Positions 1 to 64,000 of a stretch of DNA of 64,000 bases are shown here, piece by piece. Numbering within the stretch: the first letter of the stretch is position 1; each line of letters opens with the position of its first letter. The position numbers and the translations under genes are program-made. The notes beneath the pieces were generated by a model. The model was not told the DNA's origin. It saw only the letters and a list, made by a program, of their open reading frames with translations, and ran no database searches. The stretch comes from Pseudomonas guineae. Its GTDB lineage: Bacteria > Pseudomonadota > Gammaproteobacteria > Pseudomonadales > Pseudomonadaceae. Where the stretch lies: positions 744,001 to 808,000 of the forward strand of contig NZ_FOQL01000001.1 of the NCBI RefSeq assembly GCF_900113745.1. Direction: 5' to 3'.

Positions 1-1
1 C

Positions 2-820
<819 letters not shown>

Positions 821-845
821 AGCTCGCATTGAAAGGCGCTACGGC

Positions 846-2177
846 ATGAAACCATCGCGCACGCTGCTCAGGTTACTGATCGGCTTGTTTATCCTCGGTA
901 CGTTACTGGGTATCTGCAGCGCCTTGGGTATTGCTGTGCCACGCAGTTTTAGCCCGATCTACTGGGGCCTGCTGCTGGTGCTGCTCGGCCTTGTTTTGAT
1001 CGACGCCCTGCGCGTGCGCCAGGTGGCTTCGCCACGCATCGAGCGCCAGCTGCCCGGCAATCTGCCTTTGGGCCGCTGGAGCGAGGTGCGCCTGACGCTG
1101 CACCATAACTACAGTCATTCATTGCAGGTGGAGGTATTTGACCACCTGCCCGGCGATATGGCCTTCGAGCACCTGCCGCTCAAGGTTGATCTACACCCTG
1201 GAGAGCAAACCCAAGTCAGCTACCGCGTGCGGCCGTTGTCACGTGGGCACTTGCACTTCCCCCAGTGCGAAGTCAGCTTGCCCAGCCCTATGGGCCTGTG
1301 GCGTTCTCGGCGCTATTTACCGCTGGCCGGGGAAACCCGTGTTTACCCGGACTTCGCTCGGTTGTATGGCGCGCAGTTGATGGCCGTAGATGACTGGATC
1401 AGCCAGCTCGGCGTGCGTCAGCAACAACGCCGCGGCCTCGGCCAGGAGTTTCATCAGCTGCGCGAATTTCGCGACGGTGACACCCTGCGGCAGATTGACT
1501 GGAAGGCCACCGCACGTAAACGCACGCCGATTGCTCGCGAATATCAGGATGAGCGCGACCAGCAGATTATCTTCCTGCTCGATTGCGGTCGGCGCATGCG
1601 CAGCCAAGACGGCGAGCTCTCGCACTTTGATCACGCCCTCAACGCCTGCCTGCTGCTCAGTTACGTGGCGCTGCGCCAGGGCGATGCCGTTGGGCTCTCA
1701 ACCTTTGCCAGCGACCCGCAACGCTTTATTGCACCGGTCAAAGGGCAAGCGCAGCTCAATGTACTGCTCAATGCCCTGTACGACCTCCACAGCACCCAGC
1801 AGCCGGCCGATTTCAGTGCAGCGGTGGAGAATTTTCTTAGCCGTCAGCGCCGTCGCGCCCTGGTGGTGCTGGTGACCAACTTGCGCGATGAGGATGATCA
1901 GGCCCTGCTCGGTGCTGTCAAACGCCTGGGCCGCCAGCATCGCGTATTGGTCGCCAGCTTGCGTGAAGAAGTGCTGGATACCCTGCGGCAAGCTCCCGTG
2001 CAAGATGTATCCAGCGCACTGGATTACTGCGGCACTCTGGATTACCTGAATGCCCGCGCCAGCCTGCACGAACGCCTGCTTGCCAACAAAGTACCGGTGC
2101 TGGATGCACGCCCCAGTGAGTTAGGGCCGCAACTCGTGAGCAGCTATCTGGCTTGGAAGAAAGCCGGCGTACTCTAA
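846..2177 (+). CDS. DUF58 domain protein, MoxR partner
   Basis: A 443-residue protein whose start is set at the ATG at 846, shortly after the MoxR stop; the open frame extends further 5' but overlaps moxR. Two hydrophobic segments (about residues 8-30 and 36-55) anchor it in the membrane. The C-terminal half carries the DUF58 signature around RQIDWKATARKRTPIAREYQ, followed by a von Willebrand A-like region where the metal-site motif is degenerate (LLDCGRRM instead of DxSxS). DUF58 proteins are encoded with MoxR ATPases and are thought to act with them as a complex. It is convergent with the nitroreductase gene, with only 8 bases between. Confidence 0.88.
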   Translation: MKPSRTLLRLLIGLFILGTLLGICSALGIAVPRSFSPIYWGLLLVLLGLVLIDALRVRQVASPRIERQLPGNLPLGRWSEVRLTLHHNYSHSLQVEVFDHLPGDMAFEHLPLKVDLHPGEQTQVSYRVRPLSRGHLHFPQCEVSLPSPMGLWRSRRYLPLAGETRVYPDFARLYGAQLMAVDDWISQLGVRQQQRRGLGQEFHQLREFRDGDTLRQIDWKATARKRTPIAREYQDERDQQIIFLLDCGRRMRSQDGELSHFDHALNACLLLSYVALRQGDAVGLSTFASDPQRFIAPVKGQAQLNVLLNALYDLHSTQQPADFSAAVENFLSRQRRRALVVLVTNLRDEDDQALLGAVKRLGRQHRVLVASLREEVLDTLRQAPVQDVSSALDYCGTLDYLNARASLHERLLANKVPVLDARPSELGPQLVSSYLAWKKAGVL

Positions 2178-2185
2178 GAACTTAC

Positions 2186-2923
2186 CTAGAGCCAGGTAAC
2201 GTGCTGCTCCAAGGGAAAGCGCAGACGCGGGTTGTACACGCCCTTCGCATCCTGCCTGCCCACCGCCAACAACATAATCGGCAAGGCCTCGCGCGGAATA
2301 TCCAGGGTTTTGCGCAAACGCACTTCATCGAAGCCTTCCATCGGGCACGTGGCGTAGCCATGGCTCTGGAAGGCCAGCATTAGGTTCTGCGCCGCCAAGG
2401 CCGTGGATTTCACCGCCCAGATACGCATCTGTGCACGACTATTGGGCGCCCGCATCAGCGGCTTGCGCCAGGCGGCAACACGCAACAGCTGTCGTTTGAA
2501 CAGCCCCAGCAGGCCGAACGGCCCTTGGTTGTATTGAAAGGGTGCGGTTTTGTTATAGAAGTTGCGAATCCGCGCGGGCACTTCGGGCTCAGGCCAGTAG
2601 TCGATGATGTTCTGGCAGGCCTGTTTCCAGGTATCCGGCCGCGCCAGCACGGCGATGATCAAGGGTGCCTTGGCAGCGTTCTGGCTCATACAAATCGGGT
2701 GTAAGCGCGCCAGCAGCGCGGGATCGCGAATCACCTGAAAACTCCAGGGTTGCAGGTTACAGGAATTGGGCGCCAGAACCGCCAGCTCCAGGCAGTCGCG
2801 CACCACATCATCAGGTACTGCTTCGGCGGTAAATCGGCGTACCGAGCGGCGATTCTCGATCAGCTCACGCAGCGCGGCGGGAGTGGCGGGGGGAGTGACA
2901 GGGTCGACAGGGAAAAGACTCAT
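2186..2923 (-). CDS. Nitroreductase family protein
   Basis: An FMN-dependent nitroreductase-type oxidoreductase of 245 residues. The start is the ATG at 2923, preceded by AAGGA at good spacing; an upstream in-frame start at 2950 has no such site. The family fingerprint is the N-terminal ENRRSVRRF stretch (about residues 22-30), which contacts FMN phosphate, and LAPNSCNLQPW (about 50-60). The C-terminal region (GYATCPMEGFD) is also typical. Such enzymes use NAD(P)H to reduce nitro compounds, quinones or similar substrates; the true substrate is unknown here. It stands alone on the minus strand upstream of the glutathione peroxidase region. Confidence 0.88.
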   Translation of the reverse strand: MSLFPVDPVTPPATPAALRELIENRRSVRRFTAEAVPDDVVRDCLELAVLAPNSCNLQPWSFQVIRDPALLARLHPICMSQNAAKAPLIIAVLARPDTWKQACQNIIDYWPEPEVPARIRNFYNKTAPFQYNQGPFGLLGLFKRQLLRVAAWRKPLMRAPNSRAQMRIWAVKSTALAAQNLMLAFQSHGYATCPMEGFDEVRLRKTLDIPREALPIMLLAVGRQDAKGVYNPRLRFPLEQHVTWL

Positions 2924-3020
2924 CAGGGCATCCTTAGCAGATCGCCCCAATTAAGCCGTGATGCGTGGCTATGGACAAGCCATGTGCTGGCTAAGTCCGC
3001 AGCCTGGCGCAAATGGCCTG

Positions 3021-3503
3021 TTAGGCCAATGCCTTTTCGATAGCCTGAATGATGCTCGGATCATCGGGGTTGGTGCGCGGCGAAAAACGCGCCAGCACGC
3101 GACCGTCATGGCCGACCAAAAATTTCTCGAAATTCCAGGTGATATCACCGGGAAATTCGGCCCCCTCGCCCGCCAGCAAGCGATACAACGGATGGCGCTC
3201 TGCGCCGTTCACCTCCAGTTTGCTGGCCATAGGAAAGCTGACGCCGTAGTTGAGGCTGCAGAACTCACGGATGGCGCTCTCACTGTCCGGTTCCTGCTCG
3301 GCAAACTGGTTGCAGGGCAGGCCCAGCACACTGAACCCTTGGTCTTTGTAGTGCTGATAGAGCGTTTCTAACCCCGCGTATTGCGGCGTCAGGCCGCACT
3401 TGGAGGCCACATTAACCACCAACACCACCTGCCCCTTAAAGGGTGCCAGCGGCAACTCTTGACCATCCAGTGCGCGCAGGTTGAGGTCGTGAAAGGCACT
3501 CAT
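3021..3503 (-). CDS. Glutathione peroxidase (thiol peroxidase type)
   Basis: A 160-residue glutathione peroxidase family protein, the usual bacterial length. The start at 3503 is preceded by AAGGAG; a longer frame to 3617 runs into the slyD terminator and is rejected. The catalytic set is visible: Cys in NVASKCGLTPQY (cysteine, not selenocysteine), Gln in LPCNQF, and Trp/Asn in ITWNFEKF. Cysteine forms usually take electrons from thioredoxin, so the enzyme probably reduces peroxides in the cytoplasm. It lies downstream of slyD on the same strand but a strong terminator separates them, so it likely has its own promoter. Confidence 0.9.
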   Translation of the reverse strand: MSAFHDLNLRALDGQELPLAPFKGQVVLVVNVASKCGLTPQYAGLETLYQHYKDQGFSVLGLPCNQFAEQEPDSESAIREFCSLNYGVSFPMASKLEVNGAERHPLYRLLAGEGAEFPGDITWNFEKFLVGHDGRVLARFSPRTNPDDPSIIQAIEKALA

Positions 3504-3620
3504 GGTTAACTCCTTGAGAACACACAGGTTAGGCGTGATGGAGAAAAAACGGCTAAGCGCCATTTTTAACGTCGCCCAGCGACGCCCCGCAGTTTGGCCC
3601 AATAGATGGCAGGCCATAAA

Positions 3621-3645
3621 AAAGGCACCTGTCGAAGGTGCCTTT
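3621..3645 (-). terminator. Intrinsic terminator after slyD
   Basis: A perfect 10-bp stem (AAAGGCACCT / AGGTGCCTTT) with a 5-base loop. Read on the minus strand it ends in a run of T residues, so it terminates transcripts from slyD. Confidence 0.85.
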
Positions 3646-3724
3646 GTTCTATTTCAGCTTAGCAGTCGAGGCGGCAGTTGTTACGACCATAAGTCGAATA
3701 CCAGCGCCGACATAGGGCTGAAAC

Positions 3725-4210
3725 TTAGTGCTGGTGACCGCCTTCGCCATGGACATGGCCATGGGCAACTTCTTCTTCACTGGCATCACGTATTTCAACA
3801 ATCTTGACCTTGAAGTGCAGACGCTGACCAGCCAAAGGATGGTTGCCGTCAACGATTACATCATCGCCGTCGAGGTCACGGATGGTGACAATCTGCATGC
3901 CGCCGTCCGGACCGGAAGCGTGGAACTGCATACCGACTTCCAACTCATCGACACCTTCGAACATCGAACGGTTGAGGGTCGCGACCAGCTCAGCGCTGTA
4001 TTCGCCGTAGGCGTCTTCAGGCTCGACTGCAACGTCCAGCTCGTCGCCAACCTGCTTACCCAGCAGGGCTTTTTCCAGGCCGCCGATGATGTTGCCAGCA
4101 CCGTGCAGATAAACCAGCGGCGCGCCGCCTGCGGAACTATCGATCACCTCACCGGCATCGTTAGTCAGGGTATAGTCGATGGAGACGGCCTTGTTGGCGG
4201 CGATCAGCAT
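3725..4210 (-). CDS. slyD: FKBP-type peptidyl-prolyl isomerase SlyD
   Basis: A 161-residue FKBP-type prolyl isomerase of the SlyD class. The start at 4210 gives MLIAANKAVSIDY, the normal SlyD N-terminus. The FKBP core (VSIDYTLTNDAGEVID) is interrupted by the insert-in-flap chaperone domain at about residues 70-130 (PEDAYGEYSAELV onward). The C-terminal tail is short and histidine-rich (five His in the last 13 residues), a reduced version of the E. coli metal-binding tail used in nickel delivery. Likely roles are folding of proline-limited proteins and metal handling in the cytoplasm. It is divergent from the DUF3565 and ackA genes, an arrangement I know from other pseudomonads. Confidence 0.9.
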   Translation of the reverse strand: MLIAANKAVSIDYTLTNDAGEVIDSSAGGAPLVYLHGAGNIIGGLEKALLGKQVGDELDVAVEPEDAYGEYSAELVATLNRSMFEGVDELEVGMQFHASGPDGGMQIVTIRDLDGDDVIVDGNHPLAGQRLHFKVKIVEIRDASEEEVAHGHVHGEGGHQH

Positions 4211-4301
4211 GGGGCAGGACCTTTTGCTTGAAAATAAAGAGCGGGCAAGTTTACCGAAGGGCGCGCATGAAAGCGAACCGGACACAGACGGACGGCCGTG
4301 C

Positions 4302-4550
4302 ATGACATTAGCGCGCGTGCTTGATTTTCGTCAGGATGAGCACGGCGATTGGCTGGCAGTATTGTCCTGCGGCCATACCCAGCACTTGCGCCATCAACCG
4401 CCTTGGCAAAACCGCGCCTGGGTGCTGGATGCCACACAGCGCAACGCACAGCGGGGTAAACCCTTTCGCTGCGGCTGGTGTGAGACCGAACATGACGCCA
4501 ACGAGGCGAGCACAGAACGCTCGCAGGATGATTTAAACAAGGAGCGGTAA
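4302..4550 (+). CDS. DUF3565 small protein with Cys/His pairs
   Basis: An 82-residue protein resembling the DUF3565 family: it begins LDFRQDEHGDWLAVLSCGHTQHLRHQPP and ends with a CGWCE pair. One CGH plus a C-x2-C suggests a small metal-binding fold, probably zinc, though no function is established. I choose the ATG at 4302 because the conserved region begins a few residues later; the longer frame from 4179 overlaps the divergent slyD start. Its stop codon is immediately followed by the ackA ATG, with the ackA ribosome site lying inside its 3' end, so translation of ackA may depend on it. Confidence 0.72.
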   Translation: MTLARVLDFRQDEHGDWLAVLSCGHTQHLRHQPPWQNRAWVLDATQRNAQRGKPFRCGWCETEHDANEASTERSQDDLNKER

Positions 4551-5738
4551 ATGCCCGCACGCAACATTCTGGTGATTAACTGCGGCAGTTCGTCGATCAA
4601 GTTTGCATTAGTTCACGAAGACCACGAGCCATTCGCCCTGAGCGGTATAGCCGAGCGGCTTGGCAGCACCGATGCACAGGTGCACTGGCAACAGGATGGC
4701 AACAAGCAGAGCCTGCTGCTGCCGCACGCCGACCATCGCGCCGCCCTCGCCCAAGTGTTACCGCTGATTCAGGCAGCCGCTGGCGACCAGCTGCAGGGGA
4801 TTGGCCATCGCGTAGTGCATGGTGGCGAGCACTTCACTGCCGCCTGCTTACTGGATAACGCGAGCATCGCCGCGATTCGTGCCACCGCCACTTTAGCTCC
4901 GCTGCATAACCCGGCCAACCTACTCGGTATAGACGCCGCCATTAAGCTGTTCCCGAGCCTGCCGCAAGTGGCCGTATTCGATACCGCATTCCACCAAACC
5001 CTACCCGAACACGCCTATCGCTATGCCCTGCCCGAGCCGCTGTACCGCGAACACGGCGTGCGCCGGTATGGCTTTCACGGCACCAGCTACCGTTTTGTCA
5101 GCCAGCGCGCTGCCGAGATGACCGGGCTGGCGTTTACGGCCAGCAGCTGGCTGGTCGCACACCTGGGCAACGGTTGTTCAACCTGTGCCATTGTCGACGG
5201 CCAAAGCCGCGACACCAGCATGGGCCTGACGCCACTGGAAGGTGTGGTAATGGGCACGCGCAGCGGCGATGTCGACCCTAACCTGCACAGCCATCTGGCA
5301 CGGACTCTGGGCTGGAGCCTGGAGCAGATCGAAACCCTGCTAAACAAGGAAAGCGGTCTACTGGGTCTGTCTGGCCTGTCCAATGACATGCGCACATTGG
5401 AGCAAGCTCGCGAACAAGGCCATACCGGCGCGACGCTGGCCATTGAGGTGTTTTGCTACCGCCTGGCCAAATCCCTGGCCGCCATGAGCTGCGCACTGCC
5501 ACAGCTCGACGGGCTGATTTTTACCGGCGGCATCGGCGAGAACTCCGCGCTCATTCGCCGCAAGACCGTCGCCCACCTCAAGCTACTCAACCTGAGCCTC
5601 GACGATCAGGCCAACGCCAGCACCGTGCGCGGCGCGGCCGGTCCGATCCAGGCCCATGGTCACCCGCGCGTGCTGGTGGTGCCGACCAACGAAGAACGAC
5701 AGATCGCCCTCGATACCCTGGCGTTACTCGACGCCTGA
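4551..5738 (+). CDS. ackA: Acetate kinase
   Basis: Acetate kinase, 395 residues, full length. It interconverts acetate plus ATP and acetyl phosphate. Seen motifs: NCGSSSIKF at the N-terminus, [36 protein letters not shown] and TGGIGENS, covering both nucleotide and acetate sites. The ATG at 4551 directly follows the previous stop and has AAGGAG upstream. pta follows after 11 bases, so the two form the Pta-AckA pathway that excretes or assimilates acetate and sets the acetyl phosphate pool. In P. aeruginosa the pathway supports anaerobic pyruvate use; I saw no Anr box just upstream here. Confidence 0.97.
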
Positions 5739-5749
5739 ACGGAGCCCTT

Positions 5750-7840
5750 ATGCACACCTTTTTTATTGCCCCCACCGGTTTCGGTGTCGGCCTGACCTCG
5801 ATCAGTCTGGGCCTGGTCGGTGCCCTAGAGCGCGCTGGACTCAAGGTCGGCTTCTTCAAGCCCATCGCCCAGCCGCATCAGGGTGACATGGGCCCGGAAC
5901 GCTCCAGTGAGCTGATCGCCCGCACCCACGGCCTGCACTCACCCAAACCACTGGCCCTGGCGCATGTCGAACGCATGCTCGGCGATGGCCAGCTGGATGA
6001 ACTGCTTGAGGAAATCATCAGCCTCTATCAAGAGGCGTCTGCCGGCAAAGACGTGATCATCGTCGAAGGCATGGTGCCGACGCGCCAGGCCAGCTATGCC
6101 GCGCGGGTTAACTTTCATCTGGCCAAGAGTATGGATGCCGAGGTGATTCTGGTTTCCGCCCCAGAGCAGGAAAACCTTACTGAACTGATTGATCGGGTGG
6201 AAATCCAGGCCCAGCTATTTGGCGGCCCAAAAGACAGCAAAGTATTAGGCGTGATCCTTAACAAGGTACGCAGCGAAGATGGCATTGAGGCCTTCGCCAG
6301 TCGCCTGAAAGAACTCTCGTCACTGTTCAAGAGCGATGACTTCCGCCTGCTTGGCTGCATCCCCTGGCAGGACGAGTTGAACGCCCCACGCACTCGCGAC
6401 ATTGCCGACCTGCTCGGCGCGCGCGTCCTCAATGCCGGCGATTACGAACAACGGCGCATGCTTAAAATTGTGCTTTGCGCCCGTGCGGTGGCCAATACCG
6501 TGCAGCTGCTCAAGCCCGGCACACTGGTGGTAACACCCGGCGACCGTGACGACATCATCCTCGCCGCCAGCCTGGCAGCCATGAACGGCATGCCCCTGGC
6601 CGGCTTGCTGTTGTGCAGCGACTTTGCTCCTGACCCGCGCATCATGGAGCTGTGCCGCGGCGCGTTGCAGAGCGGTTTACCGGTGATGACGGTGAGCACC
6701 GGCTCCTACGACACCGCAACCAACCTCAACCGATTAAACAAAGAAATCCCAGTCGACGATAAGGAGCGCGCCGAAACGGTCGCTGACTTCGTCGCGGGCC
6801 ATATCGATCACGAGTGGTTATTTACCCGCTGTGGCACCCCGCGCGAGCTGCACATGTCGCCACCGGCGTTTCGTTACCAGCTGGTGCAACGGGCCAAGGC
6901 GGCAAACAAGCGTATTGTCCTGCCGGAAGGCAGCGAGCCTCGTACCGTGCAGGCTGCCGCTATTTGCCAGGCGCGCGGTATCGCCCGCTGCGTGCTGCTG
7001 GCCAAGCCGGAGGACGTTCACGCGGTCGCCCACGCCCACGGTATCGTCCTGCCGGAAGGGCTGGAAATTCTCGACCCTGACCTGATCCGTGAACGCTATG
7101 TCGAACCCATGGTTGAGCTGCGTAAGGGTAAAGGGCTAAACGCGCCAATGGCCGCCGCGCAACTGGAAGACACCGTGGTGCTGGGCACCATGATGCTCGC
7201 TTTGGATGAGGTCGATGGCCTGGTTTCCGGAGCGATCAACACCACCGCCAACACCATTCGCCCGGCCCTGCAGCTGATCAAAACTGCCCCCGGTTACCAG
7301 CTGGTGTCATCGGTGTTCTTTATGCTGTTGCCCGATCAGGTGTTGGTCTACGGCGACTGCGCCGTAAACCCCGACCCGACAGCCGCTGAGCTAGCAGAAA
7401 TCGCCGTGCAAAGTGCAGCCTCAGCCAGCGCGTTCGGCATCACCCCGCGCGTGGCGATGCTCAGTTACTCCACCGGCGACTCTGGCACGGGCGAGGAAGT
7501 TGAGAAAGTCCGCGAGGCCACTCGCCTGGCGCGAGCCATCGACCCCCAACTGCTGCTCGACGGCCCACTGCAATACGACGCTGCCGCCATCGAAAGTGTC
7601 GGCCGGCAAAAGGCGCCTAACAGCCCGGTAGCCGGTCGTGCCACGGTATTTATCTTCCCCGACCTGAATACCGGCAACACCACCTACAAGGCGGTGCAGC
7701 GCAGCGCCGACTGCGTCAGTGTCGGCCCCATGTTGCAGGGTCTGCGCAAACCGGTGAACGACCTGTCCCGCGGTGCACTGGTTGACGACATCGTCTACAC
7801 CATTGCCCTGACCGTGATTCAGGCCGCCAACTTGCCCTAA
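5750..7840 (+). CDS. pta: Phosphate acetyltransferase, long form
   Basis: Phosphotransacetylase of 696 residues, converting acetyl-CoA and phosphate to acetyl phosphate and CoA. The ATG at 5750 has GGAG upstream; the open frame that runs back to 5453 overlaps ackA and is rejected. The long form has three parts: an N-terminal P-loop-like domain related to dethiobiotin synthetase (TGFGVGLTSISLG), a middle DRTGG domain (about 215-330) and a C-terminal catalytic domain from about 370. Catalytic-domain motifs include IVLPEGSEPRTVQAA, SYSTGDSGTGEEVEKV and PDLNTGNTTYK. The N-terminal parts are regulatory in the E. coli enzyme. Confidence 0.96.
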   Translation: MHTFFIAPTGFGVGLTSISLGLVGALERAGLKVGFFKPIAQPHQGDMGPERSSELIARTHGLHSPKPLALAHVERMLGDGQLDELLEEIISLYQEASAGKDVIIVEGMVPTRQASYAARVNFHLAKSMDAEVILVSAPEQENLTELIDRVEIQAQLFGGPKDSKVLGVILNKVRSEDGIEAFASRLKELSSLFKSDDFRLLGCIPWQDELNAPRTRDIADLLGARVLNAGDYEQRRMLKIVLCARAVANTVQLLKPGTLVVTPGDRDDIILAASLAAMNGMPLAGLLLCSDFAPDPRIMELCRGALQSGLPVMTVSTGSYDTATNLNRLNKEIPVDDKERAETVADFVAGHIDHEWLFTRCGTPRELHMSPPAFRYQLVQRAKAANKRIVLPEGSEPRTVQAAAICQARGIARCVLLAKPEDVHAVAHAHGIVLPEGLEILDPDLIRERYVEPMVELRKGKGLNAPMAAAQLEDTVVLGTMMLALDEVDGLVSGAINTTANTIRPALQLIKTAPGYQLVSSVFFMLLPDQVLVYGDCAVNPDPTAAELAEIAVQSAASASAFGITPRVAMLSYSTGDSGTGEEVEKVREATRLARAIDPQLLLDGPLQYDAAAIESVGRQKAPNSPVAGRATVFIFPDLNTGNTTYKAVQRSADCVSVGPMLQGLRKPVNDLSRGALVDDIVYTIALTVIQAANLP

Positions 7841-7848
7841 TAAAGCGT

Positions 7849-7878
7849 GGCCAGGGCCGACAAAACACCGCCCTGGCC
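7849..7878 (+). terminator. Possible hairpin terminator after pta
   Basis: A perfect 9-bp inverted repeat (GGCCAGGGC / GCCCTGGCC) with a 12-base loop begins 9 bases after the pta stop. There is no T tract, so termination strength is uncertain. Confidence 0.4.
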
Positions 7879-8043
7879 GGGTAATAGCACTGAAAAGCCA
7901 CGAACTGCGGGGATAAACAGCGCCTCGTGTGGTTTGCAGTTCGGTAAACAGGCGTTAATCTGTGCGCCGACCGATCTGCGGTGCAAAACCACAGACTTAA
8001 ACACATCGGGGCACACGCCCTGTTTTTGGAGACACCGGCCCCC

Positions 8044-8949
8044 ATGCTGCACTTTCTCCCAGCGCCACTGCGCGGCCTGATTGCAGGCCTGCTACTCGCC
8101 CTAAACACTCTGATTTGCTGCTGGCCGCTATTCGTTGGTGCCCTGCTCAAGTTTCTCCTGCCGATTCCACAGGTTCATCGCCTGCTGCGTGCGGCCATGC
8201 ATGCAACTGCCGAGTTCTGGATTTCCACCAACAAGTTCTGGATGCACTTGGTGGGTAATATCGAATGGCAGGTCGAAGGGCTGAAGGGCTTCGACAAGCA
8301 GCACTCTTACCTGGTGACCAGCAACCACCAAAGCTGGGTTGATATTTTGGTGCTGCAATACCAGCTCAACCGCCGCATCCCATTCCTCAAGTTCTTCCTC
8401 AAACAGCAGTTGATCTGGGTGCCGGTGATCGGTCTGTGCTGGTGGGCGCTGGAGTTTCCCTTTATGAAGCGCTTCAGCAAGGAGTACCTGGCGAAGCATC
8501 CGGAAAAACGCGGTCAGGACCTGGCCACCACGCGAAAGGCATGTGAGCGCTACAAAACTAACCCGGTGTCGGTGTTCAACTTCCTCGAAGGCACACGCCT
8601 GTCCCCAGCCAAGCACGCGCAGCAGCAATCGCCTTTTAAGCACCTGCTCAAACCTAAGGCCGGCGGCATTGCCTTTGTACTCGATGCCATGGGCGAGCAA
8701 CTGCACAGCCTGGTCAACGTCACGATTCATTACCCACAGGGCGCCCCTGGTTTCTGGGACCTGCTCTGTGGGCGGATTGATCAGGTGGTGGTGCGCTTCG
8801 AAGAGGTACAAATCCCCAAGGAGTTTATTGGTGGCAACTACGATCAGGACGACGCCTACCGCCTGCAATTTCAGCAGTGGGTCAATCAGCTGTGGGTAGA
8901 TAAGGACGCGCAACTGGATGAGCTGAAGCAGCGTTATCCAGCTCGCTGA
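8044..8949 (+). CDS. Lysophospholipid acyltransferase (YihG-like)
   Basis: A 301-residue membrane acyltransferase of the LPLAT family. The acyltransferase motif H-x4-D is present as NHQSWVD and the substrate-binding motif as FLEGTR. A hydrophobic N-terminal segment (about residues 10-40) anchors it in the inner membrane. Length and the FLEGTR wording are closer to the YihG type of 1-acylglycerol-3-phosphate acyltransferase than to PlsC. It likely adds an acyl chain to lysophosphatidate or a related lysolipid. The start at 8044 has GGAG upstream at long spacing (12 bases); an upstream frame to 7981 cannot be fully excluded. Confidence 0.85.
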   Translation: MLHFLPAPLRGLIAGLLLALNTLICCWPLFVGALLKFLLPIPQVHRLLRAAMHATAEFWISTNKFWMHLVGNIEWQVEGLKGFDKQHSYLVTSNHQSWVDILVLQYQLNRRIPFLKFFLKQQLIWVPVIGLCWWALEFPFMKRFSKEYLAKHPEKRGQDLATTRKACERYKTNPVSVFNFLEGTRLSPAKHAQQQSPFKHLLKPKAGGIAFVLDAMGEQLHSLVNVTIHYPQGAPGFWDLLCGRIDQVVVRFEEVQIPKEFIGGNYDQDDAYRLQFQQWVNQLWVDKDAQLDELKQRYPAR

Positions 8950-8977
8950 GGACTGTGCACCGTTAACTCAAACCTGC

Positions 8978-11125
8978 CTACCCGACGGGCTTTTCATTGA
9001 GTGGTAGGTTGTGCCAATCCACCTGTGCGGGGAAAGCCATGGCCTGCTCGACGCTCAGCCCCGGTGCAACCAGAAAGCCCTGCATAATCGCGCAGTCGTG
9101 CTGCACCAGCCAATCGCGCTGAGCCATGGTTTCCACGCCTTCGGCGATCACTTCCAGCCCAAGATGCCGCCCTAGATCGATGATGGTACTGACCACCGCT
9201 GCATCGCGGGGCGACTCGAGCATGCTGCTGATGAACAGCCGGTCGATCTTCAGCGTATCCAGCTCAAAATGGCGCAAGTAGGCCAATGACGAGTAGCCCG
9301 TACCAAAGTCATCAATGGCAATTTTCACCCCGAGCTGTCGTAGCTGACGCAGCTGCTCCTGGCTGGTTTCCAGATTTTGCATCAACGCACTTTCAGTCAC
9401 CTCCACCTCCAGCTGCTGCGGGGTCAGCTGATGCTCGTCCAATACCCAGCGTAGATCATCGACCAGCTGCGGCATGCCAAACTGCACAGGGCTGACATTC
9501 AGGCTGATCACCAACTCGTTGCCATAACGCCGGCTCATTTGCCGACACTGCTCAACCCCAGCACGGAATATCCAGCTGCCCAGGCGGTTAATCAGTCGCG
9601 TTTCCTCAAGCAGTGGGATAAATACTCCGGGGGCAATGGTCCCCGCTACCCGATGCTGCCAACGCAGCAGGGCCTCGAAACCGCGTAGACGACCGCTTTC
9701 AAGGTGAATTTGCGGCTGATAGACCAGTATAAAGTCGTCATTTTCGATGGCCGAACGCAAGCTTTCCTCGAGCATCAACCGTGAACGCGCGCGGCCATTC
9801 ATCTCAGGGGAGAAGAAACGATATTGCTGGCGACCCGCACGTTTGGCCTCGTACATGGCCATATCTGCTGCGCGTAGCAAGGTTTCGACGCTTTGCCCAC
9901 ACTCAGGGAAGCAAGCAATACCTACGCTCGCGCCCAGGGTTACATCAATACCGTCGAGCGTATGTCGTACCGAAACTTGCTCAATCAGCTTCTCGGCAAT
10001 CCGTGCGGCATCTTCCGGATGGTCCAGGCTATCAAGTAAGGCGGTGAATTCATCACCGCCGATCCGTGCCAGGCTGTCATAGGAGCGCAGGCTGGCCTTG
10101 AGCTGTTCGCCAACCCGCTTTAAAAGGAGGTCACCAACATCGTGACCGAGTGAGTCATTGATCCGCTTGAAACCATCCAGGTCGAGGTAGAGCACGGCCA
10201 TACGATGTCCACAACGATCAATACGCGACAGCGCCGACTCTAGCGCCTGATAAAAGCCACGCCGGTTAAGTAGGCCGGTCAAGCTGTCGGTAATCGCTTG
10301 GGATTCCAATTGCCGATGCAAATGACGCACAACCGACATGTCCAACGCCATGATCACCATCGCATGCTGCAGGCGCGGCAACGGCGAACAGGACAGCGCC
10401 ACCGGCACCTCGCCTCCGCTTATGGTGCGTAAATAAGCGTCATGCAGGCGGTAGGTTTCACCGCGCCGCCACTGCCGATAAAACTCAGACATGCGCCACT
10501 CGCATACCACGTGTGGGGTGACCAGATAAGAAAGCATCTCCTTACCTTGCAAATCGCTGACCTGGCATTCAAGCATGCGCGCCATAGCCGGGTTGGCAAA
10601 ACTGATGCGGCCATCTTCACCCACCACCATGATGCCTTCGGCAGCGTTGTCCAGTACCGAGGCATTAAAAGCCCGAGCCGTATCCAGCTGCTGGGTCAGC
10701 TGCAGCAATTCGCTGCGATTGCGTTCGCGCTCCAGCAGGGCTTGGATTTTGTGGCGCAATACACTGGGATCGAACGGCTTGAGCATGAAATCCACCGCAC
10801 CGGTGGCATAGCCCTTAAGTACCGAATCCTGAGTGTGGGCGATGGCAGAGATAAAGATGATCGGGGTGTAGCGCGTAAGCGGATTGCCACGCATCAGGCG
10901 GGCGACTTCGAAACCATCCATAAACGGCATCTGCACGTCCAGCAGGACCAGGCCGACGTCCTCTTCGAGCAGGCACTGTAAGGCGGCTTCGCCTGAGTCT
11001 ACGCAACGCAATTGCCAATCGCCGTCGTCCAACAGGGCTTCCATGGCTTCTAGATTTTCCGGGCGATCATCCACCACCAGTAAAACCTGCGCATTGGATA
11101 CGACCTTGAGTTGCACATGAGCCAT
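8978..11125 (-). CDS. Response regulator with PAS, GGDEF and EAL domains
   Basis: A 715-residue response regulator that makes and/or degrades cyclic di-GMP. From the ATG at 11125 (AAGGAGAGG upstream) the order is: receiver domain (about 14-130, phospho-acceptor Asp in LLDVQMP), PAS (about 150-265, around IMVVGEDGRISFANPAM), GGDEF (about 285-450, intact RIGGDEF) and EAL (about 460-700, intact FEALLRW and DDFGTGYSS). Both catalytic motifs look active, so it may be bifunctional or have one activity dominant. It starts 71 bases after the stop of the hybrid kinase on the same strand, and its receiver is the natural target of that kinase. Confidence 0.93.
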   Translation of the reverse strand: MAHVQLKVVSNAQVLLVVDDRPENLEAMEALLDDGDWQLRCVDSGEAALQCLLEEDVGLVLLDVQMPFMDGFEVARLMRGNPLTRYTPIIFISAIAHTQDSVLKGYATGAVDFMLKPFDPSVLRHKIQALLERERNRSELLQLTQQLDTARAFNASVLDNAAEGIMVVGEDGRISFANPAMARMLECQVSDLQGKEMLSYLVTPHVVCEWRMSEFYRQWRRGETYRLHDAYLRTISGGEVPVALSCSPLPRLQHAMVIMALDMSVVRHLHRQLESQAITDSLTGLLNRRGFYQALESALSRIDRCGHRMAVLYLDLDGFKRINDSLGHDVGDLLLKRVGEQLKASLRSYDSLARIGGDEFTALLDSLDHPEDAARIAEKLIEQVSVRHTLDGIDVTLGASVGIACFPECGQSVETLLRAADMAMYEAKRAGRQQYRFFSPEMNGRARSRLMLEESLRSAIENDDFILVYQPQIHLESGRLRGFEALLRWQHRVAGTIAPGVFIPLLEETRLINRLGSWIFRAGVEQCRQMSRRYGNELVISLNVSPVQFGMPQLVDDLRWVLDEHQLTPQQLEVEVTESALMQNLETSQEQLRQLRQLGVKIAIDDFGTGYSSLAYLRHFELDTLKIDRLFISSMLESPRDAAVVSTIIDLGRHLGLEVIAEGVETMAQRDWLVQHDCAIMQGFLVAPGLSVEQAMAFPAQVDWHNLPLNEKPVG

Positions 11126-11196
11126 AAACCTCTCCTTATCCCTGGCTAGTGTCTTGCGGCTTGTATTGCGGTTCAGGTTAGCAGGCTGCGGCAAAA

Positions 11197-14100
11197 CTAA
11201 TGAAATGGAGCCACAGGTGCATCGGATGAACCTCTTGATGAGTTGCTCGTTGTCAGCCAGCGCGTCAACGACTCCAGCAAGGCCTCACGACTTACCGGCT
11301 TGGCCACATAATCGTCTGCGCCGGCGCTGATACACTTCTCACGATCGCCTTTCATGGCATGAGCCGTAAGCGCGATAATTGGAATACGGCAGGCATGTTC
11401 GGTTTTAAGCAGTCGAGTGGCGGTGTAGCCGTCCATGATCGGCATGGCCATGTCCATCAAGATCAGGTCGAACGGCTCACGTTCATAACACTTGATGGCT
11501 TCCTGACCATCCTTAGCCGTACTGACGATCAACCCCACCTCATCGAGCAAGGCCGTCAGGGCATAAACATTGCGCACATCATCGTCCACCAACAGTACCC
11601 GCCGGCCTTGCAGCGAATTTTTCGCGTTCAATGAACCTAACCCTATGGGGGCTCGCACTTCGCCAAGAAAACCCTGCACAGCCTCACTCAGCGCCTGCAT
11701 ATCCTCGCCATGCTTGTGCACCACCACCGCGCTGAATCGGCGTAGGCGCTGCAGGGCCTGGCGGGTGACATCAATACCGGTATTGATCACCACCCGCGCA
11801 TCATTAAGTGGGCGCTGCCGATTGAGTGTTTCCAGCAGCTCAAAACCGTCCTGATCAGGTAGATCAAGGTCGATCACTAATGCGCTAAAGGTCCCCGCCG
11901 CATAAGCCTGCTGCGCTTCATCAGCCCGCGCGCAGGCCTGCACGATAAAGCCCAGTTGCTGCAGGTGCTCACGGTAATGCTCGCGCTCAACTTCAACATC
12001 CTCCACCAGCAGCAAGTGCTGCGCCGGCTGCTGACCGAGCAGCTGCAGGTCGATAAACACCTGCTCCAAGTCTGCGAGTTGGATCGGCTTGACCAGATAA
12101 CGTGTGCCGTCATCGCTCCAATCTACCGGTTGCGGTACGCAAGAGATGATATGCACCGGCGTATCCCGATGATTGGCATGGCTGCGCAGGTTGCGGAACA
12201 ACTGCCAGCCACTGATATCAGGCAACAGAATATCTAGAATGACCGCACTAAAACGCTCGCTTTGCAGCAGACCAAGCGCCTGCTTACCTGAACGGCAATG
12301 CACGCTGGTGAAACCATGCGCGTGCGCCTCCTCTGCCAGCACCATGGCAAAATCCACATCGTCCTCAACAATCAGCACAGATGGGCCCGCACCACTGCGC
12401 TCTGGCGCGCCTACTACTGCTTGCACCTGCTCCTGCGCGACCACCCTGACCGGCAGCCGTACGGTAAAGCAGGAGCCCTCGCCCGGCGCACTGTGCAGGC
12501 TGATCTCACCGCCCATTGCCAGCACCAACTGCCGCGTAATTGCCAACCCCAGCCCGGTACCACCGAAACGCCGACTGGTGGAGCCGTCGATCTGCTGGAA
12601 GGCTTGGAAGATTTGTTCATGCTGCTCGGTGGCGATACCCACGCCGCTGTCGCGCACACTGAAATTCAGCAACTCATACCCATCCTCCGGCTCACCGACG
12701 GCACAGGACACCGTCAGGCTGACCTCACCCTGCTCGGTAAACTTCAGGGCATTGGAGAGCAAATTACGCAGAATCTGATGCAAGCGTATGCGGTCACTGT
12801 GAATCACCCGCGGCACTCCGGCCTCCAGCTGGGTGTGCAGGCGCAGACCTTTAATCTCCGCCATGGGCCGCAAGCCGGCATCCAGTTCGACCAGAATATC
12901 CTGCATATTTAAGAGTTCTATTTTCAGCTGCATGCGCCCGGATTCAACCTTGGCCAGATCAAGTACGTCGTTGATCAATTGCAGCAGGTCGCTGCCCGCT
13001 CGGTGCACGATGTCAGCATGTTTGACCTGTTTCTCGGTGAGATTGCCCGCACTGTTGAGGCGCAATTGATCGCTGAGTATCAGAATACTGTTGAGCGGCG
13101 TGCGCAGCTCATGGGACATATTAGCGAGAAACTCTGACTTGTAACGGTTGGCCAGCATCAGCTGATCGGCCTGATCGCGCAGGCGCTGCTCGGCGGCCTT
13201 ACGTTCGCTGATGTCGATAATCACCGCTTGCACCAACGCCTCTTCGCCACTGCGTATGGGCGACAGCCCCACCTCAAGAGGGATCAGATGGCCGTCGCGG
13301 TGCTGGCCAAATAATTCACGGTTATTGCCCATGCGTCGCGGCTCTGGATTGTCTTGGTAAGCCTTACGCTGCGGCACATGGCTATTGCACAAATCAGCCG
13401 GCAAGAGCATTTCAACCGGCTGTGACAGCAAGGTCTCACGCTCATAGCCAAAAAGTTGCTCGGTCTGGCGGTTGACCATGGCAATACAGCCCTGGCTATC
13501 CACCAACACAATAGCGTTGGGCGAGGCTTCGACCACGAGACGAAAGCGCTCCTCGGCACCTTTGCGGGCACGTAAATCGACGAGGTTGATCAGGTAGTTC
13601 ACACCAGCAGAATCCCCCAGCACACTGACACTCAGAGCAACTGGCAACTCGCCCCCGCGCTCAGGACGAACCTGATACTCATGAGCCAACTCGGGCGTGT
13701 CATGATCAATCGCCAACGCGCTGAGTTGCCCGACCGCTGGTAGAAAACGCCTTACGCGCTCACCGAGCAAGCTCGCCGGCGTAGCGTCGAGCAGTTCGGC
13801 AGCGCTGCGATTCGCCATCTCGATGCGCCCCTCGGCATCGCATAACAAGGTGGCCACCGGCAAGAGTTCAACCAGCAGACGAAAACGCTCTTCGCGCTCA
13901 CGCAATTGCTCAGTAGCCAACTGACTGGCCACTAACTCACGCTCACGTAAATACAGATACCCGCCGATCATCAGCGCCAGCAGTATGGCCGCCGCCAAGC
14001 CCAGCCACAGGCGCAGGCTGCTCGATTGGTTGAGCTGCTCTGCGTCATAAACAGCGGTACTACTGACCTCCAGCACCCAGTTTCGGCCGTAAAGTGGTAA

Positions 14101-14958
14101 TTCCAGCACATGGCCAAAAACCGGGGGCGCTATTGCGCTGGAGGTCTCACCGCTGAGCAAGAGCATCTCTGGGGCTTGCTTATCTTTAAGGACGATAGCG
14201 AAACGACTGGCCTGCGCCCCCAAAATGCCGGACATCAAATCCTGGCTGCGAAACGCCGCATGCACCAGGCCCAATAGTGCCGCGCGGCGTTCTTCAACCG
14301 TGCTCAATGGGCTACCCGGCTTATACACCGGTAAATACAGCAATACGCCCGCTTGAATATTTTCCCTCGTTTCCTGGCGTAGCGTGACCGGCGCACTAAG
14401 GGTTGCCACGCCACTGTCAATGGCCTGTTCAATAGCCGTCTTACGCACTGCCTCACTGAGCATGTCGTAACCCAGCACCCGCCGGTTACGCCAATCCAGC
14501 GGGCTGATGTAGTCGATGAGTAAATACTGCTCTCGCTGTCCAGACGGAAAGAACAATGGCCTGCCACGCTCTTTCCCCTGATCTTGCGCCACAAGCATCT
14601 CAAGCTGATCCGCCAGCAAATAGCGCGACCACGCTAGCGCCTGAATACCCGGGTAGCGATCTTGTAACTGCAGCTGATCCATGGCCCGCTCCCACTCATC
14701 CAAGGAGACGTGCTCGCTACCTGTCATCAGCCCTGACGTCCCGCGCAGCACCATTTCATAGGCCTGCATACGACTGAGTACCCGCTGGCTAACGTCCTGC
14801 GCGTCAAGTTCGAAGCGCAGCTGGCGCTGCTCGTGCTCTCGCTGCTCAAGGGCACGCCATTGCGCGAGTGACAGGCCGCCCAGACCCACTAACAGGATCA
14901 GGGTGACCCAAATGGGCAACCAGGGTTTACGAGCGGTAACGGCGAGTCGGTCGTCCAT
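11197..14958 (-). CDS. CHASE-domain hybrid histidine kinase with three receivers
   Basis: A 1253-residue membrane hybrid sensor kinase. Order from the ATG at 14958 (GGAG upstream): membrane segment about 14-34, periplasmic CHASE sensor domain about 60-290, membrane segment about 316-338, PAS about 360-460, PAS about 470-590, HisKA with His616 in NMSHELRTPLN, HATPase about 724-839 (DSGVGIA, GGTGLGLAI), then three receivers with Asp near 909, 1030 and 1169. No Hpt domain is visible, so the phosphorelay needs an external one, or the downstream GGDEF-EAL regulator is phosphorylated directly. CHASE domains bind small extracellular ligands; the ligand is unknown. A longer frame from 15006 is possible but less well supported. 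Confidence 0.92.
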   Translation of the reverse strand: MDDRLAVTARKPWLPIWVTLILLVGLGGLSLAQWRALEQREHEQRQLRFELDAQDVSQRVLSRMQAYEMVLRGTSGLMTGSEHVSLDEWERAMDQLQLQDRYPGIQALAWSRYLLADQLEMLVAQDQGKERGRPLFFPSGQREQYLLIDYISPLDWRNRRVLGYDMLSEAVRKTAIEQAIDSGVATLSAPVTLRQETRENIQAGVLLYLPVYKPGSPLSTVEERRAALLGLVHAAFRSQDLMSGILGAQASRFAIVLKDKQAPEMLLLSGETSSAIAPPVFGHVLELPLYGRNWVLEVSSTAVYDAEQLNQSSSLRLWLGLAAAILLALMIGGYLYLRERELVASQLATEQLREREERFRLLVELLPVATLLCDAEGRIEMANRSAAELLDATPASLLGERVRRFLPAVGQLSALAIDHDTPELAHEYQVRPERGGELPVALSVSVLGDSAGVNYLINLVDLRARKGAEERFRLVVEASPNAIVLVDSQGCIAMVNRQTEQLFGYERETLLSQPVEMLLPADLCNSHVPQRKAYQDNPEPRRMGNNRELFGQHRDGHLIPLEVGLSPIRSGEEALVQAVIIDISERKAAEQRLRDQADQLMLANRYKSEFLANMSHELRTPLNSILILSDQLRLNSAGNLTEKQVKHADIVHRAGSDLLQLINDVLDLAKVESGRMQLKIELLNMQDILVELDAGLRPMAEIKGLRLHTQLEAGVPRVIHSDRIRLHQILRNLLSNALKFTEQGEVSLTVSCAVGEPEDGYELLNFSVRDSGVGIATEQHEQIFQAFQQIDGSTSRRFGGTGLGLAITRQLVLAMGGEISLHSAPGEGSCFTVRLPVRVVAQEQVQAVVGAPERSGAGPSVLIVEDDVDFAMVLAEEAHAHGFTSVHCRSGKQALGLLQSERFSAVILDILLPDISGWQLFRNLRSHANHRDTPVHIISCVPQPVDWSDDGTRYLVKPIQLADLEQVFIDLQLLGQQPAQHLLLVEDVEVEREHYREHLQQLGFIVQACARADEAQQAYAAGTFSALVIDLDLPDQDGFELLETLNRQRPLNDARVVINTGIDVTRQALQRLRRFSAVVVHKHGEDMQALSEAVQGFLGEVRAPIGLGSLNAKNSLQGRRVLLVDDDVRNVYALTALLDEVGLIVSTAKDGQEAIKCYEREPFDLILMDMAMPIMDGYTATRLLKTEHACRIPIIALTAHAMKGDREKCISAGADDYVAKPVSREALLESLTRWLTTSNSSRGSSDAPVAPFH

Positions 14959-15105
14959 GTGATCTCCAATCTTCATCCATGTAAGGCGCAAAATGTTGCA
15001 CTGCATCAGCAGGGTCAGGCGACCCCTGCCAGCAGTCTAGCCCTGTATTAAATGCTCGCCCCATGACATCCCGGCTAAAACATCAGGCGCACAACAGGCA
15101 GGCAT

Positions 15106-15143
15106 AAAAAAGCCGCGCATTCGGGAGAATGCGCGGCTTTTTT
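15106..15143 (-). terminator. Bidirectional-looking terminator after the OmpA-like gene
   Basis: An 11-bp perfect stem (GCCGCGCATTC / GAATGCGCGGC) with a GGGA loop, flanked by A residues on one side and T residues on the other. It lies just after the stop of the OmpA-like lipoprotein gene. Confidence 0.9.
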
Positions 15144-15156
15144 AGAAGCGCAGCGG

Positions 15157-15813
15157 TTACAGCGGACGCAGATTGATTTCAACCCGGCGGTTCTGCGCGC
15201 GGCCTGCTTCATTGGCATTACTGGCAATCGGCTGGTTCGGGCCGGCGCCATAGGAAGTCAACCGCGAAGCCGGAACACCATTGGCACTCAGGTAAGAAGC
15301 AACACTCTGCGCACGGCGATTGGACAGGTTCTGGTTCAACTCAAGCGAACCGGTGCTGTCGGTATGACCGACGATATCGACGCCGTTCTTGTTGAATTCC
15401 TTGAACACCGTTACCAGGGAGTTAAGGGTTGGGTAAAAGCTGCTGGAAATATCAGACGAGTTGCTGGCAAAGGTAATATTGCCCGGCATGATAAGTTTCA
15501 GGTCATCGCCATTGCGCTGGACCTGCACGCCAGTACCTTGCAGAGTCTGACGCAGCTTGGCTTCTTGAGTGTCGACGTAATAGCCGTAACCACCACCCGC
15601 CGCACCACCGACTGCCGCACCAATCAAAGCACCCTTGCCGCGATCCTTTTTGCTGGACGTGGCTGCGCCTATCACTGCACCGGTAACGGCACCAACGCCA
15701 CCATAAATACCCGCCTTGCCTGCTTCACGCTCACCGGTATAGGGGTTGGTCGTACAGCCGGCGAGCACGCCAAGACCGAGGGTGACCACTGCAAGATTTC
15801 GCCATAGGTTCAT
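15157..15813 (-). CDS. OmpA-family lipoprotein (YiaD-like)
   Basis: A 218-residue outer membrane lipoprotein. The ATG at 15813 gives a lipoprotein signal with lipobox LAGC at about residues 20-23; the longer frame to 15972 would bury it. A glycine-zipper segment follows (about 38-85, VGAVTGAVIGAATS and IGAAVGGAAGGG). The C-terminal part (about 110-218) is an OmpA-type peptidoglycan-binding domain, with GHTDSTGSLELNQNLSNRRA and the ending RRVEINLRPL. This architecture is that of YiaD. It probably links the outer membrane to peptidoglycan. A terminator follows immediately, so it is likely the last gene of its unit. Confidence 0.9.
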   Translation of the reverse strand: MNLWRNLAVVTLGLGVLAGCTTNPYTGEREAGKAGIYGGVGAVTGAVIGAATSSKKDRGKGALIGAAVGGAAGGGYGYYVDTQEAKLRQTLQGTGVQVQRNGDDLKLIMPGNITFASNSSDISSSFYPTLNSLVTVFKEFNKNGVDIVGHTDSTGSLELNQNLSNRRAQSVASYLSANGVPASRLTSYGAGPNQPIASNANEAGRAQNRRVEINLRPL

Positions 15814-15913
15814 GCGTGCTTCCTTATATTTCAATTGGATACGAGCTTTCGCCTGGGTTTTTGAGCCGAAATAGCCTGTAAAGTTCACTTTCAGACCACG
15901 CTTACCGCTGAGT

Positions 15914-16561
15914 CTAGGCGCGGACAAACGGATTATCCCGCATTTCATCGCCCAAGCGTGTATCGGCACCATGACCCGTCACTACCGTGGCGTCTTCATC
16001 TAAGCAATACAAACGCTGTTTAATCGAGCGTTCGATGGTCGCGTAATCCCCGCCCCACAGGTCGGTACGACCGATACCACGCTTGAACAGCGTGTCGCCT
16101 GCAATCAACAGCTTGTCCTGTGGAAACCAGAAACTCATCGAGCCGGGCGTGTGCCCTGGGGTATGCAGCGCCACGCCGTAACCGCAGTCCAGCGCCTGAT
16201 CGTCGCTCAGCCATTGATCCGGCGCGGGCACCGGCATATAGGGCACACCAAACATACCGCACTGCATTTCTAGATTATCCCAAAGGAACTGATCCTCTTT
16301 ATGCAGGTGCAGAGTAGCCCCCGTCAGTTCCTTCATTTGCCCGGAGGCGAGAAAGTGGTCCAGGTGCGCGTGGGTATGGATGATACTCACCACCTTGAGA
16401 CCATGGACCTCAAGACGCGCCATGATCAGCTCAGGATTGCCGCCAGGGTCGACCACAATGGCCTTCTTGGTCAGTGGGTCACCAATGATCGTGCAGTTGC
16501 ACTGCAAAGGCCCGACTGGGAAAGTTTCACGGATCAATGCCGGTGTAGCGGTAGGATTCAT
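15914..16561 (-). CDS. MBL-fold metallo-hydrolase (glyoxalase II-like)
   Basis: A 215-residue metallo-beta-lactamase-fold hydrolase. The metal-binding motif THAHLDH is clear (about residues 62-68), followed by HTPGHTPGSMSFW, AGDTLF and a C-terminal VTGHGADT that supplies another ligand. It lacks the long C-terminal domain of true glyoxalase II and belongs to the short YcbL-like group, whose members hydrolyse thioesters such as S-lactoylglutathione. I place the start at the ATG at 16561; a GTG directly upstream at 16564 is also possible, and the ribosome site is weak for both. It is followed by the OmpA-like gene on the same strand, 100 bases downstream. Confidence 0.87.
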   Translation of the reverse strand: MNPTATPALIRETFPVGPLQCNCTIIGDPLTKKAIVVDPGGNPELIMARLEVHGLKVVSIIHTHAHLDHFLASGQMKELTGATLHLHKEDQFLWDNLEMQCGMFGVPYMPVPAPDQWLSDDQALDCGYGVALHTPGHTPGSMSFWFPQDKLLIAGDTLFKRGIGRTDLWGGDYATIERSIKQRLYCLDEDATVVTGHGADTRLGDEMRDNPFVRA

Positions 16562-16729
16562 CACTAATACTCAACGCTTTAATCGTTTGCAGTTTATTGA
16601 ATGCGCGGCGGTAACAGCGATGCCAGCTTCCAATTTTCTAGGCCCGCCCCTGCAGTAACTGGATCTGTTCATTCATTTAAATAGGGATATGCGCCTTGGC
16701 GCGGTCTTTATTTATCGGTAACTGCGCAA

Positions 16730-19453
16730 TCAATCCAGTAAACCCAGACTCTTGGCGCGCGCCACAGCTTGAGTACGTCGCTCAACGCCGAGCTTGCTGT
16801 TGATATGCCGAGCGTGGGTTTTTACCGTGTGCAACGAGATAAACAAACGCTCACTGATTTGCTGGTTGGAACAGCCCTGAGCGATCAGCTCCAATACACC
16901 TAGCTCACGCGCACTTAACGCATCGACCAGCATAGGTCCGTCCTGCGGGCTGAACGCCTGCGCAGTGCACGGCAGATGTTGCAGCAAAGCATCAATTAAA
17001 GAGCTTGCTTCCTGCGCCAGCAACTGCGCGCGCAGCCATTCAGGTTGCCCACTCAGCAAATCATAGAAGGGTAACAGCCCCCCCCCTGCGGCGGCCTGCA
17101 AGGCACTGCATAACTGTTGCTGAGCTTCACGCTCACGCCCGCCTTGACGCAGCATGGCCGTCAGCTGCATCTGCGCAATCGCACCCAGTAGCTGACCGCC
17201 GGCGTTTTGCGCAAGCTGACTCAGCCCCCGCAGGCGCCGCTCGGCCTGCTCATCTTCGCCCTGCAGGCGCTCGTAAGTAGCAAGGTGCAGCTGAATATGC
17301 AACGGAAGTTGCGGGTGAAACTCCGGAGCAGCAGCCGCCTGCTCGCCGCCATAGGCATCCAGTAGACGGTTCAGCCAAACACCGGCTAATTCACGCTGAT
17401 CCCGACGTAACCACAACTCGCATTTAATCAGGGTGATCATTGCCAGGTAATAGATCGGCGGAATGTCCCAAATATGCATCAGCCGCTCGGCCTCGGCCAA
17501 CTGGGCAAAAGCCTCAGGAAGGTTGCCACTGCGTCCCTCCAGACTGGCCAGCACGCAATAACCGATCAGCACGCTGATATCACGGCAACCGCGCGCCTCG
17601 GCAATCCCGGCCAGTAACTTCTGCCGCGCTTGCTGCGGCTGCAGACGCAGACTCAGCAAGTAACCTTCATAGAGGGTCAGACGCCCGCGCACCGCGTATT
17701 GCCGCCGTGTCGGCAGACTCTCAAGGCGTTGCAGGCCCTGATGGACTTCATCCAGTGCTCGTAATACTTCGCCCCGAGCTTGCAGAACCCGCGCCCGGTC
17801 GTAATGAGCCAGGGCTTCAAACAGCGGATTACCGACCCGCTGAGCCAACTCCAACGCCTCGCGGTTCAGCCCGCGGGCGCGCCACAAATCGCCCTGCACA
17901 ATCGCCAAATTAGCCAGGCTGGATAGGCACATCAGCCGCTGACCATAACGCTCCAGCGGCAGGCAGCTCAGCGCTTCACTGCAATAGGCCTGCGCCTTAG
18001 CACTGTCGCCGCGACCGCGGGCAATCACGCCGCTCAGGGCCAACCATTGCGCCAACAAACCTTCCTGCTCAGCTCTGTCTCGAGCCGGTAGATAGCGCTC
18101 AAGTTGAACGAGCAGCTCTTCGGCCGCATCCAACTGGCAGGCCAACGCCAGTGCCCAGCCATAGAGCAGAATCAAGCGCGGGGTACTGGTCAGCAGGCTG
18201 TCGGGCAGATCCATCTTCCAGCGCAGCAAGGTAGCGACGTTCTGCTCAGCCAGTAGTTGCTCTTCGGAGAGGTTCTGTACGAGGTTGGCCGCCACATCCG
18301 GCTGACCAGCCCGCAGCGCTTGCTCAATGGCCTCATCCAGCAGGCCTTCGCCGCTGAACCAGCGACAGGCACGCAAATGCAAACCGGTCGATGGCAGCGG
18401 ACGGCTACGCAGCAGGTCAGAAAACAAGTGATGATAGCGAAACCATTTACCCTGCTCATCCAGCGGCACCAGAAACACCTGATGTGCCTGCAGGTGGCGA
18501 AGAATTGCGGCGCTATCATGGGCATCGCGCAAGGCATCACACAGTTCAGCGCAGAAGCGTTCTTGGCTGGCCGTCTGATAAAGAAAAGCCTGAACTTCCA
18601 AGGGCTGGCGCTCAATTACCTCTTCCAGCAGGTAATCATGAATCAGCTCATCGCTACCCTGAGCCAAGGTCGACAGCACGCCTGACTCCTGCGCCTCCAT
18701 CGCAGCCAGTGACCACAAACGCAAGCCCGCCACCCAACCCTCGCTGCGCTGCAACAGGACTGCTAGGGCCTCAGCAGACAACATAGAGCCCTGCAGGGCG
18801 AGCAGTTCGGTACTTTCGCTGTCGCTCAGGCGCAAATCCTGCTCGTGCAATTCCAGTAACTGGCGCGACAGACGCAAGCGCGATAGATGCCAATCCGGGC
18901 GCTGGCGACTGGTCACCAGCAATGCTAGTCCTGGCGGGAGATGATTTAGAAAAAACTGTAGGCAACGGTCGAGCACCGCACCTTGAGCCAAGTGGTAATC
19001 ATCTAGCACCAGCAACAGCGGCTGCTGTGGGTCAAGGCGCAGCGTCAACTCATCGAGCAGACCATCGAGCCACTCCTCGAAAGCAAACGGCTGATGCCGT
19101 TGTCGCAAACGCAGCAGCCCCATTGCTTCCTGGCCGACACCGGGGAAGAACGGTTGCAGCCCGCTGAGTAAACGCTCAAGAAAACGCCCCGGGTCACTGT
19201 CGCGCGCGCTCAAGCCCAACCACAGACTTTGCCACTGCTCAGGCAAATGCTCACAAAACTCGATTGCCAGGGAGCTTTTACCAAACCCGGCAGGCGCGCT
19301 GACCAACAGCAGCCGCCCTGCTAAGCCACTCAGCAAACGCCCACACAAGGCTGGGCGCGGCACATAACTGGCGGGTAACGGCGGCCGATAGAAATGCCCG
19401 CCCAATACATTGGGCGCAGCAACTAAGTGAGGAATGGGCGACAGATCAGTCAT
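16730..19453 (-). CDS. MalT-like LuxR-family ATP-dependent regulator
   Basis: A 907-residue LAL-type (MalT/AlkS-like) transcription activator. It has an N-terminal NTPase with Walker A APAGFGKSS (53-61) and Walker B LLLVLDDYH (about 147-155), a long middle region of TPR-like helices, and a C-terminal LuxR helix-turn-helix (about 843-900, LSARELGVLELIAQGCSNQQISERL). Such proteins oligomerise on binding inducer and ATP. It lies downstream of, and on the same strand as, the DUF1329/DUF1302 genes, with a terminator between. It is the obvious candidate regulator of that cluster, as I recall from the equivalent P. putida locus. The ribosome site before the ATG is weak. Confidence 0.9.
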   Translation of the reverse strand: MTDLSPIPHLVAAPNVLGGHFYRPPLPASYVPRPALCGRLLSGLAGRLLLVSAPAGFGKSSLAIEFCEHLPEQWQSLWLGLSARDSDPGRFLERLLSGLQPFFPGVGQEAMGLLRLRQRHQPFAFEEWLDGLLDELTLRLDPQQPLLLVLDDYHLAQGAVLDRCLQFFLNHLPPGLALLVTSRQRPDWHLSRLRLSRQLLELHEQDLRLSDSESTELLALQGSMLSAEALAVLLQRSEGWVAGLRLWSLAAMEAQESGVLSTLAQGSDELIHDYLLEEVIERQPLEVQAFLYQTASQERFCAELCDALRDAHDSAAILRHLQAHQVFLVPLDEQGKWFRYHHLFSDLLRSRPLPSTGLHLRACRWFSGEGLLDEAIEQALRAGQPDVAANLVQNLSEEQLLAEQNVATLLRWKMDLPDSLLTSTPRLILLYGWALALACQLDAAEELLVQLERYLPARDRAEQEGLLAQWLALSGVIARGRGDSAKAQAYCSEALSCLPLERYGQRLMCLSSLANLAIVQGDLWRARGLNREALELAQRVGNPLFEALAHYDRARVLQARGEVLRALDEVHQGLQRLESLPTRRQYAVRGRLTLYEGYLLSLRLQPQQARQKLLAGIAEARGCRDISVLIGYCVLASLEGRSGNLPEAFAQLAEAERLMHIWDIPPIYYLAMITLIKCELWLRRDQRELAGVWLNRLLDAYGGEQAAAAPEFHPQLPLHIQLHLATYERLQGEDEQAERRLRGLSQLAQNAGGQLLGAIAQMQLTAMLRQGGREREAQQQLCSALQAAAGGGLLPFYDLLSGQPEWLRAQLLAQEASSLIDALLQHLPCTAQAFSPQDGPMLVDALSARELGVLELIAQGCSNQQISERLFISLHTVKTHARHINSKLGVERRTQAVARAKSLGLLD

Positions 19454-19681
19454 TAGTGGGTTTCTTGTAGTAGTCAGGCAGAGGCACTACCAATGCCCTT
19501 CAGCCTAGCGGCTTGATGCTTGCATTTGAAGCCCTCGCGGCTATCAGGCGGTAAATGGTAATGATTGATCATACATAGGCTGCATTTTTATCGGCATCGT
19601 GCAGACATAGAGAATGTTGGGGACGATTTTTTACATTTCCAGACGATGACTCCTAGGTCGGCTGCATGGATTACAAGGCAT

Positions 19682-19708
19682 AAAAAAACCGGCCCTCTCG
19701 GACCGGTT
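19682..19708 (-). terminator. Terminator after the DUF1329 gene
   Basis: A stem of AACCGG/CCGGTT, extended by a short inner CC/GG, is followed on the minus strand by seven T residues. It ends the DUF1302-DUF1329 transcript before the regulator gene. Confidence 0.75.
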
Positions 19709-19730
19709 CTTCATGTCGCTTTACTCAGGT

Positions 19731-21104
19731 TTAGCGAACGCCCGCCTGGCGCAGGGCCGCTGGGGTGTAATCACTTTCCTTCGCTGGGTAATCGAACTCG
19801 TAAGAGCTCTTCTCTTCGTTCTTCATGCCCAGAGCCAGGTAACGGCCCGACAGCAGGTCGTACAGGGTCTCTACGCTGTACCACGGCACTTTCTTGTCGT
19901 AGTAGTACTCAGCATGGGCTTCAGCCACACGCCAAAGAGTACCGCGACCGTCGTAGTGGTCAATGACAGCTGCCTGCCAAGTGTCTTCGTCGAGGTAGAA
20001 GTCACGCTTAGCATAGATGTGACGCTCACCCGACTTCAGCGTTGCGGTCACATTCCATACGCGGTGGAGCTCGTAACGAGTCAAATCTTGGTTGATGTGA
20101 CCAGCTTTGATGATCTCGTCATACTTCAGCTTCGGCGAATCTAAGCGGTAGCTGTTGTAAGCAATGTAAATGTCCTTCTTACCGTTGAGCTTCCACTCGT
20201 AACGGTCAGGAGCACCGTTAAAGAGGTCGAAGTTATCAGAGGTACGCAGGCCATCGGACGCAGTGCCCGGACCGTCATACGACACCTGTGGCGCGCGACG
20301 TACGCGACGCTGACCGGCGTTGTACAGCCACGCCAGACGCGGCTCTTTCACTTGGTTCAGTGTTTCATGAACCAGCAGTACGTTACCGGCCAGACGCGAC
20401 GGTGCAGTTACCCGTTGTTTGAAGTAAAACAGTACGTTGCTTGGCTTGCTGGTGTCGGCATCCTTCAGAGCACCACGGAAGGTGAACTCATCTTGGAAGT
20501 AAACCAGGCTGTAGGAACCATTGGCTTGCGGAGTCGCCTGAGTAACTAGACGCTTCACGCTACCACCACGGTAACGGGTGATGTGGTTCCAGATGGCTTC
20601 CAAACCGTCCTTCGGAATCGGGAATGGAATGGCCTGTTCGAAGTTCTCGAGACCGTTACCGCCCTCGACCATCTTGGTGTTCACAGCGTTTTTCTTAACT
20701 GCATCCAAGACAAAATCCGGCATGGTGGCTGAACGATGAGTGGCGAATACCGGCATTTTGTAACTTTCCGGATAACGCTTGAACATCGCCAGCTGGCCTG
20801 GCGTCAGCTTGTCTTTGTACTGGTCCACGTTTTGCGCAGTGATAGTGAACAGCGGCTGCTCAGTCGGGAACGGGTCTGCAAGAAAGCCGGCCGAATCGAC
20901 GACACCTGCGTTAACGGGCAAACCACCGGTCCAGGCTGGGATCGAACCGTCAGCGTTACCTGCCATTTCCGCACCAACAGGCGTAAGTGTAGTACCCAGC
21001 TTGGCCGCTTCATCTGGCGATACTGCCGCCATCACGCTACTAGCCAGCAGCGTGAGTGTCAGCGCGCCGGTTTGCAGCAGACTTTTTGTTATTTTCATAG
21101 TCAT
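19731..21104 (-). CDS. DUF1329 exported protein
   Basis: A 457-residue DUF1329 family protein. The ATG at 21104 has GAGG six bases upstream; a second ATG two codons on is also possible. The signal peptide ends near SSVMA, so the mature protein is exported. Charged, tyrosine-rich stretches (AYNSYRLDSPKLKYDEI, WQAAVIDHYDGRG) are typical of the family, which is remotely LolB/LppX-like in fold and has no established biochemical activity. It follows the DUF1302 gene by 25 bases, the standard pairing in Pseudomonas, where these pairs accompany hydrophobic-substrate catabolism. A role in handling a lipid-like substrate between the membranes is an inference. Confidence 0.88.
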   Translation of the reverse strand: MTMKITKSLLQTGALTLTLLASSVMAAVSPDEAAKLGTTLTPVGAEMAGNADGSIPAWTGGLPVNAGVVDSAGFLADPFPTEQPLFTITAQNVDQYKDKLTPGQLAMFKRYPESYKMPVFATHRSATMPDFVLDAVKKNAVNTKMVEGGNGLENFEQAIPFPIPKDGLEAIWNHITRYRGGSVKRLVTQATPQANGSYSLVYFQDEFTFRGALKDADTSKPSNVLFYFKQRVTAPSRLAGNVLLVHETLNQVKEPRLAWLYNAGQRRVRRAPQVSYDGPGTASDGLRTSDNFDLFNGAPDRYEWKLNGKKDIYIAYNSYRLDSPKLKYDEIIKAGHINQDLTRYELHRVWNVTATLKSGERHIYAKRDFYLDEDTWQAAVIDHYDGRGTLWRVAEAHAEYYYDKKVPWYSVETLYDLLSGRYLALGMKNEEKSSYEFDYPAKESDYTPAALRQAGVR

Positions 21105-21129
21105 AGTCGTCCTCAAAAATCTCGTCTGC

Positions 21130-23043
21130 TTAGAAGTTCATGCCGAAGCTGAGTGCTACGAAATCACGGTCAATCGACGTGTTGTACTTGCCACCAAAAA
21201 AGTCGGTGTAAGCCAAGCTTGCGGTATAGGTGTTCTGGTATTCAGCATCCAGGCCTAGGCTCACAGCCTTGGCGCCTTCAGTGAACAGGCCATTTGGACC
21301 ATAACCGTCTACGTCATGTGACCAAGATACGCTTGGCTTGAGGTTTACACCGGCAAATACGTCCGGGTAGTCCCAGATCGCACGAGCACGATAGCCCCAA
21401 GCAGTGTTGGTAACGAAGCCATCGTCCTCACAGTACTTGGTTTGGTTCTCTTTGCTTGCAGTACCGAGGGTGCTGCCATTAAGCGCGCTACAGGTATTAA
21501 TAGTGCCGGTAGCTGGGAGGGGGCCTGGGCCATAAATCGGATCACGGCCGTAACGAACCTGATCAGAGCTTTCCAAGCCACCCACATGGACGATACCGAT
21601 TTCACCAACCAAGGTTAGACGACTAGCGCCCATCACCCGATCGAGAAAGTGAGTAAAGGTCGTCTGGAACTGGGTGATTTCTTTGCGCTTGTAGCCGTTA
21701 ACTTCCTGGCCTGGCTGCCCGTCGATTAACGATGCGTTACCGAATAGACCACCTAACGGGTTAACACCTGCGAACAAAATATCCGTGGTATTGAGCAGAA
21801 CCGGCGCATTCGGACGATAGCTCAGCTCACCGCTCATGGCTGTGCCAGTGGGCAGAGTTGTCGAGAAGCTCAAGCCATAAAGTTGGATATCCTCAGGATA
21901 CTCAAGGAAATAATTCGAGTTACCTGCTACAACCAAAGGCTGAAGCTGTGCATTTGTGCCTGTAAGCGCAGCTTTAGCTGTCGAATAGACATTTGCAGCA
22001 GGACCAGCGGCACTGAATGCGGGGGTGCGACTATGATAATTCATGAAGTACGCACCAAACTCCGTATCGAGTTCTGGAGAGAAATAACGTAGAGCAGTAC
22101 CAAACTGGCCACTATCACGTGCGTCTCGATCGCCTGTACGACGAACCAAGACACCTTCACTATTTTGGTCAATTACCAAATCTGGTCTGTTTTGCAGCAA
22201 CCCACCGCTCAGAAGATTAAGATTCCGCAGGGCATTATTCACACCCGCGCCAGCCAGAGGGTTATTACTCAACACCCTCAGATTATCAGTACAACCATCT
22301 GCGATAATATCTGGCTGAGCAAAGAAGGTGCCACAGTTATCAACTACGGTCTGATCCCACTCCAGCTGATAGAACGCCTCAGCAGAAAGGTTTTCAGTCA
22401 AGCTCTGCGACACATAGAACATATTGACCGGAATCAAGCCTTCCTTGATTTCGGCACCAGGGCGACGGAATGCGGACACATCGACCGGATTAATCTCGTT
22501 GATGCTGTTACGGATAAAGGTGCTTTCACCCCAACTCACAACCTGCTTACCCAAACGAACAGAGCCGGGCTGACCAGCAATATCGTAGTTGTGGTAAACA
22601 AACGCATCGAGAATTTGCGCGCCTGAGGCTTGCGCCCCCTCTTTACGGTTGCTGTCGCTGATGTCTTTAAAAATGCGGCTTTCATCTTTTAGTTCGAAGT
22701 CGTACCAGTACTTACCCCGAACAAACACACCGGTATCGCCGTACTTCAATTCAAGGTCGTGAATGCCCTTGAAGATCTTCGAGAAGGTTTCACCGCGCTT
22801 GAAGTTCTGACGCGAGTCGTCGGTAGTCTGGGAAAGACCGTCACCGCCATTGTTGGAACCAATCAGATCTGGATCCGCGCCACGTACCGACCAGCTCGCG
22901 CCAACAGACAACGAGGAGTCGAACTGACCTTCGATTTCACCAATATTAAAAGTAACGCCGAATGCAGGTGCGGCGAGGGTGGATGCGAGGCTGACGGCCA
23001 GTGGCAATTTTGCCAGGCGCCAGGTTTGTTTTGTTTTTGTCAT
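21130..23043 (-). CDS. DUF1302 outer-membrane protein
   Basis: A 637-residue DUF1302 protein. The ATG at 23043 has GGAG upstream and gives a clean signal peptide ending near APAFG; the longer frame to 23094 is rejected. The body is rich in alternating aromatic and polar residues and the chain ends FVALSFGMNF, with the C-terminal Phe expected of an outer-membrane beta barrel. The family is thought to form a porin-like or FadL-like channel for hydrophobic compounds. It is the first gene of a two-gene unit with DUF1329, and the adjacent acyl-CoA ligase points to fatty acids or related molecules as substrate. Confidence 0.88.
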   Translation of the reverse strand: MTKTKQTWRLAKLPLAVSLASTLAAPAFGVTFNIGEIEGQFDSSLSVGASWSVRGADPDLIGSNNGGDGLSQTTDDSRQNFKRGETFSKIFKGIHDLELKYGDTGVFVRGKYWYDFELKDESRIFKDISDSNRKEGAQASGAQILDAFVYHNYDIAGQPGSVRLGKQVVSWGESTFIRNSINEINPVDVSAFRRPGAEIKEGLIPVNMFYVSQSLTENLSAEAFYQLEWDQTVVDNCGTFFAQPDIIADGCTDNLRVLSNNPLAGAGVNNALRNLNLLSGGLLQNRPDLVIDQNSEGVLVRRTGDRDARDSGQFGTALRYFSPELDTEFGAYFMNYHSRTPAFSAAGPAANVYSTAKAALTGTNAQLQPLVVAGNSNYFLEYPEDIQLYGLSFSTTLPTGTAMSGELSYRPNAPVLLNTTDILFAGVNPLGGLFGNASLIDGQPGQEVNGYKRKEITQFQTTFTHFLDRVMGASRLTLVGEIGIVHVGGLESSDQVRYGRDPIYGPGPLPATGTINTCSALNGSTLGTASKENQTKYCEDDGFVTNTAWGYRARAIWDYPDVFAGVNLKPSVSWSHDVDGYGPNGLFTEGAKAVSLGLDAEYQNTYTASLAYTDFFGGKYNTSIDRDFVALSFGMNF

Positions 23044-23414
23044 CGACGCTACTCCATGTGCTTTTTTGTTATTGATGGTGCGGACTATAGCCACCGGGTA
23101 CTTCTGCTTGATCCCTCGAAAGGGTGATTTTTAGCTCCCAGGCACTCTGGCTCGCTGGTTTCGGCGTACTCACCACGACCGGCAGAGCCAAGAGTGGTTT
23201 GAGGGGAGCAATTAGCAAGCCAAACGCTTGTTTGACTGAGCAGTCACTAAAATCAATCTTGCTTGCAGTCACTAGAACAGCGCACAACGCCACACAAGCA
23301 ACTCTAAAAGCCGTCTCAGAAACCAACTTAAGCGCTTGATTTGCATGATCTAAATGACACTCAACAGTAGCCGGCAACGGACGCATCCCAAGACTGCGTC
23401 CGTTACAAAGATGC
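23044..23414 (-). other. Intergenic region upstream of the DUF1302 gene
   Basis: About 370 bases without a credible gene. It should hold the promoter of the DUF1302-DUF1329 unit. Two short symmetrical elements are visible: CAAGC-N4-CGCTTG at 23216-23230 and the palindrome AAGCGCTT at 23330-23337. They share the CGCTT core and could be binding sites, but I cannot assign a factor. Confidence 0.4.
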
Positions 23415-25097
23415 TTAAACAGTGGAGAGAAATGGACTACCGGCGGCCTGCCACTGAACGATATCCAGACGAATACGTTTCTTATCCAGCTTGCCAACAC
23501 TGGTCTTGGGAACTTCGGTAACAAGGGCGATTTGCGACGGTATCGCCCACTTGTTGATGCTGCCCTGATCGACAAAAGGTTTGAGGTGATCCTTCAAGCC
23601 CTTGGCGTCCAGGCTGTGGCCATCGCGCAACACCAGCAAGGCAAACGGCCGCTCGCCCCACTGTGGATCGACCACGCCGACCACTGCCACTTCCAGTACC
23701 GCAGGGTGACGACTGATCAGGTCTTCCAGTGCCAAAGAGGAAATCCACTCGCCGCCCGTTTTAATCACGTCCTTTATACGGTCACGAATGTCGATAAAAC
23801 CGAAATCATCGATGGTCGCCACATCACCGGTGTGCAGCCAGCCGTGTTCCCAGAGCTCAGCGCCCTTTTCCGGCTCGCGGTAATACCCTTGAGTTAGCCA
23901 TGGCGCACGCAGCACAAGCTCGCCCTGGGTTTCACCATCAGCCGGTAAGAAGGATCCATCGGCAGACATGATCGCCGCTTCTACCAGCGGTACCGGCACC
24001 CCAGCCTTGATCCGGTATGCCGTGCGCTCATCTTCACTGCCCGCCATCAACTCATCATTGATGTGACCGCAAGAGATCAGCGGGCAGGTTTCTGACATGC
24101 CGTAGGCGGCGGTCAGCTGGATACCACGGGCCTTGGCAGCGTCATACAACGAGCGGTTAAGTGCACTGCCACCAATGATCATTTTCAGGCCGGCAAAATC
24201 CTGATCTTGGGCGGAGGGCGCATTCATCACCATTTGTAAAATGGTCGGCACGCAATGAGAGAAGGTCACTTTCTCCTCCTTCATCAGCCGGCAGAGCATG
24301 TCCGGCTCGTAGCGCCCGGGGTACACCTGCTTAACCCCGAGCATGGTTGCCACATATGGGATGCCCCAAGCGTGCACGTGGAACATCGGGGTGATCGGCA
24401 TGTACACATCGTTGGTGCCCAACAGACGAATGCTGTCGAGGCTGCCCAGCACGCTGGCCTCGGCCAAGGTATGCAGCACCAGCTGACGGTGGCTGAAGTA
24501 GACGCCTTTGGGATTACCGGTGGTGCCGGTGGTGTAGAAGGTGGTGGCGACTGAGTTTTCGTCGAAATCTTGGAAGTCGTAATGCGCGCTAGCCGCAGCT
24601 AGCAGGGCTTCGTACTCGCCAACCAAATTACCCAGGTCTGCGGATTTGTCCGCGGCATCGGTCAGCAGGATGGTTTTCTCCACCGTGGTCAGCTGACTCT
24701 CGATGCCTTTATACAGCGGGACGAACTCACTGTTGACCAGCACGAACTTATCGTCGGCATGGTTCATGGTGTAGAGAATCTGATCGGCCGACAGGCGAAT
24801 ATTGATGGTATGCAGCACCGCACCGATCATCGGGATGGCAAACATGCATTCCAGGTAACGGTGGCTGTCCCAATCCATCACCGCTACGGTATCCCCCGCC
24901 TTGACGCCCGCCTCAGTCAGCACGTTAGCCAGCCGGGCAATCCGCTCATTCAGAGTGGCGTAGCTGTAGCGCATCTGGTCGCGATAAACGATCTCACGAC
25001 TTTTCTCATAGCGCACGCCCGACAGCAGCAGACGCTTAATCAACAGAGGCGCTTGGTGCGCATTCGCAGCGGGAGCAATCAGACGGGTCTGCAGCAT
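23415..25097 (-). CDS. Fatty-acid-CoA ligase (AlkK-like)
   Basis: A 560-residue acyl-adenylate-forming ligase that activates a carboxylic acid with ATP and CoA. Motifs: the P-loop [11 protein letters not shown] (about residues 185-195), YGMSETCP, the [12 protein letters not shown] hinge region and a C-terminal catalytic Lys in [12 protein letters not shown]. It resembles medium-chain acyl-CoA ligases of the AlkK type, and the homologous P. putida locus also pairs one with DUF1302/DUF1329 genes. The ATG at 25097 has AAGG upstream. Chain-length preference cannot be set from sequence. It is divergent from the thiolase gene, and their shared promoter region has a notable inverted repeat. Confidence 0.9.
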
Positions 25098-25165
25098 GGC
25101 GGTACCTTAATTCACGAGTTTTATCAGTGAGGCCAATCTAGAGCCCTCGGCGCTTAGCCAAATCA

Positions 25166-25200
25166 GCCCAAAGAATGATTTTCCGTATGACTCTTTGGGC
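25166..25200. promoter_or_regulatory. 9-bp inverted repeat between divergent ligase and thiolase genes
   Basis: GCCCAAAGA and TCTTTGGGC form a perfect 9-bp inverted repeat with a 17-base spacer in the 172-base region between the divergent ligase (start 25097) and thiolase (start 25270) genes. ATTTTT follows on the plus strand. It could be an operator for both genes or a leader hairpin of the thiolase gene. Confidence 0.5.
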
Positions 25201-25269
25201 ATTTTTAGTCACGCAGTAGAATCAACGGCTAGCCATTGCGTTCATTTGCTTCATATAGGGAGTTTTCCG

Positions 25270-26445
25270 ATGTCCGATATTGTCATCGTCAGCGGCGCAC
25301 GTACGCCAATGGGTGGTTTTCAAGGCAGCCTGTCGAGCGTTGCCGCCGTTGATCTCGGTGCCGCCGCTATTGCCGCCGCTGTTGAGCGCGCTGGTATTGC
25401 GCCGGCCGACGTGCAAGAAGTGATCATGGGCTGCGTATTGCCCGCCGGCCTTAAGCAAGGCCCGGCGCGCCAAGCGTCGCTGAATGCCGGGCTACCGGCC
25501 GCCACTGGCTGCACCACCATCAATAAGCTCTGCGGTTCGGGCATGAAGGCGGTGATGCAGGCTTTTGATTCGCTCAGGGCCGGTAGCAACAATGTGATGA
25601 TCGCCGGTGGTATGGAAAGCATGTCCAACGCCCCCTACCTTATGACCAAAGCCCGCGCCGGTCTGCGCATGGGGCATGGCGAGGTCAAGGATCACATGTT
25701 CCTCGACGGCCTGGAAGACGCGCGCACCGGCCGTTTAATGGGTTCCTTTGCCCAAGACACCGCCGACCAATACGGCTTCACCCGTGAGCAAATGGATGCC
25801 TACGCCATCGAGTCGCTGAAACGCGCCCAGGCGGCCATCGCCAGTGGTGCGCTGGATGCGGAGATCGTGCCGGTCACTGTCAGCGGCCGTAAAGGCGATG
25901 TGTTGGTCAAAGACGATGAGCAGCCCTTGAACGCTAACCTGGAGAAGATCCCCGGCCTCAAGCCGGCCTTCCGCAAGGACGGTACGATCACCGCCGCCAA
26001 CGCCAGCTCGATATCCGACGGTGCCTCGGCGCTGCTGCTGATGACCGCTGAAGAAGCTGCAAAGCGTGGCCTAAAGCCACTGGCAAAAATCGTCGCGCAC
26101 GCCACCCAAAGCCAGGACCCAAGCGAGTTCACCCTCGCGCCGGTGGGTTCGATCACTAACCTGCTGAAGAAAACCGGTTGGGACAAGGCCGAAGTTGACC
26201 TGTTCGAGATTAACGAAGCCTTTGCCATGGTCACCATGCTGGCCATGCGCGAGCACGGCCTGGATCACGCCAAGGTCAATATCTATGGCGGCGCCTGCGC
26301 CCAGGGTCACCCCGTTGGCTCGACGGGCTCGCGGATTATTCTGACCCTGATCAACGCGCTGAAAAACACCGGCGGTAAGCGTGGTATCGCCTCGCTGTGC
26401 ATCGGTGGTGGTGAAGCCACAGCCGTGGCAATCGAGCTGATCTAA
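25270..26445 (+). CDS. Acetyl-CoA acetyltransferase (thiolase)
   Basis: A 391-residue thiolase, likely catalysing reversible condensation or cleavage of acetoacetyl-CoA or 3-ketoacyl-CoA. The ATG at 25270 follows AGGGAG at good spacing; earlier in-frame codons lack one. The nucleophilic Cys88 sits in NKLCGSGMKAV, the His in GACAQGHPVGSTG and the second Cys in SLCIGGGEATA, so the active site is complete. Sequence style (GCVLPAGLKQGPARQ) is that of the acetyl-CoA C-acetyltransferase group rather than FadA. Its divergent arrangement with the acyl-CoA ligase suggests both act on the same acyl-CoA intermediates. Confidence 0.93.
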   Translation: MSDIVIVSGARTPMGGFQGSLSSVAAVDLGAAAIAAAVERAGIAPADVQEVIMGCVLPAGLKQGPARQASLNAGLPAATGCTTINKLCGSGMKAVMQAFDSLRAGSNNVMIAGGMESMSNAPYLMTKARAGLRMGHGEVKDHMFLDGLEDARTGRLMGSFAQDTADQYGFTREQMDAYAIESLKRAQAAIASGALDAEIVPVTVSGRKGDVLVKDDEQPLNANLEKIPGLKPAFRKDGTITAANASSISDGASALLLMTAEEAAKRGLKPLAKIVAHATQSQDPSEFTLAPVGSITNLLKKTGWDKAEVDLFEINEAFAMVTMLAMREHGLDHAKVNIYGGACAQGHPVGSTGSRIILTLINALKNTGGKRGIASLCIGGGEATAVAIELI

Positions 26446-26460
26446 GGCGCCAGCCAGGCA

Positions 26461-26484
26461 GCAGAGTGGCGCGTGTCACTCTGC
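26461..26484. terminator. Possible hairpin between convergent genes
   Basis: A perfect 8-bp inverted repeat (GCAGAGTG / CACTCTGC, 8-base loop) lies between the thiolase and phospholipase D genes, which converge here. There is no T tract, so it is only a candidate terminator. Confidence 0.35.
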
Positions 26485-26509
26485 GTAGCGCTCGTTCAAA
26501 CAGACGTAT

Positions 26510-27667
26510 TTAGCGGCGTCGATTCAGCAGCTTGAACATCAGCTGATCCAAAACGCCCCAAACTTTTTGCTGCACGCGGATATACCAAGGCCTGGCCAAC
26601 CAGGCCTTGCCATCAATCAACTGGCTGTCGGCAAAGTCACGCTCAAAGCATGCCGCGACACTGGCGGTAAACGAAGGGTCGAGCGCCTCAAGGTTGGCGT
26701 CCAGGTTAAACCGCAGGTTCCAATGGTCGAAATTGCAGGAACCTATGCTGACCCAGTCGTCCGCCAAGACCATCTTCAGGTGCAGAAAACGCGGCTGGTA
26801 TTCGAATATCTGCACACCGGCTTTGAGCAAACTGGCGTAATAACGCTGCCCGGCAAAACGGATAGGCGGGTGATCGGTATTGTTACCGGCCAACAACAGG
26901 CGCACATCGACACCTCGCGCAGCTGCTTGGCGCAGCACCCGGCGCACCCGCCAGGTCGGTAAAAAGTAAGGCGTGGCCAGCCAGATACGCCGCTTGGAGC
27001 TGCGTAACATGCGCACCAACGAGTAAAGAATATCGCGATGCTGAACCGCATCGGCAAATGCGACACGGCCCAAGCCATCACCCACAGCAGGTATAGCCAA
27101 CAAGGTTTTTACGCGCAGTGGCAAGCGCGGTCGCCAGACGATCCAGCTTTGATCCACCTGCCACTGGCGCTCAAACAGCTGCAACCAGTCGGCCACCAAA
27201 GGCCCGATGATTTCCACCATCACCTCATGCCAGCGACTCTCGGCTTCGCCAGGTTGCCAGAAAGCATCCGTGGCGCCAGTGCCGCCGACAAAAGCGAACT
27301 GCTCATCGACCACCAACACTTTGCGGTGGTCACGGTGAAAGTTACGCACGCCATGGCGCCAGCGCACCGGGTTGTACCAGCGCACTTGGATACCCGCGGC
27401 CTCCAGGCGTTGACGATCCGCCAACAGCAAGCCTTGCGCACCATAACCATCGAACAGGCAACGCACCGCAACGCCGCGCTCCGCGGCGGCACACAAGGCA
27501 TCCAGCAACGCCGTTGCGCAAGCGCTACTCTCCAGCAGATACAGTTCCAACTCAACATGGCGCTGAGCCGTATTAATACGCTTGAGCATTTGCTCAAAGA
27601 AACACGGACCATCGACCAGCAGGCTCACCGCATTGCCGCGCCGCCAAGGGAATACGCTATAGGCCAT
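26510..27667 (-). CDS. Phospholipase D-like cardiolipin synthase (ClsB-like)
   Basis: A 385-residue phospholipase D superfamily protein with two HKD motifs: HRDHRKVLVVD (about residues 114-124) and LHLKMVLADD (about 296-305). Each has the H-x-K-x4-D catalytic set. There are no N-terminal transmembrane helices, and length matches the ClsB type of cardiolipin synthase, which joins phospholipid headgroups at the inner membrane. A different phosphodiester transfer cannot be ruled out. The ATG at 27667 has TTGGAG upstream. It is downstream of the serine hydrolase pair on the same strand but 109 bases separate them. Confidence 0.87.
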   Translation of the reverse strand: MAYSVFPWRRGNAVSLLVDGPCFFEQMLKRINTAQRHVELELYLLESSACATALLDALCAAAERGVAVRCLFDGYGAQGLLLADRQRLEAAGIQVRWYNPVRWRHGVRNFHRDHRKVLVVDEQFAFVGGTGATDAFWQPGEAESRWHEVMVEIIGPLVADWLQLFERQWQVDQSWIVWRPRLPLRVKTLLAIPAVGDGLGRVAFADAVQHRDILYSLVRMLRSSKRRIWLATPYFLPTWRVRRVLRQAAARGVDVRLLLAGNNTDHPPIRFAGQRYYASLLKAGVQIFEYQPRFLHLKMVLADDWVSIGSCNFDHWNLRFNLDANLEALDPSFTASVAACFERDFADSQLIDGKAWLARPWYIRVQQKVWGVLDQLMFKLLNRRR

Positions 27668-27776
27668 GGAGCTCCAAACAACACTGAGTTTCAGGCATGA
27701 CAGGCCACAGACAGAAACGAAGACGCCACCATAGCCGCCCAGCCATGCATTGCAAGCCCGCTCAATGGCGGCGGCT

Positions 27777-28115
27777 TCAGGGCGTGGGCAGCGCAGCTGG
27801 CGCTGGCAACAGCTGGCAACCCTCGCGCGAGCTCAGCCACTGCGCACTTTGAGTGCGACCCAGACCGCGAGCCGTAACGCGCTTATGCGCTGCATCGTCC
27901 CAAAAATCTGAAAGCGGCACGTACTGCGCCACGTAAGCCTCGCAATAATCCGCCGGATTGCTCGCCACGTAGCGGCATGAACAATATTCCTTGGCCGAGT
28001 ACGCGCCGATGATGTCGGGAAAGGCATGCAGATGGCTGCGGTTTTGCCAGATCAAGGCGGCGAGCAACAATAAGATAAGCAACAACACCGTGCTGAACGG
28101 GCGACGACGGATCAT
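27777..28115 (-). CDS. Small membrane protein of unknown function, coupled to the serine hydrolase
   Basis: A 112-residue protein I do not recognise by function. It has one N-terminal hydrophobic segment (about residues 8-24, STVLLLILLLLAALIW) and then a periplasm-facing domain with four cysteines (CSCRY, DYCEAY, EGCQL), which could form disulfides. Its start codon overlaps the stop of the upstream serine hydrolase as ATGA, so the two are translationally coupled and probably act together. The same pairing is the main clue to function. Confidence 0.75.
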   Translation of the reverse strand: MIRRRPFSTVLLLILLLLAALIWQNRSHLHAFPDIIGAYSAKEYCSCRYVASNPADYCEAYVAQYVPLSDFWDDAAHKRVTARGLGRTQSAQWLSSREGCQLLPAPAALPTP

Positions 28116-29233
28116 GGCTGCACCTCAGTGGCCATGGCCGCGAGAACCAGTTTGAGGAAGTAATTGCGGTCAAAACTGGCATCACGATCATCGGCGTAAC
28201 GCACGATCACCAGCTTTTCATCAGGCAGCACATACAAGCCTTGTCCCCAGTGGCCTGACGCGACCAGCATATTGCTCGGCGCATCCGGCCAAGGCTGGCG
28301 CGCCCCAGCTACCGCTGCGTTGAGCCACCACTGGCCGCCCGGTACAGGCTCATTAGGCTTATCGGCTTGCGGCTGATAATTAGCAAACGGCGTGCGGTTG
28401 AACTCGACCCAGGCTTTGGGCAACAGTTGCTGCTCGCCCCAACGGCCATCGCGCTGCATCAACAGTCCCACACGCGCCAAATCACGGGCACTCATATAGA
28501 CGTAAGACGAGCCGACAAAGGTGCCCGCCGCATCGCGCTCCCACACCGCCGTCTTGATGCCCAGCGGGTCAAATAGCGCGGCCCAGGGGTAATCGGCATA
28601 GGCCTCGGCGCCGACCATATTCTTCAACGCCGCCGCCAACACGTTGCTGTCGCCACTGGAATAGCGAAAGCGTTGACCCGGCTCGGCGTCAGCGCTGTGT
28701 GCGGCAGTGAAGGCTGCCATATCACTTCGACCACGGGTGTAGAGCATCGCCACCACTGAGGATTTCAGCGGTGCATATTCATAGTCTTCCTGCCAGTCCA
28801 GGCCCGACGCCCAGTTGAGCAGGTGCCCTACTTTTACCTGGGGATGCGCGGCGAATGGCGGGTAGTAATCGGCCACTGGAGCATCCAGGCGGAAACGCCC
28901 TTGGCCATAGGCCACGCCCATAGTGGTGGCGAGTATGCTTTTGGCCATCGACCAGGTCAGGTGCGGCGTGGCGGCGCTGGTCGGTGCCGCGTAGCGCTCA
29001 TAGACCACTTGGCCATCGCGAATCACCAGCAAGGCATCGGTGCGCACGCCCTTACGGGTTGCATCGTCGCGGGCGGGGAAAGCGTAATGTTCCAGCTCAC
29101 TAAGCGCAGCACTGGGTGGCGTCAGCTGGCTGCTCCAGTCTTCACCGGGCCAATTTTCGGCCTGCGCAGTCGCGCAGCCTAGATTGAACACGCATGCCAG
29201 CAGCAGCCGCGAAGGAAAGAGGGTAATGGACAT
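28112..29233 (-). CDS. Exported serine hydrolase (beta-lactamase/class C fold)
   Basis: A 373-residue protein with a signal peptide (cleavage near ATAQA) and the beta-lactamase-related serine hydrolase fold. The nucleophile motif S-x-x-K is seen as SMAK (about residues 94-97), the Tyr motif as YSSGDSN (about 190-196) and a third motif near SGHWGQG. Homologues include esterases, D-amino peptidases and 6-aminohexanoate-oligomer hydrolases, so the substrate is open; a clinical beta-lactamase role is unlikely from the wording of these motifs. The downstream 112-residue gene overlaps it by ATGA. Confidence 0.85.
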   Translation of the reverse strand: MSITLFPSRLLLACVFNLGCATAQAENWPGEDWSSQLTPPSAALSELEHYAFPARDDATRKGVRTDALLVIRDGQVVYERYAAPTSAATPHLTWSMAKSILATTMGVAYGQGRFRLDAPVADYYPPFAAHPQVKVGHLLNWASGLDWQEDYEYAPLKSSVVAMLYTRGRSDMAAFTAAHSADAEPGQRFRYSSGDSNVLAAALKNMVGAEAYADYPWAALFDPLGIKTAVWERDAAGTFVGSSYVYMSARDLARVGLLMQRDGRWGEQQLLPKAWVEFNRTPFANYQPQADKPNEPVPGGQWWLNAAVAGARQPWPDAPSNMLVASGHWGQGLYVLPDEKLVIVRYADDRDASFDRNYFLKLVLAAMATEVQP

Positions 29234-29344
29234 GACGCTGCCTTTGCTGAGATCAAAGGCGGCACCCTAGCATGGGCCCGATGACGACAAAAAGCGTCGA
29301 ACGCGCCGCATTCACGGGCAATTCGGCGCAAAAAGTCAGTGCTC

Positions 29345-30130
29345 CTATTTGGGCAGGCGGTAATCCTCCGGCCCCATCAGGTCCATGCCGCACTCAAGGT
29401 TCTCGATCCAGTAGAGGAAAGCGTTGATCATTTCCGCCCCCACAAACGGACGGCCGTGCTGCGGCACAATCATCGCTACATCCATCTCGCGCACCATCGC
29501 TGCCCACAACCGGCAGACCTTGTTACTGGCCATATAACGCCGGTGAAAACCGAGCATATTCGGTACATGGTTAACGAAGTCGCTCACAGGGTGCGCGTCA
29601 TCGACGAGGGATGCGCCCATATCGCCAGAGAAGAGGATTTTGCTTGTCGGGTCATACAGCTGGAAGTTACCCACCGAATGGAGGAAGTGTGCCGGCACCG
29701 CTTTGAGCGTGCATTTGCCCAGGGCAAACGATTGGCCGCGATCGGGCAGCGCGATAATCCGGTCAAAGGTGTTGATGCCACGGCTGAGCGCCAGGTAGTT
29801 AGCAGTCAGATGCGGTAGGAAGCGCGCCCACAGCTTGGAGCAAATCACCTGTGCACGGGTGTGCAGCAGCCATTTGTCCAGCGAGGCGATGATGTCCGGG
29901 TCTTGGTGCGAGGCGAAGATATAGGTCAGGTCTTGCACCGGGATGTGCTTGGACAGTTCTAGCGACAGCGGCGTGTAGGTCAGGTCGCCGCCCGGATCGA
30001 GCAGCAGGTACTGCTCATTATCGGTGATCAGAAACTGGTTGGACTGCACGCCCTCCCCGCTGACCAAGTCATCGAACATCATGCACTGATGCTCGCCGTT
30101 ATCGAACAGCACTATAGGCTCGCGTCGCAT
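29345..30130 (-). CDS. Oxygen-binding di-iron (ODP) domain protein
   Basis: A 261-residue metallo-beta-lactamase-fold protein of the flavodiiron/ODP type without the flavodoxin part. Metal ligands appear as SHQDPD (H-x-D-x-D, about residues 87-92), AHFLHS, the Asp in FSGDMGAS and a final His in VPQHGRPF. The second His usual after the first motif is absent (Ile instead). ODP proteins bind oxygen at a di-iron centre and serve as sensors or reductases. The ATG at 30130 is preferred over 30178. An Anr/FNR-like box sits at a perfect position upstream, which supports an oxygen-related role. Confidence 0.82.
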   Translation of the reverse strand: MRREPIVLFDNGEHQCMMFDDLVSGEGVQSNQFLITDNEQYLLLDPGGDLTYTPLSLELSKHIPVQDLTYIFASHQDPDIIASLDKWLLHTRAQVICSKLWARFLPHLTANYLALSRGINTFDRIIALPDRGQSFALGKCTLKAVPAHFLHSVGNFQLYDPTSKILFSGDMGASLVDDAHPVSDFVNHVPNMLGFHRRYMASNKVCRLWAAMVREMDVAMIVPQHGRPFVGAEMINAFLYWIENLECGMDLMGPEDYRLPK

Positions 30131-30158
30131 GGCAGGCTCTCTCTCGAAAGCCGGCGAG

Positions 30159-30198
30159 CTTAATGGCGCAGCGAGCATGCCTTACTGATCTGGATCAA
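30159..30198 (-). promoter_or_regulatory. Anr/FNR-type promoter for the ODP gene
   Basis: Read on the minus strand, TTGATCCAGATCAG at 30185-30198 matches the Anr/FNR consensus TTGAT-N4-ATCAA with one mismatch. A CATTAAG -10-like element at 30159-30165 lies 29-30 bases from the box centre, the class II spacing. The predicted start is near 30150, about 20 bases before the ATG at 30130. Confidence 0.6.
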
Positions 30199-30227
30199 GC
30201 GGGCATGGCGTACCCGCGTTACCGGCT

Positions 30228-30251
30228 GTAGCCCGGATGCAATTCGGGCAA
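30228..30251. repeat. Possible REP-like hairpin
   Basis: The string GTAGCCCGGATGCAATTCGGG has a CCCG/CGGG hairpin and reads like the GTAGCCCGGATG...CGGG repeats scattered in some Pseudomonas genomes. Only one copy is seen here, so repeat status rests on memory. Confidence 0.35.
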
Positions 30252-30277
30252 TTTATGGCGCCTGCACGCGCGAGGAC

Positions 30278-31165
30278 TTAAAGAGTGATGCCAAGCAGCG
30301 CCTGAGCCTTCTGCAAGCGTTTACCGCGCGCACTGCCGGCCATCGACAGCAAGCCCCGGTCGCGCCGCCACAACTGCGCCCAATGCGCATCACCGGCGGC
30401 AAAGGCGCTGTCCAGCTCGCCGCACAGGCTGTCGAACTGGGCGAACAAGCCGGCCAGCATCAGATGACTGTCAGCCTTACTCGGACATTGCCGCGCCACT
30501 TCTGCGCAGCCGGCCAGCAAACCAAGTAAGCGTAACTGCAAGGCCTGTGGCCAGGCCGAGTCCTGCCCCACGCCAAACAGCCAGGCCGTCAGCGCCGCCA
30601 GCACATGGGTGTCTTCCAGGGTGCGAAAGGGTTTCACGTAATCATCCCAGCCATCCCCCGGCAGCCGCTCACAATGCGCGCCGTGCAGATGCAGGCGGCC
30701 GTGGCTGACATCGGGCATCAGCGGTAACGCCGGCAAGGCCTCGATACGCACGCCCGGCGCGCCATTGTGCACAACGCCCAAGGCGAGCCGCAGCGGCTGC
30801 CCCACCTCCTCCTCACGCGCAGCCACCAGCAGCCAATCGGCGGCTTGCGCAGCGGTAACGAAATCCTTGCGCCCAGTGAGCGTCAGTGCGCTGAGCCGTG
30901 TGCCCATGTCCGCCGGTCGGGTGCTGCGGTTTTCAGTCACGCACAGCGCACCCAGCGTCCAGGGCGCAGCCGGCCACAATGCGCGCAACGCGCCCTGGTA
31001 TCCGGCAAGAAACGCCAGCCCCGGCGTCGCCGCCAAGCGCCCGCCAGACACGGCCAACTGCAACGGGGCTGGCTGGCTAGTGCGTTCGAGCAGGCTGGCG
31101 TACCACGCCTCCAAACCCGCGACCGGCAGCCGTGTCTGCGGGCTCAACAGCTGTTGCCAGGGCAT
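30278..31165 (-). CDS. Short acyl-CoA dehydrogenase-like protein
   Basis: A 295-residue protein that resembles part of acyl-CoA dehydrogenase: [44 protein letters not shown] (about residues 72-115) follows the order of the flavin-binding middle domain. It is shorter than true family members (about 380 residues), with little of the N-terminal helical domain. I cannot identify a convincing catalytic Glu or the usual C-terminal flavin arginine motif, so enzymatic activity is doubtful. The ATG at 31165 has AAGGAG upstream, so it is translated. It is divergent from olsB-olsA with a Pho-box-like element between them. Confidence 0.65.
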
Positions 31166-31198
31166 GTGTTTGCTCCTTACTGGGGATTGTTGAAGTCA

Positions 31199-31227
31199 CT
31201 GTCACACAAGCATCACCAAAGTTTCAT
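31199..31227 (+). promoter_or_regulatory. Pho-box-like array upstream of olsB
   Basis: Three 7-base units, CTGTCAC, GCATCAC and GTTTCAT, are spaced by exactly four A-rich bases (ACAA, CAAA). The 11-base period and TCA(C/T) ends match PhoB direct-repeat sites (CTGTCAT-N4-CTGTCAT). It lies about 90 bases before the olsB start. Confidence 0.55.
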
Positions 31228-31315
31228 GGAGGTGACACCGCCGCTACCTAGCCTGAGCTTGCCCAACAAGATCGACCGGCTGCAAGGCAAAAAATCGGCT
31301 AACGGAGATGACGGC

Positions 31316-32074
31316 ATGACCCAAATAGCAATCACCCGCGACCGCACTACCCCAGCACGTCGCTTGCAAGCCGAGCGATTACTGGGCGCAGCTGCCCTGT
31401 GCGAAGCCCAGGCGCTGCGCTACCGCGTATTTAGCGTCGAGTTTGATGCCAAGCTAAAAGGCGCCGAGTTGGGCCTGGACATGGATGACTATGACATTCA
31501 CTGCCAACACATCGGCGTGCGTGACATGAACAGCGGCAAGCTGGTCGCGACCACACGCCTGCTCGACCATCAAGCAGCTGCCAGCCTGGGACGCTTTTAC
31601 AGCGAAGAAGAATTTAGCCTGCACGGCCTGGTTCATCTCGAAGGCCCGGTGTTAGAAATCGGCCGCACTTGCGTCGATCCCGCCTACCGCAATGGGGCAA
31701 CCATCGCCGTGCTCTGGGGCGAACTGGCCGAAATGCTGAATGAAGGCGGTTACCGTTACCTGATGGGTTGCGCCAGCATCTCCATGCAAGACGGCGGCAT
31801 CCAGGCCCAGGCGATCATGCAGCGCTTACGTGAACGCTACCTGTGCACCGAACACCTGCGCGCCGAACCCAAGACCCCGCTGCCAGCACTGGAGGTGCCG
31901 AGCAACGTGATCGCCGAAATGCCGCCGCTGCTCAAGGCCTATATGCGCCTAGGGGCGAAGATCTGCGGCGAGCCGTGCTGGGATCAAGACTTCCAGGTAG
32001 CCGATGTATTTATCCTGCTCAAGCGCGACGAACTCTGCCCGCGCTATGCCCGGCACTTCAAAGCTGCCGTCTGA
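31316..32074 (+). CDS. olsB: L-ornithine N(alpha)-acyltransferase OlsB
   Basis: A 252-residue GNAT-fold acyltransferase that transfers a 3-hydroxyacyl chain from acyl-ACP to the alpha-amino group of ornithine, giving lyso-ornithine lipid. The start at 31316 (GGAG upstream) yields the usual N-terminus leading into [25 protein letters not shown]. Family motifs [14 protein letters not shown] and [13 protein letters not shown] are clear. Earlier in-frame ATG codons, including one at about 31228, would add residues not typical of the family. olsA follows after 71 bases with a hairpin between. Together they make ornithine lipids, phosphorus-free membrane lipids used when phosphate is scarce. Confidence 0.9.
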
Positions 32075-32092
32075 GCACAGTTGCACAAGCCA

Positions 32093-32124
32093 CTGGCACG
32101 CTGTAAACCGTGCCAGCGTTTTGT
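32093..32124 (+). terminator. Hairpin between olsB and olsA (attenuator-like)
   Basis: A perfect 8-bp stem (CTGGCACG / CGTGCCAG) with an 8-base loop is followed by CGTTTTGTCTTT. It sits inside the olsB-olsA operon, so it may be a partial terminator that lowers olsA expression. Confidence 0.5.
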
Positions 32125-32145
32125 CTTTGCATGCGGGAGTCGTCG

Positions 32146-32934
32146 ATGAAGAAGCTGCGTTTATATGTGCGCCTGTTGCGCCTTTTGGCAGTGATCAGCC
32201 TCGGCACGCTGCTGGCTGCGGGCATCACTTTACTGGAGCGACTGACACGGCATGACCTGATGCCAACGCGCCAGCGTCTGACCCGCTGGTTTCTTGCGCG
32301 CCTCACGGCAGCACTGCCGTTTCGCCTAACCGTTGAAGGTGAACTGCCGCGCCAACCCATGCTGTGGGTCAGCAATCATGTGTCCTGGACTGATATTCCA
32401 CTGCTGGGCATGCTCACCCCGCTGTCCTTTCTGTCCAAGGCTGAGGTGCGCAGTTGGCCCGTCGCCGGCTGGCTCGCACTCAAGGCCGGCACCCTGTTTA
32501 TCCGCCGCGGCTCGGCTGATAGCGCCCTGCTCAACCAACAACTCGGCACGCACTTGCAGCAAGGGCGCAACCTGCTGATATTCCCCGAAGGCACCACCAC
32601 CGATGGCCTCGGCCTGCGCACCTTTCACGGCCGCCTGCTGAGCAGCGCCATCGACTGCGGCGTAGCCGTACAACCGGTCGCCATCCGCTACCTGCGCAAC
32701 GGTCAGCCGTGCAGTGTGGCGCCGTTTATTGGTGATGACGACATGCTCTCGCATCTGCTGCGCCTGCTCAGCTTTGATCTGGCCGAGGTGCATATCCAGT
32801 TGCTTAGGCCAATTGCCAGCGCTGAGTTAAATCGCAATGCGTTGGCGCGCGCGGCGCAGCAAGCGATCCGTGATGCATTGTTCGGCGCCGCAGAGGCCGA
32901 GCAACCCGCAGACATTCACGGCCAAGCGGCCTAA
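32146..32934 (+). CDS. olsA: Lyso-ornithine lipid O-acyltransferase OlsA
   Basis: A 262-residue PlsC-family acyltransferase. The catalytic H-x4-D motif is NHVSWTD (about residues 75-81) and the second motif FPEGTTTDG (about 147-155). A hydrophobic N-terminal segment (about 10-30) attaches it to the membrane. Position behind olsB identifies it as OlsA, which adds the second acyl chain to lyso-ornithine lipid. The ATG at 32146 has GGGAG six bases upstream. Its stop codon overlaps that of the convergent ACP phosphodiesterase gene by four bases. Confidence 0.88.
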   Translation: MKKLRLYVRLLRLLAVISLGTLLAAGITLLERLTRHDLMPTRQRLTRWFLARLTAALPFRLTVEGELPRQPMLWVSNHVSWTDIPLLGMLTPLSFLSKAEVRSWPVAGWLALKAGTLFIRRGSADSALLNQQLGTHLQQGRNLLIFPEGTTTDGLGLRTFHGRLLSSAIDCGVAVQPVAIRYLRNGQPCSVAPFIGDDDMLSHLLRLLSFDLAEVHIQLLRPIASAELNRNALARAAQQAIRDALFGAAEAEQPADIHGQAA

Positions 32935-33515
32935 TCCGCTAAACCACGTTCACGGGCAACAAAGGCCTGTAGCTCGGGATAGAACTGCTTAAAATCCTCC
33001 AGCAGTGGTTGATACAGCCGCTCCAGCTCAGGCATCGCGCCATCTAAACCCTGCGGACGGGACAAGCGCCGCTGAATACCGCCGACCACCTGCGCCAACA
33101 CGGCAAACTCGCGGTAACTGCCCAACCAGTCCTGCGCCGCCATGCGTGGCGCAATCCACGCCAAGCGCTCAGGCAAACGCGGCTCATTAGCCAACACCTG
33201 ATAAACCCGACCGGTAAAGCTTGGCAAGGGCTCGCTGGCATAGTCGGCCCAATGCAGCGCTAGGCAGTGGTCGAAGAAAACATCCAGCAAGATGCCGCTG
33301 TAGCGCCTGCGCTCGATAGGGAAGCGCGCCCGCGCCTGCAATTGCAGCGGATGGCTGTCGGTAAACACATCGATGCGTCGGTGCAAACGGATAGCGGCCT
33401 CGATATCGGCCGGCCATTGGCCCGCCAGCGGCCCTTTGACGAAATCGCCATACAGGCTGCCCAGCAGCTGAGACGGCGCGTCGCCGCCGAGGTGTAAATG
33501 CGCGAGGTAATTCAT
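32931..33515 (-). CDS. Acyl carrier protein phosphodiesterase (AcpH type, DUF479)
   Basis: A 194-residue protein of the AcpH/DUF479 family, which removes 4'-phosphopantetheine from holo-ACP. It begins MNYLAHLHLG, continues with LLGSLYGDFVKGPL, and contains the HRRIDVFTDSHP segment (about residues 45-56) that holds the metal-site His and Asp residues, plus DVFFDHCLA. The ATG at 33515 is chosen; a GTG two codons earlier is possible and the ribosome site is weak. It converges on olsA with a four-base overlap and is divergent from the arsR-type gene. Confidence 0.87.
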   Translation of the reverse strand: MNYLAHLHLGGDAPSQLLGSLYGDFVKGPLAGQWPADIEAAIRLHRRIDVFTDSHPLQLQARARFPIERRRYSGILLDVFFDHCLALHWADYASEPLPSFTGRVYQVLANEPRLPERLAWIAPRMAAQDWLGSYREFAVLAQVVGGIQRRLSRPQGLDGAMPELERLYQPLLEDFKQFYPELQAFVARERGLAD

Positions 33516-33570
33516 GCACACAGCTTACACATCAGCGCTGCCAATGAAGACTATCGCTATGAACGATCTG

Positions 33571-33614
33571 CATATCGCCGGCAGCCAATATAAGGTTCGC
33601 TCCATCGCGATATG
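33571..33614 (+). promoter_or_regulatory. Inverted repeat upstream of the arsR-type gene
   Basis: CATATCGC (33571-33578) and GCGATATG (33607-33614) form a perfect 8-base inverted repeat in the 128-base region between the acpH-type and arsR-type genes. The right arm overlaps the palindrome ATCGCGAT (33604-33611). It is a candidate operator for the ArsR-type regulator that starts at 33644. Confidence 0.45.
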
Positions 33615-33643
33615 GCGTTACAGCAGCCAACGGAACCACTCAT

Positions 33644-33946
33644 ATGCAAATCGACATCGATGAAGTGATCAAGGCCCTGGCCCACCCAGTGCGGCGCGAC
33701 ATCCTGCACTGGCTGAAAGACCCTCAGGCTTACTTCGCTGACCAGGACCACCCGCTGGAAATCGGCGTTTGCGCCGGCAAGATCGACCAACGCACCGGGC
33801 TGTCGCAGTCGACCGTTTCCGCGCACCTGGCAACCCTGCAGCGCGCGGGGCTGATCAGCAGTAAAAAGGTCGGCCAGTGGCACTTCTTTAAACGCAATGA
33901 AGCGGCCATCCAGGCCTTCCTCGGGCATATCAGCCAAACGCTATAA
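33644..33946 (+). CDS. ArsR-family transcription regulator
   Basis: A 100-residue winged-helix regulator: VIKALAHPVRRDILHWL at residues 8-24 and the recognition helix region GLSQSTVSAHLATLQRAGLI at about 52-71. It lacks the CxC metal-binding pair of arsenic sensors; a single Cys lies at about residue 43. It probably senses an organic or redox signal. It is the first gene of a likely three-gene unit with an MFS exporter and a XenB-type reductase and most likely represses it. The ribosome site upstream of the ATG is weak. Confidence 0.9.
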   Translation: MQIDIDEVIKALAHPVRRDILHWLKDPQAYFADQDHPLEIGVCAGKIDQRTGLSQSTVSAHLATLQRAGLISSKKVGQWHFFKRNEAAIQAFLGHISQTL

Positions 33947-33988
33947 ACCGAGCGTTCTCACCCACCCTTTGCTTTAGGAGCTGACTGC

Positions 33989-35155
33989 ATGCCTGCAGCG
34001 CTTATCGTTCTCGCGTTGTCCGCGTTCGCCATTGGCACCACGGAATTCGTCATCATGGGCCTGCTGCCCGAAGTCGCCGGCGACCTTGGTGTATCGATTC
34101 CCGGCGCCGGCTGGCTGGTCACCGGTTACGCCCTCGGCGTGGCCATCGGTGCACCCTTTATGGCGCTGGTCACCTCCAGCTGGCCGCGCAAAGCCGCACT
34201 GCTAACACTGATGAGTATTTTTATCGGCGGCAACCTGTTCTGCGCGCTGGCCAGTGACTACCAGATGCTGATGCTCGCTCGGGTGATCACCGCGCTCTGC
34301 CACGGTGCGTTCTTTGGTATCGGCTCGGTGGTGGCTGCCAGCCTAGTACCGGCGAACCGCCGCGCCTCTGCCGTGGCGCTGATGTTTACCGGCCTGACGC
34401 TGGCCAATGTGCTCGGCGTACCGCTGGGTACCGCCTTGGGACAATACGCCGGCTGGCGCTCGACCTTTTGGGCGGTCACGGTGATCGGCGTGATCGCGTT
34501 AATCGGCCTGTGGCGCGTACTGCCCAACAAAACCGATGAAGTTAAGGCGGATTTTGCCAGCGAAGTGCGCGCCCTGCGCGGTGCCGGCCTGTGGCTGGCA
34601 CTGAGCACTACCGCGTTGTTCTCGGCCTCGATGTTTGCCCTATTCACCTACATTGCGCCGCTACTGGGCGAGGTCACCGGCGTAACACCGAACGGCGTGA
34701 CTTGGACCCTGCTGCTGATCGGCCTCGGCCTGACAGTGGGCAACGTACTCGGCGGTCGCCTGGCCGACCGCAACCTAAAAGCCACCTTGCTCGGCGTGTT
34801 CGTCACCATGGTCGTGGTCTCCACTGTTTTTAGCTGGACCAGCCAAGCGCTGATCCCGGCCGAAATCACCCTGTTCCTCTGGGCCATCGCTGCCTTTGCT
34901 GCCGTGCCGGCCTTGCAGGTCAACGTAGTGGCCTTTGGCAGCGGCGCACCGAACCTGGTATCGACCCTGAATATTGGTGCCTTCAACCTCGGCAACGCAT
35001 TGGGTGCATGGGTTGGCGGCCTAGTGATAGCCGAAGGTTTCGGCCTCACAAGCGTGCCCTTGGCTGCCGCCATCCTGGCTGTGCTGGCGTTAGTCGCCAC
35101 CCTACTGACTTTCAACACCCGCGCCCCTAAAACCGAACTTGCACTCACCGAATAA
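33989..35155 (+). CDS. MFS transporter (AraJ/DHA1 type)
   Basis: A 388-residue major facilitator transporter with about twelve hydrophobic segments. It opens LSAFAIGTTEFVIMGLLPEVAGDLGVS, the standard start of the DHA1 drug-efflux/AraJ subgroup, and keeps the GTALGQYAGWRSTFW motif C region at the end of the fifth helix, which marks antiporters. It therefore probably exports a small hydrophobic molecule using the proton gradient. The ATG at 33989 follows TAGGAG. It lies 42 bases after the ArsR-type gene and 17 bases before xenB, so the unit looks like detoxification by export plus reduction. Confidence 0.88.
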   Translation: MPAALIVLALSAFAIGTTEFVIMGLLPEVAGDLGVSIPGAGWLVTGYALGVAIGAPFMALVTSSWPRKAALLTLMSIFIGGNLFCALASDYQMLMLARVITALCHGAFFGIGSVVAASLVPANRRASAVALMFTGLTLANVLGVPLGTALGQYAGWRSTFWAVTVIGVIALIGLWRVLPNKTDEVKADFASEVRALRGAGLWLALSTTALFSASMFALFTYIAPLLGEVTGVTPNGVTWTLLLIGLGLTVGNVLGGRLADRNLKATLLGVFVTMVVVSTVFSWTSQALIPAEITLFLWAIAAFAAVPALQVNVVAFGSGAPNLVSTLNIGAFNLGNALGAWVGGLVIAEGFGLTSVPLAAAILAVLALVATLLTFNTRAPKTELALTE

Positions 35156-35172
35156 CCTGAGAGGACCGTCCC

Positions 35173-36222
35173 ATGACCACACTTTTCGACCCCATCAAAA
35201 TCGGCGACCTTGAGCTGAACAACCGCATCATCATGGCCCCGCTGACCCGCTGCCGCGCCGACGAAGGCCGCGTACCCAACGCCTTGATGGCCGAGTACTA
35301 CGTGCAACGCGCCAGCGCCGGCCTGATCATCAGCGAAGCCACTGCGGTCACGCCGATGGGCGTCGGCTACCCGGACACCCCCGGCATCTGGTCGGACGAA
35401 CAAGTGCGCGGCTGGAGCAATATCACCAAGGCTGTGCATGCCGCTGGCAGTAAGATCGTCTTGCAACTGTGGCACGTCGGCCGTGTTTCCGACCCGGTTT
35501 ACCTGAATGGCCAGCTGCCGGTAGCGCCAAGTGCCATCCAGCCGGCTGGCCACGTCAGCCTGATTCGCCCGATGAAGGACTACGTCACCCCGCGCGCGCT
35601 GGAAACAGAAGAAATCGCCGACATCGTCGACGCCTATCGCCTGGGTGCTGAAAACGCCAAAGCCGCAGGTTTCGATGGCGTGGAAATCCACGGTGCCAAT
35701 GGTTACCTGCTCGACCAGTTCCTGCAGAGCAGCACCAACCAGCGCAGTGACCGCTACGGCGGCAGCTTAGAAAACCGCGCACGCTTGCTGCTGGAAGTCA
35801 CTGATGCGGCGATTGAAGTCTGGGGCGCTGGTCGTGTAGGCATGCACCTGGCTCCGCGTGCCGACGCGCATGACATGGGTGACGCCAATCGTGCCGAAAC
35901 CTTCACCTACGTCGCGCGCGAGCTGGGCAAACGTGGCATTGCCTTTATCTGCGCCCGGGAGAAAGAAGCCGACGACAGCCTGTCGCCAAGCTTGAAGGAA
36001 GCTTTCGGCGGCGTGTTTATCGCTAACGAGCGTTTTACAAAAGATCAGGCCAACGCCTGGCTGCAAAGCGGCAAAGCCGATGCCGTGGCCTTCGGTATTC
36101 CGTTTATCGCCAATCCAGACCTGCCAGCACGCCTGGCGCAAGACGCCGAACTGAACACCCCGCACCCAGAAACCTTCTACGGCTCCGGCCCAGTCGGCTA
36201 CCTCGACTACCCAACGCTGTAA
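35173..36222 (+). CDS. xenB: Old Yellow Enzyme-family reductase (XenB-like)
   Basis: A 349-residue FMN-dependent ene-reductase close to Pseudomonas XenB and E. coli NemA. FMN and substrate sites are visible: NRIIMAPLTRCRA near the N-terminus, LQLWHVGRVS (about 97-106), and HGANGYLLDQFLQSS with SDRYGGS (about 178-205). These enzymes use NADPH to reduce activated alkenes and nitro compounds such as nitroglycerin. It ends the arsR-MFS-xenB unit. Two hairpins follow. The natural substrate is unknown, but a common reactive inducer for all three genes is a reasonable inference. Confidence 0.9.
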   Translation: MTTLFDPIKIGDLELNNRIIMAPLTRCRADEGRVPNALMAEYYVQRASAGLIISEATAVTPMGVGYPDTPGIWSDEQVRGWSNITKAVHAAGSKIVLQLWHVGRVSDPVYLNGQLPVAPSAIQPAGHVSLIRPMKDYVTPRALETEEIADIVDAYRLGAENAKAAGFDGVEIHGANGYLLDQFLQSSTNQRSDRYGGSLENRARLLLEVTDAAIEVWGAGRVGMHLAPRADAHDMGDANRAETFTYVARELGKRGIAFICAREKEADDSLSPSLKEAFGGVFIANERFTKDQANAWLQSGKADAVAFGIPFIANPDLPARLAQDAELNTPHPETFYGSGPVGYLDYPTL

Positions 36223-36244
36223 GCCAAGTGACTAGCCGCCTCAA

Positions 36245-36302
36245 GCCTGGAATCGAATAGGTTCCAGGCCTGAAAACGCCCGGTGCATTGCATCGGGCGT
36301 TT
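36245..36302 (+). terminator. Two tandem hairpins after xenB
   Basis: The first stem is GCCTGGAA / TTCCAGGC (36245-36269). The second is a 14-bp stem with one G-T pair, AAACGCCCGGTGCA / TGCATCGGGCGTTT (36274-36302), ending in TTT. The second probably terminates the arsR-MFS-xenB transcript. Confidence 0.6.
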
Positions 36303-36621
36303 CAAATGCCCCATGCTCCGCCGTCATCTACACGAAAAACTTGCTGCGCAAAGCCCCCTATTGCGGGTCAGTACGACACTGACTGGCGCTACGACGTGGT
36401 GATCAGTGACAGCAAGACGCTTGCCAGCTTAGTTGCTCGCTTGCCTCCGCTCATGACCCGAACCAAATGCGTGCAAACCAGTCATGATCTGCCCCGTTGC
36501 AGACCACCCTGTTCACTTGTCACAAAAATTTGTCTGAAAAAATAGATAAACCCGCACTTCATTGTGCAGATTGCACAGCTATCCTTGTCCTTCTCGCCCA
36601 GGCATATGCCCCTGTATAAAG

Positions 36622-36637
36622 TGGCACGTTGCCTGCA
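36622..36637 (+). promoter_or_regulatory. Sigma-54 promoter of codB-pucR-codA
   Basis: TGGCACGTTGCCTGCA matches the sigma-54 consensus TGGCACG-N4-TTGCA at 11 of 12 fixed positions, with GG and GC exactly ten bases apart. The predicted start is near 36648, about 25 bases before the codB ATG. Confidence 0.75.
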
Positions 36638-36672
36638 ATCGCCAGGTTCTTACCCACTCTGGAGAGATGGAC

Positions 36673-37947
36673 ATGAGCCAAGCCCCGCAAGACAGCGACT
36701 ACCCCCTGAGTGAAGTGCCAAGTGGCGCGCGCAAAGGACTGCTATCAACCTCCGTTCTGCTGTTCGGCTTCACCTTCTTTACCGCCACTATGTTTGCCGG
36801 CGGCAAGATTGGCATGGCCTTCGACTTCAAAACCCTCATATGGGCCGCCGTGCTCGGTAACTTGCTGCTTGGGCTTTATGCGGCCGCACTGGGCCTGATC
36901 GCCTGCCGTAGCGGTCTCAACTCGGTGCTAATGGGGCGTTTCTGCTTCGGCGAGATGGGCAGCAAACTGTCAGACTTCCTCCTCGGCTTCACGCAAATTG
37001 GCTGGTATGCCTGGGGTACTGCGACCATTGCTCTGGTGCTGGTACGCCTACTCGGCCTGCCCGAGGGGCTGACTATTCCGCTAATGGTGCTGTTTGGCTT
37101 CGGCTTCTGCATCACCGCCTTTATTGGCTACCGTGGCCTTGACCTGCTGTCACGTGTGGCGGTGCCGGCGATGCTGGTTCTGCTGGTTTCATCGCTGTGG
37201 ATTGCTACGCGTGATGCAGGTGGCTGGACAGCATTGCTGGCCATCGAGCCCAAGGACAGCATGACGCTGAGCATGGCCATCACCCTGGTCTTCGGCACCT
37301 TCGTCAGCGGCGCGACCCAGGCCACCAACTGGACCCGCTTCGCCAAAAGCGGCCGCGTGGCGGTGTTTTCGAGCCTGATCGGCTTCTTTATCGGCAACGG
37401 TTTGATGATCATCGCCGGTGCCTATGGGGCCATCGTTTACCAACAGCCTGATGTGGTTGAAGTGCTGGTACTGCAAGGCTTATCCATGGCCGCCGTGGTG
37501 ATGCTGTTCCTTAATCTGTGGACCACTCAGGACAACACCATCTACAACTTCGCCGCTGCCGGCTGCAACATGCTGCGCACAGACCGCCGCAAAACCGTGA
37601 CCATGGTCGGCGCAGGCATCGGCACCCTGCTGGCCATCGGCGGCATGTACGAAATGCTGATTCCGTTCCTGATCCTGCTTGGCTCGATCATTCCGCCCAT
37701 CGGCGGGGTGATCATGGCTAACTATTTTTACTGCCATAAACAGCACTACCCGAAACTGGCCGAGGCGCAATTACCGGCCTTCAACTGGACAGGGCTTGGC
37801 GCCTACCTAATCGGTGCAGTGTGCGCGTACCTATCGCCCTGGGTGGCCCCCATCGTTGGCATTGTGGTCGGCGCGCTTGCTCATATCGTGCTGTTTGAAG
37901 TGCAACGTGCGTTGAGCGGTCAACTGCAGGCCAAAGCCAACCCATGA
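36673..37947 (+). CDS. codB: Cytosine permease CodB
   Basis: A 424-residue permease of the nucleobase:cation symporter-1 family, with about twelve membrane segments. It brings cytosine into the cell. Family features include the FGFTFFTATMFAGGKIGMAF stretch in the first helix, GFTQIGWYAWG and TQATNWTRFAKS. I choose the ATG at 36673, eight bases after GGAG; an ATG two codons earlier lies only two bases from it. Its stop overlaps the pucR start (ATGA). With codA it forms a cytosine-use operon behind a sigma-54 promoter, so control by nitrogen supply is likely. Confidence 0.92.
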   Translation: MSQAPQDSDYPLSEVPSGARKGLLSTSVLLFGFTFFTATMFAGGKIGMAFDFKTLIWAAVLGNLLLGLYAAALGLIACRSGLNSVLMGRFCFGEMGSKLSDFLLGFTQIGWYAWGTATIALVLVRLLGLPEGLTIPLMVLFGFGFCITAFIGYRGLDLLSRVAVPAMLVLLVSSLWIATRDAGGWTALLAIEPKDSMTLSMAITLVFGTFVSGATQATNWTRFAKSGRVAVFSSLIGFFIGNGLMIIAGAYGAIVYQQPDVVEVLVLQGLSMAAVVMLFLNLWTTQDNTIYNFAAAGCNMLRTDRRKTVTMVGAGIGTLLAIGGMYEMLIPFLILLGSIIPPIGGVIMANYFYCHKQHYPKLAEAQLPAFNWTGLGAYLIGAVCAYLSPWVAPIVGIVVGALAHIVLFEVQRALSGQLQAKANP

Positions 37948-39185
37948 GCCTACGCGTGGCTGACGTACTCGCCCTCCCCGGCCTGCAAAGTCTGCAATTG
38001 CGGGCCGGCGCTGCCGGGCTGGACAACCCGGTACGCTGGCCATACGTGGCCGAGAACGAAGGTATTGCCGATTGGGTGATGGGCGGCGAGCTGATTTTCG
38101 TGACCGGCATCAACCATCCGCGTAACGAAGCCAACCTGCTGCAGCTGGTGCGTGAAGGCCACCAGCGGGTGGTCGCCGGCCTGGTCATTCTGACCGGTGA
38201 GGAGTTTATCCAGCACATCCCCCGCTCGGTGATCGACGAGGCCGAGCACCTCGGCCTCCCTCTACTGGAGCAGCCCTACCAGTTAAAAATGGTCATCGTC
38301 ACCCAGGCCATCGGTACGGCCTTGGTCGAGGAGCAAGTGCTCGGCCGCTCGCGCCAGCATGTGCTGGAACAGCTATTGGAGGGCGACTATCGCTCGCTGG
38401 ATGTGCTGCTGCAGCGCGCCGATAACCTGCGTCTACCCCTGGCGGTGCCGCGGCAGGTTGCCCTGTTCAAGCTCGACGGTGGCGAGCGTTTATTCAGCAC
38501 CGAACCGCCAGATCAAGCTGAACGTCAGCTGCAAAGCCACCGCCAGCAACTGCAACGCCAGTTAGAACAGAGCCTGAGTGAACTCGGTGACGCCCTGGCA
38601 CCAATCTGCCAAGGCGAGCACTGGATCGCCTTGCTACCCGCCCGCGACAGCCAACACGAGCAACGCAACCGACGCACCATGATGAAACTACTGGAGCAGC
38701 TCAATCAGCAACTGGCGCCGCTGCGCCTGTTTCTCGGCCTAAGCGACGGCGATCACCGCCCTGAACGCTATGCCCACGGCCTAAGTGAAGCGCGCCAAGC
38801 CTTAGTCGCGGCGCAATCGTTCCCCGAGCGCCTGGGGCTGTGCAGCTTCAACGAACTGGGCGTGCTTGAATTGCTCGGCGCAATTCGTGATCGCACCCTG
38901 CTCGACCGCTTCGTCGAAAACATACTCGGCGCCCTGATTGGCGATGATTCGCGCCACGAGCCCGTGCTAATGCCAACCCTGGAAGCCTGGTTCCATGAGA
39001 ATGGCAACTTGGCCCTAGCCGCCCAACGTCTGGCGGTACACCGCAATACCCTGAGCCATCGATTACAACGTATCGAAGCCCTGACCGGCTGTTCATTCGA
39101 CGATCCGCATGATCGCCTGAACATCGCCGTAGCCCTGCAAATCTGGCGACTCTCACCGCCGCGAAGTACAAGGAATAGTGGATGA
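37944..39185 (+). CDS. PucR-family transcription regulator
   Basis: A 413-residue PucR-type regulator. The N-terminal PucR domain is at about 5-120 (VADVLALPGLQSLQL; YVAENEGIADWVMGGELIFVTG), and the C-terminal helix-turn-helix at about 345-400 (FHENGNLALAAQRLAVHRNTLSHRLQRIEALTG). PucR proteins control purine or pyrimidine catabolism, usually responding to a pathway metabolite. This gene sits inside the operon, overlapping codB and codA by ATGA at each end, so it is co-translated with the permease and deaminase it probably controls. It has no enhancer-binding AAA+ domain, so it is not itself the activator of the sigma-54 promoter. Confidence 0.9.
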   Translation: MSLRVADVLALPGLQSLQLRAGAAGLDNPVRWPYVAENEGIADWVMGGELIFVTGINHPRNEANLLQLVREGHQRVVAGLVILTGEEFIQHIPRSVIDEAEHLGLPLLEQPYQLKMVIVTQAIGTALVEEQVLGRSRQHVLEQLLEGDYRSLDVLLQRADNLRLPLAVPRQVALFKLDGGERLFSTEPPDQAERQLQSHRQQLQRQLEQSLSELGDALAPICQGEHWIALLPARDSQHEQRNRRTMMKLLEQLNQQLAPLRLFLGLSDGDHRPERYAHGLSEARQALVAAQSFPERLGLCSFNELGVLELLGAIRDRTLLDRFVENILGALIGDDSRHEPVLMPTLEAWFHENGNLALAAQRLAVHRNTLSHRLQRIEALTGCSFDDPHDRLNIAVALQIWRLSPPRSTRNSG

Positions 39186-40420
39186 ACATCGTCAACGCCC
39201 GCCTACGCAAACAACCCGGCCTGTACCGCATCGAACTGGACGGTGAGCGCATTGCCGCGATCATCGAACAACCAGCCCTCGTCGCGGCGAATGCCAACGA
39301 CCTGGACGCTGCCGGTAATCTGGTGACGGCGCCCTTTATCGAGCCGCACATTCACCTCGACGCTACCCTCACCGCCGGCGAGCCGGCCTGGAATATGAGC
39401 GGTACGCTGTTTGAAGGGATTGAGCTGTGGGGTGAGCGCAAGGCGTTAGTCACCCATGAAGACACCAAGCAGCGTGCGCGCAAGACCATCGACATGCTGG
39501 TCGACCATGGCATTCAGCACGTGCGCACCCACGTCGACGTGACCGACCCGACGCTCGCCGCGCTCAAGGCAATGGTCGAGGTGCGCGACGAAGTGCGTCA
39601 CCTGATCGACTTGCAGATTGTTGCCTTCCCCCAAGAAGGCATCGAGTCGTTCGCCAACGGCCGCGCGTTGATGGAGCAGGCGATAGCCCTCGGCGCCGAT
39701 GTGGTGGGCGGTATTCCGCACTTTGAGAACACCCGTGAGCAGGGCGTCAGCTCGATCAAATTCCTGATGGACCTGGCCGAACGCACCGGCTGCCTGGTGG
39801 ATGTGCATTGCGACGAAACCGATGATCCGCACTCGCGCTTTCTCGAAGTGCTGGCCGAGGAAGCACGCGTGCGCGGCATGGGTGAGCGCGTTACCGCCAG
39901 CCACACCACGGCCATGGGCTCTTACGACAACGCTTATTGCTCGAAGCTGTTTCGCCTGCTCAAGCAATCGAAGATCAACTTTATCTCCTGCCCCACCGAG
40001 AGCATCCACCTGCAGGGTCGCTTCGACAGCTTCCCCAAGCGCCGCGGTCTGACTCGCGTGGCGGAGCTTGACCGGGCGGGGATGAACGTCTGCCTGGCGC
40101 AGGACTCCATCGTCGACCCTTGGTACCCACTGGGTAACGGCAACATTCTGCGTATTCTCGAAGCCGGCCTGCACATCTGCCACATGCTCGGTTACGACGA
40201 CCTGCAGCGCTGCCTGGACTTCATCACCGACCACAGCGCGAAAACCCTGAACCTGGGCGAGCGCTATGGATTGGCGGTAGGACGCCCAGCGAATTTGCTG
40301 GTGCTGTCCGCGCCTGACGACTACGAAATGCTCCGTAGCCAAGGCCACGCGCTGGTTTCGATCCGTGCCGGCAAGGTACTGATGCAGCGCACACCGGCGC
40401 AGATCAACCGCCTCGGCTAG
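39182..40420 (+). CDS. codA: Cytosine deaminase CodA
   Basis: A 412-residue amidohydrolase that converts cytosine to uracil and ammonia. Metal and catalytic residues align with E. coli CodA at a constant offset of five: His56 and His58 in EPHIHLD, His209 and Glu212 in VDVHCDET, His241 in ASHTTAM and Asp308 in AQDS. Length is close to the 427 residues of E. coli CodA. The start overlaps the pucR stop as ATGA. Released ammonia feeds nitrogen metabolism, which fits the sigma-54 promoter. It converges on a membrane fusion protein remnant only three bases away. Confidence 0.95.
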   Translation: MNIVNARLRKQPGLYRIELDGERIAAIIEQPALVAANANDLDAAGNLVTAPFIEPHIHLDATLTAGEPAWNMSGTLFEGIELWGERKALVTHEDTKQRARKTIDMLVDHGIQHVRTHVDVTDPTLAALKAMVEVRDEVRHLIDLQIVAFPQEGIESFANGRALMEQAIALGADVVGGIPHFENTREQGVSSIKFLMDLAERTGCLVDVHCDETDDPHSRFLEVLAEEARVRGMGERVTASHTTAMGSYDNAYCSKLFRLLKQSKINFISCPTESIHLQGRFDSFPKRRGLTRVAELDRAGMNVCLAQDSIVDPWYPLGNGNILRILEAGLHICHMLGYDDLQRCLDFITDHSAKTLNLGERYGLAVGRPANLLVLSAPDDYEMLRSQGHALVSIRAGKVLMQRTPAQINRLG

Positions 40421-40423
40421 GCC

Positions 40424-40812
40424 TTAATCACGCGGGGCTGGCGGGTCAACCCTAACGCGGGCCGACATCCCCGCACTCAGGGGTACATTCTGCGGCAGGC
40501 TCTGCAGCTCGATACGCACCGGAATCCGTTGAGCCAAACGCACCCAGTTGAAGGTGGGCTCAACGTTGGCCAACAGCTGCGCATCCACCACTGAGTTACG
40601 GTCGGTGATGCTGCAGCTGATGCTTTGCACCTTGCCCTGCAGCGGCTCGTTGCTGCTCATCAAGATCACCTCGGCCGCCGCACCGACTTGAATGCCGGGT
40701 AATTTGGTTTCCTCAAAATAGGCCTGCACATAGTTGCCCTGAGCCAATTGCAAGTTGGTGACCTGGCCGTCACGCGGGGCACGAACTTCGCTGCGCTGCA
40801 GATACTGAAAGC
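40424..40812 (-). pseudogene. Remnant of a HlyD/EmrA-type membrane fusion protein
   Basis: Only the C-terminal third of a HlyD-family periplasmic adaptor remains: QRSEVRAPRDGQVTN, then QLAQGNYVQAY, a beta-barrel stretch and an ending MSARVRVDPPAPRD. Family members have about 350 residues with an N-terminal membrane helix and a coiled-coil hairpin; none of that is present. Upstream the frame is open to a stop near 40866 but reads nonsense and has no ATG, GTG or TTG before the conserved part. The break coincides with an inverted repeat at 40810-40831. The gene is most likely dead, left by a deletion. Confidence 0.75.
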
Positions 40813-40831
40813 GCGCAATTATTCGCGCGCT
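40810..40831. repeat. Short inverted repeat at the pseudogene break
   Basis: AGCGCGC and GCGCGCT form a 7-bp perfect inverted repeat with an 8-base A/T-rich spacer. It lies exactly where similarity to the fusion protein ends, and also downstream of the coiled-coil gene, so it may act as a hairpin terminator. Confidence 0.5.
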
Positions 40832-40885
40832 ACAGCGGGCGCCACTGCAACAGACGACCCGCGCTCAGCCAATTCGCAAAGCGCC

Positions 40886-41731
40886 TCAGCGGGCGTCGAT
40901 CTGCTGTTGCAGGTTCTGCACCTGGGCCTGCAGGGTGTTGATATTGCGGGTCATCTGCGCGCGGAAGGCGTCAAACTCAGCCGTGCTGTTACCGGCGGAA
41001 CGGGTTTCCAGGTCACCTTTAACCACCAGCAGATCCTGCTCCAGACGAGCGATAGCCTGGTTAGGGTTACCGAGTTTCTTCAATGCCGCTACATCAGCGC
41101 TCAACCCGGCCACCTTCTCATCGAGCTTGGCTTGAGCCGCCAAGGCGCTTTTCAGGCTGGCCTGTTCTTTTGTCAGCGCTGCCTGCTCGCTACTGAGTTT
41201 GTTGAGCGTGGCTTCCAGCTTTGCGCCACCCCCTTCCTGGCCCTTAAGTTGCACAGCCAGTTGCTCAAGGCGTTTGCTTTGCTCGCTCTGCTGACTGCTC
41301 GCACCTTGCTCGCGCTTGCCCAACTCTACCAGTTGGCTTTCCAGCTGCTTAACGCGCAGCTTCAGCGCTTCGCTGCCGCTGGTCACCGAAGACTCAGTGG
41401 CCACCACTTTGCCGGAAATATCCTGAATCCGCCCCGCCGCTTCCTCGCTGATCCGCGCGAAGCTCTCCTGGGTGGCCACCAGTTGCTGCTCCATCAGGCT
41501 GATCTGCTGAAAGCTCCACCAGCCGAGCCCGCCCAAGGCAATCATCAACGCGCCAACCAGCGCCCACAGCGGGCCCGTGCTGGCCGGCTTGATCGGTGCA
41601 GCCGTGGCAGTACGGCCATAGCCACTGCCGCGTGGGGAGTCTGGGTGATCGGTCGCATACTCATCGTGATCGCGCTGTTCTGCCCGCAGGCTAGGCACGT
41701 GATCGAGTTCGTCGTGGGCATCGTTACGCAT
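40886..41731 (-). CDS. Single-pass membrane protein with long coiled coil
   Basis: A 281-residue protein of unknown function. A polar N-terminal region (1-50, rich in Asp, His and Arg) is followed by one transmembrane helix (about 53-75, GPLWALVGALMIALGGLGWW) and then an almost entirely helical coiled coil to the C-terminus (repeated Leu/Gln/Glu patterns such as VKQLESQLVELGKRE and LQAQVQNLQQQIDAR). This gives a cytoplasmic tail and a long periplasmic rod. Similar Pseudomonas proteins carry uninformative labels. The ATG at 41731 has AAGG upstream. It is divergent from the small gene at 41980. Confidence 0.8.
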   Translation of the reverse strand: MRNDAHDELDHVPSLRAEQRDHDEYATDHPDSPRGSGYGRTATAAPIKPASTGPLWALVGALMIALGGLGWWSFQQISLMEQQLVATQESFARISEEAAGRIQDISGKVVATESSVTSGSEALKLRVKQLESQLVELGKREQGASSQQSEQSKRLEQLAVQLKGQEGGGAKLEATLNKLSSEQAALTKEQASLKSALAAQAKLDEKVAGLSADVAALKKLGNPNQAIARLEQDLLVVKGDLETRSAGNSTAEFDAFRAQMTRNINTLQAQVQNLQQQIDAR

Positions 41732-41979
41732 GGGTCAACCTTCAAGAAAGCGCGGGGGTCACAAATGCGGCGCAGTATAACGGTTCGCGCGCAACGCTTC
41801 AGTGTCGCGCCAAGTCGGGGCGAAACGCACTGACCAAGGGCACGGCACAGGTCATCGACACGCTGCAACCTGCGCAGTTCCGCAGACGCTGGACTGGTAT
41901 GCGCTTTGCAGTCACAGACTGGCGACATCGGCGCAACATCAGGGCATGCAGTCCAGCGGCAATAACGGGGGAAAGGTTG

Positions 41980-42291
41980 ATGGAGCTAAACAGAGAAGTA
42001 TTGGACTGTATGAAGAGCCTGCGCCGTCGGCTGCGAGAAGAGCTGGCGCTGGACATTCGCCTGAGCCAGCCAGACGCGATCAACAGCATGCTCAGCGCCT
42101 GTCTCACCTCAAGCAACGAGGAAACCCGCCGACTGGGGCAGCTGCTCGCCCAGTACAGCGACCGCCCTTTCGCGCCGGCCGGCGCCGCACCGCGCATGCA
42201 GGCCGGGCACCCACTATTGGTGGAAGAGCATGCGCCTCGGCCGACCAGTGACTCGGTGCGCATGTACCGCGGCCAACGCGTCTACGCCTGA
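41980..42291 (+). CDS. Small protein of unknown function
   Basis: A 103-residue protein I do not recognise. Residues 1-60 look helical and charged (MELNREVLDCMKSLRRRLREEL), while the C-terminal part is Pro/Ala-rich and ends RMYRGQRVYA. The ATG at 41980 is preceded by GGGGGAAAGG and fits better than the upstream frame from 41899. There is no signal peptide or membrane segment. It stands between a coiled-coil membrane protein gene (divergent) and an epimerase gene (convergent, one base between stops), so context gives no function. Confidence 0.6.
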   Translation: MELNREVLDCMKSLRRRLREELALDIRLSQPDAINSMLSACLTSSNEETRRLGQLLAQYSDRPFAPAGAAPRMQAGHPLLVEEHAPRPTSDSVRMYRGQRVYA

Positions 42292-42292
42292 G

Positions 42293-43285
42293 TCAGCGCG
42301 GGTGCTGCGCCTGCCACCAGGCGCAGAATTCATCCAACGCACTCCACAGACTGACCTTGGGGTCGTACCCCAGGTACTGCTGCGCGCGGCTGATATCGAG
42401 GGAGAAGTCCTTGGCCATCACAGCCACGCCCAAGCGAAATAGCGTCGGCTCCGGACGGCCCGGCAAGAGCTTGCACAGCCCTTCGTTCAACCCTGCGGCG
42501 CTGTAGGCCAGGCCATAAGGCAGATGGCGCGTGACGGGCGGCAGTTCGAGTTTACGCAGCACATAATTGACCACATCCCACAGCGGCACTGGCGCGCCAT
42601 TGCTGATGTTGTACACCTGGCCAAGTGCCGGCCCCGCTGCCAGCAGGCAACTCATTAAGGCTTCATTGAGGTTGTGCACGCTGGTGAAGTCGACCTTATT
42701 CAAACCGTTGCCGATGATCGATAAGCGGCCCTTGCGCTGCATATTGATCAAGCGCGGGAAAATACTGGTATCGCCTGCGCCGGTGACAAACCGCGGACGC
42801 AGCGCCAGCACTTCCAGGCCAAACTCCTGGGCCGCAAACACGTGCTGCTCGGCGAGAAACTTGGTCTTGCCGTAATGATCGGAAAAACGCTTGGGCAGTT
42901 GCTCTTCCTTTAAAGCGATATGTGCCTGGCCGTCGAAGTACACCGAGGGTGAAGACAGGTGCACCAGCCGCCGCACCTTCTGCTTCAGGCAGGCATCCAC
43001 CACGTTTTCAGTGACGCTGACGTTGGCCTGATAAAAGTGCTCGTAGCGCCCCCACACCCCGACCGCGCCGGCACAGTGCACCACTGCATCGATGCCCCGG
43101 CACAGCTGCTGCACCAGCGCCGGATCGGCCAGGTCGCCTTGGATAAACTCCGCACCACGTGCACACAGGTGCTCAACACCCTCGGCGCGGCGACCGTTGA
43201 CCCGCACATCCATACCCTGCTCAAGGGCATGGCGGGCAAAACGTCCGCCAATAAAACCGCTGGCCCCGGTTACCAGAATCTTCAT
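42293..43285 (-). CDS. NAD-dependent epimerase/dehydratase family protein
   Basis: A 330-residue extended short-chain dehydrogenase. It begins MKILVTGASGFIGGRFARHAL with the GxxGxxG dinucleotide-binding motif, and the catalytic Y-x3-K appears as YGKTK with the Ser in HLSSPSVYF. The style resembles the 3-beta-hydroxysteroid dehydrogenase/OleD group that acts on keto or hydroxy lipids, but sugar epimerase activity cannot be excluded. The ATG at 43285 is chosen because the nucleotide-binding strand must begin there. It is divergent from the saccharopine-dehydrogenase-like gene. Confidence 0.83.
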   Translation of the reverse strand: MKILVTGASGFIGGRFARHALEQGMDVRVNGRRAEGVEHLCARGAEFIQGDLADPALVQQLCRGIDAVVHCAGAVGVWGRYEHFYQANVSVTENVVDACLKQKVRRLVHLSSPSVYFDGQAHIALKEEQLPKRFSDHYGKTKFLAEQHVFAAQEFGLEVLALRPRFVTGAGDTSIFPRLINMQRKGRLSIIGNGLNKVDFTSVHNLNEALMSCLLAAGPALGQVYNISNGAPVPLWDVVNYVLRKLELPPVTRHLPYGLAYSAAGLNEGLCKLLPGRPEPTLFRLGVAVMAKDFSLDISRAQQYLGYDPKVSLWSALDEFCAWWQAQHPR

Positions 43286-43452
43286 TGCCGCCCCCGCTGA
43301 ACATACTCGATGCGCCACTTTAGCAGCGCCCAGCAGCGTCCGCCGTGGCATTGCAGGCCAGAACAACGACTGCGCCTACCCTCTAATAGGCCAGCAACCA
43401 ACGCGGTAGCAGCTAAGCTGTGCCCCACACCGTATGACAAAGGAGTTACTGA

Positions 43453-44508
43453 ATGGCCACGCACTGGATGATCTACGGCGCGAACGGTTACACCGGCCAC
43501 CTGCTGGCCAGCGAAGCCAAGCGCCAGGGCCTCACACCGATTCTGGCGGGGCGCAACCCGGCGGCGGTGCACGCCCTTGGCAGCCTGCTGGGCCTGGAAT
43601 GCCGGATTTTCGATATTCACCAGCCGGACCGCGCCAAGGAGGCCCTCGCCGATATTGCGGTGGTCGCCCACTGCGCCGGGCCATTTTCTGCCACCAGTGC
43701 GCCGATGATCGATGCCTGCCTGGCCAGCGCCACCCACTATGTCGATATTACGGGCGAGATCAGCGTGTTTGAGGCGGCGCATCGGCGTGATCAGCAGGCG
43801 CGTGAACAGGCCGTGGTGGTGTGCCCAGGGGTAGGCTTCGATGTAATCCCCAGCGATTGCCTGGCCGCCTGCCTGCATCAAGCGCTGCCCGATGCCACGC
43901 ACCTGGCGCTGGGCTTCGACTCGGGCAGCAGGCTGTCGCCAGGCACCGCCAAAACTTCAGTGGAAGGCCTCAAGCTGGGCGGCAAAGTGCGCCGCGCAGG
44001 CGTCATCACCGATGTGCCGCTGGGCTATAAACGCCGCGCCATCAACTTTGGCCGCGGTGAAAAACCCGCGGTGACGATTCCCTGGGGCGATGTCTCCACC
44101 GCCTACCACTCCACGGGCATCGACAATATCGAGGTGTATCTGCCGACGCCAACAGCCGCGGCGATTGTCATGCGCCTGATCGACCCACTGCGGCCCCTGC
44201 TGGGTCTGGATGCCGTGCAGAACTGGCTCAAGCGGCTGATTGAAAAACGCGTCAGTGGCCCCGACGAAGCCACCCGTGCGCGCCAGCGCACCTGGCTCTG
44301 GGGCGAGGCGCGCAATGCCGCCGGCGTGGTGAAAACCGCTCGCTTGGAAACCGCCAACGGCTATGACGTGACCGTGCACGGGGCCTTGCTGGCAGTAAGG
44401 CACCTGCTTGATTACAACGGCCCTGGCGGCTACTTCACCCCATCAAAACTCCTCGGCGCACGCTGTGTGGAGCAATTGCCGGGCTCGAAGGCCATCCGCT
44501 TCGACTAA
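43453..44508 (+). CDS. Saccharopine dehydrogenase-like NAD(P)-binding protein
   Basis: A 351-residue protein with the saccharopine-dehydrogenase NAD(P)-binding domain: MIYGANGYTGHLLASEAKRQ at the N-terminus and VAHCAGPFSATSAPMIDACL at about 70-89. It lacks the rest of true lysine-pathway enzymes and is closer to the trans-acting enoyl reductase group found with lipid synthesis genes. The substrate is unknown. The ATG at 43453 follows AAAGGAG. Upstream and divergent is an epimerase-type gene, so the two may act in one pathway, though nothing more supports that. Confidence 0.8.
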   Translation: MATHWMIYGANGYTGHLLASEAKRQGLTPILAGRNPAAVHALGSLLGLECRIFDIHQPDRAKEALADIAVVAHCAGPFSATSAPMIDACLASATHYVDITGEISVFEAAHRRDQQAREQAVVVCPGVGFDVIPSDCLAACLHQALPDATHLALGFDSGSRLSPGTAKTSVEGLKLGGKVRRAGVITDVPLGYKRRAINFGRGEKPAVTIPWGDVSTAYHSTGIDNIEVYLPTPTAAAIVMRLIDPLRPLLGLDAVQNWLKRLIEKRVSGPDEATRARQRTWLWGEARNAAGVVKTARLETANGYDVTVHGALLAVRHLLDYNGPGGYFTPSKLLGARCVEQLPGSKAIRFD

Positions 44509-44548
44509 ACCAACTAACGGCTGCGCCACGGTGCTTAGCGCTAACGAC

Positions 44549-45445
44549 TTAGCGCTTCGCAGCCACTAACCCGGCAGCGGCATGGCGCTGCAAATGCTGG
44601 GTCAATGCGCCCAACAGTTCACCGCCGCTGCGCCAGTGATGCCAGTACAGCGGCACATCCAGCGGCCGCTCAGGCAGTAACTCGCATAACCGGCCCGCCG
44701 CCAGTTCCTCCTGCACCTGCAGCTCAGGCATCAAGCCCCAGCCCAAACCAGCTTCGGCCAGCCGCACAAAGCCTTCGGACGACGGACACAGGTGGTAGGC
44801 AAATCCGCCCTCTACGCCCAGCGCCGACAGGTAGCGATGCTGCAAGAGATCATCCGGACCAAAGACAATCGCCGGCGCCTGCGCCAACTCCGCGGCCGTT
44901 ACGCCCCGGGGAAAATACCGCGCAATAAACCCAGGGCTGGCCAAGGCGCGGTAACGCATGCTGCCCAGCAACAGTGCCCGTGCGCCGGCCACCGGACGTT
45001 CGCTGCCACACACACAGGCCGCGACCTCACCGGCCCGCATACGCTTGAGGCCCACATCCTGATCTTCCACCAGTAACTCCAGCAGCAAGCCCTGCTCCGT
45101 ACAGAAGCCGCCCACGGCCTGCGCCCACCAGGTGGCCAGGCTATCGGCATTTAATGCGATGCGCAGCCGCTCGGGCGGCCCGCCCTCATCCAGCCCAGGC
45201 ACCTGTGCCTGAATATCGCGCTCTAGCAGTCGCACCTGCTGCACATGGTTAAGCAACCGCCGGCCGATTTCCGTTGGCACCGGCGGCAGCGCGCGCACTA
45301 ACACCGGCTGCCCCACCCGCGCTTCCAGCAGTTTGATGCGCTGGGACACCGCCGACTGCGACAAACCCAGCACCTGAGCGGCGCGTTCGAAGCCGGCCTG
45401 CTCCACAACAGCAGCCAGGGCGGCGAGTAATTTGTAGTCGAGCAA
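44549..45445 (-). CDS. argP: LysR-type regulator ArgP
   Basis: A 298-residue LysR regulator matching ArgP (IciA), which activates the arginine exporter argO in response to basic amino acids. The helix-turn-helix GFERAAQVLGLSQSAVSQRIKLLEARVGQPVLVR (about 18-51) is nearly the E. coli wording. The start is a TTG at 45445 with AGGAG seven bases upstream; there is no suitable ATG, so low-level translation is likely. It is divergent from the ACT-domain gene and argO, its expected target. Confidence 0.9.
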   Translation of the reverse strand: MLDYKLLAALAAVVEQAGFERAAQVLGLSQSAVSQRIKLLEARVGQPVLVRALPPVPTEIGRRLLNHVQQVRLLERDIQAQVPGLDEGGPPERLRIALNADSLATWWAQAVGGFCTEQGLLLELLVEDQDVGLKRMRAGEVAACVCGSERPVAGARALLLGSMRYRALASPGFIARYFPRGVTAAELAQAPAIVFGPDDLLQHRYLSALGVEGGFAYHLCPSSEGFVRLAEAGLGWGLMPELQVQEELAAGRLCELLPERPLDVPLYWHHWRSGGELLGALTQHLQRHAAAGLVAAKR

Positions 45446-45543
45446 ATCAGTTCTCCTAATGAGTAATCACCAATATTTGTTTCTCTTATACATCCGCGCG
45501 CAACAGACTCGCCACATTCCCCACCACAATCAGAGCACTCCAT

Positions 45544-45945
45544 ATGGCCGGCGAAACCTCACTAACAACCTTGTTACGCAGCATGACGCCCGTGCTGAAC
45601 GAGGGTGCCTACGTTTTTTGCAGCCTGACTGATGCCACTCAACTGCAAGGTGTACAGCCGCTGGGCAGCTTTCAGGAACGCGAAGGCCTGAGCGTGATTG
45701 TGCAGCGCCAGCAGGCCGAACAGCTGCATCTTGAAATCGACTATGTAGCGGCCTGGCTGACCCTCGAAGTTCACTCAGCGCTAGCGGCAGTGGGGCTGAC
45801 GGCGGCCGTGGCGGGCGCGCTGGCGGGCGCAGCGATCAGCTGCAATGTGATCGCCGGCTATTACCACGACCACCTGTTTGTCGCCCATGCCGACGGCCCG
45901 CGTGCCCTCGCCGTGCTGCAGCAACTGGCCGATGGCACGGAGTAA
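45544..45945 (+). CDS. ACT-domain protein next to argO
   Basis: A 133-residue two-part ACT-like protein (DUF2241/ACT_3 style). It has a first half, MTPVLNEGAYVFCSLTD to REGLSVIVQRQQAE, and a second half, LTLEVHSALAAVGLTAAVAGAL to ISCNVIAGYYHDHLFV. ACT domains bind amino acids and act as regulatory modules, but this one stands alone. It is placed between argP and argO and starts 5 bases before the argO ATG spacing, so it likely belongs to the amino-acid export response. The ribosome site before the ATG at 45544 is weak. Confidence 0.82.
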   Translation: MAGETSLTTLLRSMTPVLNEGAYVFCSLTDATQLQGVQPLGSFQEREGLSVIVQRQQAEQLHLEIDYVAAWLTLEVHSALAAVGLTAAVAGALAGAAISCNVIAGYYHDHLFVAHADGPRALAVLQQLADGTE

Positions 45946-45950
45946 TCAGC

Positions 45951-46562
45951 ATGTGGCAAAGCTATAGCAACGGCCTGCTGATCGCCGCCGGACTGATCAT
46001 TGCACTGGGCGCACAAAACGCCTTCGTCTTGGCGCAAAGCCTGCGCCGCGAACATCACCTGCCCGTGGCCATGCTGTGCGTGGTGTGCGATGCCCTGCTG
46101 GTGACAGCCGGCGTGTTCGGTTTGGCGGCCGTGCTGGCACAGAACCCGATTTTGCTGGGAGTCGCCCGCTGGGGCGGTGCAGCGTTTCTGCTCTGGTACG
46201 GCGCCCAAGCCCTGCTGCGCGCCGCACGCCCGCAAGCACTCAATCACGCTGGCGAGACGGGCCCACGCTCACGCCGCGCGGTACTGCTGGCGGCACTGGC
46301 CGTCACCTTGCTCAACCCGCACGTTTATCTGGATACCGTGTTGCTGATCGGCTCGCTCGGCGCACAGCAAACAGTGCCAGGGGCTTACGCACTGGGCGCG
46401 GCCAGCGCCTCATTAATGTGGTTCTTATTCCTGGCACTAGGCGCAGCTTGGCTCGCCCCCTGGTTAGCCCGCCCAAGCACCTGGCGCTTTATCGATCTGG
46501 GCGTGGCATTGATGATGTTCAGCATTGCCTGGCAGTTACTGCGCGACACCAGCATGGCCTGA
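45951..46562 (+). CDS. argO: LysE-family amino acid exporter ArgO
   Basis: A 203-residue inner-membrane exporter of the LysE family, with about six membrane segments. The family signature is near the N-terminus (GLIIALGAQNAFVLAQSLRRE, about 15-35), with LLNPHVYLDTVLLIG at about 120-134. It exports arginine and perhaps lysine when they accumulate. The ATG at 45951 follows the ACT gene stop by five bases. With argP divergent, the block has the standard regulator-exporter layout and is likely induced through ArgP. Confidence 0.9.
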   Translation: MWQSYSNGLLIAAGLIIALGAQNAFVLAQSLRREHHLPVAMLCVVCDALLVTAGVFGLAAVLAQNPILLGVARWGGAAFLLWYGAQALLRAARPQALNHAGETGPRSRRAVLLAALAVTLLNPHVYLDTVLLIGSLGAQQTVPGAYALGAASASLMWFLFLALGAAWLAPWLARPSTWRFIDLGVALMMFSIAWQLLRDTSMA

Positions 46563-46750
46563 AACAGCGCTGCAATAAGCCCGCGCACACTCTGCCAAGT
46601 TGGGTTCCCACACAGTTGCCGCGTGTTTAAGGCGCAGGGCCAGTGCTATGATCTTTGGCTTGCGGCGCAAAGAGATAACTCACGCCGCTGAAGTGGCCGC
46701 CCGTGATCGGCCTCGCGCACACCGCACCTGACCTGATTAGGAGATAAACC

Positions 46751-47332
46751 ATGGCTTTCGAATTGCCGCCGCTGCCCTACGCACATGACGCCCTGCAGCC
46801 GCACATTTCCAAGGAAACCTTGGAATTCCACCACGACAAGCACCACAACACCTATGTCGTGAACCTGAACAACCTGGTACCTGGCACCGAGTTCGAAGGC
46901 AAAACCCTGGAAGAGATCGTTAAGACCTCCTCGGGTGGCATCTTCAACAACGCTGCTCAAGTGTGGAACCACACCTTCTACTGGAACTGCCTGGCACCAA
47001 ACGCCGGCGGCCAACCGACTGGCGCCCTGGCTGACGCGATTAACGCAGCCTTCGGTTCCTTCGACAAGTTCAAGGAAGAGTTCAGCAAAACCTCCATCGG
47101 TACCTTCGGTTCCGGCTGGGGCTGGCTGGTGAAGAAGGCTGACGGTTCCCTGGCTCTGGCCAGCACCATCGGCGCCGGCTGCCCGCTGACCAGCGGCGAC
47201 ACCCCGCTGCTGACCTGCGACGTTTGGGAGCACGCCTACTACATCGACTACCGCAACGTACGTCCGAAGTATGTTGAGGCGTTCTGGAACCTGGTTAACT
47301 GGGACTTCGTCGCGAAAAACTTCGCCGCCTAA
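46751..47332 (+). CDS. sodB: Iron superoxide dismutase
   Basis: A 193-residue Fe-type superoxide dismutase converting superoxide to peroxide and oxygen in the cytoplasm. Metal ligands are seen as His in [10 protein letters not shown] (residue 27), His in VWNHTFYW (74), and Asp and His in DVWEHAYY (about 157 and 161). The Gln in [10 protein letters not shown] marks the iron rather than manganese type. The ATG at 46751 follows TTAGGAG. It is a single-gene unit with its own terminator. The order argO-sodB-bifA is conserved in other pseudomonads. Confidence 0.97.
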
Positions 47333-47688
47333 GCACCCGCGTTAGTCAATAAGAAACCCGGCCATGTGCCGGGTTTCTTGTTTACACATAATGTCTCATT
47401 CAGCCGGCGCTGCCGAATACGTAGCCAGACTAAGGCTGACATGCATGTTCTGACACCCGGATATTGCAAACTAAACAGACACACGCAATAAACTGCCCAA
47501 CTACGCTCAAGCTAGGCGCCACTCGTACCGATACGCTATAAACAGCCCGCATGCTCGCCAGGATCAGTGCCCTTGCAGCGCAACAAAATGCATTCGACCC
47601 ACTTTGATAATGGCCCTTTGACTGCAAGCGCGACTTTGCCAATACTCAGTGCGTCTGATGCCAACGGCTTCGAACAAGGAACCGCCAC
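47333..47688 (+). other. Intergenic region between sodB and bifA
   Basis: About 355 bases. It contains the sodB terminator at its start and must contain the bifA promoter. I see no credible small gene or RNA in the remainder. Confidence 0.5.
47351..47383 (+). terminator. Terminator after sodB
   Basis: An 11-bp perfect stem (AAGAAACCCGG / CCGGGTTTCTT) with a 7-base loop, followed by GTTT. Confidence 0.85.
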
Positions 47689-49758
47689 TTGAAGCTGGAA
47701 CTCAAAAACAGCCTTTCACTTAAATTGCTCCGCGTGGTGCTGCTCTCAGCGCTGATCGTTGGAGTGGTCTTGAGCGCTGCTCAAATCGTTTTCGACGCCT
47801 ACAAGACACGCCAGGCAGTTGAGAACGACGCACATCGAATCCTTGGCATGTTCCGTGACCCCTCCACTCAGGCGGTCTACAGCCTGGACCGGGAAATGGG
47901 CATGCAGGTCATCGAAGGCCTGTTCCAGCATGAGTCAGTGCGCATGGCCTCCATCGGCCACCCTAATGAGCCAATGCTGGCGGAGAAGTCCCGTAAGCAG
48001 GTCGACAACCCCACGCGCTGGATGACAGATCCAATCCTTGGCAAAGAGCAAAATTTCACCACTAAACTGGTCGGCCGTGGCCCTTACAGTGAGTACTACG
48101 GCGACCTCAGTATTACCCTCGACACCGCCCCCTATGGCGAGAGCTTTGTTACCAACTCGGTGATCATCTTTATCTCCGGCGTGCTGCGCGCCCTGGCCAT
48201 GGGCCTGGTGCTGTATTTGGTCTACCACTGGCTGCTAACCAAGCCACTGTCGAAAATCATCGAGCACCTAACCAACATCAACCCGGATCGACCCAGCGAG
48301 CACAAGTTGCCGATGCTCAAGGGCAACGAGAAAAACGAGCTGGGGTTATGGATCAACACGGCCAATCAGCTGCTCTCCTCCATCGAGCGCAATACCAGCC
48401 TGCGTCGTGAGGCGGAAAACAGCCTGCTGCGCATGGCCCAGTACGACTTCCTCACCGGCCTGCCGAACCGCCTGCAACTGCAATTGCAATTGCAACTCGA
48501 CAAAATTCTCGAAGACGCCGGCCGCTTAAACCGTCGCGTGGCGGTTCTGTGCGTTGGCCTGGATGACTTCAAAGGGATCAACGAACAATTCAGCTATCAG
48601 ACCGGCGACCAACTATTGCTCGCCCTGTCCGACCGCCTGCGCAGCCATAGCGGCCGTCTCGGTGCTCTGGCACGCCTCGGCGGCGACCAGTTCGCTCTGG
48701 TTCAGGCCGATATCGAGCAGCCTTACGAAGCCGCCGAGCTGGCGCAAAGCGTGCTCGACGACCTCGACAATCCGTTTATGCTCGACCAGCAGCAAGTGCG
48801 TCTGCGCGCCACTATCGGCATCACCCTGTTCCCGGAAGATGGCGACAGCACGGAGAAGCTGCTGCAGAAAGCCGAACAAACCATGACCCTGGCCAAGAGC
48901 CGCTCACGCAACCGTTACCAGTTCTATATCGCCAGTGTCGACAGTGAAATGCGCCGCCGCCGTGAGCTGGAAAAAGACCTGCGCGACGCCCTGGCCTTAA
49001 ACCAACTGCACCTCGTCTATCAGCCACAGATAGATTACCGCGATCACCGCGTGGTCGGCGTCGAGGCCCTGCTGCGTTGGCAACATCCGCAACACGGTTT
49101 GGTGCCGCCAGATTTGTTTATCCCGCTGGCCGAACAAAACGGCACCATTATCCCGATTGGCGAATGGATCCTCGATCAGACCTGCCGCCAGCTACGCGAA
49201 TGGCATGACCAGGGCTTTAATGAGCTGCGCATGGCGGTCAATCTATCCACCGTCCAGCTGCACCATGCCGAGTTGCCGCGGGTGGTCAATAACCTGATGC
49301 AGGTTTATCGCCTGCCGCTGCGTAGCCTAGAGTTGGAAGTCACCGAAACCGGCCTGATGGAAGACATCAATACTGCTGCCCAGCACCTGCTTAGCCTGCG
49401 CCGCTCCGGTGCGCTGATTGCGATTGATGACTTCGGTACCGGCTACTCTTCGCTGAGCTATTTAAAAAGCTTGCCGCTGGACAAGATCAAGATCGACAAG
49501 AGCTTTGTTCAGGATCTGCTGGAAGATGAAGATGATGCGACCATCGTGCGCGCCATCATCCAATTGGGTAAGAGCCTCGGCATGCAGGTTATCGCCGAGG
49601 GCGTTGAGACCGTTGAGCAAGAGGCCTACATCATCGCCCAAGGCTGCAACGAGGGTCAGGGCTACTTGTATAGCAAACCACTGCCGGCCCGCGAGCTGAC
49701 GGCTTACTTGAAGCAAGCCCGACGCCTAAACAACGCGACCAATCCCGCAACGCTCTAA
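47689..49758 (+). CDS. bifA: c-di-GMP phosphodiesterase BifA
   Basis: A 689-residue membrane protein matching BifA, which lowers cyclic di-GMP and affects biofilm formation and swarming. Layout: membrane helix about 14-33, periplasmic domain to about 155, second helix about 158-180, linker, degenerate GGDEF domain (about 245-405, motif GGDQF at 331-335) and an EAL domain (about 430-675, intact EALLRW at 459 and DDFGTGYSS). The GGDQF change is the known BifA hallmark. The start is a TTG with AAGGA eight bases upstream; no better ATG is available. A terminator follows. Confidence 0.93.
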   Translation: MKLELKNSLSLKLLRVVLLSALIVGVVLSAAQIVFDAYKTRQAVENDAHRILGMFRDPSTQAVYSLDREMGMQVIEGLFQHESVRMASIGHPNEPMLAEKSRKQVDNPTRWMTDPILGKEQNFTTKLVGRGPYSEYYGDLSITLDTAPYGESFVTNSVIIFISGVLRALAMGLVLYLVYHWLLTKPLSKIIEHLTNINPDRPSEHKLPMLKGNEKNELGLWINTANQLLSSIERNTSLRREAENSLLRMAQYDFLTGLPNRLQLQLQLQLDKILEDAGRLNRRVAVLCVGLDDFKGINEQFSYQTGDQLLLALSDRLRSHSGRLGALARLGGDQFALVQADIEQPYEAAELAQSVLDDLDNPFMLDQQQVRLRATIGITLFPEDGDSTEKLLQKAEQTMTLAKSRSRNRYQFYIASVDSEMRRRRELEKDLRDALALNQLHLVYQPQIDYRDHRVVGVEALLRWQHPQHGLVPPDLFIPLAEQNGTIIPIGEWILDQTCRQLREWHDQGFNELRMAVNLSTVQLHHAELPRVVNNLMQVYRLPLRSLELEVTETGLMEDINTAAQHLLSLRRSGALIAIDDFGTGYSSLSYLKSLPLDKIKIDKSFVQDLLEDEDDATIVRAIIQLGKSLGMQVIAEGVETVEQEAYIIAQGCNEGQGYLYSKPLPARELTAYLKQARRLNNATNPATL

Positions 49759-49774
49759 CCCCAGGGATACACGC

Positions 49775-49806
49775 AGAAGCCCGCCAATTGGCGGGCTTCT
49801 TGTTGC
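49775..49806 (+). terminator. Terminator after bifA
   Basis: An 11-bp perfect stem (AGAAGCCCGCC / GGCGGGCTTCT) with an AATT loop, followed by TGTTG. The stem can form on both strands, so it also closes the convergent GIDE gene. Confidence 0.85.
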
Positions 49807-49820
49807 GCCGTTCTGTTCGC

Positions 49821-50717
49821 TTAAAAACTGTTGATACCCAGCAACCAAGCCGCCGCTAGTGCTCCGGATACGCACAGCAACACTCCGCCGGCCGCCTGCC
49901 AATAGAACTGACGCACCAGCTCATCCTCACCGGCGCAGGAGAGGATGAACGGCTGTGCTTCGCGGGGTTTACCCAGATAGTGCTGCACCAGCTGAGTGCT
50001 TTGCTGGCGATGCCGGTCTTCGGCCTCCAGCGTCGCGGCGAGCTGCACACGCTGCCATTCGCGCTCATCCAGCTGGCCATTGCCGTCACTGTCGAAGCGC
50101 TGCAGCAAGCCCGCGAAGTCGCCCTTCCACTGACGAATCACCGCGCCGGAGGCTGCCGCCAGATCCAGCCCCTGACGACCGCCACCACGGCTGCAGAAAT
50201 CACCAATGGCATACAGCGGTTGGCCGACATGCAAGCGCTCTTCGGTATAGCGATAGCGCTCAGCATTACTGAAAAGCGCCCGCCAACCAGTTTTTGCTGC
50301 CCCAAGGGGGTGGCGCAGACCGCCCCTCCAGACCTCGCGCGTCAGTGGTCGCACCTGCGCCCCGCGCGGATCAATCAGGCAGCTGCCGGTGCTGTCATCA
50401 AGTTGCAGCAGAGCTTCGCTGCTGCCGCTTTCCAGAGTACGCCAGCTGCGCTTCTTGCCACTTGAGGTGTATTCCTCAATCTTGTAACGCCACCACAGAC
50501 AAGGGGTGTTGGTCAGCGGCCCGAGTAACTGCGCCTCGACGTTCTGCTGCAGTACGCCATAGAACTCAACATAGCCTTGGGCCGCCGAACGAATCTTCGA
50601 GGTCGGCGTATCGAGCAGGTGCCGCGCTTGCGATAACCGCTGCAAGAACCACCAGGCGCCGCCTGCGCTAACCGCCAAGCTGCAGGCCAAGCCGACAACC
50701 TGTCCTTGAATATCCAC
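49821..50717 (-). CDS. GIDE-domain membrane protein with an EF-hand
   Basis: A 298-residue protein with an N-terminal hydrophobic segment (about 7-25), a GIDE/MULAN-like domain (about 50-180, TNTPCLWWRYKIEEYTSSGKKRSW and GQPLYAIGDF), one clear EF-hand calcium loop (DSDGNGQLDEREW, about 208-220) and a C-terminal membrane helix (about 275-293). No RING finger is present, unlike eukaryotic MULAN. Function is unknown. The start is a GTG, three bases after the lemA stop and without a clear ribosome site, so its translation probably depends on lemA. I know lemA-GIDE pairs from other pseudomonads. Confidence 0.82.
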   Translation of the reverse strand: MDIQGQVVGLACSLAVSAGGAWWFLQRLSQARHLLDTPTSKIRSAAQGYVEFYGVLQQNVEAQLLGPLTNTPCLWWRYKIEEYTSSGKKRSWRTLESGSSEALLQLDDSTGSCLIDPRGAQVRPLTREVWRGGLRHPLGAAKTGWRALFSNAERYRYTEERLHVGQPLYAIGDFCSRGGGRQGLDLAAASGAVIRQWKGDFAGLLQRFDSDGNGQLDEREWQRVQLAATLEAEDRHRQQSTQLVQHYLGKPREAQPFILSCAGEDELVRQFYWQAAGGVLLCVSGALAAAWLLGINSF

Positions 50718-50720
50718 GGT

Positions 50721-51293
50721 TTAACCAAACAGCGACTTGAGGTCGACATCGGCTTTTTCCGACTCGCTGAACTGCAGCAACACCGCTTCCTTGAAGGCAA
50801 AAGCGCGAGCAATCAGCACATCAGGGAACTGCTCAATACGCACGTTATTCAGGTTGACCGCCTCGTTGTACAGCTCGCGGCGGTCGGCAATGCCATTCTC
50901 CAGACCGCTGATGCGTTGTTGCAAGTGCTGGAAGCTTTCATTGGCTTTCAACTCTGGGTAGTTCTCAGCCAGCGCAAACAGCTGGCCAAGCCCCGCACGC
51001 AAACCGGTTTCAGCCTTGCCCAGCGCATTCATGTCGCCCTTGACCTGCGCATTGGCAACCGCCTGACGCGCGGTAATCACCGCTTCCAGCGTACTGCGCT
51101 CGTGTTGCATGTACTGCTTGCAGGTCTCGACCAACTTGGGCAACTCCTCATGGCGCTGCTTGAGCATCACCTCGATATTCGACCAAGCCTTGCTCACGCC
51201 GTGCTTCAAGCGTACCAGCGCGTTGTAGAGCACCACGGCGTAGGCCGCGAGCAGGATCAACAACACAATAATGACGACACTGGTAAGGCTCAT
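50721..51293 (-). CDS. lemA: LemA family protein
   Basis: A 190-residue LemA family protein. It has an N-terminal membrane helix (residues 4-24, TSVVIIVLLILLAAYAVVLY) followed by the family start YNALVRLKHGVSKAWSNIEVMLKQRHEELPKLVETCKQYM, then helices to the C-terminus. The N-terminus probably faces out and the helical bundle in. The family has no settled biochemical role. It should not be confused with the unrelated GacS kinase once called LemA. The ATG at 51293 follows CGGAG. It leads a two-gene unit with the GIDE/EF-hand gene. Confidence 0.9.
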   Translation of the reverse strand: MSLTSVVIIVLLILLAAYAVVLYNALVRLKHGVSKAWSNIEVMLKQRHEELPKLVETCKQYMQHERSTLEAVITARQAVANAQVKGDMNALGKAETGLRAGLGQLFALAENYPELKANESFQHLQQRISGLENGIADRRELYNEAVNLNNVRIEQFPDVLIARAFAFKEAVLLQFSESEKADVDLKSLFG

Positions 51294-51410
51294 GCGTTAC
51301 TCCGAGCGGTTATCAAAAGACAATTAGGCCGAGCATTTTAGCCCTATCAACTTGCCCCAACGCAGACCTCGGCCACAGCTTATGGCAAAAAACTGCACGA
51401 ACCCTTTGCG

Positions 51411-51434
51411 AATAATGCAAATCTTTCGCATTAT
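51411..51434 (+). promoter_or_regulatory. Fur-box-like element upstream of the imelysin gene
   Basis: AATAATGCAAATCTTTCGC matches the 19-base Fur consensus GATAATGATAATCATTATC at 13 positions. It is also part of a perfect inverted repeat, ATAATGC-N9-GCATTAT (51412-51434). It lies about 60-80 bases before the ATG at 51493. Confidence 0.55.
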
Positions 51435-51492
51435 GTTTTGGCTTTTGCACTCAGACGCATGAGTGTTTCACCCCACTTGTAAAGGATCGCCC

Positions 51493-52827
51493 ATGTTCCG
51501 TATGCCTCTGGCCTCAGCCAGCCTGCTTGCCATCGCCATCTCACTCGCCGGTTGCAGTGAAGATAAAGCCCCCGCCAACCAAGTCGCTGCACCTGCTGCT
51601 AGCAGCACCAGCGCACCGGCAGTGGCCATCAGCCCAATCGATGAAGCCGCTGGCAAAGCTGTAGTCAGTCACTACGCAGACCTGGCCCTAGCCGTCTTCA
51701 GCGACGCCGCCAGCACTGGCAAAGCCTTGCAAAACGCCGTCGACGTCCTGCTTGCCACACCGAATGCCGACACCTTGAAAGCCGCCCGCGACGCTTGGAT
51801 AGTTGCGCGCGCGCCCTACATGCAAAGTGAAGTATTCCGTTTCGGCAACGCTGTGGTTGACGATTGGGAAGGTCAGATGAATGCCTGGCCGCTGGATGAA
51901 GGCCTTATCGACTACGTCGCCAAGGACTACCAGCACGCGCTGGGCAACCCAGGCTCCAGTGCCAACATCATCGCTAATAGCGAAATCCAGATCGGCGAAG
52001 ACACGCTCGATGTCAGCACCCTCACCCCAGAACTGCTGGCCAGTCTTAATGAACTGGGCGGCTCTGAGGCCAACGTTGCCACCGGCTACCACGCCATCGA
52101 ATTCCTGCTGTGGGGCCAGGACCTGAACGGCACTAACCCAGGCGCCGGCGAGCGCCCAGCGACAGATTTCGTAGTGGGTGACGGTGCGACCGGCGGCAAC
52201 ACTGAGCGCCGTCGCGCGTTCCTAAAGGCCGCTACCGACCTGCTGGTCAGCGATCTCGACACAATGGTCGCGCAGTGGCAAGCCGGCGATGCCGACAACT
52301 ACCGCGCCACACTGGAAGCCGAATCGGCTGAGAATGGTCTGCGCAAGATGATGTTTGGCATGGGCAGTCTGTCCCTTGGCGAACTGGCGGGCGAGCGCAT
52401 GAAAGTCGCGCTGGAAGCCAACTCCACCGAAGACGAGCAGGACTGCTTCAGCGACAACACCCACAATTCACACTTCTATGACGGCAAAGGTATCCGCAAC
52501 ATTTACCTCGGCGAATACAAGAAGGTTGATGGCACCACCCTGACCGGCCCGAGCTTGTCCTCCCTAATTGCTAAAGTTGACAGCGCTGCTGACAGCACCC
52601 TCAAGGCTGACCTAGAAGCGACCGAAGGCAAACTGCAGGCACTGGTCGACAGCGCCAACAACGGCCAGCACTTCGACCAGCTGATTGCTGCCGACAACTC
52701 GGCTGGCCAGCAAATTGTGCGCGACGCCATCGCCGCACTGATTAAACAGACCGGCTCCATTGAACAGGCTGCAGGCAAACTGGGTATCAGCGATCTGAAC
52801 CCGGATACCGCTGACCACAGCTTCTAA
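51493..52827 (+). CDS. Imelysin-family lipoprotein (IcmP/IrpA-like)
   Basis: A 444-residue outer-envelope lipoprotein of the imelysin (peptidase M75) family. Lipobox LAGC lies at about residues 17-20 after a signal sequence. The family GxHxxE motif is intact in GYHAIEFLLWGQD (about 197-209). Two imelysin helical repeats are expected across about 50-240 and 260-430. Related proteins are the insulin-cleaving IcmP of P. aeruginosa and iron-regulated IrpA; a role in binding iron or iron complexes in the periplasm is favoured over proteolysis. The ATG at 51493 has AAGGAT upstream and a Fur-like box precedes it. It has its own terminator. Confidence 0.88.
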   Translation: MFRMPLASASLLAIAISLAGCSEDKAPANQVAAPAASSTSAPAVAISPIDEAAGKAVVSHYADLALAVFSDAASTGKALQNAVDVLLATPNADTLKAARDAWIVARAPYMQSEVFRFGNAVVDDWEGQMNAWPLDEGLIDYVAKDYQHALGNPGSSANIIANSEIQIGEDTLDVSTLTPELLASLNELGGSEANVATGYHAIEFLLWGQDLNGTNPGAGERPATDFVVGDGATGGNTERRRAFLKAATDLLVSDLDTMVAQWQAGDADNYRATLEAESAENGLRKMMFGMGSLSLGELAGERMKVALEANSTEDEQDCFSDNTHNSHFYDGKGIRNIYLGEYKKVDGTTLTGPSLSSLIAKVDSAADSTLKADLEATEGKLQALVDSANNGQHFDQLIAADNSAGQQIVRDAIAALIKQTGSIEQAAGKLGISDLNPDTADHSF

Positions 52828-52876
52828 GCACTCAGTACTCACTGCAACTCGTAGCGTTGTAATTTTTAGTGATGAG

Positions 52877-52911
52877 AAAGCCGCGACGCTTAACGGCGTC
52901 GCGGCTTTTTT
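52877..52911 (+). terminator. Terminator after the first imelysin gene
   Basis: A 13-bp stem (AAAGCCGCGACGC / GCGTCGCGGCTTT) with a 6-base loop, followed by a run of T residues. Confidence 0.92.
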
Positions 52912-53006
52912 GCGCGTAATCGCTGAGATTCATCTGTTTGGCGTCATCACGAAATAACGAAATAACACCGTGAGATTTTTACCGGCTGCGGCGTTTAGTC
53001 ATCAGT

Positions 53007-53025
53007 GATAATGCAAATCCGTCTT
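53007..53025 (+). promoter_or_regulatory. Fur-box-like element upstream of the di-heme gene
   Basis: GATAATGCAAATCCGTCTT matches the Fur consensus at 13 of 19 positions and shares the core ATAATGCAAATC with the element at 51411. It lies about 60 bases before the ATG at 53086. Confidence 0.5.
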
Positions 53026-53085
53026 ATTTAAACTCTGTCAGGCTGTTAATATCGGCACCCTGTTTTCTGCTGTGGATGCCCTTCC

Positions 53086-54501
53086 ATGTTTGTGCTGCAT
53101 CGCATCGCGTTGCTACTGGCCCTAGGGCTGAGCCTGACGGCTTGCGACCAAGCCCCACGTTTCACCCAAGCAGAGCCCGGCGAAGCTCTATCTGCCGGCA
53201 GCGCTACCGTGCGCAGAACAGATCAGAACGCCTTTTCCTTACCGTCAGCCAACCTGTCGCCATTACGCCGCCTGGACTTCAGTGTCGGCAACAGCTTCTT
53301 CCGTAATCCCTGGGTCACCTCGCCGGCCACCACTACGGCGCGCGATGGACTTGGCCCGCTGTTAAACACTAATGCGTGTCAGAACTGCCACATCAAGGAC
53401 GGTCGTGGCCACCCGCCAGCGCCTGATGCGCAAAGCACAGTATCGATGCTAGTGCGTCTGTCGATCCCAGCAGGCATTGAGCATGCGGCGATCATTCAGC
53501 GCCTTGGCGTGTTAGCCGAACCCACCTACGGCAGCCAATTGCAGGACATGGCCAATCCCGGCACCGCGCCTGAAGGTAAAGTACGCATCAGTTACAGCAC
53601 GCAGCTGGTCAATTTTGCTGATGGTCTGCAGGTCGAACTGCGCAAGCCCAGCCTGACCATCAGCCAACTCAATTACGGCGCACTGCATCCCGATACGCAG
53701 CTGTCCGCCCGTATCGCCCCGCCGATGATCGGCCTCGGCCTGCTGGAAGCCATACCCGAGAGCGCCATTCTGGCCAATGCCGACCCCGAGGATCTCAATG
53801 GCGATGGTATCTCCGGGCGTGCAAACCGGGTCTGGGACCGCGTACAACAGCGTACGGTACTCGGCCGCTTTGGCTGGAAAGCCGGCCAGCCCACACTTAA
53901 CCAGCAAAATGCCGAGGCTTTTGCTAACGACATGGGCCTGACCAGCACGCTGATCCCCCAGGACAACTGCCGCGAGGCGCAGCTGGACTGCCGCAGCGCG
54001 CCCCATGGCGGCGAGCCCGAAGTCAGCGACAATATTCTTGCCAGCGTACTGTTTTACACCCGCAATCTCGGAGTTCCTGCACGTCGAGACGTTGATACGC
54101 CAGCGGTACTGGCGGGTAAAAACCTGTTTTACCAGGCAGGCTGCCAGGGCTGTCACGCTGTGCAATTCAGCACCGCCGCTAACGCAGCTGAGCCGGAGTT
54201 AGCCAACCAAAGCATTCGCCCCTATACGGACCTGTTACTGCATGACATGGGCCCAGGCTTGGCCGACAATCGCCCGGAATTCCTCGCCAGCGGCCAAGAA
54301 TGGCGCACCCCGCCTCTCTGGGGTGTCGGCCTGACTGAAGCGGTCAATGGCCACAGCCAATTTCTGCATGACGGCCGCGCCCGCAATCTGCTGGAGGCCA
54401 TTCTGTGGCACGGCGGTGAAGCCGAAGCGGCCAAACAACAGGTTCTGTCTTTCAACGCTGATGAGCGCAATGCGCTGTTGGCTTTTCTGAATTCGCTGTA
54501 A
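53086..54501 (+). CDS. Di-heme oxidoreductase lipoprotein (DUF1111 type)
   Basis: A 471-residue c-type cytochrome of the di-heme oxidoreductase family (DUF1111). It has a lipoprotein signal with lipobox LTAC (about residues 17-20) and two heme-binding C-x2-CH motifs, CQNCH (about 103-107) and CQGCH (about 354-358). The region GPLLNTNACQNCHIKDGRG and the MGPGLADNRPEF, LWGVGLTEAVNGHSQFLHDGRA stretches near the C-terminus are typical. It should be periplasmic and transfer electrons; peroxidase activity is one possibility. It starts a three-gene unit with the second imelysin and DUF1513 genes, behind a Fur-like box. Confidence 0.9.
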   Translation: MFVLHRIALLLALGLSLTACDQAPRFTQAEPGEALSAGSATVRRTDQNAFSLPSANLSPLRRLDFSVGNSFFRNPWVTSPATTTARDGLGPLLNTNACQNCHIKDGRGHPPAPDAQSTVSMLVRLSIPAGIEHAAIIQRLGVLAEPTYGSQLQDMANPGTAPEGKVRISYSTQLVNFADGLQVELRKPSLTISQLNYGALHPDTQLSARIAPPMIGLGLLEAIPESAILANADPEDLNGDGISGRANRVWDRVQQRTVLGRFGWKAGQPTLNQQNAEAFANDMGLTSTLIPQDNCREAQLDCRSAPHGGEPEVSDNILASVLFYTRNLGVPARRDVDTPAVLAGKNLFYQAGCQGCHAVQFSTAANAAEPELANQSIRPYTDLLLHDMGPGLADNRPEFLASGQEWRTPPLWGVGLTEAVNGHSQFLHDGRARNLLEAILWHGGEAEAAKQQVLSFNADERNALLAFLNSL

Positions 54502-54511
54502 GGAGTCACTC

Positions 54512-55573
54512 ATGATCCGCTCCCCCCTAGGCCTGGCCCTACTCAGCTTGACCCTCACTGCGTGCAGCCCTGCCGACCCGCAACAGCAGGTCAGCCAGGC
54601 CCTAACCGATGGCGTAATCCTGCCTATTTATAGCGCCTGGAATGAAGCTGACCGGCAACTGGCGGTCAGCGCCCAGGCCTTCTGCGCCGATCAGCAGAAT
54701 CTGGCCGAAGCGCGCCAGGCCTTCGCCACTGCGCAGAGCGCCTGGGCGGCCGTGCAACCCGTTCTGCTCGGTCCGCTGGCGGAAGGCAACCGTGCCTGGC
54801 AGGTGCAATTCTGGCCCGACAAAAAAAACCTGGTCGCGCGCCAGGTTGAGGCGCTGCTCAACAAAAAATCGGTACTGTCCGCTGCTGACCTGGAGAAATC
54901 CAGCGTCGTGGTGCAAGGCTTAACCGCCTACGAATACCTGCTGTTCGACGCGACGCTTGACCTCAGCAACACCGAACAGAAAGCTCGCTATTGCCCGCTG
55001 CTCGTCGCCATCGGCGAACATCAGCAGGACCTCGCTGCGGATGTACTGGCCAGCTGGCAGAGTGACGACGGCATGGCCGCGCAGCTAAAAACCTTCCCCA
55101 ACGCGCGCTATGCCGAAGCCCCGGAAGCGGTGGCGGAATTGCTGCGTACCCAGGTCAGCGCCATCGACGGGCTGAAAAAGAAACTCGGCACGCCTATGGG
55201 TCGCCAAAGCAAAGGCCAGCCACAGCCTTATCAGGCCGAAGCCTGGCGCAGCAAGGCCAGCCTAACTAACCTCGCCGCCAGCCTGGCCAGTGCCGAGCGC
55301 ATCTGGTTAGGCGCCGAACAGAATGGTATCCAAGCACTGCTTAGCGCAGATCAGGCCGAGCTTAAGCAGCGTATCAATGCCGCGTTCAGCGACACCCGCC
55401 AACGCCTGGCCGCTGCCCCGCGCCCACTCGGCGAGCTGCTTGGTGACGAAGCCGGCCGCGCCGAGCTGAACGCCCTGTATGACAGCCTGAATACCCTGCA
55501 CCGCCTGCACGAAGCCGATTTGGCCAAGACCCTGGGCATTCAACTGGGCTTCAACGCCCATGACGGTGATTAA
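54512..55573 (+). CDS. Second imelysin-family lipoprotein
   Basis: A 353-residue imelysin-family lipoprotein with lipobox LTAC (about residues 15-18). It is shorter than the first imelysin, and the GxHxxE motif is altered: at the equivalent place it reads GLTAYEYLLFD, where the Glu is kept but the His is lost. This suggests a different ligand or loss of metal binding. The ATG at 54512 follows AAGGAG and lies ten bases after the di-heme gene stop. The DUF1513 gene starts three bases after its end, so all three are co-transcribed. Confidence 0.87.
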   Translation: MIRSPLGLALLSLTLTACSPADPQQQVSQALTDGVILPIYSAWNEADRQLAVSAQAFCADQQNLAEARQAFATAQSAWAAVQPVLLGPLAEGNRAWQVQFWPDKKNLVARQVEALLNKKSVLSAADLEKSSVVVQGLTAYEYLLFDATLDLSNTEQKARYCPLLVAIGEHQQDLAADVLASWQSDDGMAAQLKTFPNARYAEAPEAVAELLRTQVSAIDGLKKKLGTPMGRQSKGQPQPYQAEAWRSKASLTNLAASLASAERIWLGAEQNGIQALLSADQAELKQRINAAFSDTRQRLAAAPRPLGELLGDEAGRAELNALYDSLNTLHRLHEADLAKTLGIQLGFNAHDGD

Positions 55574-55576
55574 TCG

Positions 55577-56692
55577 ATGCAAATCAACCGCCGCGTCTTT
55601 CTCGGCCTGGGTGCAGCCACCTTGGCCGCCACAGCAGTGGCGGCCAGCACCTTCGGTGGTTGGACGCTGACACGCAGTGGCGTACAGCCGCTGCTGCTGT
55701 CGGCGCGCAATGATGCCGCCGGCCGGCACTTCGCCGTCGGCTACCGCCTGGATGGCAGTCAGGTATTTGCCACCCCCGTCAGTGAGCGCTGCCACGATGT
55801 GGTTGGCCATCCGTTTCTGCCCATGGCGCTGTTTGTCGGGCGACGCCCGAGCACCAAGAGCTACCTGATCGACACTCGCGATGGCCGTCTGCTGCAAACC
55901 CTGCACTCGCCTGCGCAGCGCCATTTTTACGGCCATGCGATATTCCACAAGGACGGCGAGTGGTTGTACGCCACCGAGAACGATACCTCCGACCCTGGTC
56001 GCGGCGTGCTGGGTGTCTATCGCCTAGAGGGAGAGCAGCTGCATCGCAGCACCGAGTTATCGAGCCATGGCGTCGGCCCGCATCAGCTGCTCTGGCAACC
56101 CGATGGCGAAACCCTGGTGGTGGCCAACGGCGGCATCCGCACCGAAGCCGACAGCCGCGTGGAGATGAACCTCAACAGCATGCAGTCGAGCCTGGTGCTG
56201 ATGCACCGTGATGGTCGCCTGCTGAGCAAGGAACAGCTGCCCGAGCAGATGAACAGCGTGCGCCACCTGGCCGTGTCCAGCGATGGCACCGTGGTCAGTG
56301 GTCAGCAATATATGGGCGCGCTCAGCGACCTGGTGCCACTGCTGGCGATTAAACGCCCTGGCCAGCCCTTCCAGCACTTCCACGTGGCTGAAGCGCAGCG
56401 CCAGCTGATGAGTCAGTACACCGCCAGCGTGGCGATCCACAGCGAACTGCGCCTGCTAGCCCTGACCGCGCCACGCGGTAACCGGGTGTTTATCTGGGAC
56501 CTGGACAGCGCCGAGCTGCGCCTGGATGCGCACCTGGCCGACTGTGCCGGTGTCGGCGCGGTAGCCGATGGTTTTGTCGTCAGCAGCGGTGTCGGCCGCT
56601 GCCGCCTGTACGACTGCCGGGGCAAACGCATCATCAGCCAGCCCCTGCAACTGCCCACCGGGCTGTGGGACAACCACCTGCGCATGGCCTGA
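55577..56692 (+). CDS. DUF1513 exported protein, Tat signal
   Basis: A 371-residue DUF1513 protein. The N-terminus NRRVFLGLGAATLAATAVAAST has the twin-arginine pattern, so it is probably exported folded, perhaps with a cofactor. The body has repeated beta-strand segments with GxL and WxxDG patterns (HKDGEWLYATENDT, QPDGETLVVANGG, SSDGTVVSGQQY), suggesting a beta-propeller. No catalytic residues can be assigned. It closes the di-heme/imelysin operon; I know the same gene set from other pseudomonads and it is usually discussed as iron related. Confidence 0.85.
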   Translation: MQINRRVFLGLGAATLAATAVAASTFGGWTLTRSGVQPLLLSARNDAAGRHFAVGYRLDGSQVFATPVSERCHDVVGHPFLPMALFVGRRPSTKSYLIDTRDGRLLQTLHSPAQRHFYGHAIFHKDGEWLYATENDTSDPGRGVLGVYRLEGEQLHRSTELSSHGVGPHQLLWQPDGETLVVANGGIRTEADSRVEMNLNSMQSSLVLMHRDGRLLSKEQLPEQMNSVRHLAVSSDGTVVSGQQYMGALSDLVPLLAIKRPGQPFQHFHVAEAQRQLMSQYTASVAIHSELRLLALTAPRGNRVFIWDLDSAELRLDAHLADCAGVGAVADGFVVSSGVGRCRLYDCRGKRIISQPLQLPTGLWDNHLRMA

Positions 56693-56877
56693 CAAGCGGT
56701 TTACTATTTGCTGTGCGCCAGCCCGGAGCACGAACCTAAGAGAACGGGTGCGTAACTGTTTCTGACCTATCTGACACAGAATAGGCAGCGCACAGCGCTT
56801 TTAAATCTGTCACACGCTTGCGGTACGCTAAAGAATGCTGCCGCCACGCCGATCTATACTTTCAGTCAGCCGCTGCC

Positions 56878-56902
56878 TCTAGGCAGCCCGGCGCAGCCGA
56901 TA
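56878..56902 (+). promoter_or_regulatory. Possible FliA (sigma-28) promoter of the chemoreceptor gene
   Basis: GCCGATA at 56896-56902 is a perfect -10 core for FliA. TCTAG at 56878-56882, 13 bases upstream, matches the TCAAG-type -35 with one mismatch and spacing one base short. The start would be near 56910, about 70 bases before the ATG at 56981. Confidence 0.4.
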
Positions 56903-56980
56903 CCAGTCGACAGGGATCTTCGCAGTTAGGCCGCAGTCAGCGTCACCGGCATCCTGCTTCCCACATTCAGAGGTATCCCT

Positions 56981-58606
56981 ATGTTTCTGCAAAAATCCTT
57001 GCGCGCACAAATTCTCGCCCTGCTTGGCGGTAGTCTGGCGCTCATTTTGGTCACCGCACTGGCCTGCTTCAGCCTCCTCTCCAATGGTATTCGCGACTAC
57101 CGCGGGCTACTCGAAGGCCCGCTGGAAGAATCAACATTAATCGACGTCGCCAACCTCGACTTCAAAACCCAGATACAGGAGTGGAAGAACGTCCTCCTAC
57201 GCGGCAAGGACAGCGCTCAACTGAATAAGTACTGGAGCCAATTTGAGGCACAGGAACGCAAGGTTCAAGACACCCTGGGCAAACTGAGCCTGCTGGCCAG
57301 CAACGACCCTGCACTCAAGCGCAAGATCGACAATTTGCGCAGCGAGCATCAAAACCTAGGCGGCCAATATCGTTCAGGCCGCGATGCCTTCATCGCCGCC
57401 GGTGCTGACGCCAAAGCCGGCGACACCGCAGTTGCGGGCATCGACCGCAACACCACTCAGCAAATGGACGAGCTGGCTGCAGAGCTGCACAAACAAAGCA
57501 TCGACCAGGCCAGCCTGATCAATGCGGAGGCCGACCGCACCGTCACCTTTGGCACCTTGTTGATGCTTGGTGCGACCGTAGTCATCGCGCTGTTCAGCCT
57601 GTGGCTGATCAACCGCAACCTGATCAACCCCATCCGTGAACTGATCGACTATATCGCCCTGCTGAGCAAGGGCAATTTCGGCAAGCGCGTGGACTCCACC
57701 CGTCAGGATGAGCTGGGCAACTTGGCCGTGGCGGCTAATATCCTGCATGACTTCCTGGCTGAGACCTTCACTCGCCTCAAGCGCAGCACCACTGACCTCG
57801 ACACCGCCAGCGGTGAACTTAACGCCATTGCTACGCTGATGGTCCAAGGCACCCGCGAGCAGTTCTCACGTACCGACCAAGTCGCCACAGCAATGCACGA
57901 GATGTCCGCCACCGCCCAAGAAGTGGCGCGCCATGCGGCTCAAGCAGCCAATGCCGCCGACGATGCCGACCAAGCCGCACGCCAAGGTGAAACAGTGATG
58001 CAAGCTACCATCAAGACCATCACCGATATTCGTGGCGAGATCAGCAACACCGCTGAGGTGATCCGTCGCCTGGAAGGCGATACCGGCCGCATCGGTAAGG
58101 TACTAGAAGTGATTCGCGGGATTGCTGAACAAACCAATTTACTCGCGCTCAACGCTGCCATCGAAGCCGCCCGCGCCGGCGATCAGGGCCGTGGTTTTGC
58201 CGTAGTCGCCGACGAGGTGCGGACCCTGGCCCAGCGTACGGCCGAGTCCACGGCAGAAATTCACCAGATTATCGACACCGTACAAACCGGGGCAATTAAT
58301 GCTGTACGCGCGATTGAGAGCGGCCAACAACGCAGCGAGGACGGCGTGACTCAGGTCACCGAGGCCGGTGCTACTCTGCAGCTGATCACACAAGCAGTGG
58401 AAGCCATCCGCGACATGAACCGACAGATTGCCACGGCCGCCGAAGAACAGACCTCGGTCGCCGAAGACATCTCACGCAACCTCACCGAGATCACAGCCAT
58501 TGCCACGGCGAATCAGGAGAACGTACAGCGTACCGAAAGCGCCGGGCAGAACCTGCATGAGCTGTCCGGCCAACTCAATGAAGTGACCCAACGCCTGAGC
58601 GCCTAA
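56981..58606 (+). CDS. Methyl-accepting chemotaxis protein
   Basis: A 541-residue chemoreceptor. A membrane helix at about 10-32 and another at about 190-210 flank a helical periplasmic sensor of about 155 residues ([19 protein letters not shown]), which resembles the four-helix-bundle type. A HAMP domain follows (about 211-265, [15 protein letters not shown]), then the signalling domain, whose hairpin tip reads [41 protein letters not shown]. No C-terminal CheR-tethering pentapeptide is seen (it ends QRLSA). The ligand is unknown. The ATG at 56981 follows AGAGG and a terminator closes the gene. Confidence 0.94.
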
Positions 58607-58641
58607 GTCAGCAAGCAGCTGCAGCGCTCAGCCAACACCCA

Positions 58642-58672
58642 CAAAATGCCAGCCTATGCTGGCATTTTGCTT
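58642..58672 (+). terminator. Terminator after the chemoreceptor gene
   Basis: A 12-bp perfect stem (CAAAATGCCAGC / GCTGGCATTTTG) with a CTAT loop. Confidence 0.8.
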
Positions 58673-58717
58673 AATAGTGGCCCCATTAGTCAGCACCTGT
58701 AACGTCCGCAAAAATTT

Positions 58718-58736
58718 GCAAATGCGAATCTTTGAC
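58718..58736 (+). promoter_or_regulatory. Fur-box-like element upstream of mexV
   Basis: GCAAATGCGAATCTTTGAC matches the Fur consensus at 12 of 19 positions and shares AATGC(A/G)AATC with the two elements in the imelysin region. It lies about 80 bases before the mexV ATG. Confidence 0.4.
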
Positions 58737-58813
58737 AGCTACCAGCGCGAGGACTACTGTGCCCGTCTTGCCTATTCCCAGGCCCTCTATCCGCCTCGCC
58801 AAGGAACCGGAAT

Positions 58814-59944
58814 ATGTTGCTCCGCCGCATGCTGATCATGCTCGGTGTGGTACTCGTCGTAGTACTCGCCCTCGCCGCCTACAAAGGCTTTTCCATCTAC
58901 CAACAAGTGCAGATGTTCTCGGCGCCGCAGCCGGCCATTAGCGTGGACGCTGCAACAGCACAAGAGCAGCCTTGGCAGAGCCGCCTGCCAGCGATCGGCA
59001 CGCTGATAGCGTTTCAGGGCGTCGACTTAACGGTTGAGGTCGGCGGCACCGTGCAAAAGGTGCACTTCCGCTCGGGTGAACGCGTCGGCTTAGAGCAACC
59101 GCTGATCCAGATGAACAGCGATGTCGAGCAGGCAACCCTAGCCACCGCGCAGGCAGAATTAGGCCTCGCGCGCGTGGAATTCGAGCGCGGCCGCAGCCTA
59201 GTCAAACGCGGAAGTCTCTCGAGAAGCGAGTTTGACCGCCTCTCCGCTAATTTGCAGAAAGCCAACGCCAGCGTGGCCCAATTGCAGGCGTTACTGGCGA
59301 AGAAGCGCATTCTTGCGCCGTTTGCCGGCACCATCGGCATCCGTCAGGTCGATGTCGGTGACTACCTCGCTTCCGGCACCACCATCGCCACGCTGCAGGA
59401 CTTGAGCAAGCTCTACGTCGACTTCTTCCTGCCGGAGCAGGCGGTGCCTAAGCTGGCTGTCGGTGAACGCGTGCGCTTCAGCGTAGCGGCGTACCCGAGC
59501 GAAATCTTCGAGGGCGAAATTGACGCGATAAACCCTAAAGTCGAAGACACCACACGTAATGTGCAAGTGCGCGCCATGCTAGCCAACCCCGATAGCAAAC
59601 TGCTGCCAGGCATGTTCGCCAACTTGGAGGTGCTGCTGCCGGGTGAGCAAAACGTAGTCGTCGTACCTGAAACCGCGATCACCTACACCCTCTATGGTAA
59701 CTCGGTGTACCTCATCAGCGAAAAAATGGGTGAAGACGGCCAGGTCGTCAAAGACGAAAAAGGCCAGGCCGAGCTAGCCGTCGAGCGTCGCTTTGTCGAA
59801 ACCGGCGAACGCCGTGAAGGCCAGGTGGTGATTAGCAAAGGGCTGCAAGCAGGTGAACAAGTGGTGTCCGCCGGCCAGCTGAAGCTGGACAACGGCGCCC
59901 ATGTGAGCATCGCCAACGCGCAAGCCAAGCCGAGCGCCGACTAA
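58814..59944 (+). CDS. mexV: RND efflux periplasmic adaptor (MexV-like)
   Basis: A 376-residue membrane fusion protein of an RND pump. It has an N-terminal membrane anchor (about 5-24), a lipoyl half (VEVGGTVQKVHFRSGERVG, about 75-93), a coiled-coil hairpin (about 100-155), the second lipoyl half (ILAPFAGTIGIRQVDVGDYL, about 163-182) and beta-barrel and proximal domains. No lipobox is present. The ATG at 58814 follows AAGGAA. Length equals that I recall for P. aeruginosa MexV, and the neighbourhood agrees. It links the inner-membrane pump to an outer-membrane channel encoded elsewhere. Confidence 0.85.
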   Translation: MLLRRMLIMLGVVLVVVLALAAYKGFSIYQQVQMFSAPQPAISVDAATAQEQPWQSRLPAIGTLIAFQGVDLTVEVGGTVQKVHFRSGERVGLEQPLIQMNSDVEQATLATAQAELGLARVEFERGRSLVKRGSLSRSEFDRLSANLQKANASVAQLQALLAKKRILAPFAGTIGIRQVDVGDYLASGTTIATLQDLSKLYVDFFLPEQAVPKLAVGERVRFSVAAYPSEIFEGEIDAINPKVEDTTRNVQVRAMLANPDSKLLPGMFANLEVLLPGEQNVVVVPETAITYTLYGNSVYLISEKMGEDGQVVKDEKGQAELAVERRFVETGERREGQVVISKGLQAGEQVVSAGQLKLDNGAHVSIANAQAKPSAD

Positions 59945-59971
59945 TCGGGCGCGGCTCAAAGGAACTTATTT

Positions 59972-62900
59972 ATGGCTTTTACTGATCCCTTTATCCGTCG
60001 CCCGGTACTGGCGACTGTGGTCAGTCTGTTGATCATCCTGCTTGGCTTCCAGGCATTCAGCAAACTGACCATCCGCCAGTATCCGCAGATGGAAAACGCC
60101 CTGATCACGGTGACCACGGCTTACCCCGGGGCAAATGCCGAGACCATCCAGGGCTATATCACCCAGCCGCTGCAGCAGAGCCTGGCCAGCGCCGACGGCA
60201 TTGATTACATGACCTCGGTGAGTCGGCAGAACGTGTCGATCATCTCGATCTATGCGCGCATTGGTGCCAACAGCGACCGTTTGTTCACCGAGTTGCTGGC
60301 CAAGGCCAATGAGGTGAAAAACCAGCTACCGCAGGACGCTCAAGATCCGGTGTTGAGCAAGGAAGCTGCTGACTCCACGGCGCTGATGTACGTCAGTTTC
60401 TACAGCGATGAACTGTCCAACCCGCAGATCACCGACTACCTGTCCCGAGTGATTCAGCCCAAGCTAGCCACCTTGCCCGGTATGGCTGAGGCGGAGATCC
60501 TCGGCAACCAGGTATTCGCCATGCGCCTGTGGCTCGATCCGGTGAAGATGGGCGCCTACGGCGTGACTGCTGGCGACGTTAACAGTGCCGTGCGTAAGTA
60601 CAACTTCCTCTCCGCCGCCGGCGAGGTGAAAGGCGAGTACGTGGTCACCAGCATTAATGCTGAAACCGACCTCAAGTCAGCCGAGGCCTTTGCCGCCATC
60701 CCACTGAAAACCGTGGGTGACAGCCGCGTATTGATCCGCGATGTCGCACGGGTGGAGATGGGCGCAGAAAGTTACGACTCGATCAGCTCCTTCGATGGCA
60801 CGCCGTCGGTGTATATCGCCATCAAAGGCACACCTGGGGCCAACCCGCTGGATGTGATCAAGGAGGTGCGTAAGGTCATGCCCGACCTTGAGTCGCAACT
60901 GCCGCCAAACCTTAAGGTATCGATCGCCTACGACGCCACGCTGTTTATTCAGGCCTCGATCGATGAGGTGGTGAAAACCCTGTTCGAAGCGGTACTAATC
61001 GTCATAGTCGTGGTGTTCCTGTTCCTCGGGGCCTTCCGCTCGGTGCTGATCCCGGTGATCACCATTCCGCTGTCGATGATCGGCGTGCTGTTCTTCATGC
61101 AGCTGATGGGCTATTCGATCAACCTGCTGACGCTGCTGGCCATGGTGCTGGCCATCGGCCTGGTGGTGGATGACGCCATCGTGGTGGTAGAGAACATTCA
61201 CCGGCACATCGAAGACGGCAAAACACCGTTCGATGCGGCTATTGAGGGCGCAAGAGAGATTGCCGTTCCAGTGGTCTCGATGACCATCACCCTGGCAGCG
61301 GTATACGCGCCCATCGGCTTCCTTGAAGGGCTCACGGGCGCCTTGTTCAAAGAGTTCGCCTTGACCCTGGCGGGCGCCGTGATCATCTCTGGCATCGTCG
61401 CCCTGACCCTGTCGCCGATGATGTGCGCCAAACTGCTGCGCCATGAAGAGAACCCGTCCGGCCTGGCACACAAGCTCGACCAAATCTTCGACGGCCTCAA
61501 GCAGCGCTATCAGCGTGCCCTGCACGGCACTCTCGATACACGCCCGGTAGTATTGGTGTTCGCGGTGATCGTCATGTGCCTGATCCCCGTTCTGCTTAAG
61601 TTCACCAAGAACGAGCTGGCCCCGGAAGAAGACCAAGGCATCATTTTCATGATTGCCAATGCGCCGCAGCCGACCAACCTGGAATACCTGAACAAATACA
61701 CCGACGAGTTCGTCAGCATCTTCAAGGAGTTCCCCGAGTACTACTCTTCGTTCCAGATCAACGGTTTCAACGGCGTGCAATCAGGTATAGGCGGCTTTCT
61801 GATGACGCCGTGGAACGAACGTGAACGCACGCAAATGGAGATTCTGCCCGAGGTGCAAGGTCGCTTGTCACAGATTGCCGGCCTGCAAATATTCGGCTTC
61901 AACCTGCCTTCACTACCGGGTACGGGTCAGGGCCTACCGTTCCAGTTCGTGATCAACACCCCGAGCGACTATCAGTCACTGCTGCAGGTGGCGGAGAAGG
62001 TCAAAACACGCGCGGTGGAATCGGGCAAGTTTGCCTTCCTCGACGTTGACCTGGCCTTTGACAAGCCGGAAGTGGTGGTGGAAATCGACCGTGAAAAAGC
62101 TGCACAAATGGGCGTTTCCATGGAAGACCTCGGGCTGACGCTGGCCAGCTTACTCGGTGAAGGTGAGATCAACCGGTTCACCATCGACGGCCGCAGTTAC
62201 AAGGTGATTGCCCAGGTCGAGCGCGCCTACCGCGACAATCCGCAGTGGCTAAGCAGCTATTACGTGAAGAGCGAAAGCGGCGCGATGCTGGCCCTATCGA
62301 CGCTGGTTAAGGTCAGTGACCGCGCACGGCCAACTCAGCTCAACCAGTTCCAGCAGCTCAACTCGGCGATCATCCAGGGCGTGCCAATCGTCAGCATGGG
62401 TGAGGCCATCGAAACCGTTGAGCAGATCATGCGTGAGGAAGCGCCAGCAGGCTTTGCCTACGATTTTGCTGGGGCATCACGCCAGCTGGTACAAGAAGGC
62501 AGCGCGCTGTACGTGACCTTCGGCCTGGCTCTGGCGCTGATTTTCTTGGTGCTGGCGGCGCAGTTTGAAAGCTTCCGCGACCCGCTGGTGATCATGGTCA
62601 CGGTGCCGTTATCGATCTGTGGCGCATTGATCCCGCTGTTCCTTGGCTTCTCGAGCATGAATATCTACACCCAGGTCGGCCTGGTGACGCTGATTGGTTT
62701 GATCACCAAGCACGGCATCCTGATCGTCGAGTTCGCCAACCAACTGCGTCGTGAGAAAGGCCTTTCGCGGCGTGAAGCGGTCGAGGAAGCCGCAGCCATT
62801 CGCCTGCGCCCGGTGCTGATGACCACAGCCGCCATGGTGTTCGGCATGGTGCCACTGATCTTGGCAACTGGCGCGGGCGCCGTGAGCCGTTTCGACATAG

Positions 62901-63022
62901 GCCTGGTGATCGCCACCGGCATGTCGATCGGCACTTTGTTCACCCTGTTCGTGCTGCCCTGTGTGTACAGCTTGCTGGCCCAGCCCGACCCATCGCCTAA
63001 GCAGGCTCAAGCTCACGACTGA
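59972..63022 (+). CDS. mexW: RND efflux transporter (MexW-like)
   Basis: A 1016-residue RND-type proton/drug antiporter with twelve membrane helices and two large periplasmic loops. Proton-relay residues are visible: the Asp pair in GLVVDDAIVVVENIHRH (near 405) and the Lys in LITKHGILIVEFANQ (near 910-920). The start MAFTDPFIRRPVLATVVSLLI is typical. The ATG has AAAGGAA upstream. It is co-transcribed with mexV (27 bases apart). No outer-membrane factor gene follows, as for MexVW, which uses OprM. Substrates are probably several antibiotics and dyes, inferred from the family. Confidence 0.88.
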   Translation: MAFTDPFIRRPVLATVVSLLIILLGFQAFSKLTIRQYPQMENALITVTTAYPGANAETIQGYITQPLQQSLASADGIDYMTSVSRQNVSIISIYARIGANSDRLFTELLAKANEVKNQLPQDAQDPVLSKEAADSTALMYVSFYSDELSNPQITDYLSRVIQPKLATLPGMAEAEILGNQVFAMRLWLDPVKMGAYGVTAGDVNSAVRKYNFLSAAGEVKGEYVVTSINAETDLKSAEAFAAIPLKTVGDSRVLIRDVARVEMGAESYDSISSFDGTPSVYIAIKGTPGANPLDVIKEVRKVMPDLESQLPPNLKVSIAYDATLFIQASIDEVVKTLFEAVLIVIVVVFLFLGAFRSVLIPVITIPLSMIGVLFFMQLMGYSINLLTLLAMVLAIGLVVDDAIVVVENIHRHIEDGKTPFDAAIEGAREIAVPVVSMTITLAAVYAPIGFLEGLTGALFKEFALTLAGAVIISGIVALTLSPMMCAKLLRHEENPSGLAHKLDQIFDGLKQRYQRALHGTLDTRPVVLVFAVIVMCLIPVLLKFTKNELAPEEDQGIIFMIANAPQPTNLEYLNKYTDEFVSIFKEFPEYYSSFQINGFNGVQSGIGGFLMTPWNERERTQMEILPEVQGRLSQIAGLQIFGFNLPSLPGTGQGLPFQFVINTPSDYQSLLQVAEKVKTRAVESGKFAFLDVDLAFDKPEVVVEIDREKAAQMGVSMEDLGLTLASLLGEGEINRFTIDGRSYKVIAQVERAYRDNPQWLSSYYVKSESGAMLALSTLVKVSDRARPTQLNQFQQLNSAIIQGVPIVSMGEAIETVEQIMREEAPAGFAYDFAGASRQLVQEGSALYVTFGLALALIFLVLAAQFESFRDPLVIMVTVPLSICGALIPLFLGFSSMNIYTQVGLVTLIGLITKHGILIVEFANQLRREKGLSRREAVEEAAAIRLRPVLMTTAAMVFGMVPLILATGAGAVSRFDIGLVIATGMSIGTLFTLFVLPCVYSLLAQPDPSPKQAQAHD

Positions 63023-63055
63023 ACCAGCGGCAGACTGCCATGGATGGCAGGTCAC

Positions 63056-63083
63056 AAAAAAGCCCTGCATAGCAGGGCTTTTT
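63056..63083. terminator. Bidirectional terminator after mexW
   Basis: An 8-bp stem (AGCCCTGC / GCAGGGCT) with a 3-base loop, flanked by A residues before and T residues after. It serves mexW on the plus strand and the small exported protein gene on the minus strand. Confidence 0.88.
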
Positions 63084-63114
63084 CAAGGGCTCACTTGGTT
63101 GCCAGCCAGCAGAA

Positions 63115-63342
63115 CTAGCCTTGCACACCTGCGCCTTGGGTCAGGCTGAACATAAACAACAGCAGGTCTTGGTCCGGGCGCATCACCTCGGTCAGTCGTG
63201 CCTGGGGTGGTAATGGGCAATAACCCAGCTGCTGGTTAAGCGTGATGACTTGGGGGCTGGCTTCCTGCCAAGCCGCCGCCGCCAGTGAGGCCACGCTAAG
63301 TGCGGCCACCAAGAACAGACCTCGTGCAATTTCTAACTTCAT
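63115..63342 (-). CDS. Small exported protein of unknown function
   Basis: A 75-residue protein with a clear signal peptide (MKLEIARGLFLVAALSVASLAAAA, cleavage near residue 24). The mature part of about 50 residues has a single Cys (QQLGYCPLPP) and a hydrophobic stretch LLLFMFSLTQG. I do not recognise a family. The ATG at 63342 has AAGAGG at good spacing and a terminator follows, so it looks like a genuine single-gene unit. Confidence 0.7.
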   Translation of the reverse strand: MKLEIARGLFLVAALSVASLAAAAWQEASPQVITLNQQLGYCPLPPQARLTEVMRPDQDLLLFMFSLTQGAGVQG

Positions 63343-63692
63343 TACTGCAACCTCTTGATAGCGCTGCCAAACGCTGTTTACTTACCCTAGACCACTGATA
63401 AACCTAGCGGCGCACTTAGTGACCAACGGTGGTTACTGCGAACGCGGCCGACAACCCGGTCATCCTGATCCACAAGCCAGCCATCTAGCAGGCAGACCTT
63501 CGAACCATACGACTGCCAATGGTTCAACCGTTGATCAAAGCAAAGGCTGGCGCCGTATCCCCGTGAGCGGAGGTAACACGCCAGAGTCACTTAACTGCCC
63601 ATGTGCATTAGAGCGGTGCGCAATAGCGCTAGCGGTTTTAAACAGTCGCAGGCCAACCACAGCCAATAAAAATCTCCGCCCACACGGCAAAA

Positions 63693-63723
63693 GCAGCGTG
63701 GTAGAGCACATCCTGGTGAGGTC
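63693..63723 (+). other. tRNA-like fragment, possibly decayed
   Basis: The stretch GTGGTAGAGCACATCCT followed by GGTGAGGTC looks like the D arm to variable loop of a threonine tRNA (GTTGGTAGAGCACATCCTTGGTAAGGATGAGGTC) with part of the anticodon arm missing. No acceptor stem or T arm can be found around it. Confidence 0.3.
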
Positions 63724-63852
63724 ATAACAAGAAGCGCTTATGCAGATCATCCGCACAGGGCTGATTGACAGGCTCCAGTCCGGGAGCGCGTATTAATCAA
63801 AGCAATTGCCATACCGCTTTGCCGCACGGGACTGTTATAGCGCAGAAAAATG

Positions 63853-63879
63853 AAAACCCCGTGACAGGCACGGGGTTTT
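63853..63879 (-). terminator. Terminator after groEL
   Basis: An 11-bp perfect stem (AAAACCCCGTG / CACGGGGTTTT) with a 5-base loop; on the minus strand it ends in TTTT. Confidence 0.9.
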
Positions 63880-63930
63880 CTTTACAGCTGACAAGCCGCC
63901 TGGCGGCGGCCTGCTAGGGGCCGGGCTGGC

Positions 63931-64000
63931 TTACATCATGCCGCCCATGCCACCCATACCACCCATGTCTGGCATACCACCACCAGCCGGCTTGTCTTCA
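63931..64000 (-). CDS. groEL: Chaperonin GroEL, C-terminal end only
   Basis: The last 22 residues of GroEL are encoded on the minus strand: EDKPAGG, then the Gly/Met-rich tail GGMGGMGGMM and a TAA stop at 63931-63933. This flexible tail projects into the chaperonin cavity and is diagnostic. The rest of the gene lies beyond the window. A strong terminator follows it, so groEL is the last gene of its operon, presumably groES-groEL. Confidence 0.93.
   Translation of the reverse strand, partial: EDKPAGGGMPDMGGMGGMGGMM

Follow-up and report, generated by a model that had tools for sequence, protein, structure and literature searches.

A predicted PucR operator in helical register with the sigma-54 promoter of a cytosine operon in Pseudomonas guineae

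Comparison of the codB-pucR-codA operon of Pseudomonas guineae with its counterparts in other bacteria leads us to propose that codB has an NtrC-activated sigma-54 promoter and that an operon-specific PucR-type regulator binds inside the enhancer-promoter loop. On the basis of the aligned sequences we hold this arrangement to be probable, and the operon would then probably respond to both nitrogen shortage and a nucleobase. At the centre of the proposal is a palindrome that accompanies pucR and whose distance from the promoter has changed among relatives by whole helical turns. The DNA analyzed is a stretch of 64,000 nucleotides (positions 744,001 to 808,000 of the forward strand of contig NZ_FOQL01000001.1, assembly GCF_900113745.1), which we call the window; coordinates below are positions within it, and all of the features described for the operon and its upstream region are on the + strand.

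The first gene, codB (36673–37947), is preceded by a GGAG ribosome-binding site (36661–36664), and GGAG also appears in the consensus built from the relatives' aligned sequences. In NCBIfam profile searches CodB matched NF008241, the cytosine permease equivalog, with 600 bits, and CodA, the product of the third gene (39182–40420), matched NF006685, cytosine deaminase, with 590 bits. Between them lies the gene for a PucR-type regulator (37944–39185) composed of a PucR domain, a GGDEF-like domain and a C-terminal HTH_30 domain (Pfam PF07905, PF17853 and PF13556, each above cut-off). The three genes are joined by ATGA overlaps at 37944–37947 (codB/pucR) and 39182–39185 (pucR/codA), just as an earlier reading of the letters, referred to here as the sequence-only reading, had described. 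The same reading held that a PucR regulator without an AAA+ domain would need NtrC as a partner, and this was borne out as far as the protein families are concerned. No match to an AAA+ domain, by which a bEBP would be recognized, was found in the PucR protein in Pfam and NCBIfam profile searches, so that PucR would have to act together with NtrC; the genome encodes both RpoN (PF04552, 233 bits) and NtrC (TIGR01818, 790 bits, cut-off 558.6).

Among 398 genomes of the genus, the regulator was found in 96 (E ≤1e-60) and codB in 224 (E ≤1e-80), which means that over half of the genomes with codB are without the regulator. We grouped the loci by identity of the regulator to that of the window: group A, the window's own, is mostly at 70–77%, group B at 57–60% and group C at about 44–53%, while group D comprises codB loci without a full pucR. 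From these we took 25 loci of group A, 20 of 36 of group B, 20 of 39 group C rows (two without codB) and 60 of group D, the last being chosen best-first with omissions, and not at random, from at least 128 genomes that have codB without pucR. We added 63 further loci, with Pseudomonas, Stutzerimonas, Serratia, Symbiopectobacterium, Acinetobacter, Burkholderia, Marinobacter, Nitrincola and Corticibacter included, some of which duplicate places in the genus sample. The wider set, in which duplicates were kept, holds 181 loci (A 46, B 46, C 29, D 60), and removal of identical upstream regions gave the set used for spacings and offsets (A 39, B 37, C 26, D 60). The 126-locus set omits L067, L094 and L112, which have a stop in the translated aligned stretch of codB, and L120 and L131, which have no codB; the deduplicated set omits L231, whose codB is cut by a contig end, and the spacing count omits L226, whose palindrome has five mismatches.

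The predicted -24/-12 element of codB, TGGCACGTTGCCTGCA (36622–36637), has the exact GG-N10-GC spacing and the near-full consensus that had been claimed for it (TGGCACG-N4-TTGC), with a single mismatch in the -12 box. Thirty-five bases separate the end of the element from the ATG of codB (36673), and transcription would be expected to start at 36648, 12 bases 3′ of the C in the -12 GC. The word itself is not rare in the 4.15-Mb genome: TGGCACG-N5-TGCA occurs at 4 places versus 3 for the pattern read backwards, and the sigma-54 pattern with up to two mismatches gave 22 matches in the window versus 46 in shuffles. The case for the site therefore rests on its conservation. When we compared the regions upstream of related codB genes, as the sequence-only reading had proposed, the element (≤3 mismatches, ≤95 bp before codB) was present in all 126 loci, 66 of 66 with pucR and 60 of 60 without it; in the wider set, which includes overlapping records, it was present in 181 of 181 loci, as opposed to 2 of 181 stretches read backwards. 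In 18 group C loci of the genus (L112–L130), GGCC replaces GGCA in the -24 box and the -12 box is the full TTGC. Because many relatives have lost pucR and retain the promoter and the enhancer, the codB promoter itself is probably independent of PucR.

What does go along with pucR is a palindrome, TTGTGCA-GAT-TGCACAG, at 36562–36578. The sequence-only reading had drawn attention to a GCAC-N6-GTGC element followed by a second GCAC and had likened them to NtrC half-sites. The letters are indeed there (36554–36557, 36564–36567 and 36573–36576), but the role assigned to them did not hold: among the 181 loci, GCAC-N6-GTGC (36554–36567) was found at the window's own locus only. We rejected it as an NtrC site on account of its absence elsewhere. 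Its GTGC forms, together with the second GCAC, the two halves of a different element, TGTGCA-N3-TGCACA, which follows pucR. The consensus of the palindrome is TTGTGCA-N3-TGCACAA, and the exact sequence TTGTGCANNNTGCACA occurs once in the 4.15-Mb genome, at this position. With up to three mismatches, the palindrome was found in 63 of 66 loci with an intact pucR versus 7 of 60 without one; the corresponding counts in the wider set were 46/46 in group A, 46/46 in B, 25/29 in C and 7/60 in D, with 0/181 in the backwards control. As its presence follows pucR across the loci, the most likely role of the palindrome is that of an operator for PucR. On the codB tree, pucR and the palindrome each undergo 11 changes; the pair test on supported branches, in which an average of 3.1 pairs changed in the same direction and 0 in the opposite one (median p 0.25), cannot reach significance because there are only 6 independent supported pairs.

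The seven group D loci that retain the palindrome (L134, L139, L142, L148, L313, L315 and L316) all have a codB-codA gap longer than 20 bp, which makes 7 of 16 such loci, and none of the 44 loci whose gap is shorter has the palindrome (Fisher 3e-5). A tblastn search with the C-terminal part of group B PucR matched 9 of the 16 wide gaps at E ≤0.02, namely those of L137, L139, L142, L148, L151 (weakly), L303, L313, L314 and L316; by tblastn, pucR remnants are thus present in five of the seven palindrome-retaining loci, and L134 and L315 are without them. The remnants in the codB-codA gaps suggest loss of pucR by deletion, followed later by decay or deletion of the palindrome. In L137, L139, L142, L148 and L313, the deletions have differing break points and spare mainly the HTH part, and HTH-bearing frames that start with ATG remain in L313 (101 codons), L139 (78 codons) and L137 (63 codons). 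Such HTH remnants may only mirror retention of the codA start region.

The distance from the TGTGCA of the palindrome to the TGG of the -24 element was determined at 101 deduplicated loci with pucR. It was 48 bp at 42 loci and 49 bp at 3, then 57 bp at 4, 58 bp at 5 and 59 bp at 24, and finally 67 bp at 1, 68 bp at 2 and 69 bp at 20; the spacing at the window locus is 59 bp. No spacing of 50–56 or 60–66 bp was found among these 101 loci. The spacing classes differ by steps of one helical turn. The concentration of phase at 10.5 bp, calculated from clade values, gave p values of 1.5e-5 for 10 clades, 4.5e-5 for 12 clades with Marinobacter and 0.003 for 8 clades, the clades having been listed by hand and Marinobacter, absent from the 10-clade version, having been added afterwards. 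The codB spacing of Marinobacter is 61 bp, about 2 bp outside the series. On the tree, the spacing class changes 6 times when all rows with the palindrome, including those without pucR, are counted. Ten pucR-less loci have the palindrome when up to four mismatches are allowed, and their spacings are 48 bp (5 loci), 37, 46, 47, 50 and 91 bp, of which 46, 47 and 50 bp do not fit the series. In groups A and B a second, weaker copy of the motif is found 53 bp upstream of the first (z 5.6 and 5.0, respectively), and in group C 42 bp upstream (z 4.4); these z-scores are descriptive, since they were computed over related sequences. Both offsets are again whole turns. In the window, the distal weak PucR-like site is CTGTTCACTTGTCACAA (36509–36525), which has four mismatches and lies 53 bp upstream of the main palindrome.

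Nitrogen control of the codB promoter, which had been proposed from the letters, is likely, given that NtrC and RpoN are encoded and that relatives have NtrC-like sites farther upstream. Sites with up to two mismatches to GCACC-N5-GGTGC were found in 41 of 46 group A loci, 46 of 46 in B, 10 of 29 in C and 39 of 60 in D, and the backwards control gave 1, 3, 0 and 6. The group B site is at 121–122 bp in 46 of 46 loci and is commonly GCACCGCTTTCGTGC, and 24 of the 39 group D sites are at 59–71 bp and 9 at 110–123 bp. Group A has a pair of sites, 30–32 bp apart with up to three mismatches each, at 42 of 46 loci, the window not included; the pair is mostly at 152–154 and 121–123 bp, both sites are half-matching, and the best NtrC-like match of 8 of the 41 positive loci is at 81 bp, outside the conserved pair. 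The window has two NtrC-like sites 31 bp apart. Site 1, GAACCAAATGCGTGC (36460–36474), is weak, with two mismatches to GCACC-N5-GGTGC, and aligns with the conserved GGTGC of the relatives, and site 2, GCCCCGTTGCAGACC (36491–36505), is very degenerate, with four mismatches, and aligns with their conserved GCACCA. Both are degenerate and within chance expectation, a match of the quality of site 1 arising in 193 of 2000 shuffles. This weakness in the window, together with the poor showing of group C, speaks against the NtrC part of the proposal. Genome-wide, there are 354 NtrC matches per strand at two mismatches versus 87 for the backwards pattern, too many for such matches to be used singly. 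The genome's own glnA has GCACCACTTTCGTGC at 119 bp before the -24 element, which the group B and D site GCACCGCTTTCGTGC resembles, and its glnK has GCACCGTTGTTGTGC at 92 bp. According to the accessible part of PMC8443478, mutation of ntrC impairs P. stutzeri A1501 on cytosine, thymine and uracil, and the NtrC sites of that strain are described as GC elements with an 11-nucleotide spacing. E. coli codBA is cited as Nac-controlled in the accessible text of PMC6053447, though it was unaltered in that study.

The palindrome also occurs with pucR in operons other than that of codB. Nitrincola, Marinobacter and Corticibacter have a PucR of 57–74% identity about 5.8 kb into another operon, in which an oxygenase-like gene comes first and a Bmp-type ABC transporter follows (identified by Pfam in Nitrincola and by tblastn in Marinobacter and Corticibacter). 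At the head of this operon are the palindrome and a sigma-54 site, 68 bp apart in Nitrincola, 69 bp in Marinobacter and 68 bp in Corticibacter. The Nitrincola pucR is split across two frames in its record. Marinobacter codB has its own palindrome upstream. We dropped the idea that one PucR serves both Marinobacter operons in trans, because the beginning of a further pucR copy comes after codB. In P. kuykendallii (L177), Bmp-type transporter permeases stand in the place of codB, followed by pucR and then codA, a gene order that ties the Bmp-type transporter to cytosine. NtrC (above the curated cut-off) and RpoN are encoded in 6 of 6 outgroup genomes checked. In Nitrincola (L268:5458) and Marinobacter (L256), a near-palindrome, TGTGCCCAGTGCACA, lies just 3′ of the point where transcription of the oxygenase/transporter/pucR operon is predicted to begin; in Nitrincola it is 110 bp from the first palindrome.

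How PucR and NtrC would combine can be envisioned as follows. Under nitrogen limitation, phosphorylated NtrC would bind far upstream and loop to the sigma-54 polymerase, as the similarity of the sites and knowledge of the family suggest. PucR produced from the same operon would, judging from the co-occurrence of gene and palindrome, bind at 36562–36578 and more weakly at the copy 53 bp upstream. Because both PucR sites remain on a constant helical face as seen from the -24 element, PucR may touch or bend the loop in a fixed geometry. It would thereby make NtrC-driven expression depend on a nucleobase, a ligand that we infer from the content of the operon.

One could envision instead that codB is transcribed from a sigma-70-type promoter, with PucR activating or repressing it in the ordinary way and the resemblance to a -24/-12 element fortuitous. 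In group B, 37 of 46 loci have a TATAAA/TATAAG word beside the palindrome, which would fit such a promoter, but the presence of the sigma-54 element in all 126 loci argues against it, the best sigma-70 matches mostly have 4–5 mismatches of 12 in every group, and a search for a sigma-70 promoter in 36200–36720 gave no candidate. We think that this is very unlikely. The word itself is at 57 bp before the -24 element in the 37 group B loci (L092–L111 and others) and, at 24–27 bp before it, in 18 of 60 group D loci; it thus occurs without pucR, and the sigma-70 matches are poor. A different possibility is that the palindrome is the real enhancer, the site not of PucR but of another AAA+ activator of sigma-54. 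Its centre is about 67–88 bp upstream of the predicted start, which is a possible distance for an enhancer, and an activator other than NtrC is possible since the genome encodes about 16 proteins that resemble the NtrC model in its AAA+ part. That the palindrome belongs to such a protein seems improbable nonetheless, because it accompanies pucR in other operons too, including one in a betaproteobacterium, and because most pucR-less loci retain the sigma-54 and NtrC-like sites and not the palindrome.

If the palindrome is indeed bound by PucR, the question is in which direction PucR acts. It might be a plain repressor (an anti-activator) that, when unliganded, blocks NtrC from reaching the sigma-54 polymerase and is released by the nucleobase. 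Blocking would agree with the loss of pucR, which is evidently tolerated with the sigma-54 site retained in 60 of 60 loci, and with those group A loci that have a 59-bp spacing, where the distal PucR-like site (about 113–97 bp before the -24 element) and the proximal NtrC-like site (122–108) overlap by position; in group B with its 48-bp spacing, however, the distal site is clear of the NtrC-like site. The additional near-palindrome that the Nitrincola and Marinobacter operons have beyond the predicted start would also suit a repressor. Quenching with a 10–11-bp periodicity is possible for proteins positioned within an NtrC/sigma-54 loop (accessible text of PMC4740811), and CRP down-regulates dctA and glnAp2 (accessible text of PMC3900584). 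Against this, the PucR-type regulators listed in the available part of PMC7652997 are activators, with B. subtilis PucR doing both. Plain repression is a reading that we take seriously without adopting it. Our slight preference is for a ligand-bound PucR that helps NtrC, rather than a blocker released by its ligand; the habit of the PucR family and the weakness of the group A NtrC sites were counted for the helper role.

The usual explanation of sigma-54 promoters invokes AAA+ activators and nothing else. Co-regulators without an AAA+ domain are known at NtrC promoters. The E. coli astCADBE promoter, reportedly described by Kiupakis and Reitzer in 2002, is said to be activated by NtrC with sigma-54 and superinduced by ArgR. 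Like that of astCADBE, the codB promoter would be a sigma-54 promoter that NtrC activates, would serve an operon for a nitrogen source and would answer to a substrate-specific regulator that has no AAA+ domain; it would differ in that the regulator is not ArgR but a PucR-type protein encoded by the operon itself, with a site phased at three distances. In synthetic NtrC/sigma-54 enhancers, a DNA-binding protein other than the activator at the enhancer is likewise situated between enhancer and promoter, its effect depends on helical phase, and insertions or deletions of 10–11 bp are predicted to be tolerated (accessible text of PMC4740811). Those enhancers use artificial TetR, LacI and TraR sites according to the same text, whereas the arrangement proposed here is natural and evolved. 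With GabR, PutR and AdeR, as presented in the accessible part of PMC7652997, the regulator shares the PucR family and inverted-repeat operators, of which GabR has two sites, being an octamer on two inverted repeats; unlike the operator predicted here, none of the three is placed at a sigma-54 promoter in that part of the review. Sigma-54 control has been predicted for cytosine/guanine deaminases of COG0402 (PMC12316311), and a sigma-54 element before proteobacterial cytosine deaminase genes is common to that prediction and to ours, but PucR, which is present in codB-pucR-codA, is never mentioned in its accessible text. Among the papers listed in literature searches on PucR with sigma54/RpoN or cytosine genes, which covered few subscription journals and in part only excerpts, PucR at a sigma-54 promoter was not found. 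As far as these searches show, the predicted PucR operator in the loop, its register in whole turns and the series of naturally occurring pucR losses are new.

During evolution the distance between the predicted operator and the promoter has changed in steps of whole helical turns, and natural pucR deletions at various stages of decay adjoin intact promoters. The operons are thus a ready system for testing how a protein without an AAA+ domain gates an enhancer-promoter loop, and they supply a predicted operator for this group of PucR proteins. More generally, and only tentatively, a PucR-type regulator without AAA+ may be a dedicated partner of NtrC and sigma-54 in Gamma- and Betaproteobacteria, acting as a two-site complex within the loop, in fixed helical register, that adjusts the geometry of the loop to a nucleobase ligand. 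If true, such a partner would be the natural counterpart of the synthetic loop-gated enhancers. Two minor observations concern the distribution of these elements. One genome (G160) holds both a group B (L097) and a group C (L113) codB-pucR locus, and the window contains a second match to the palindrome, with two mismatches, at 30765–30781.
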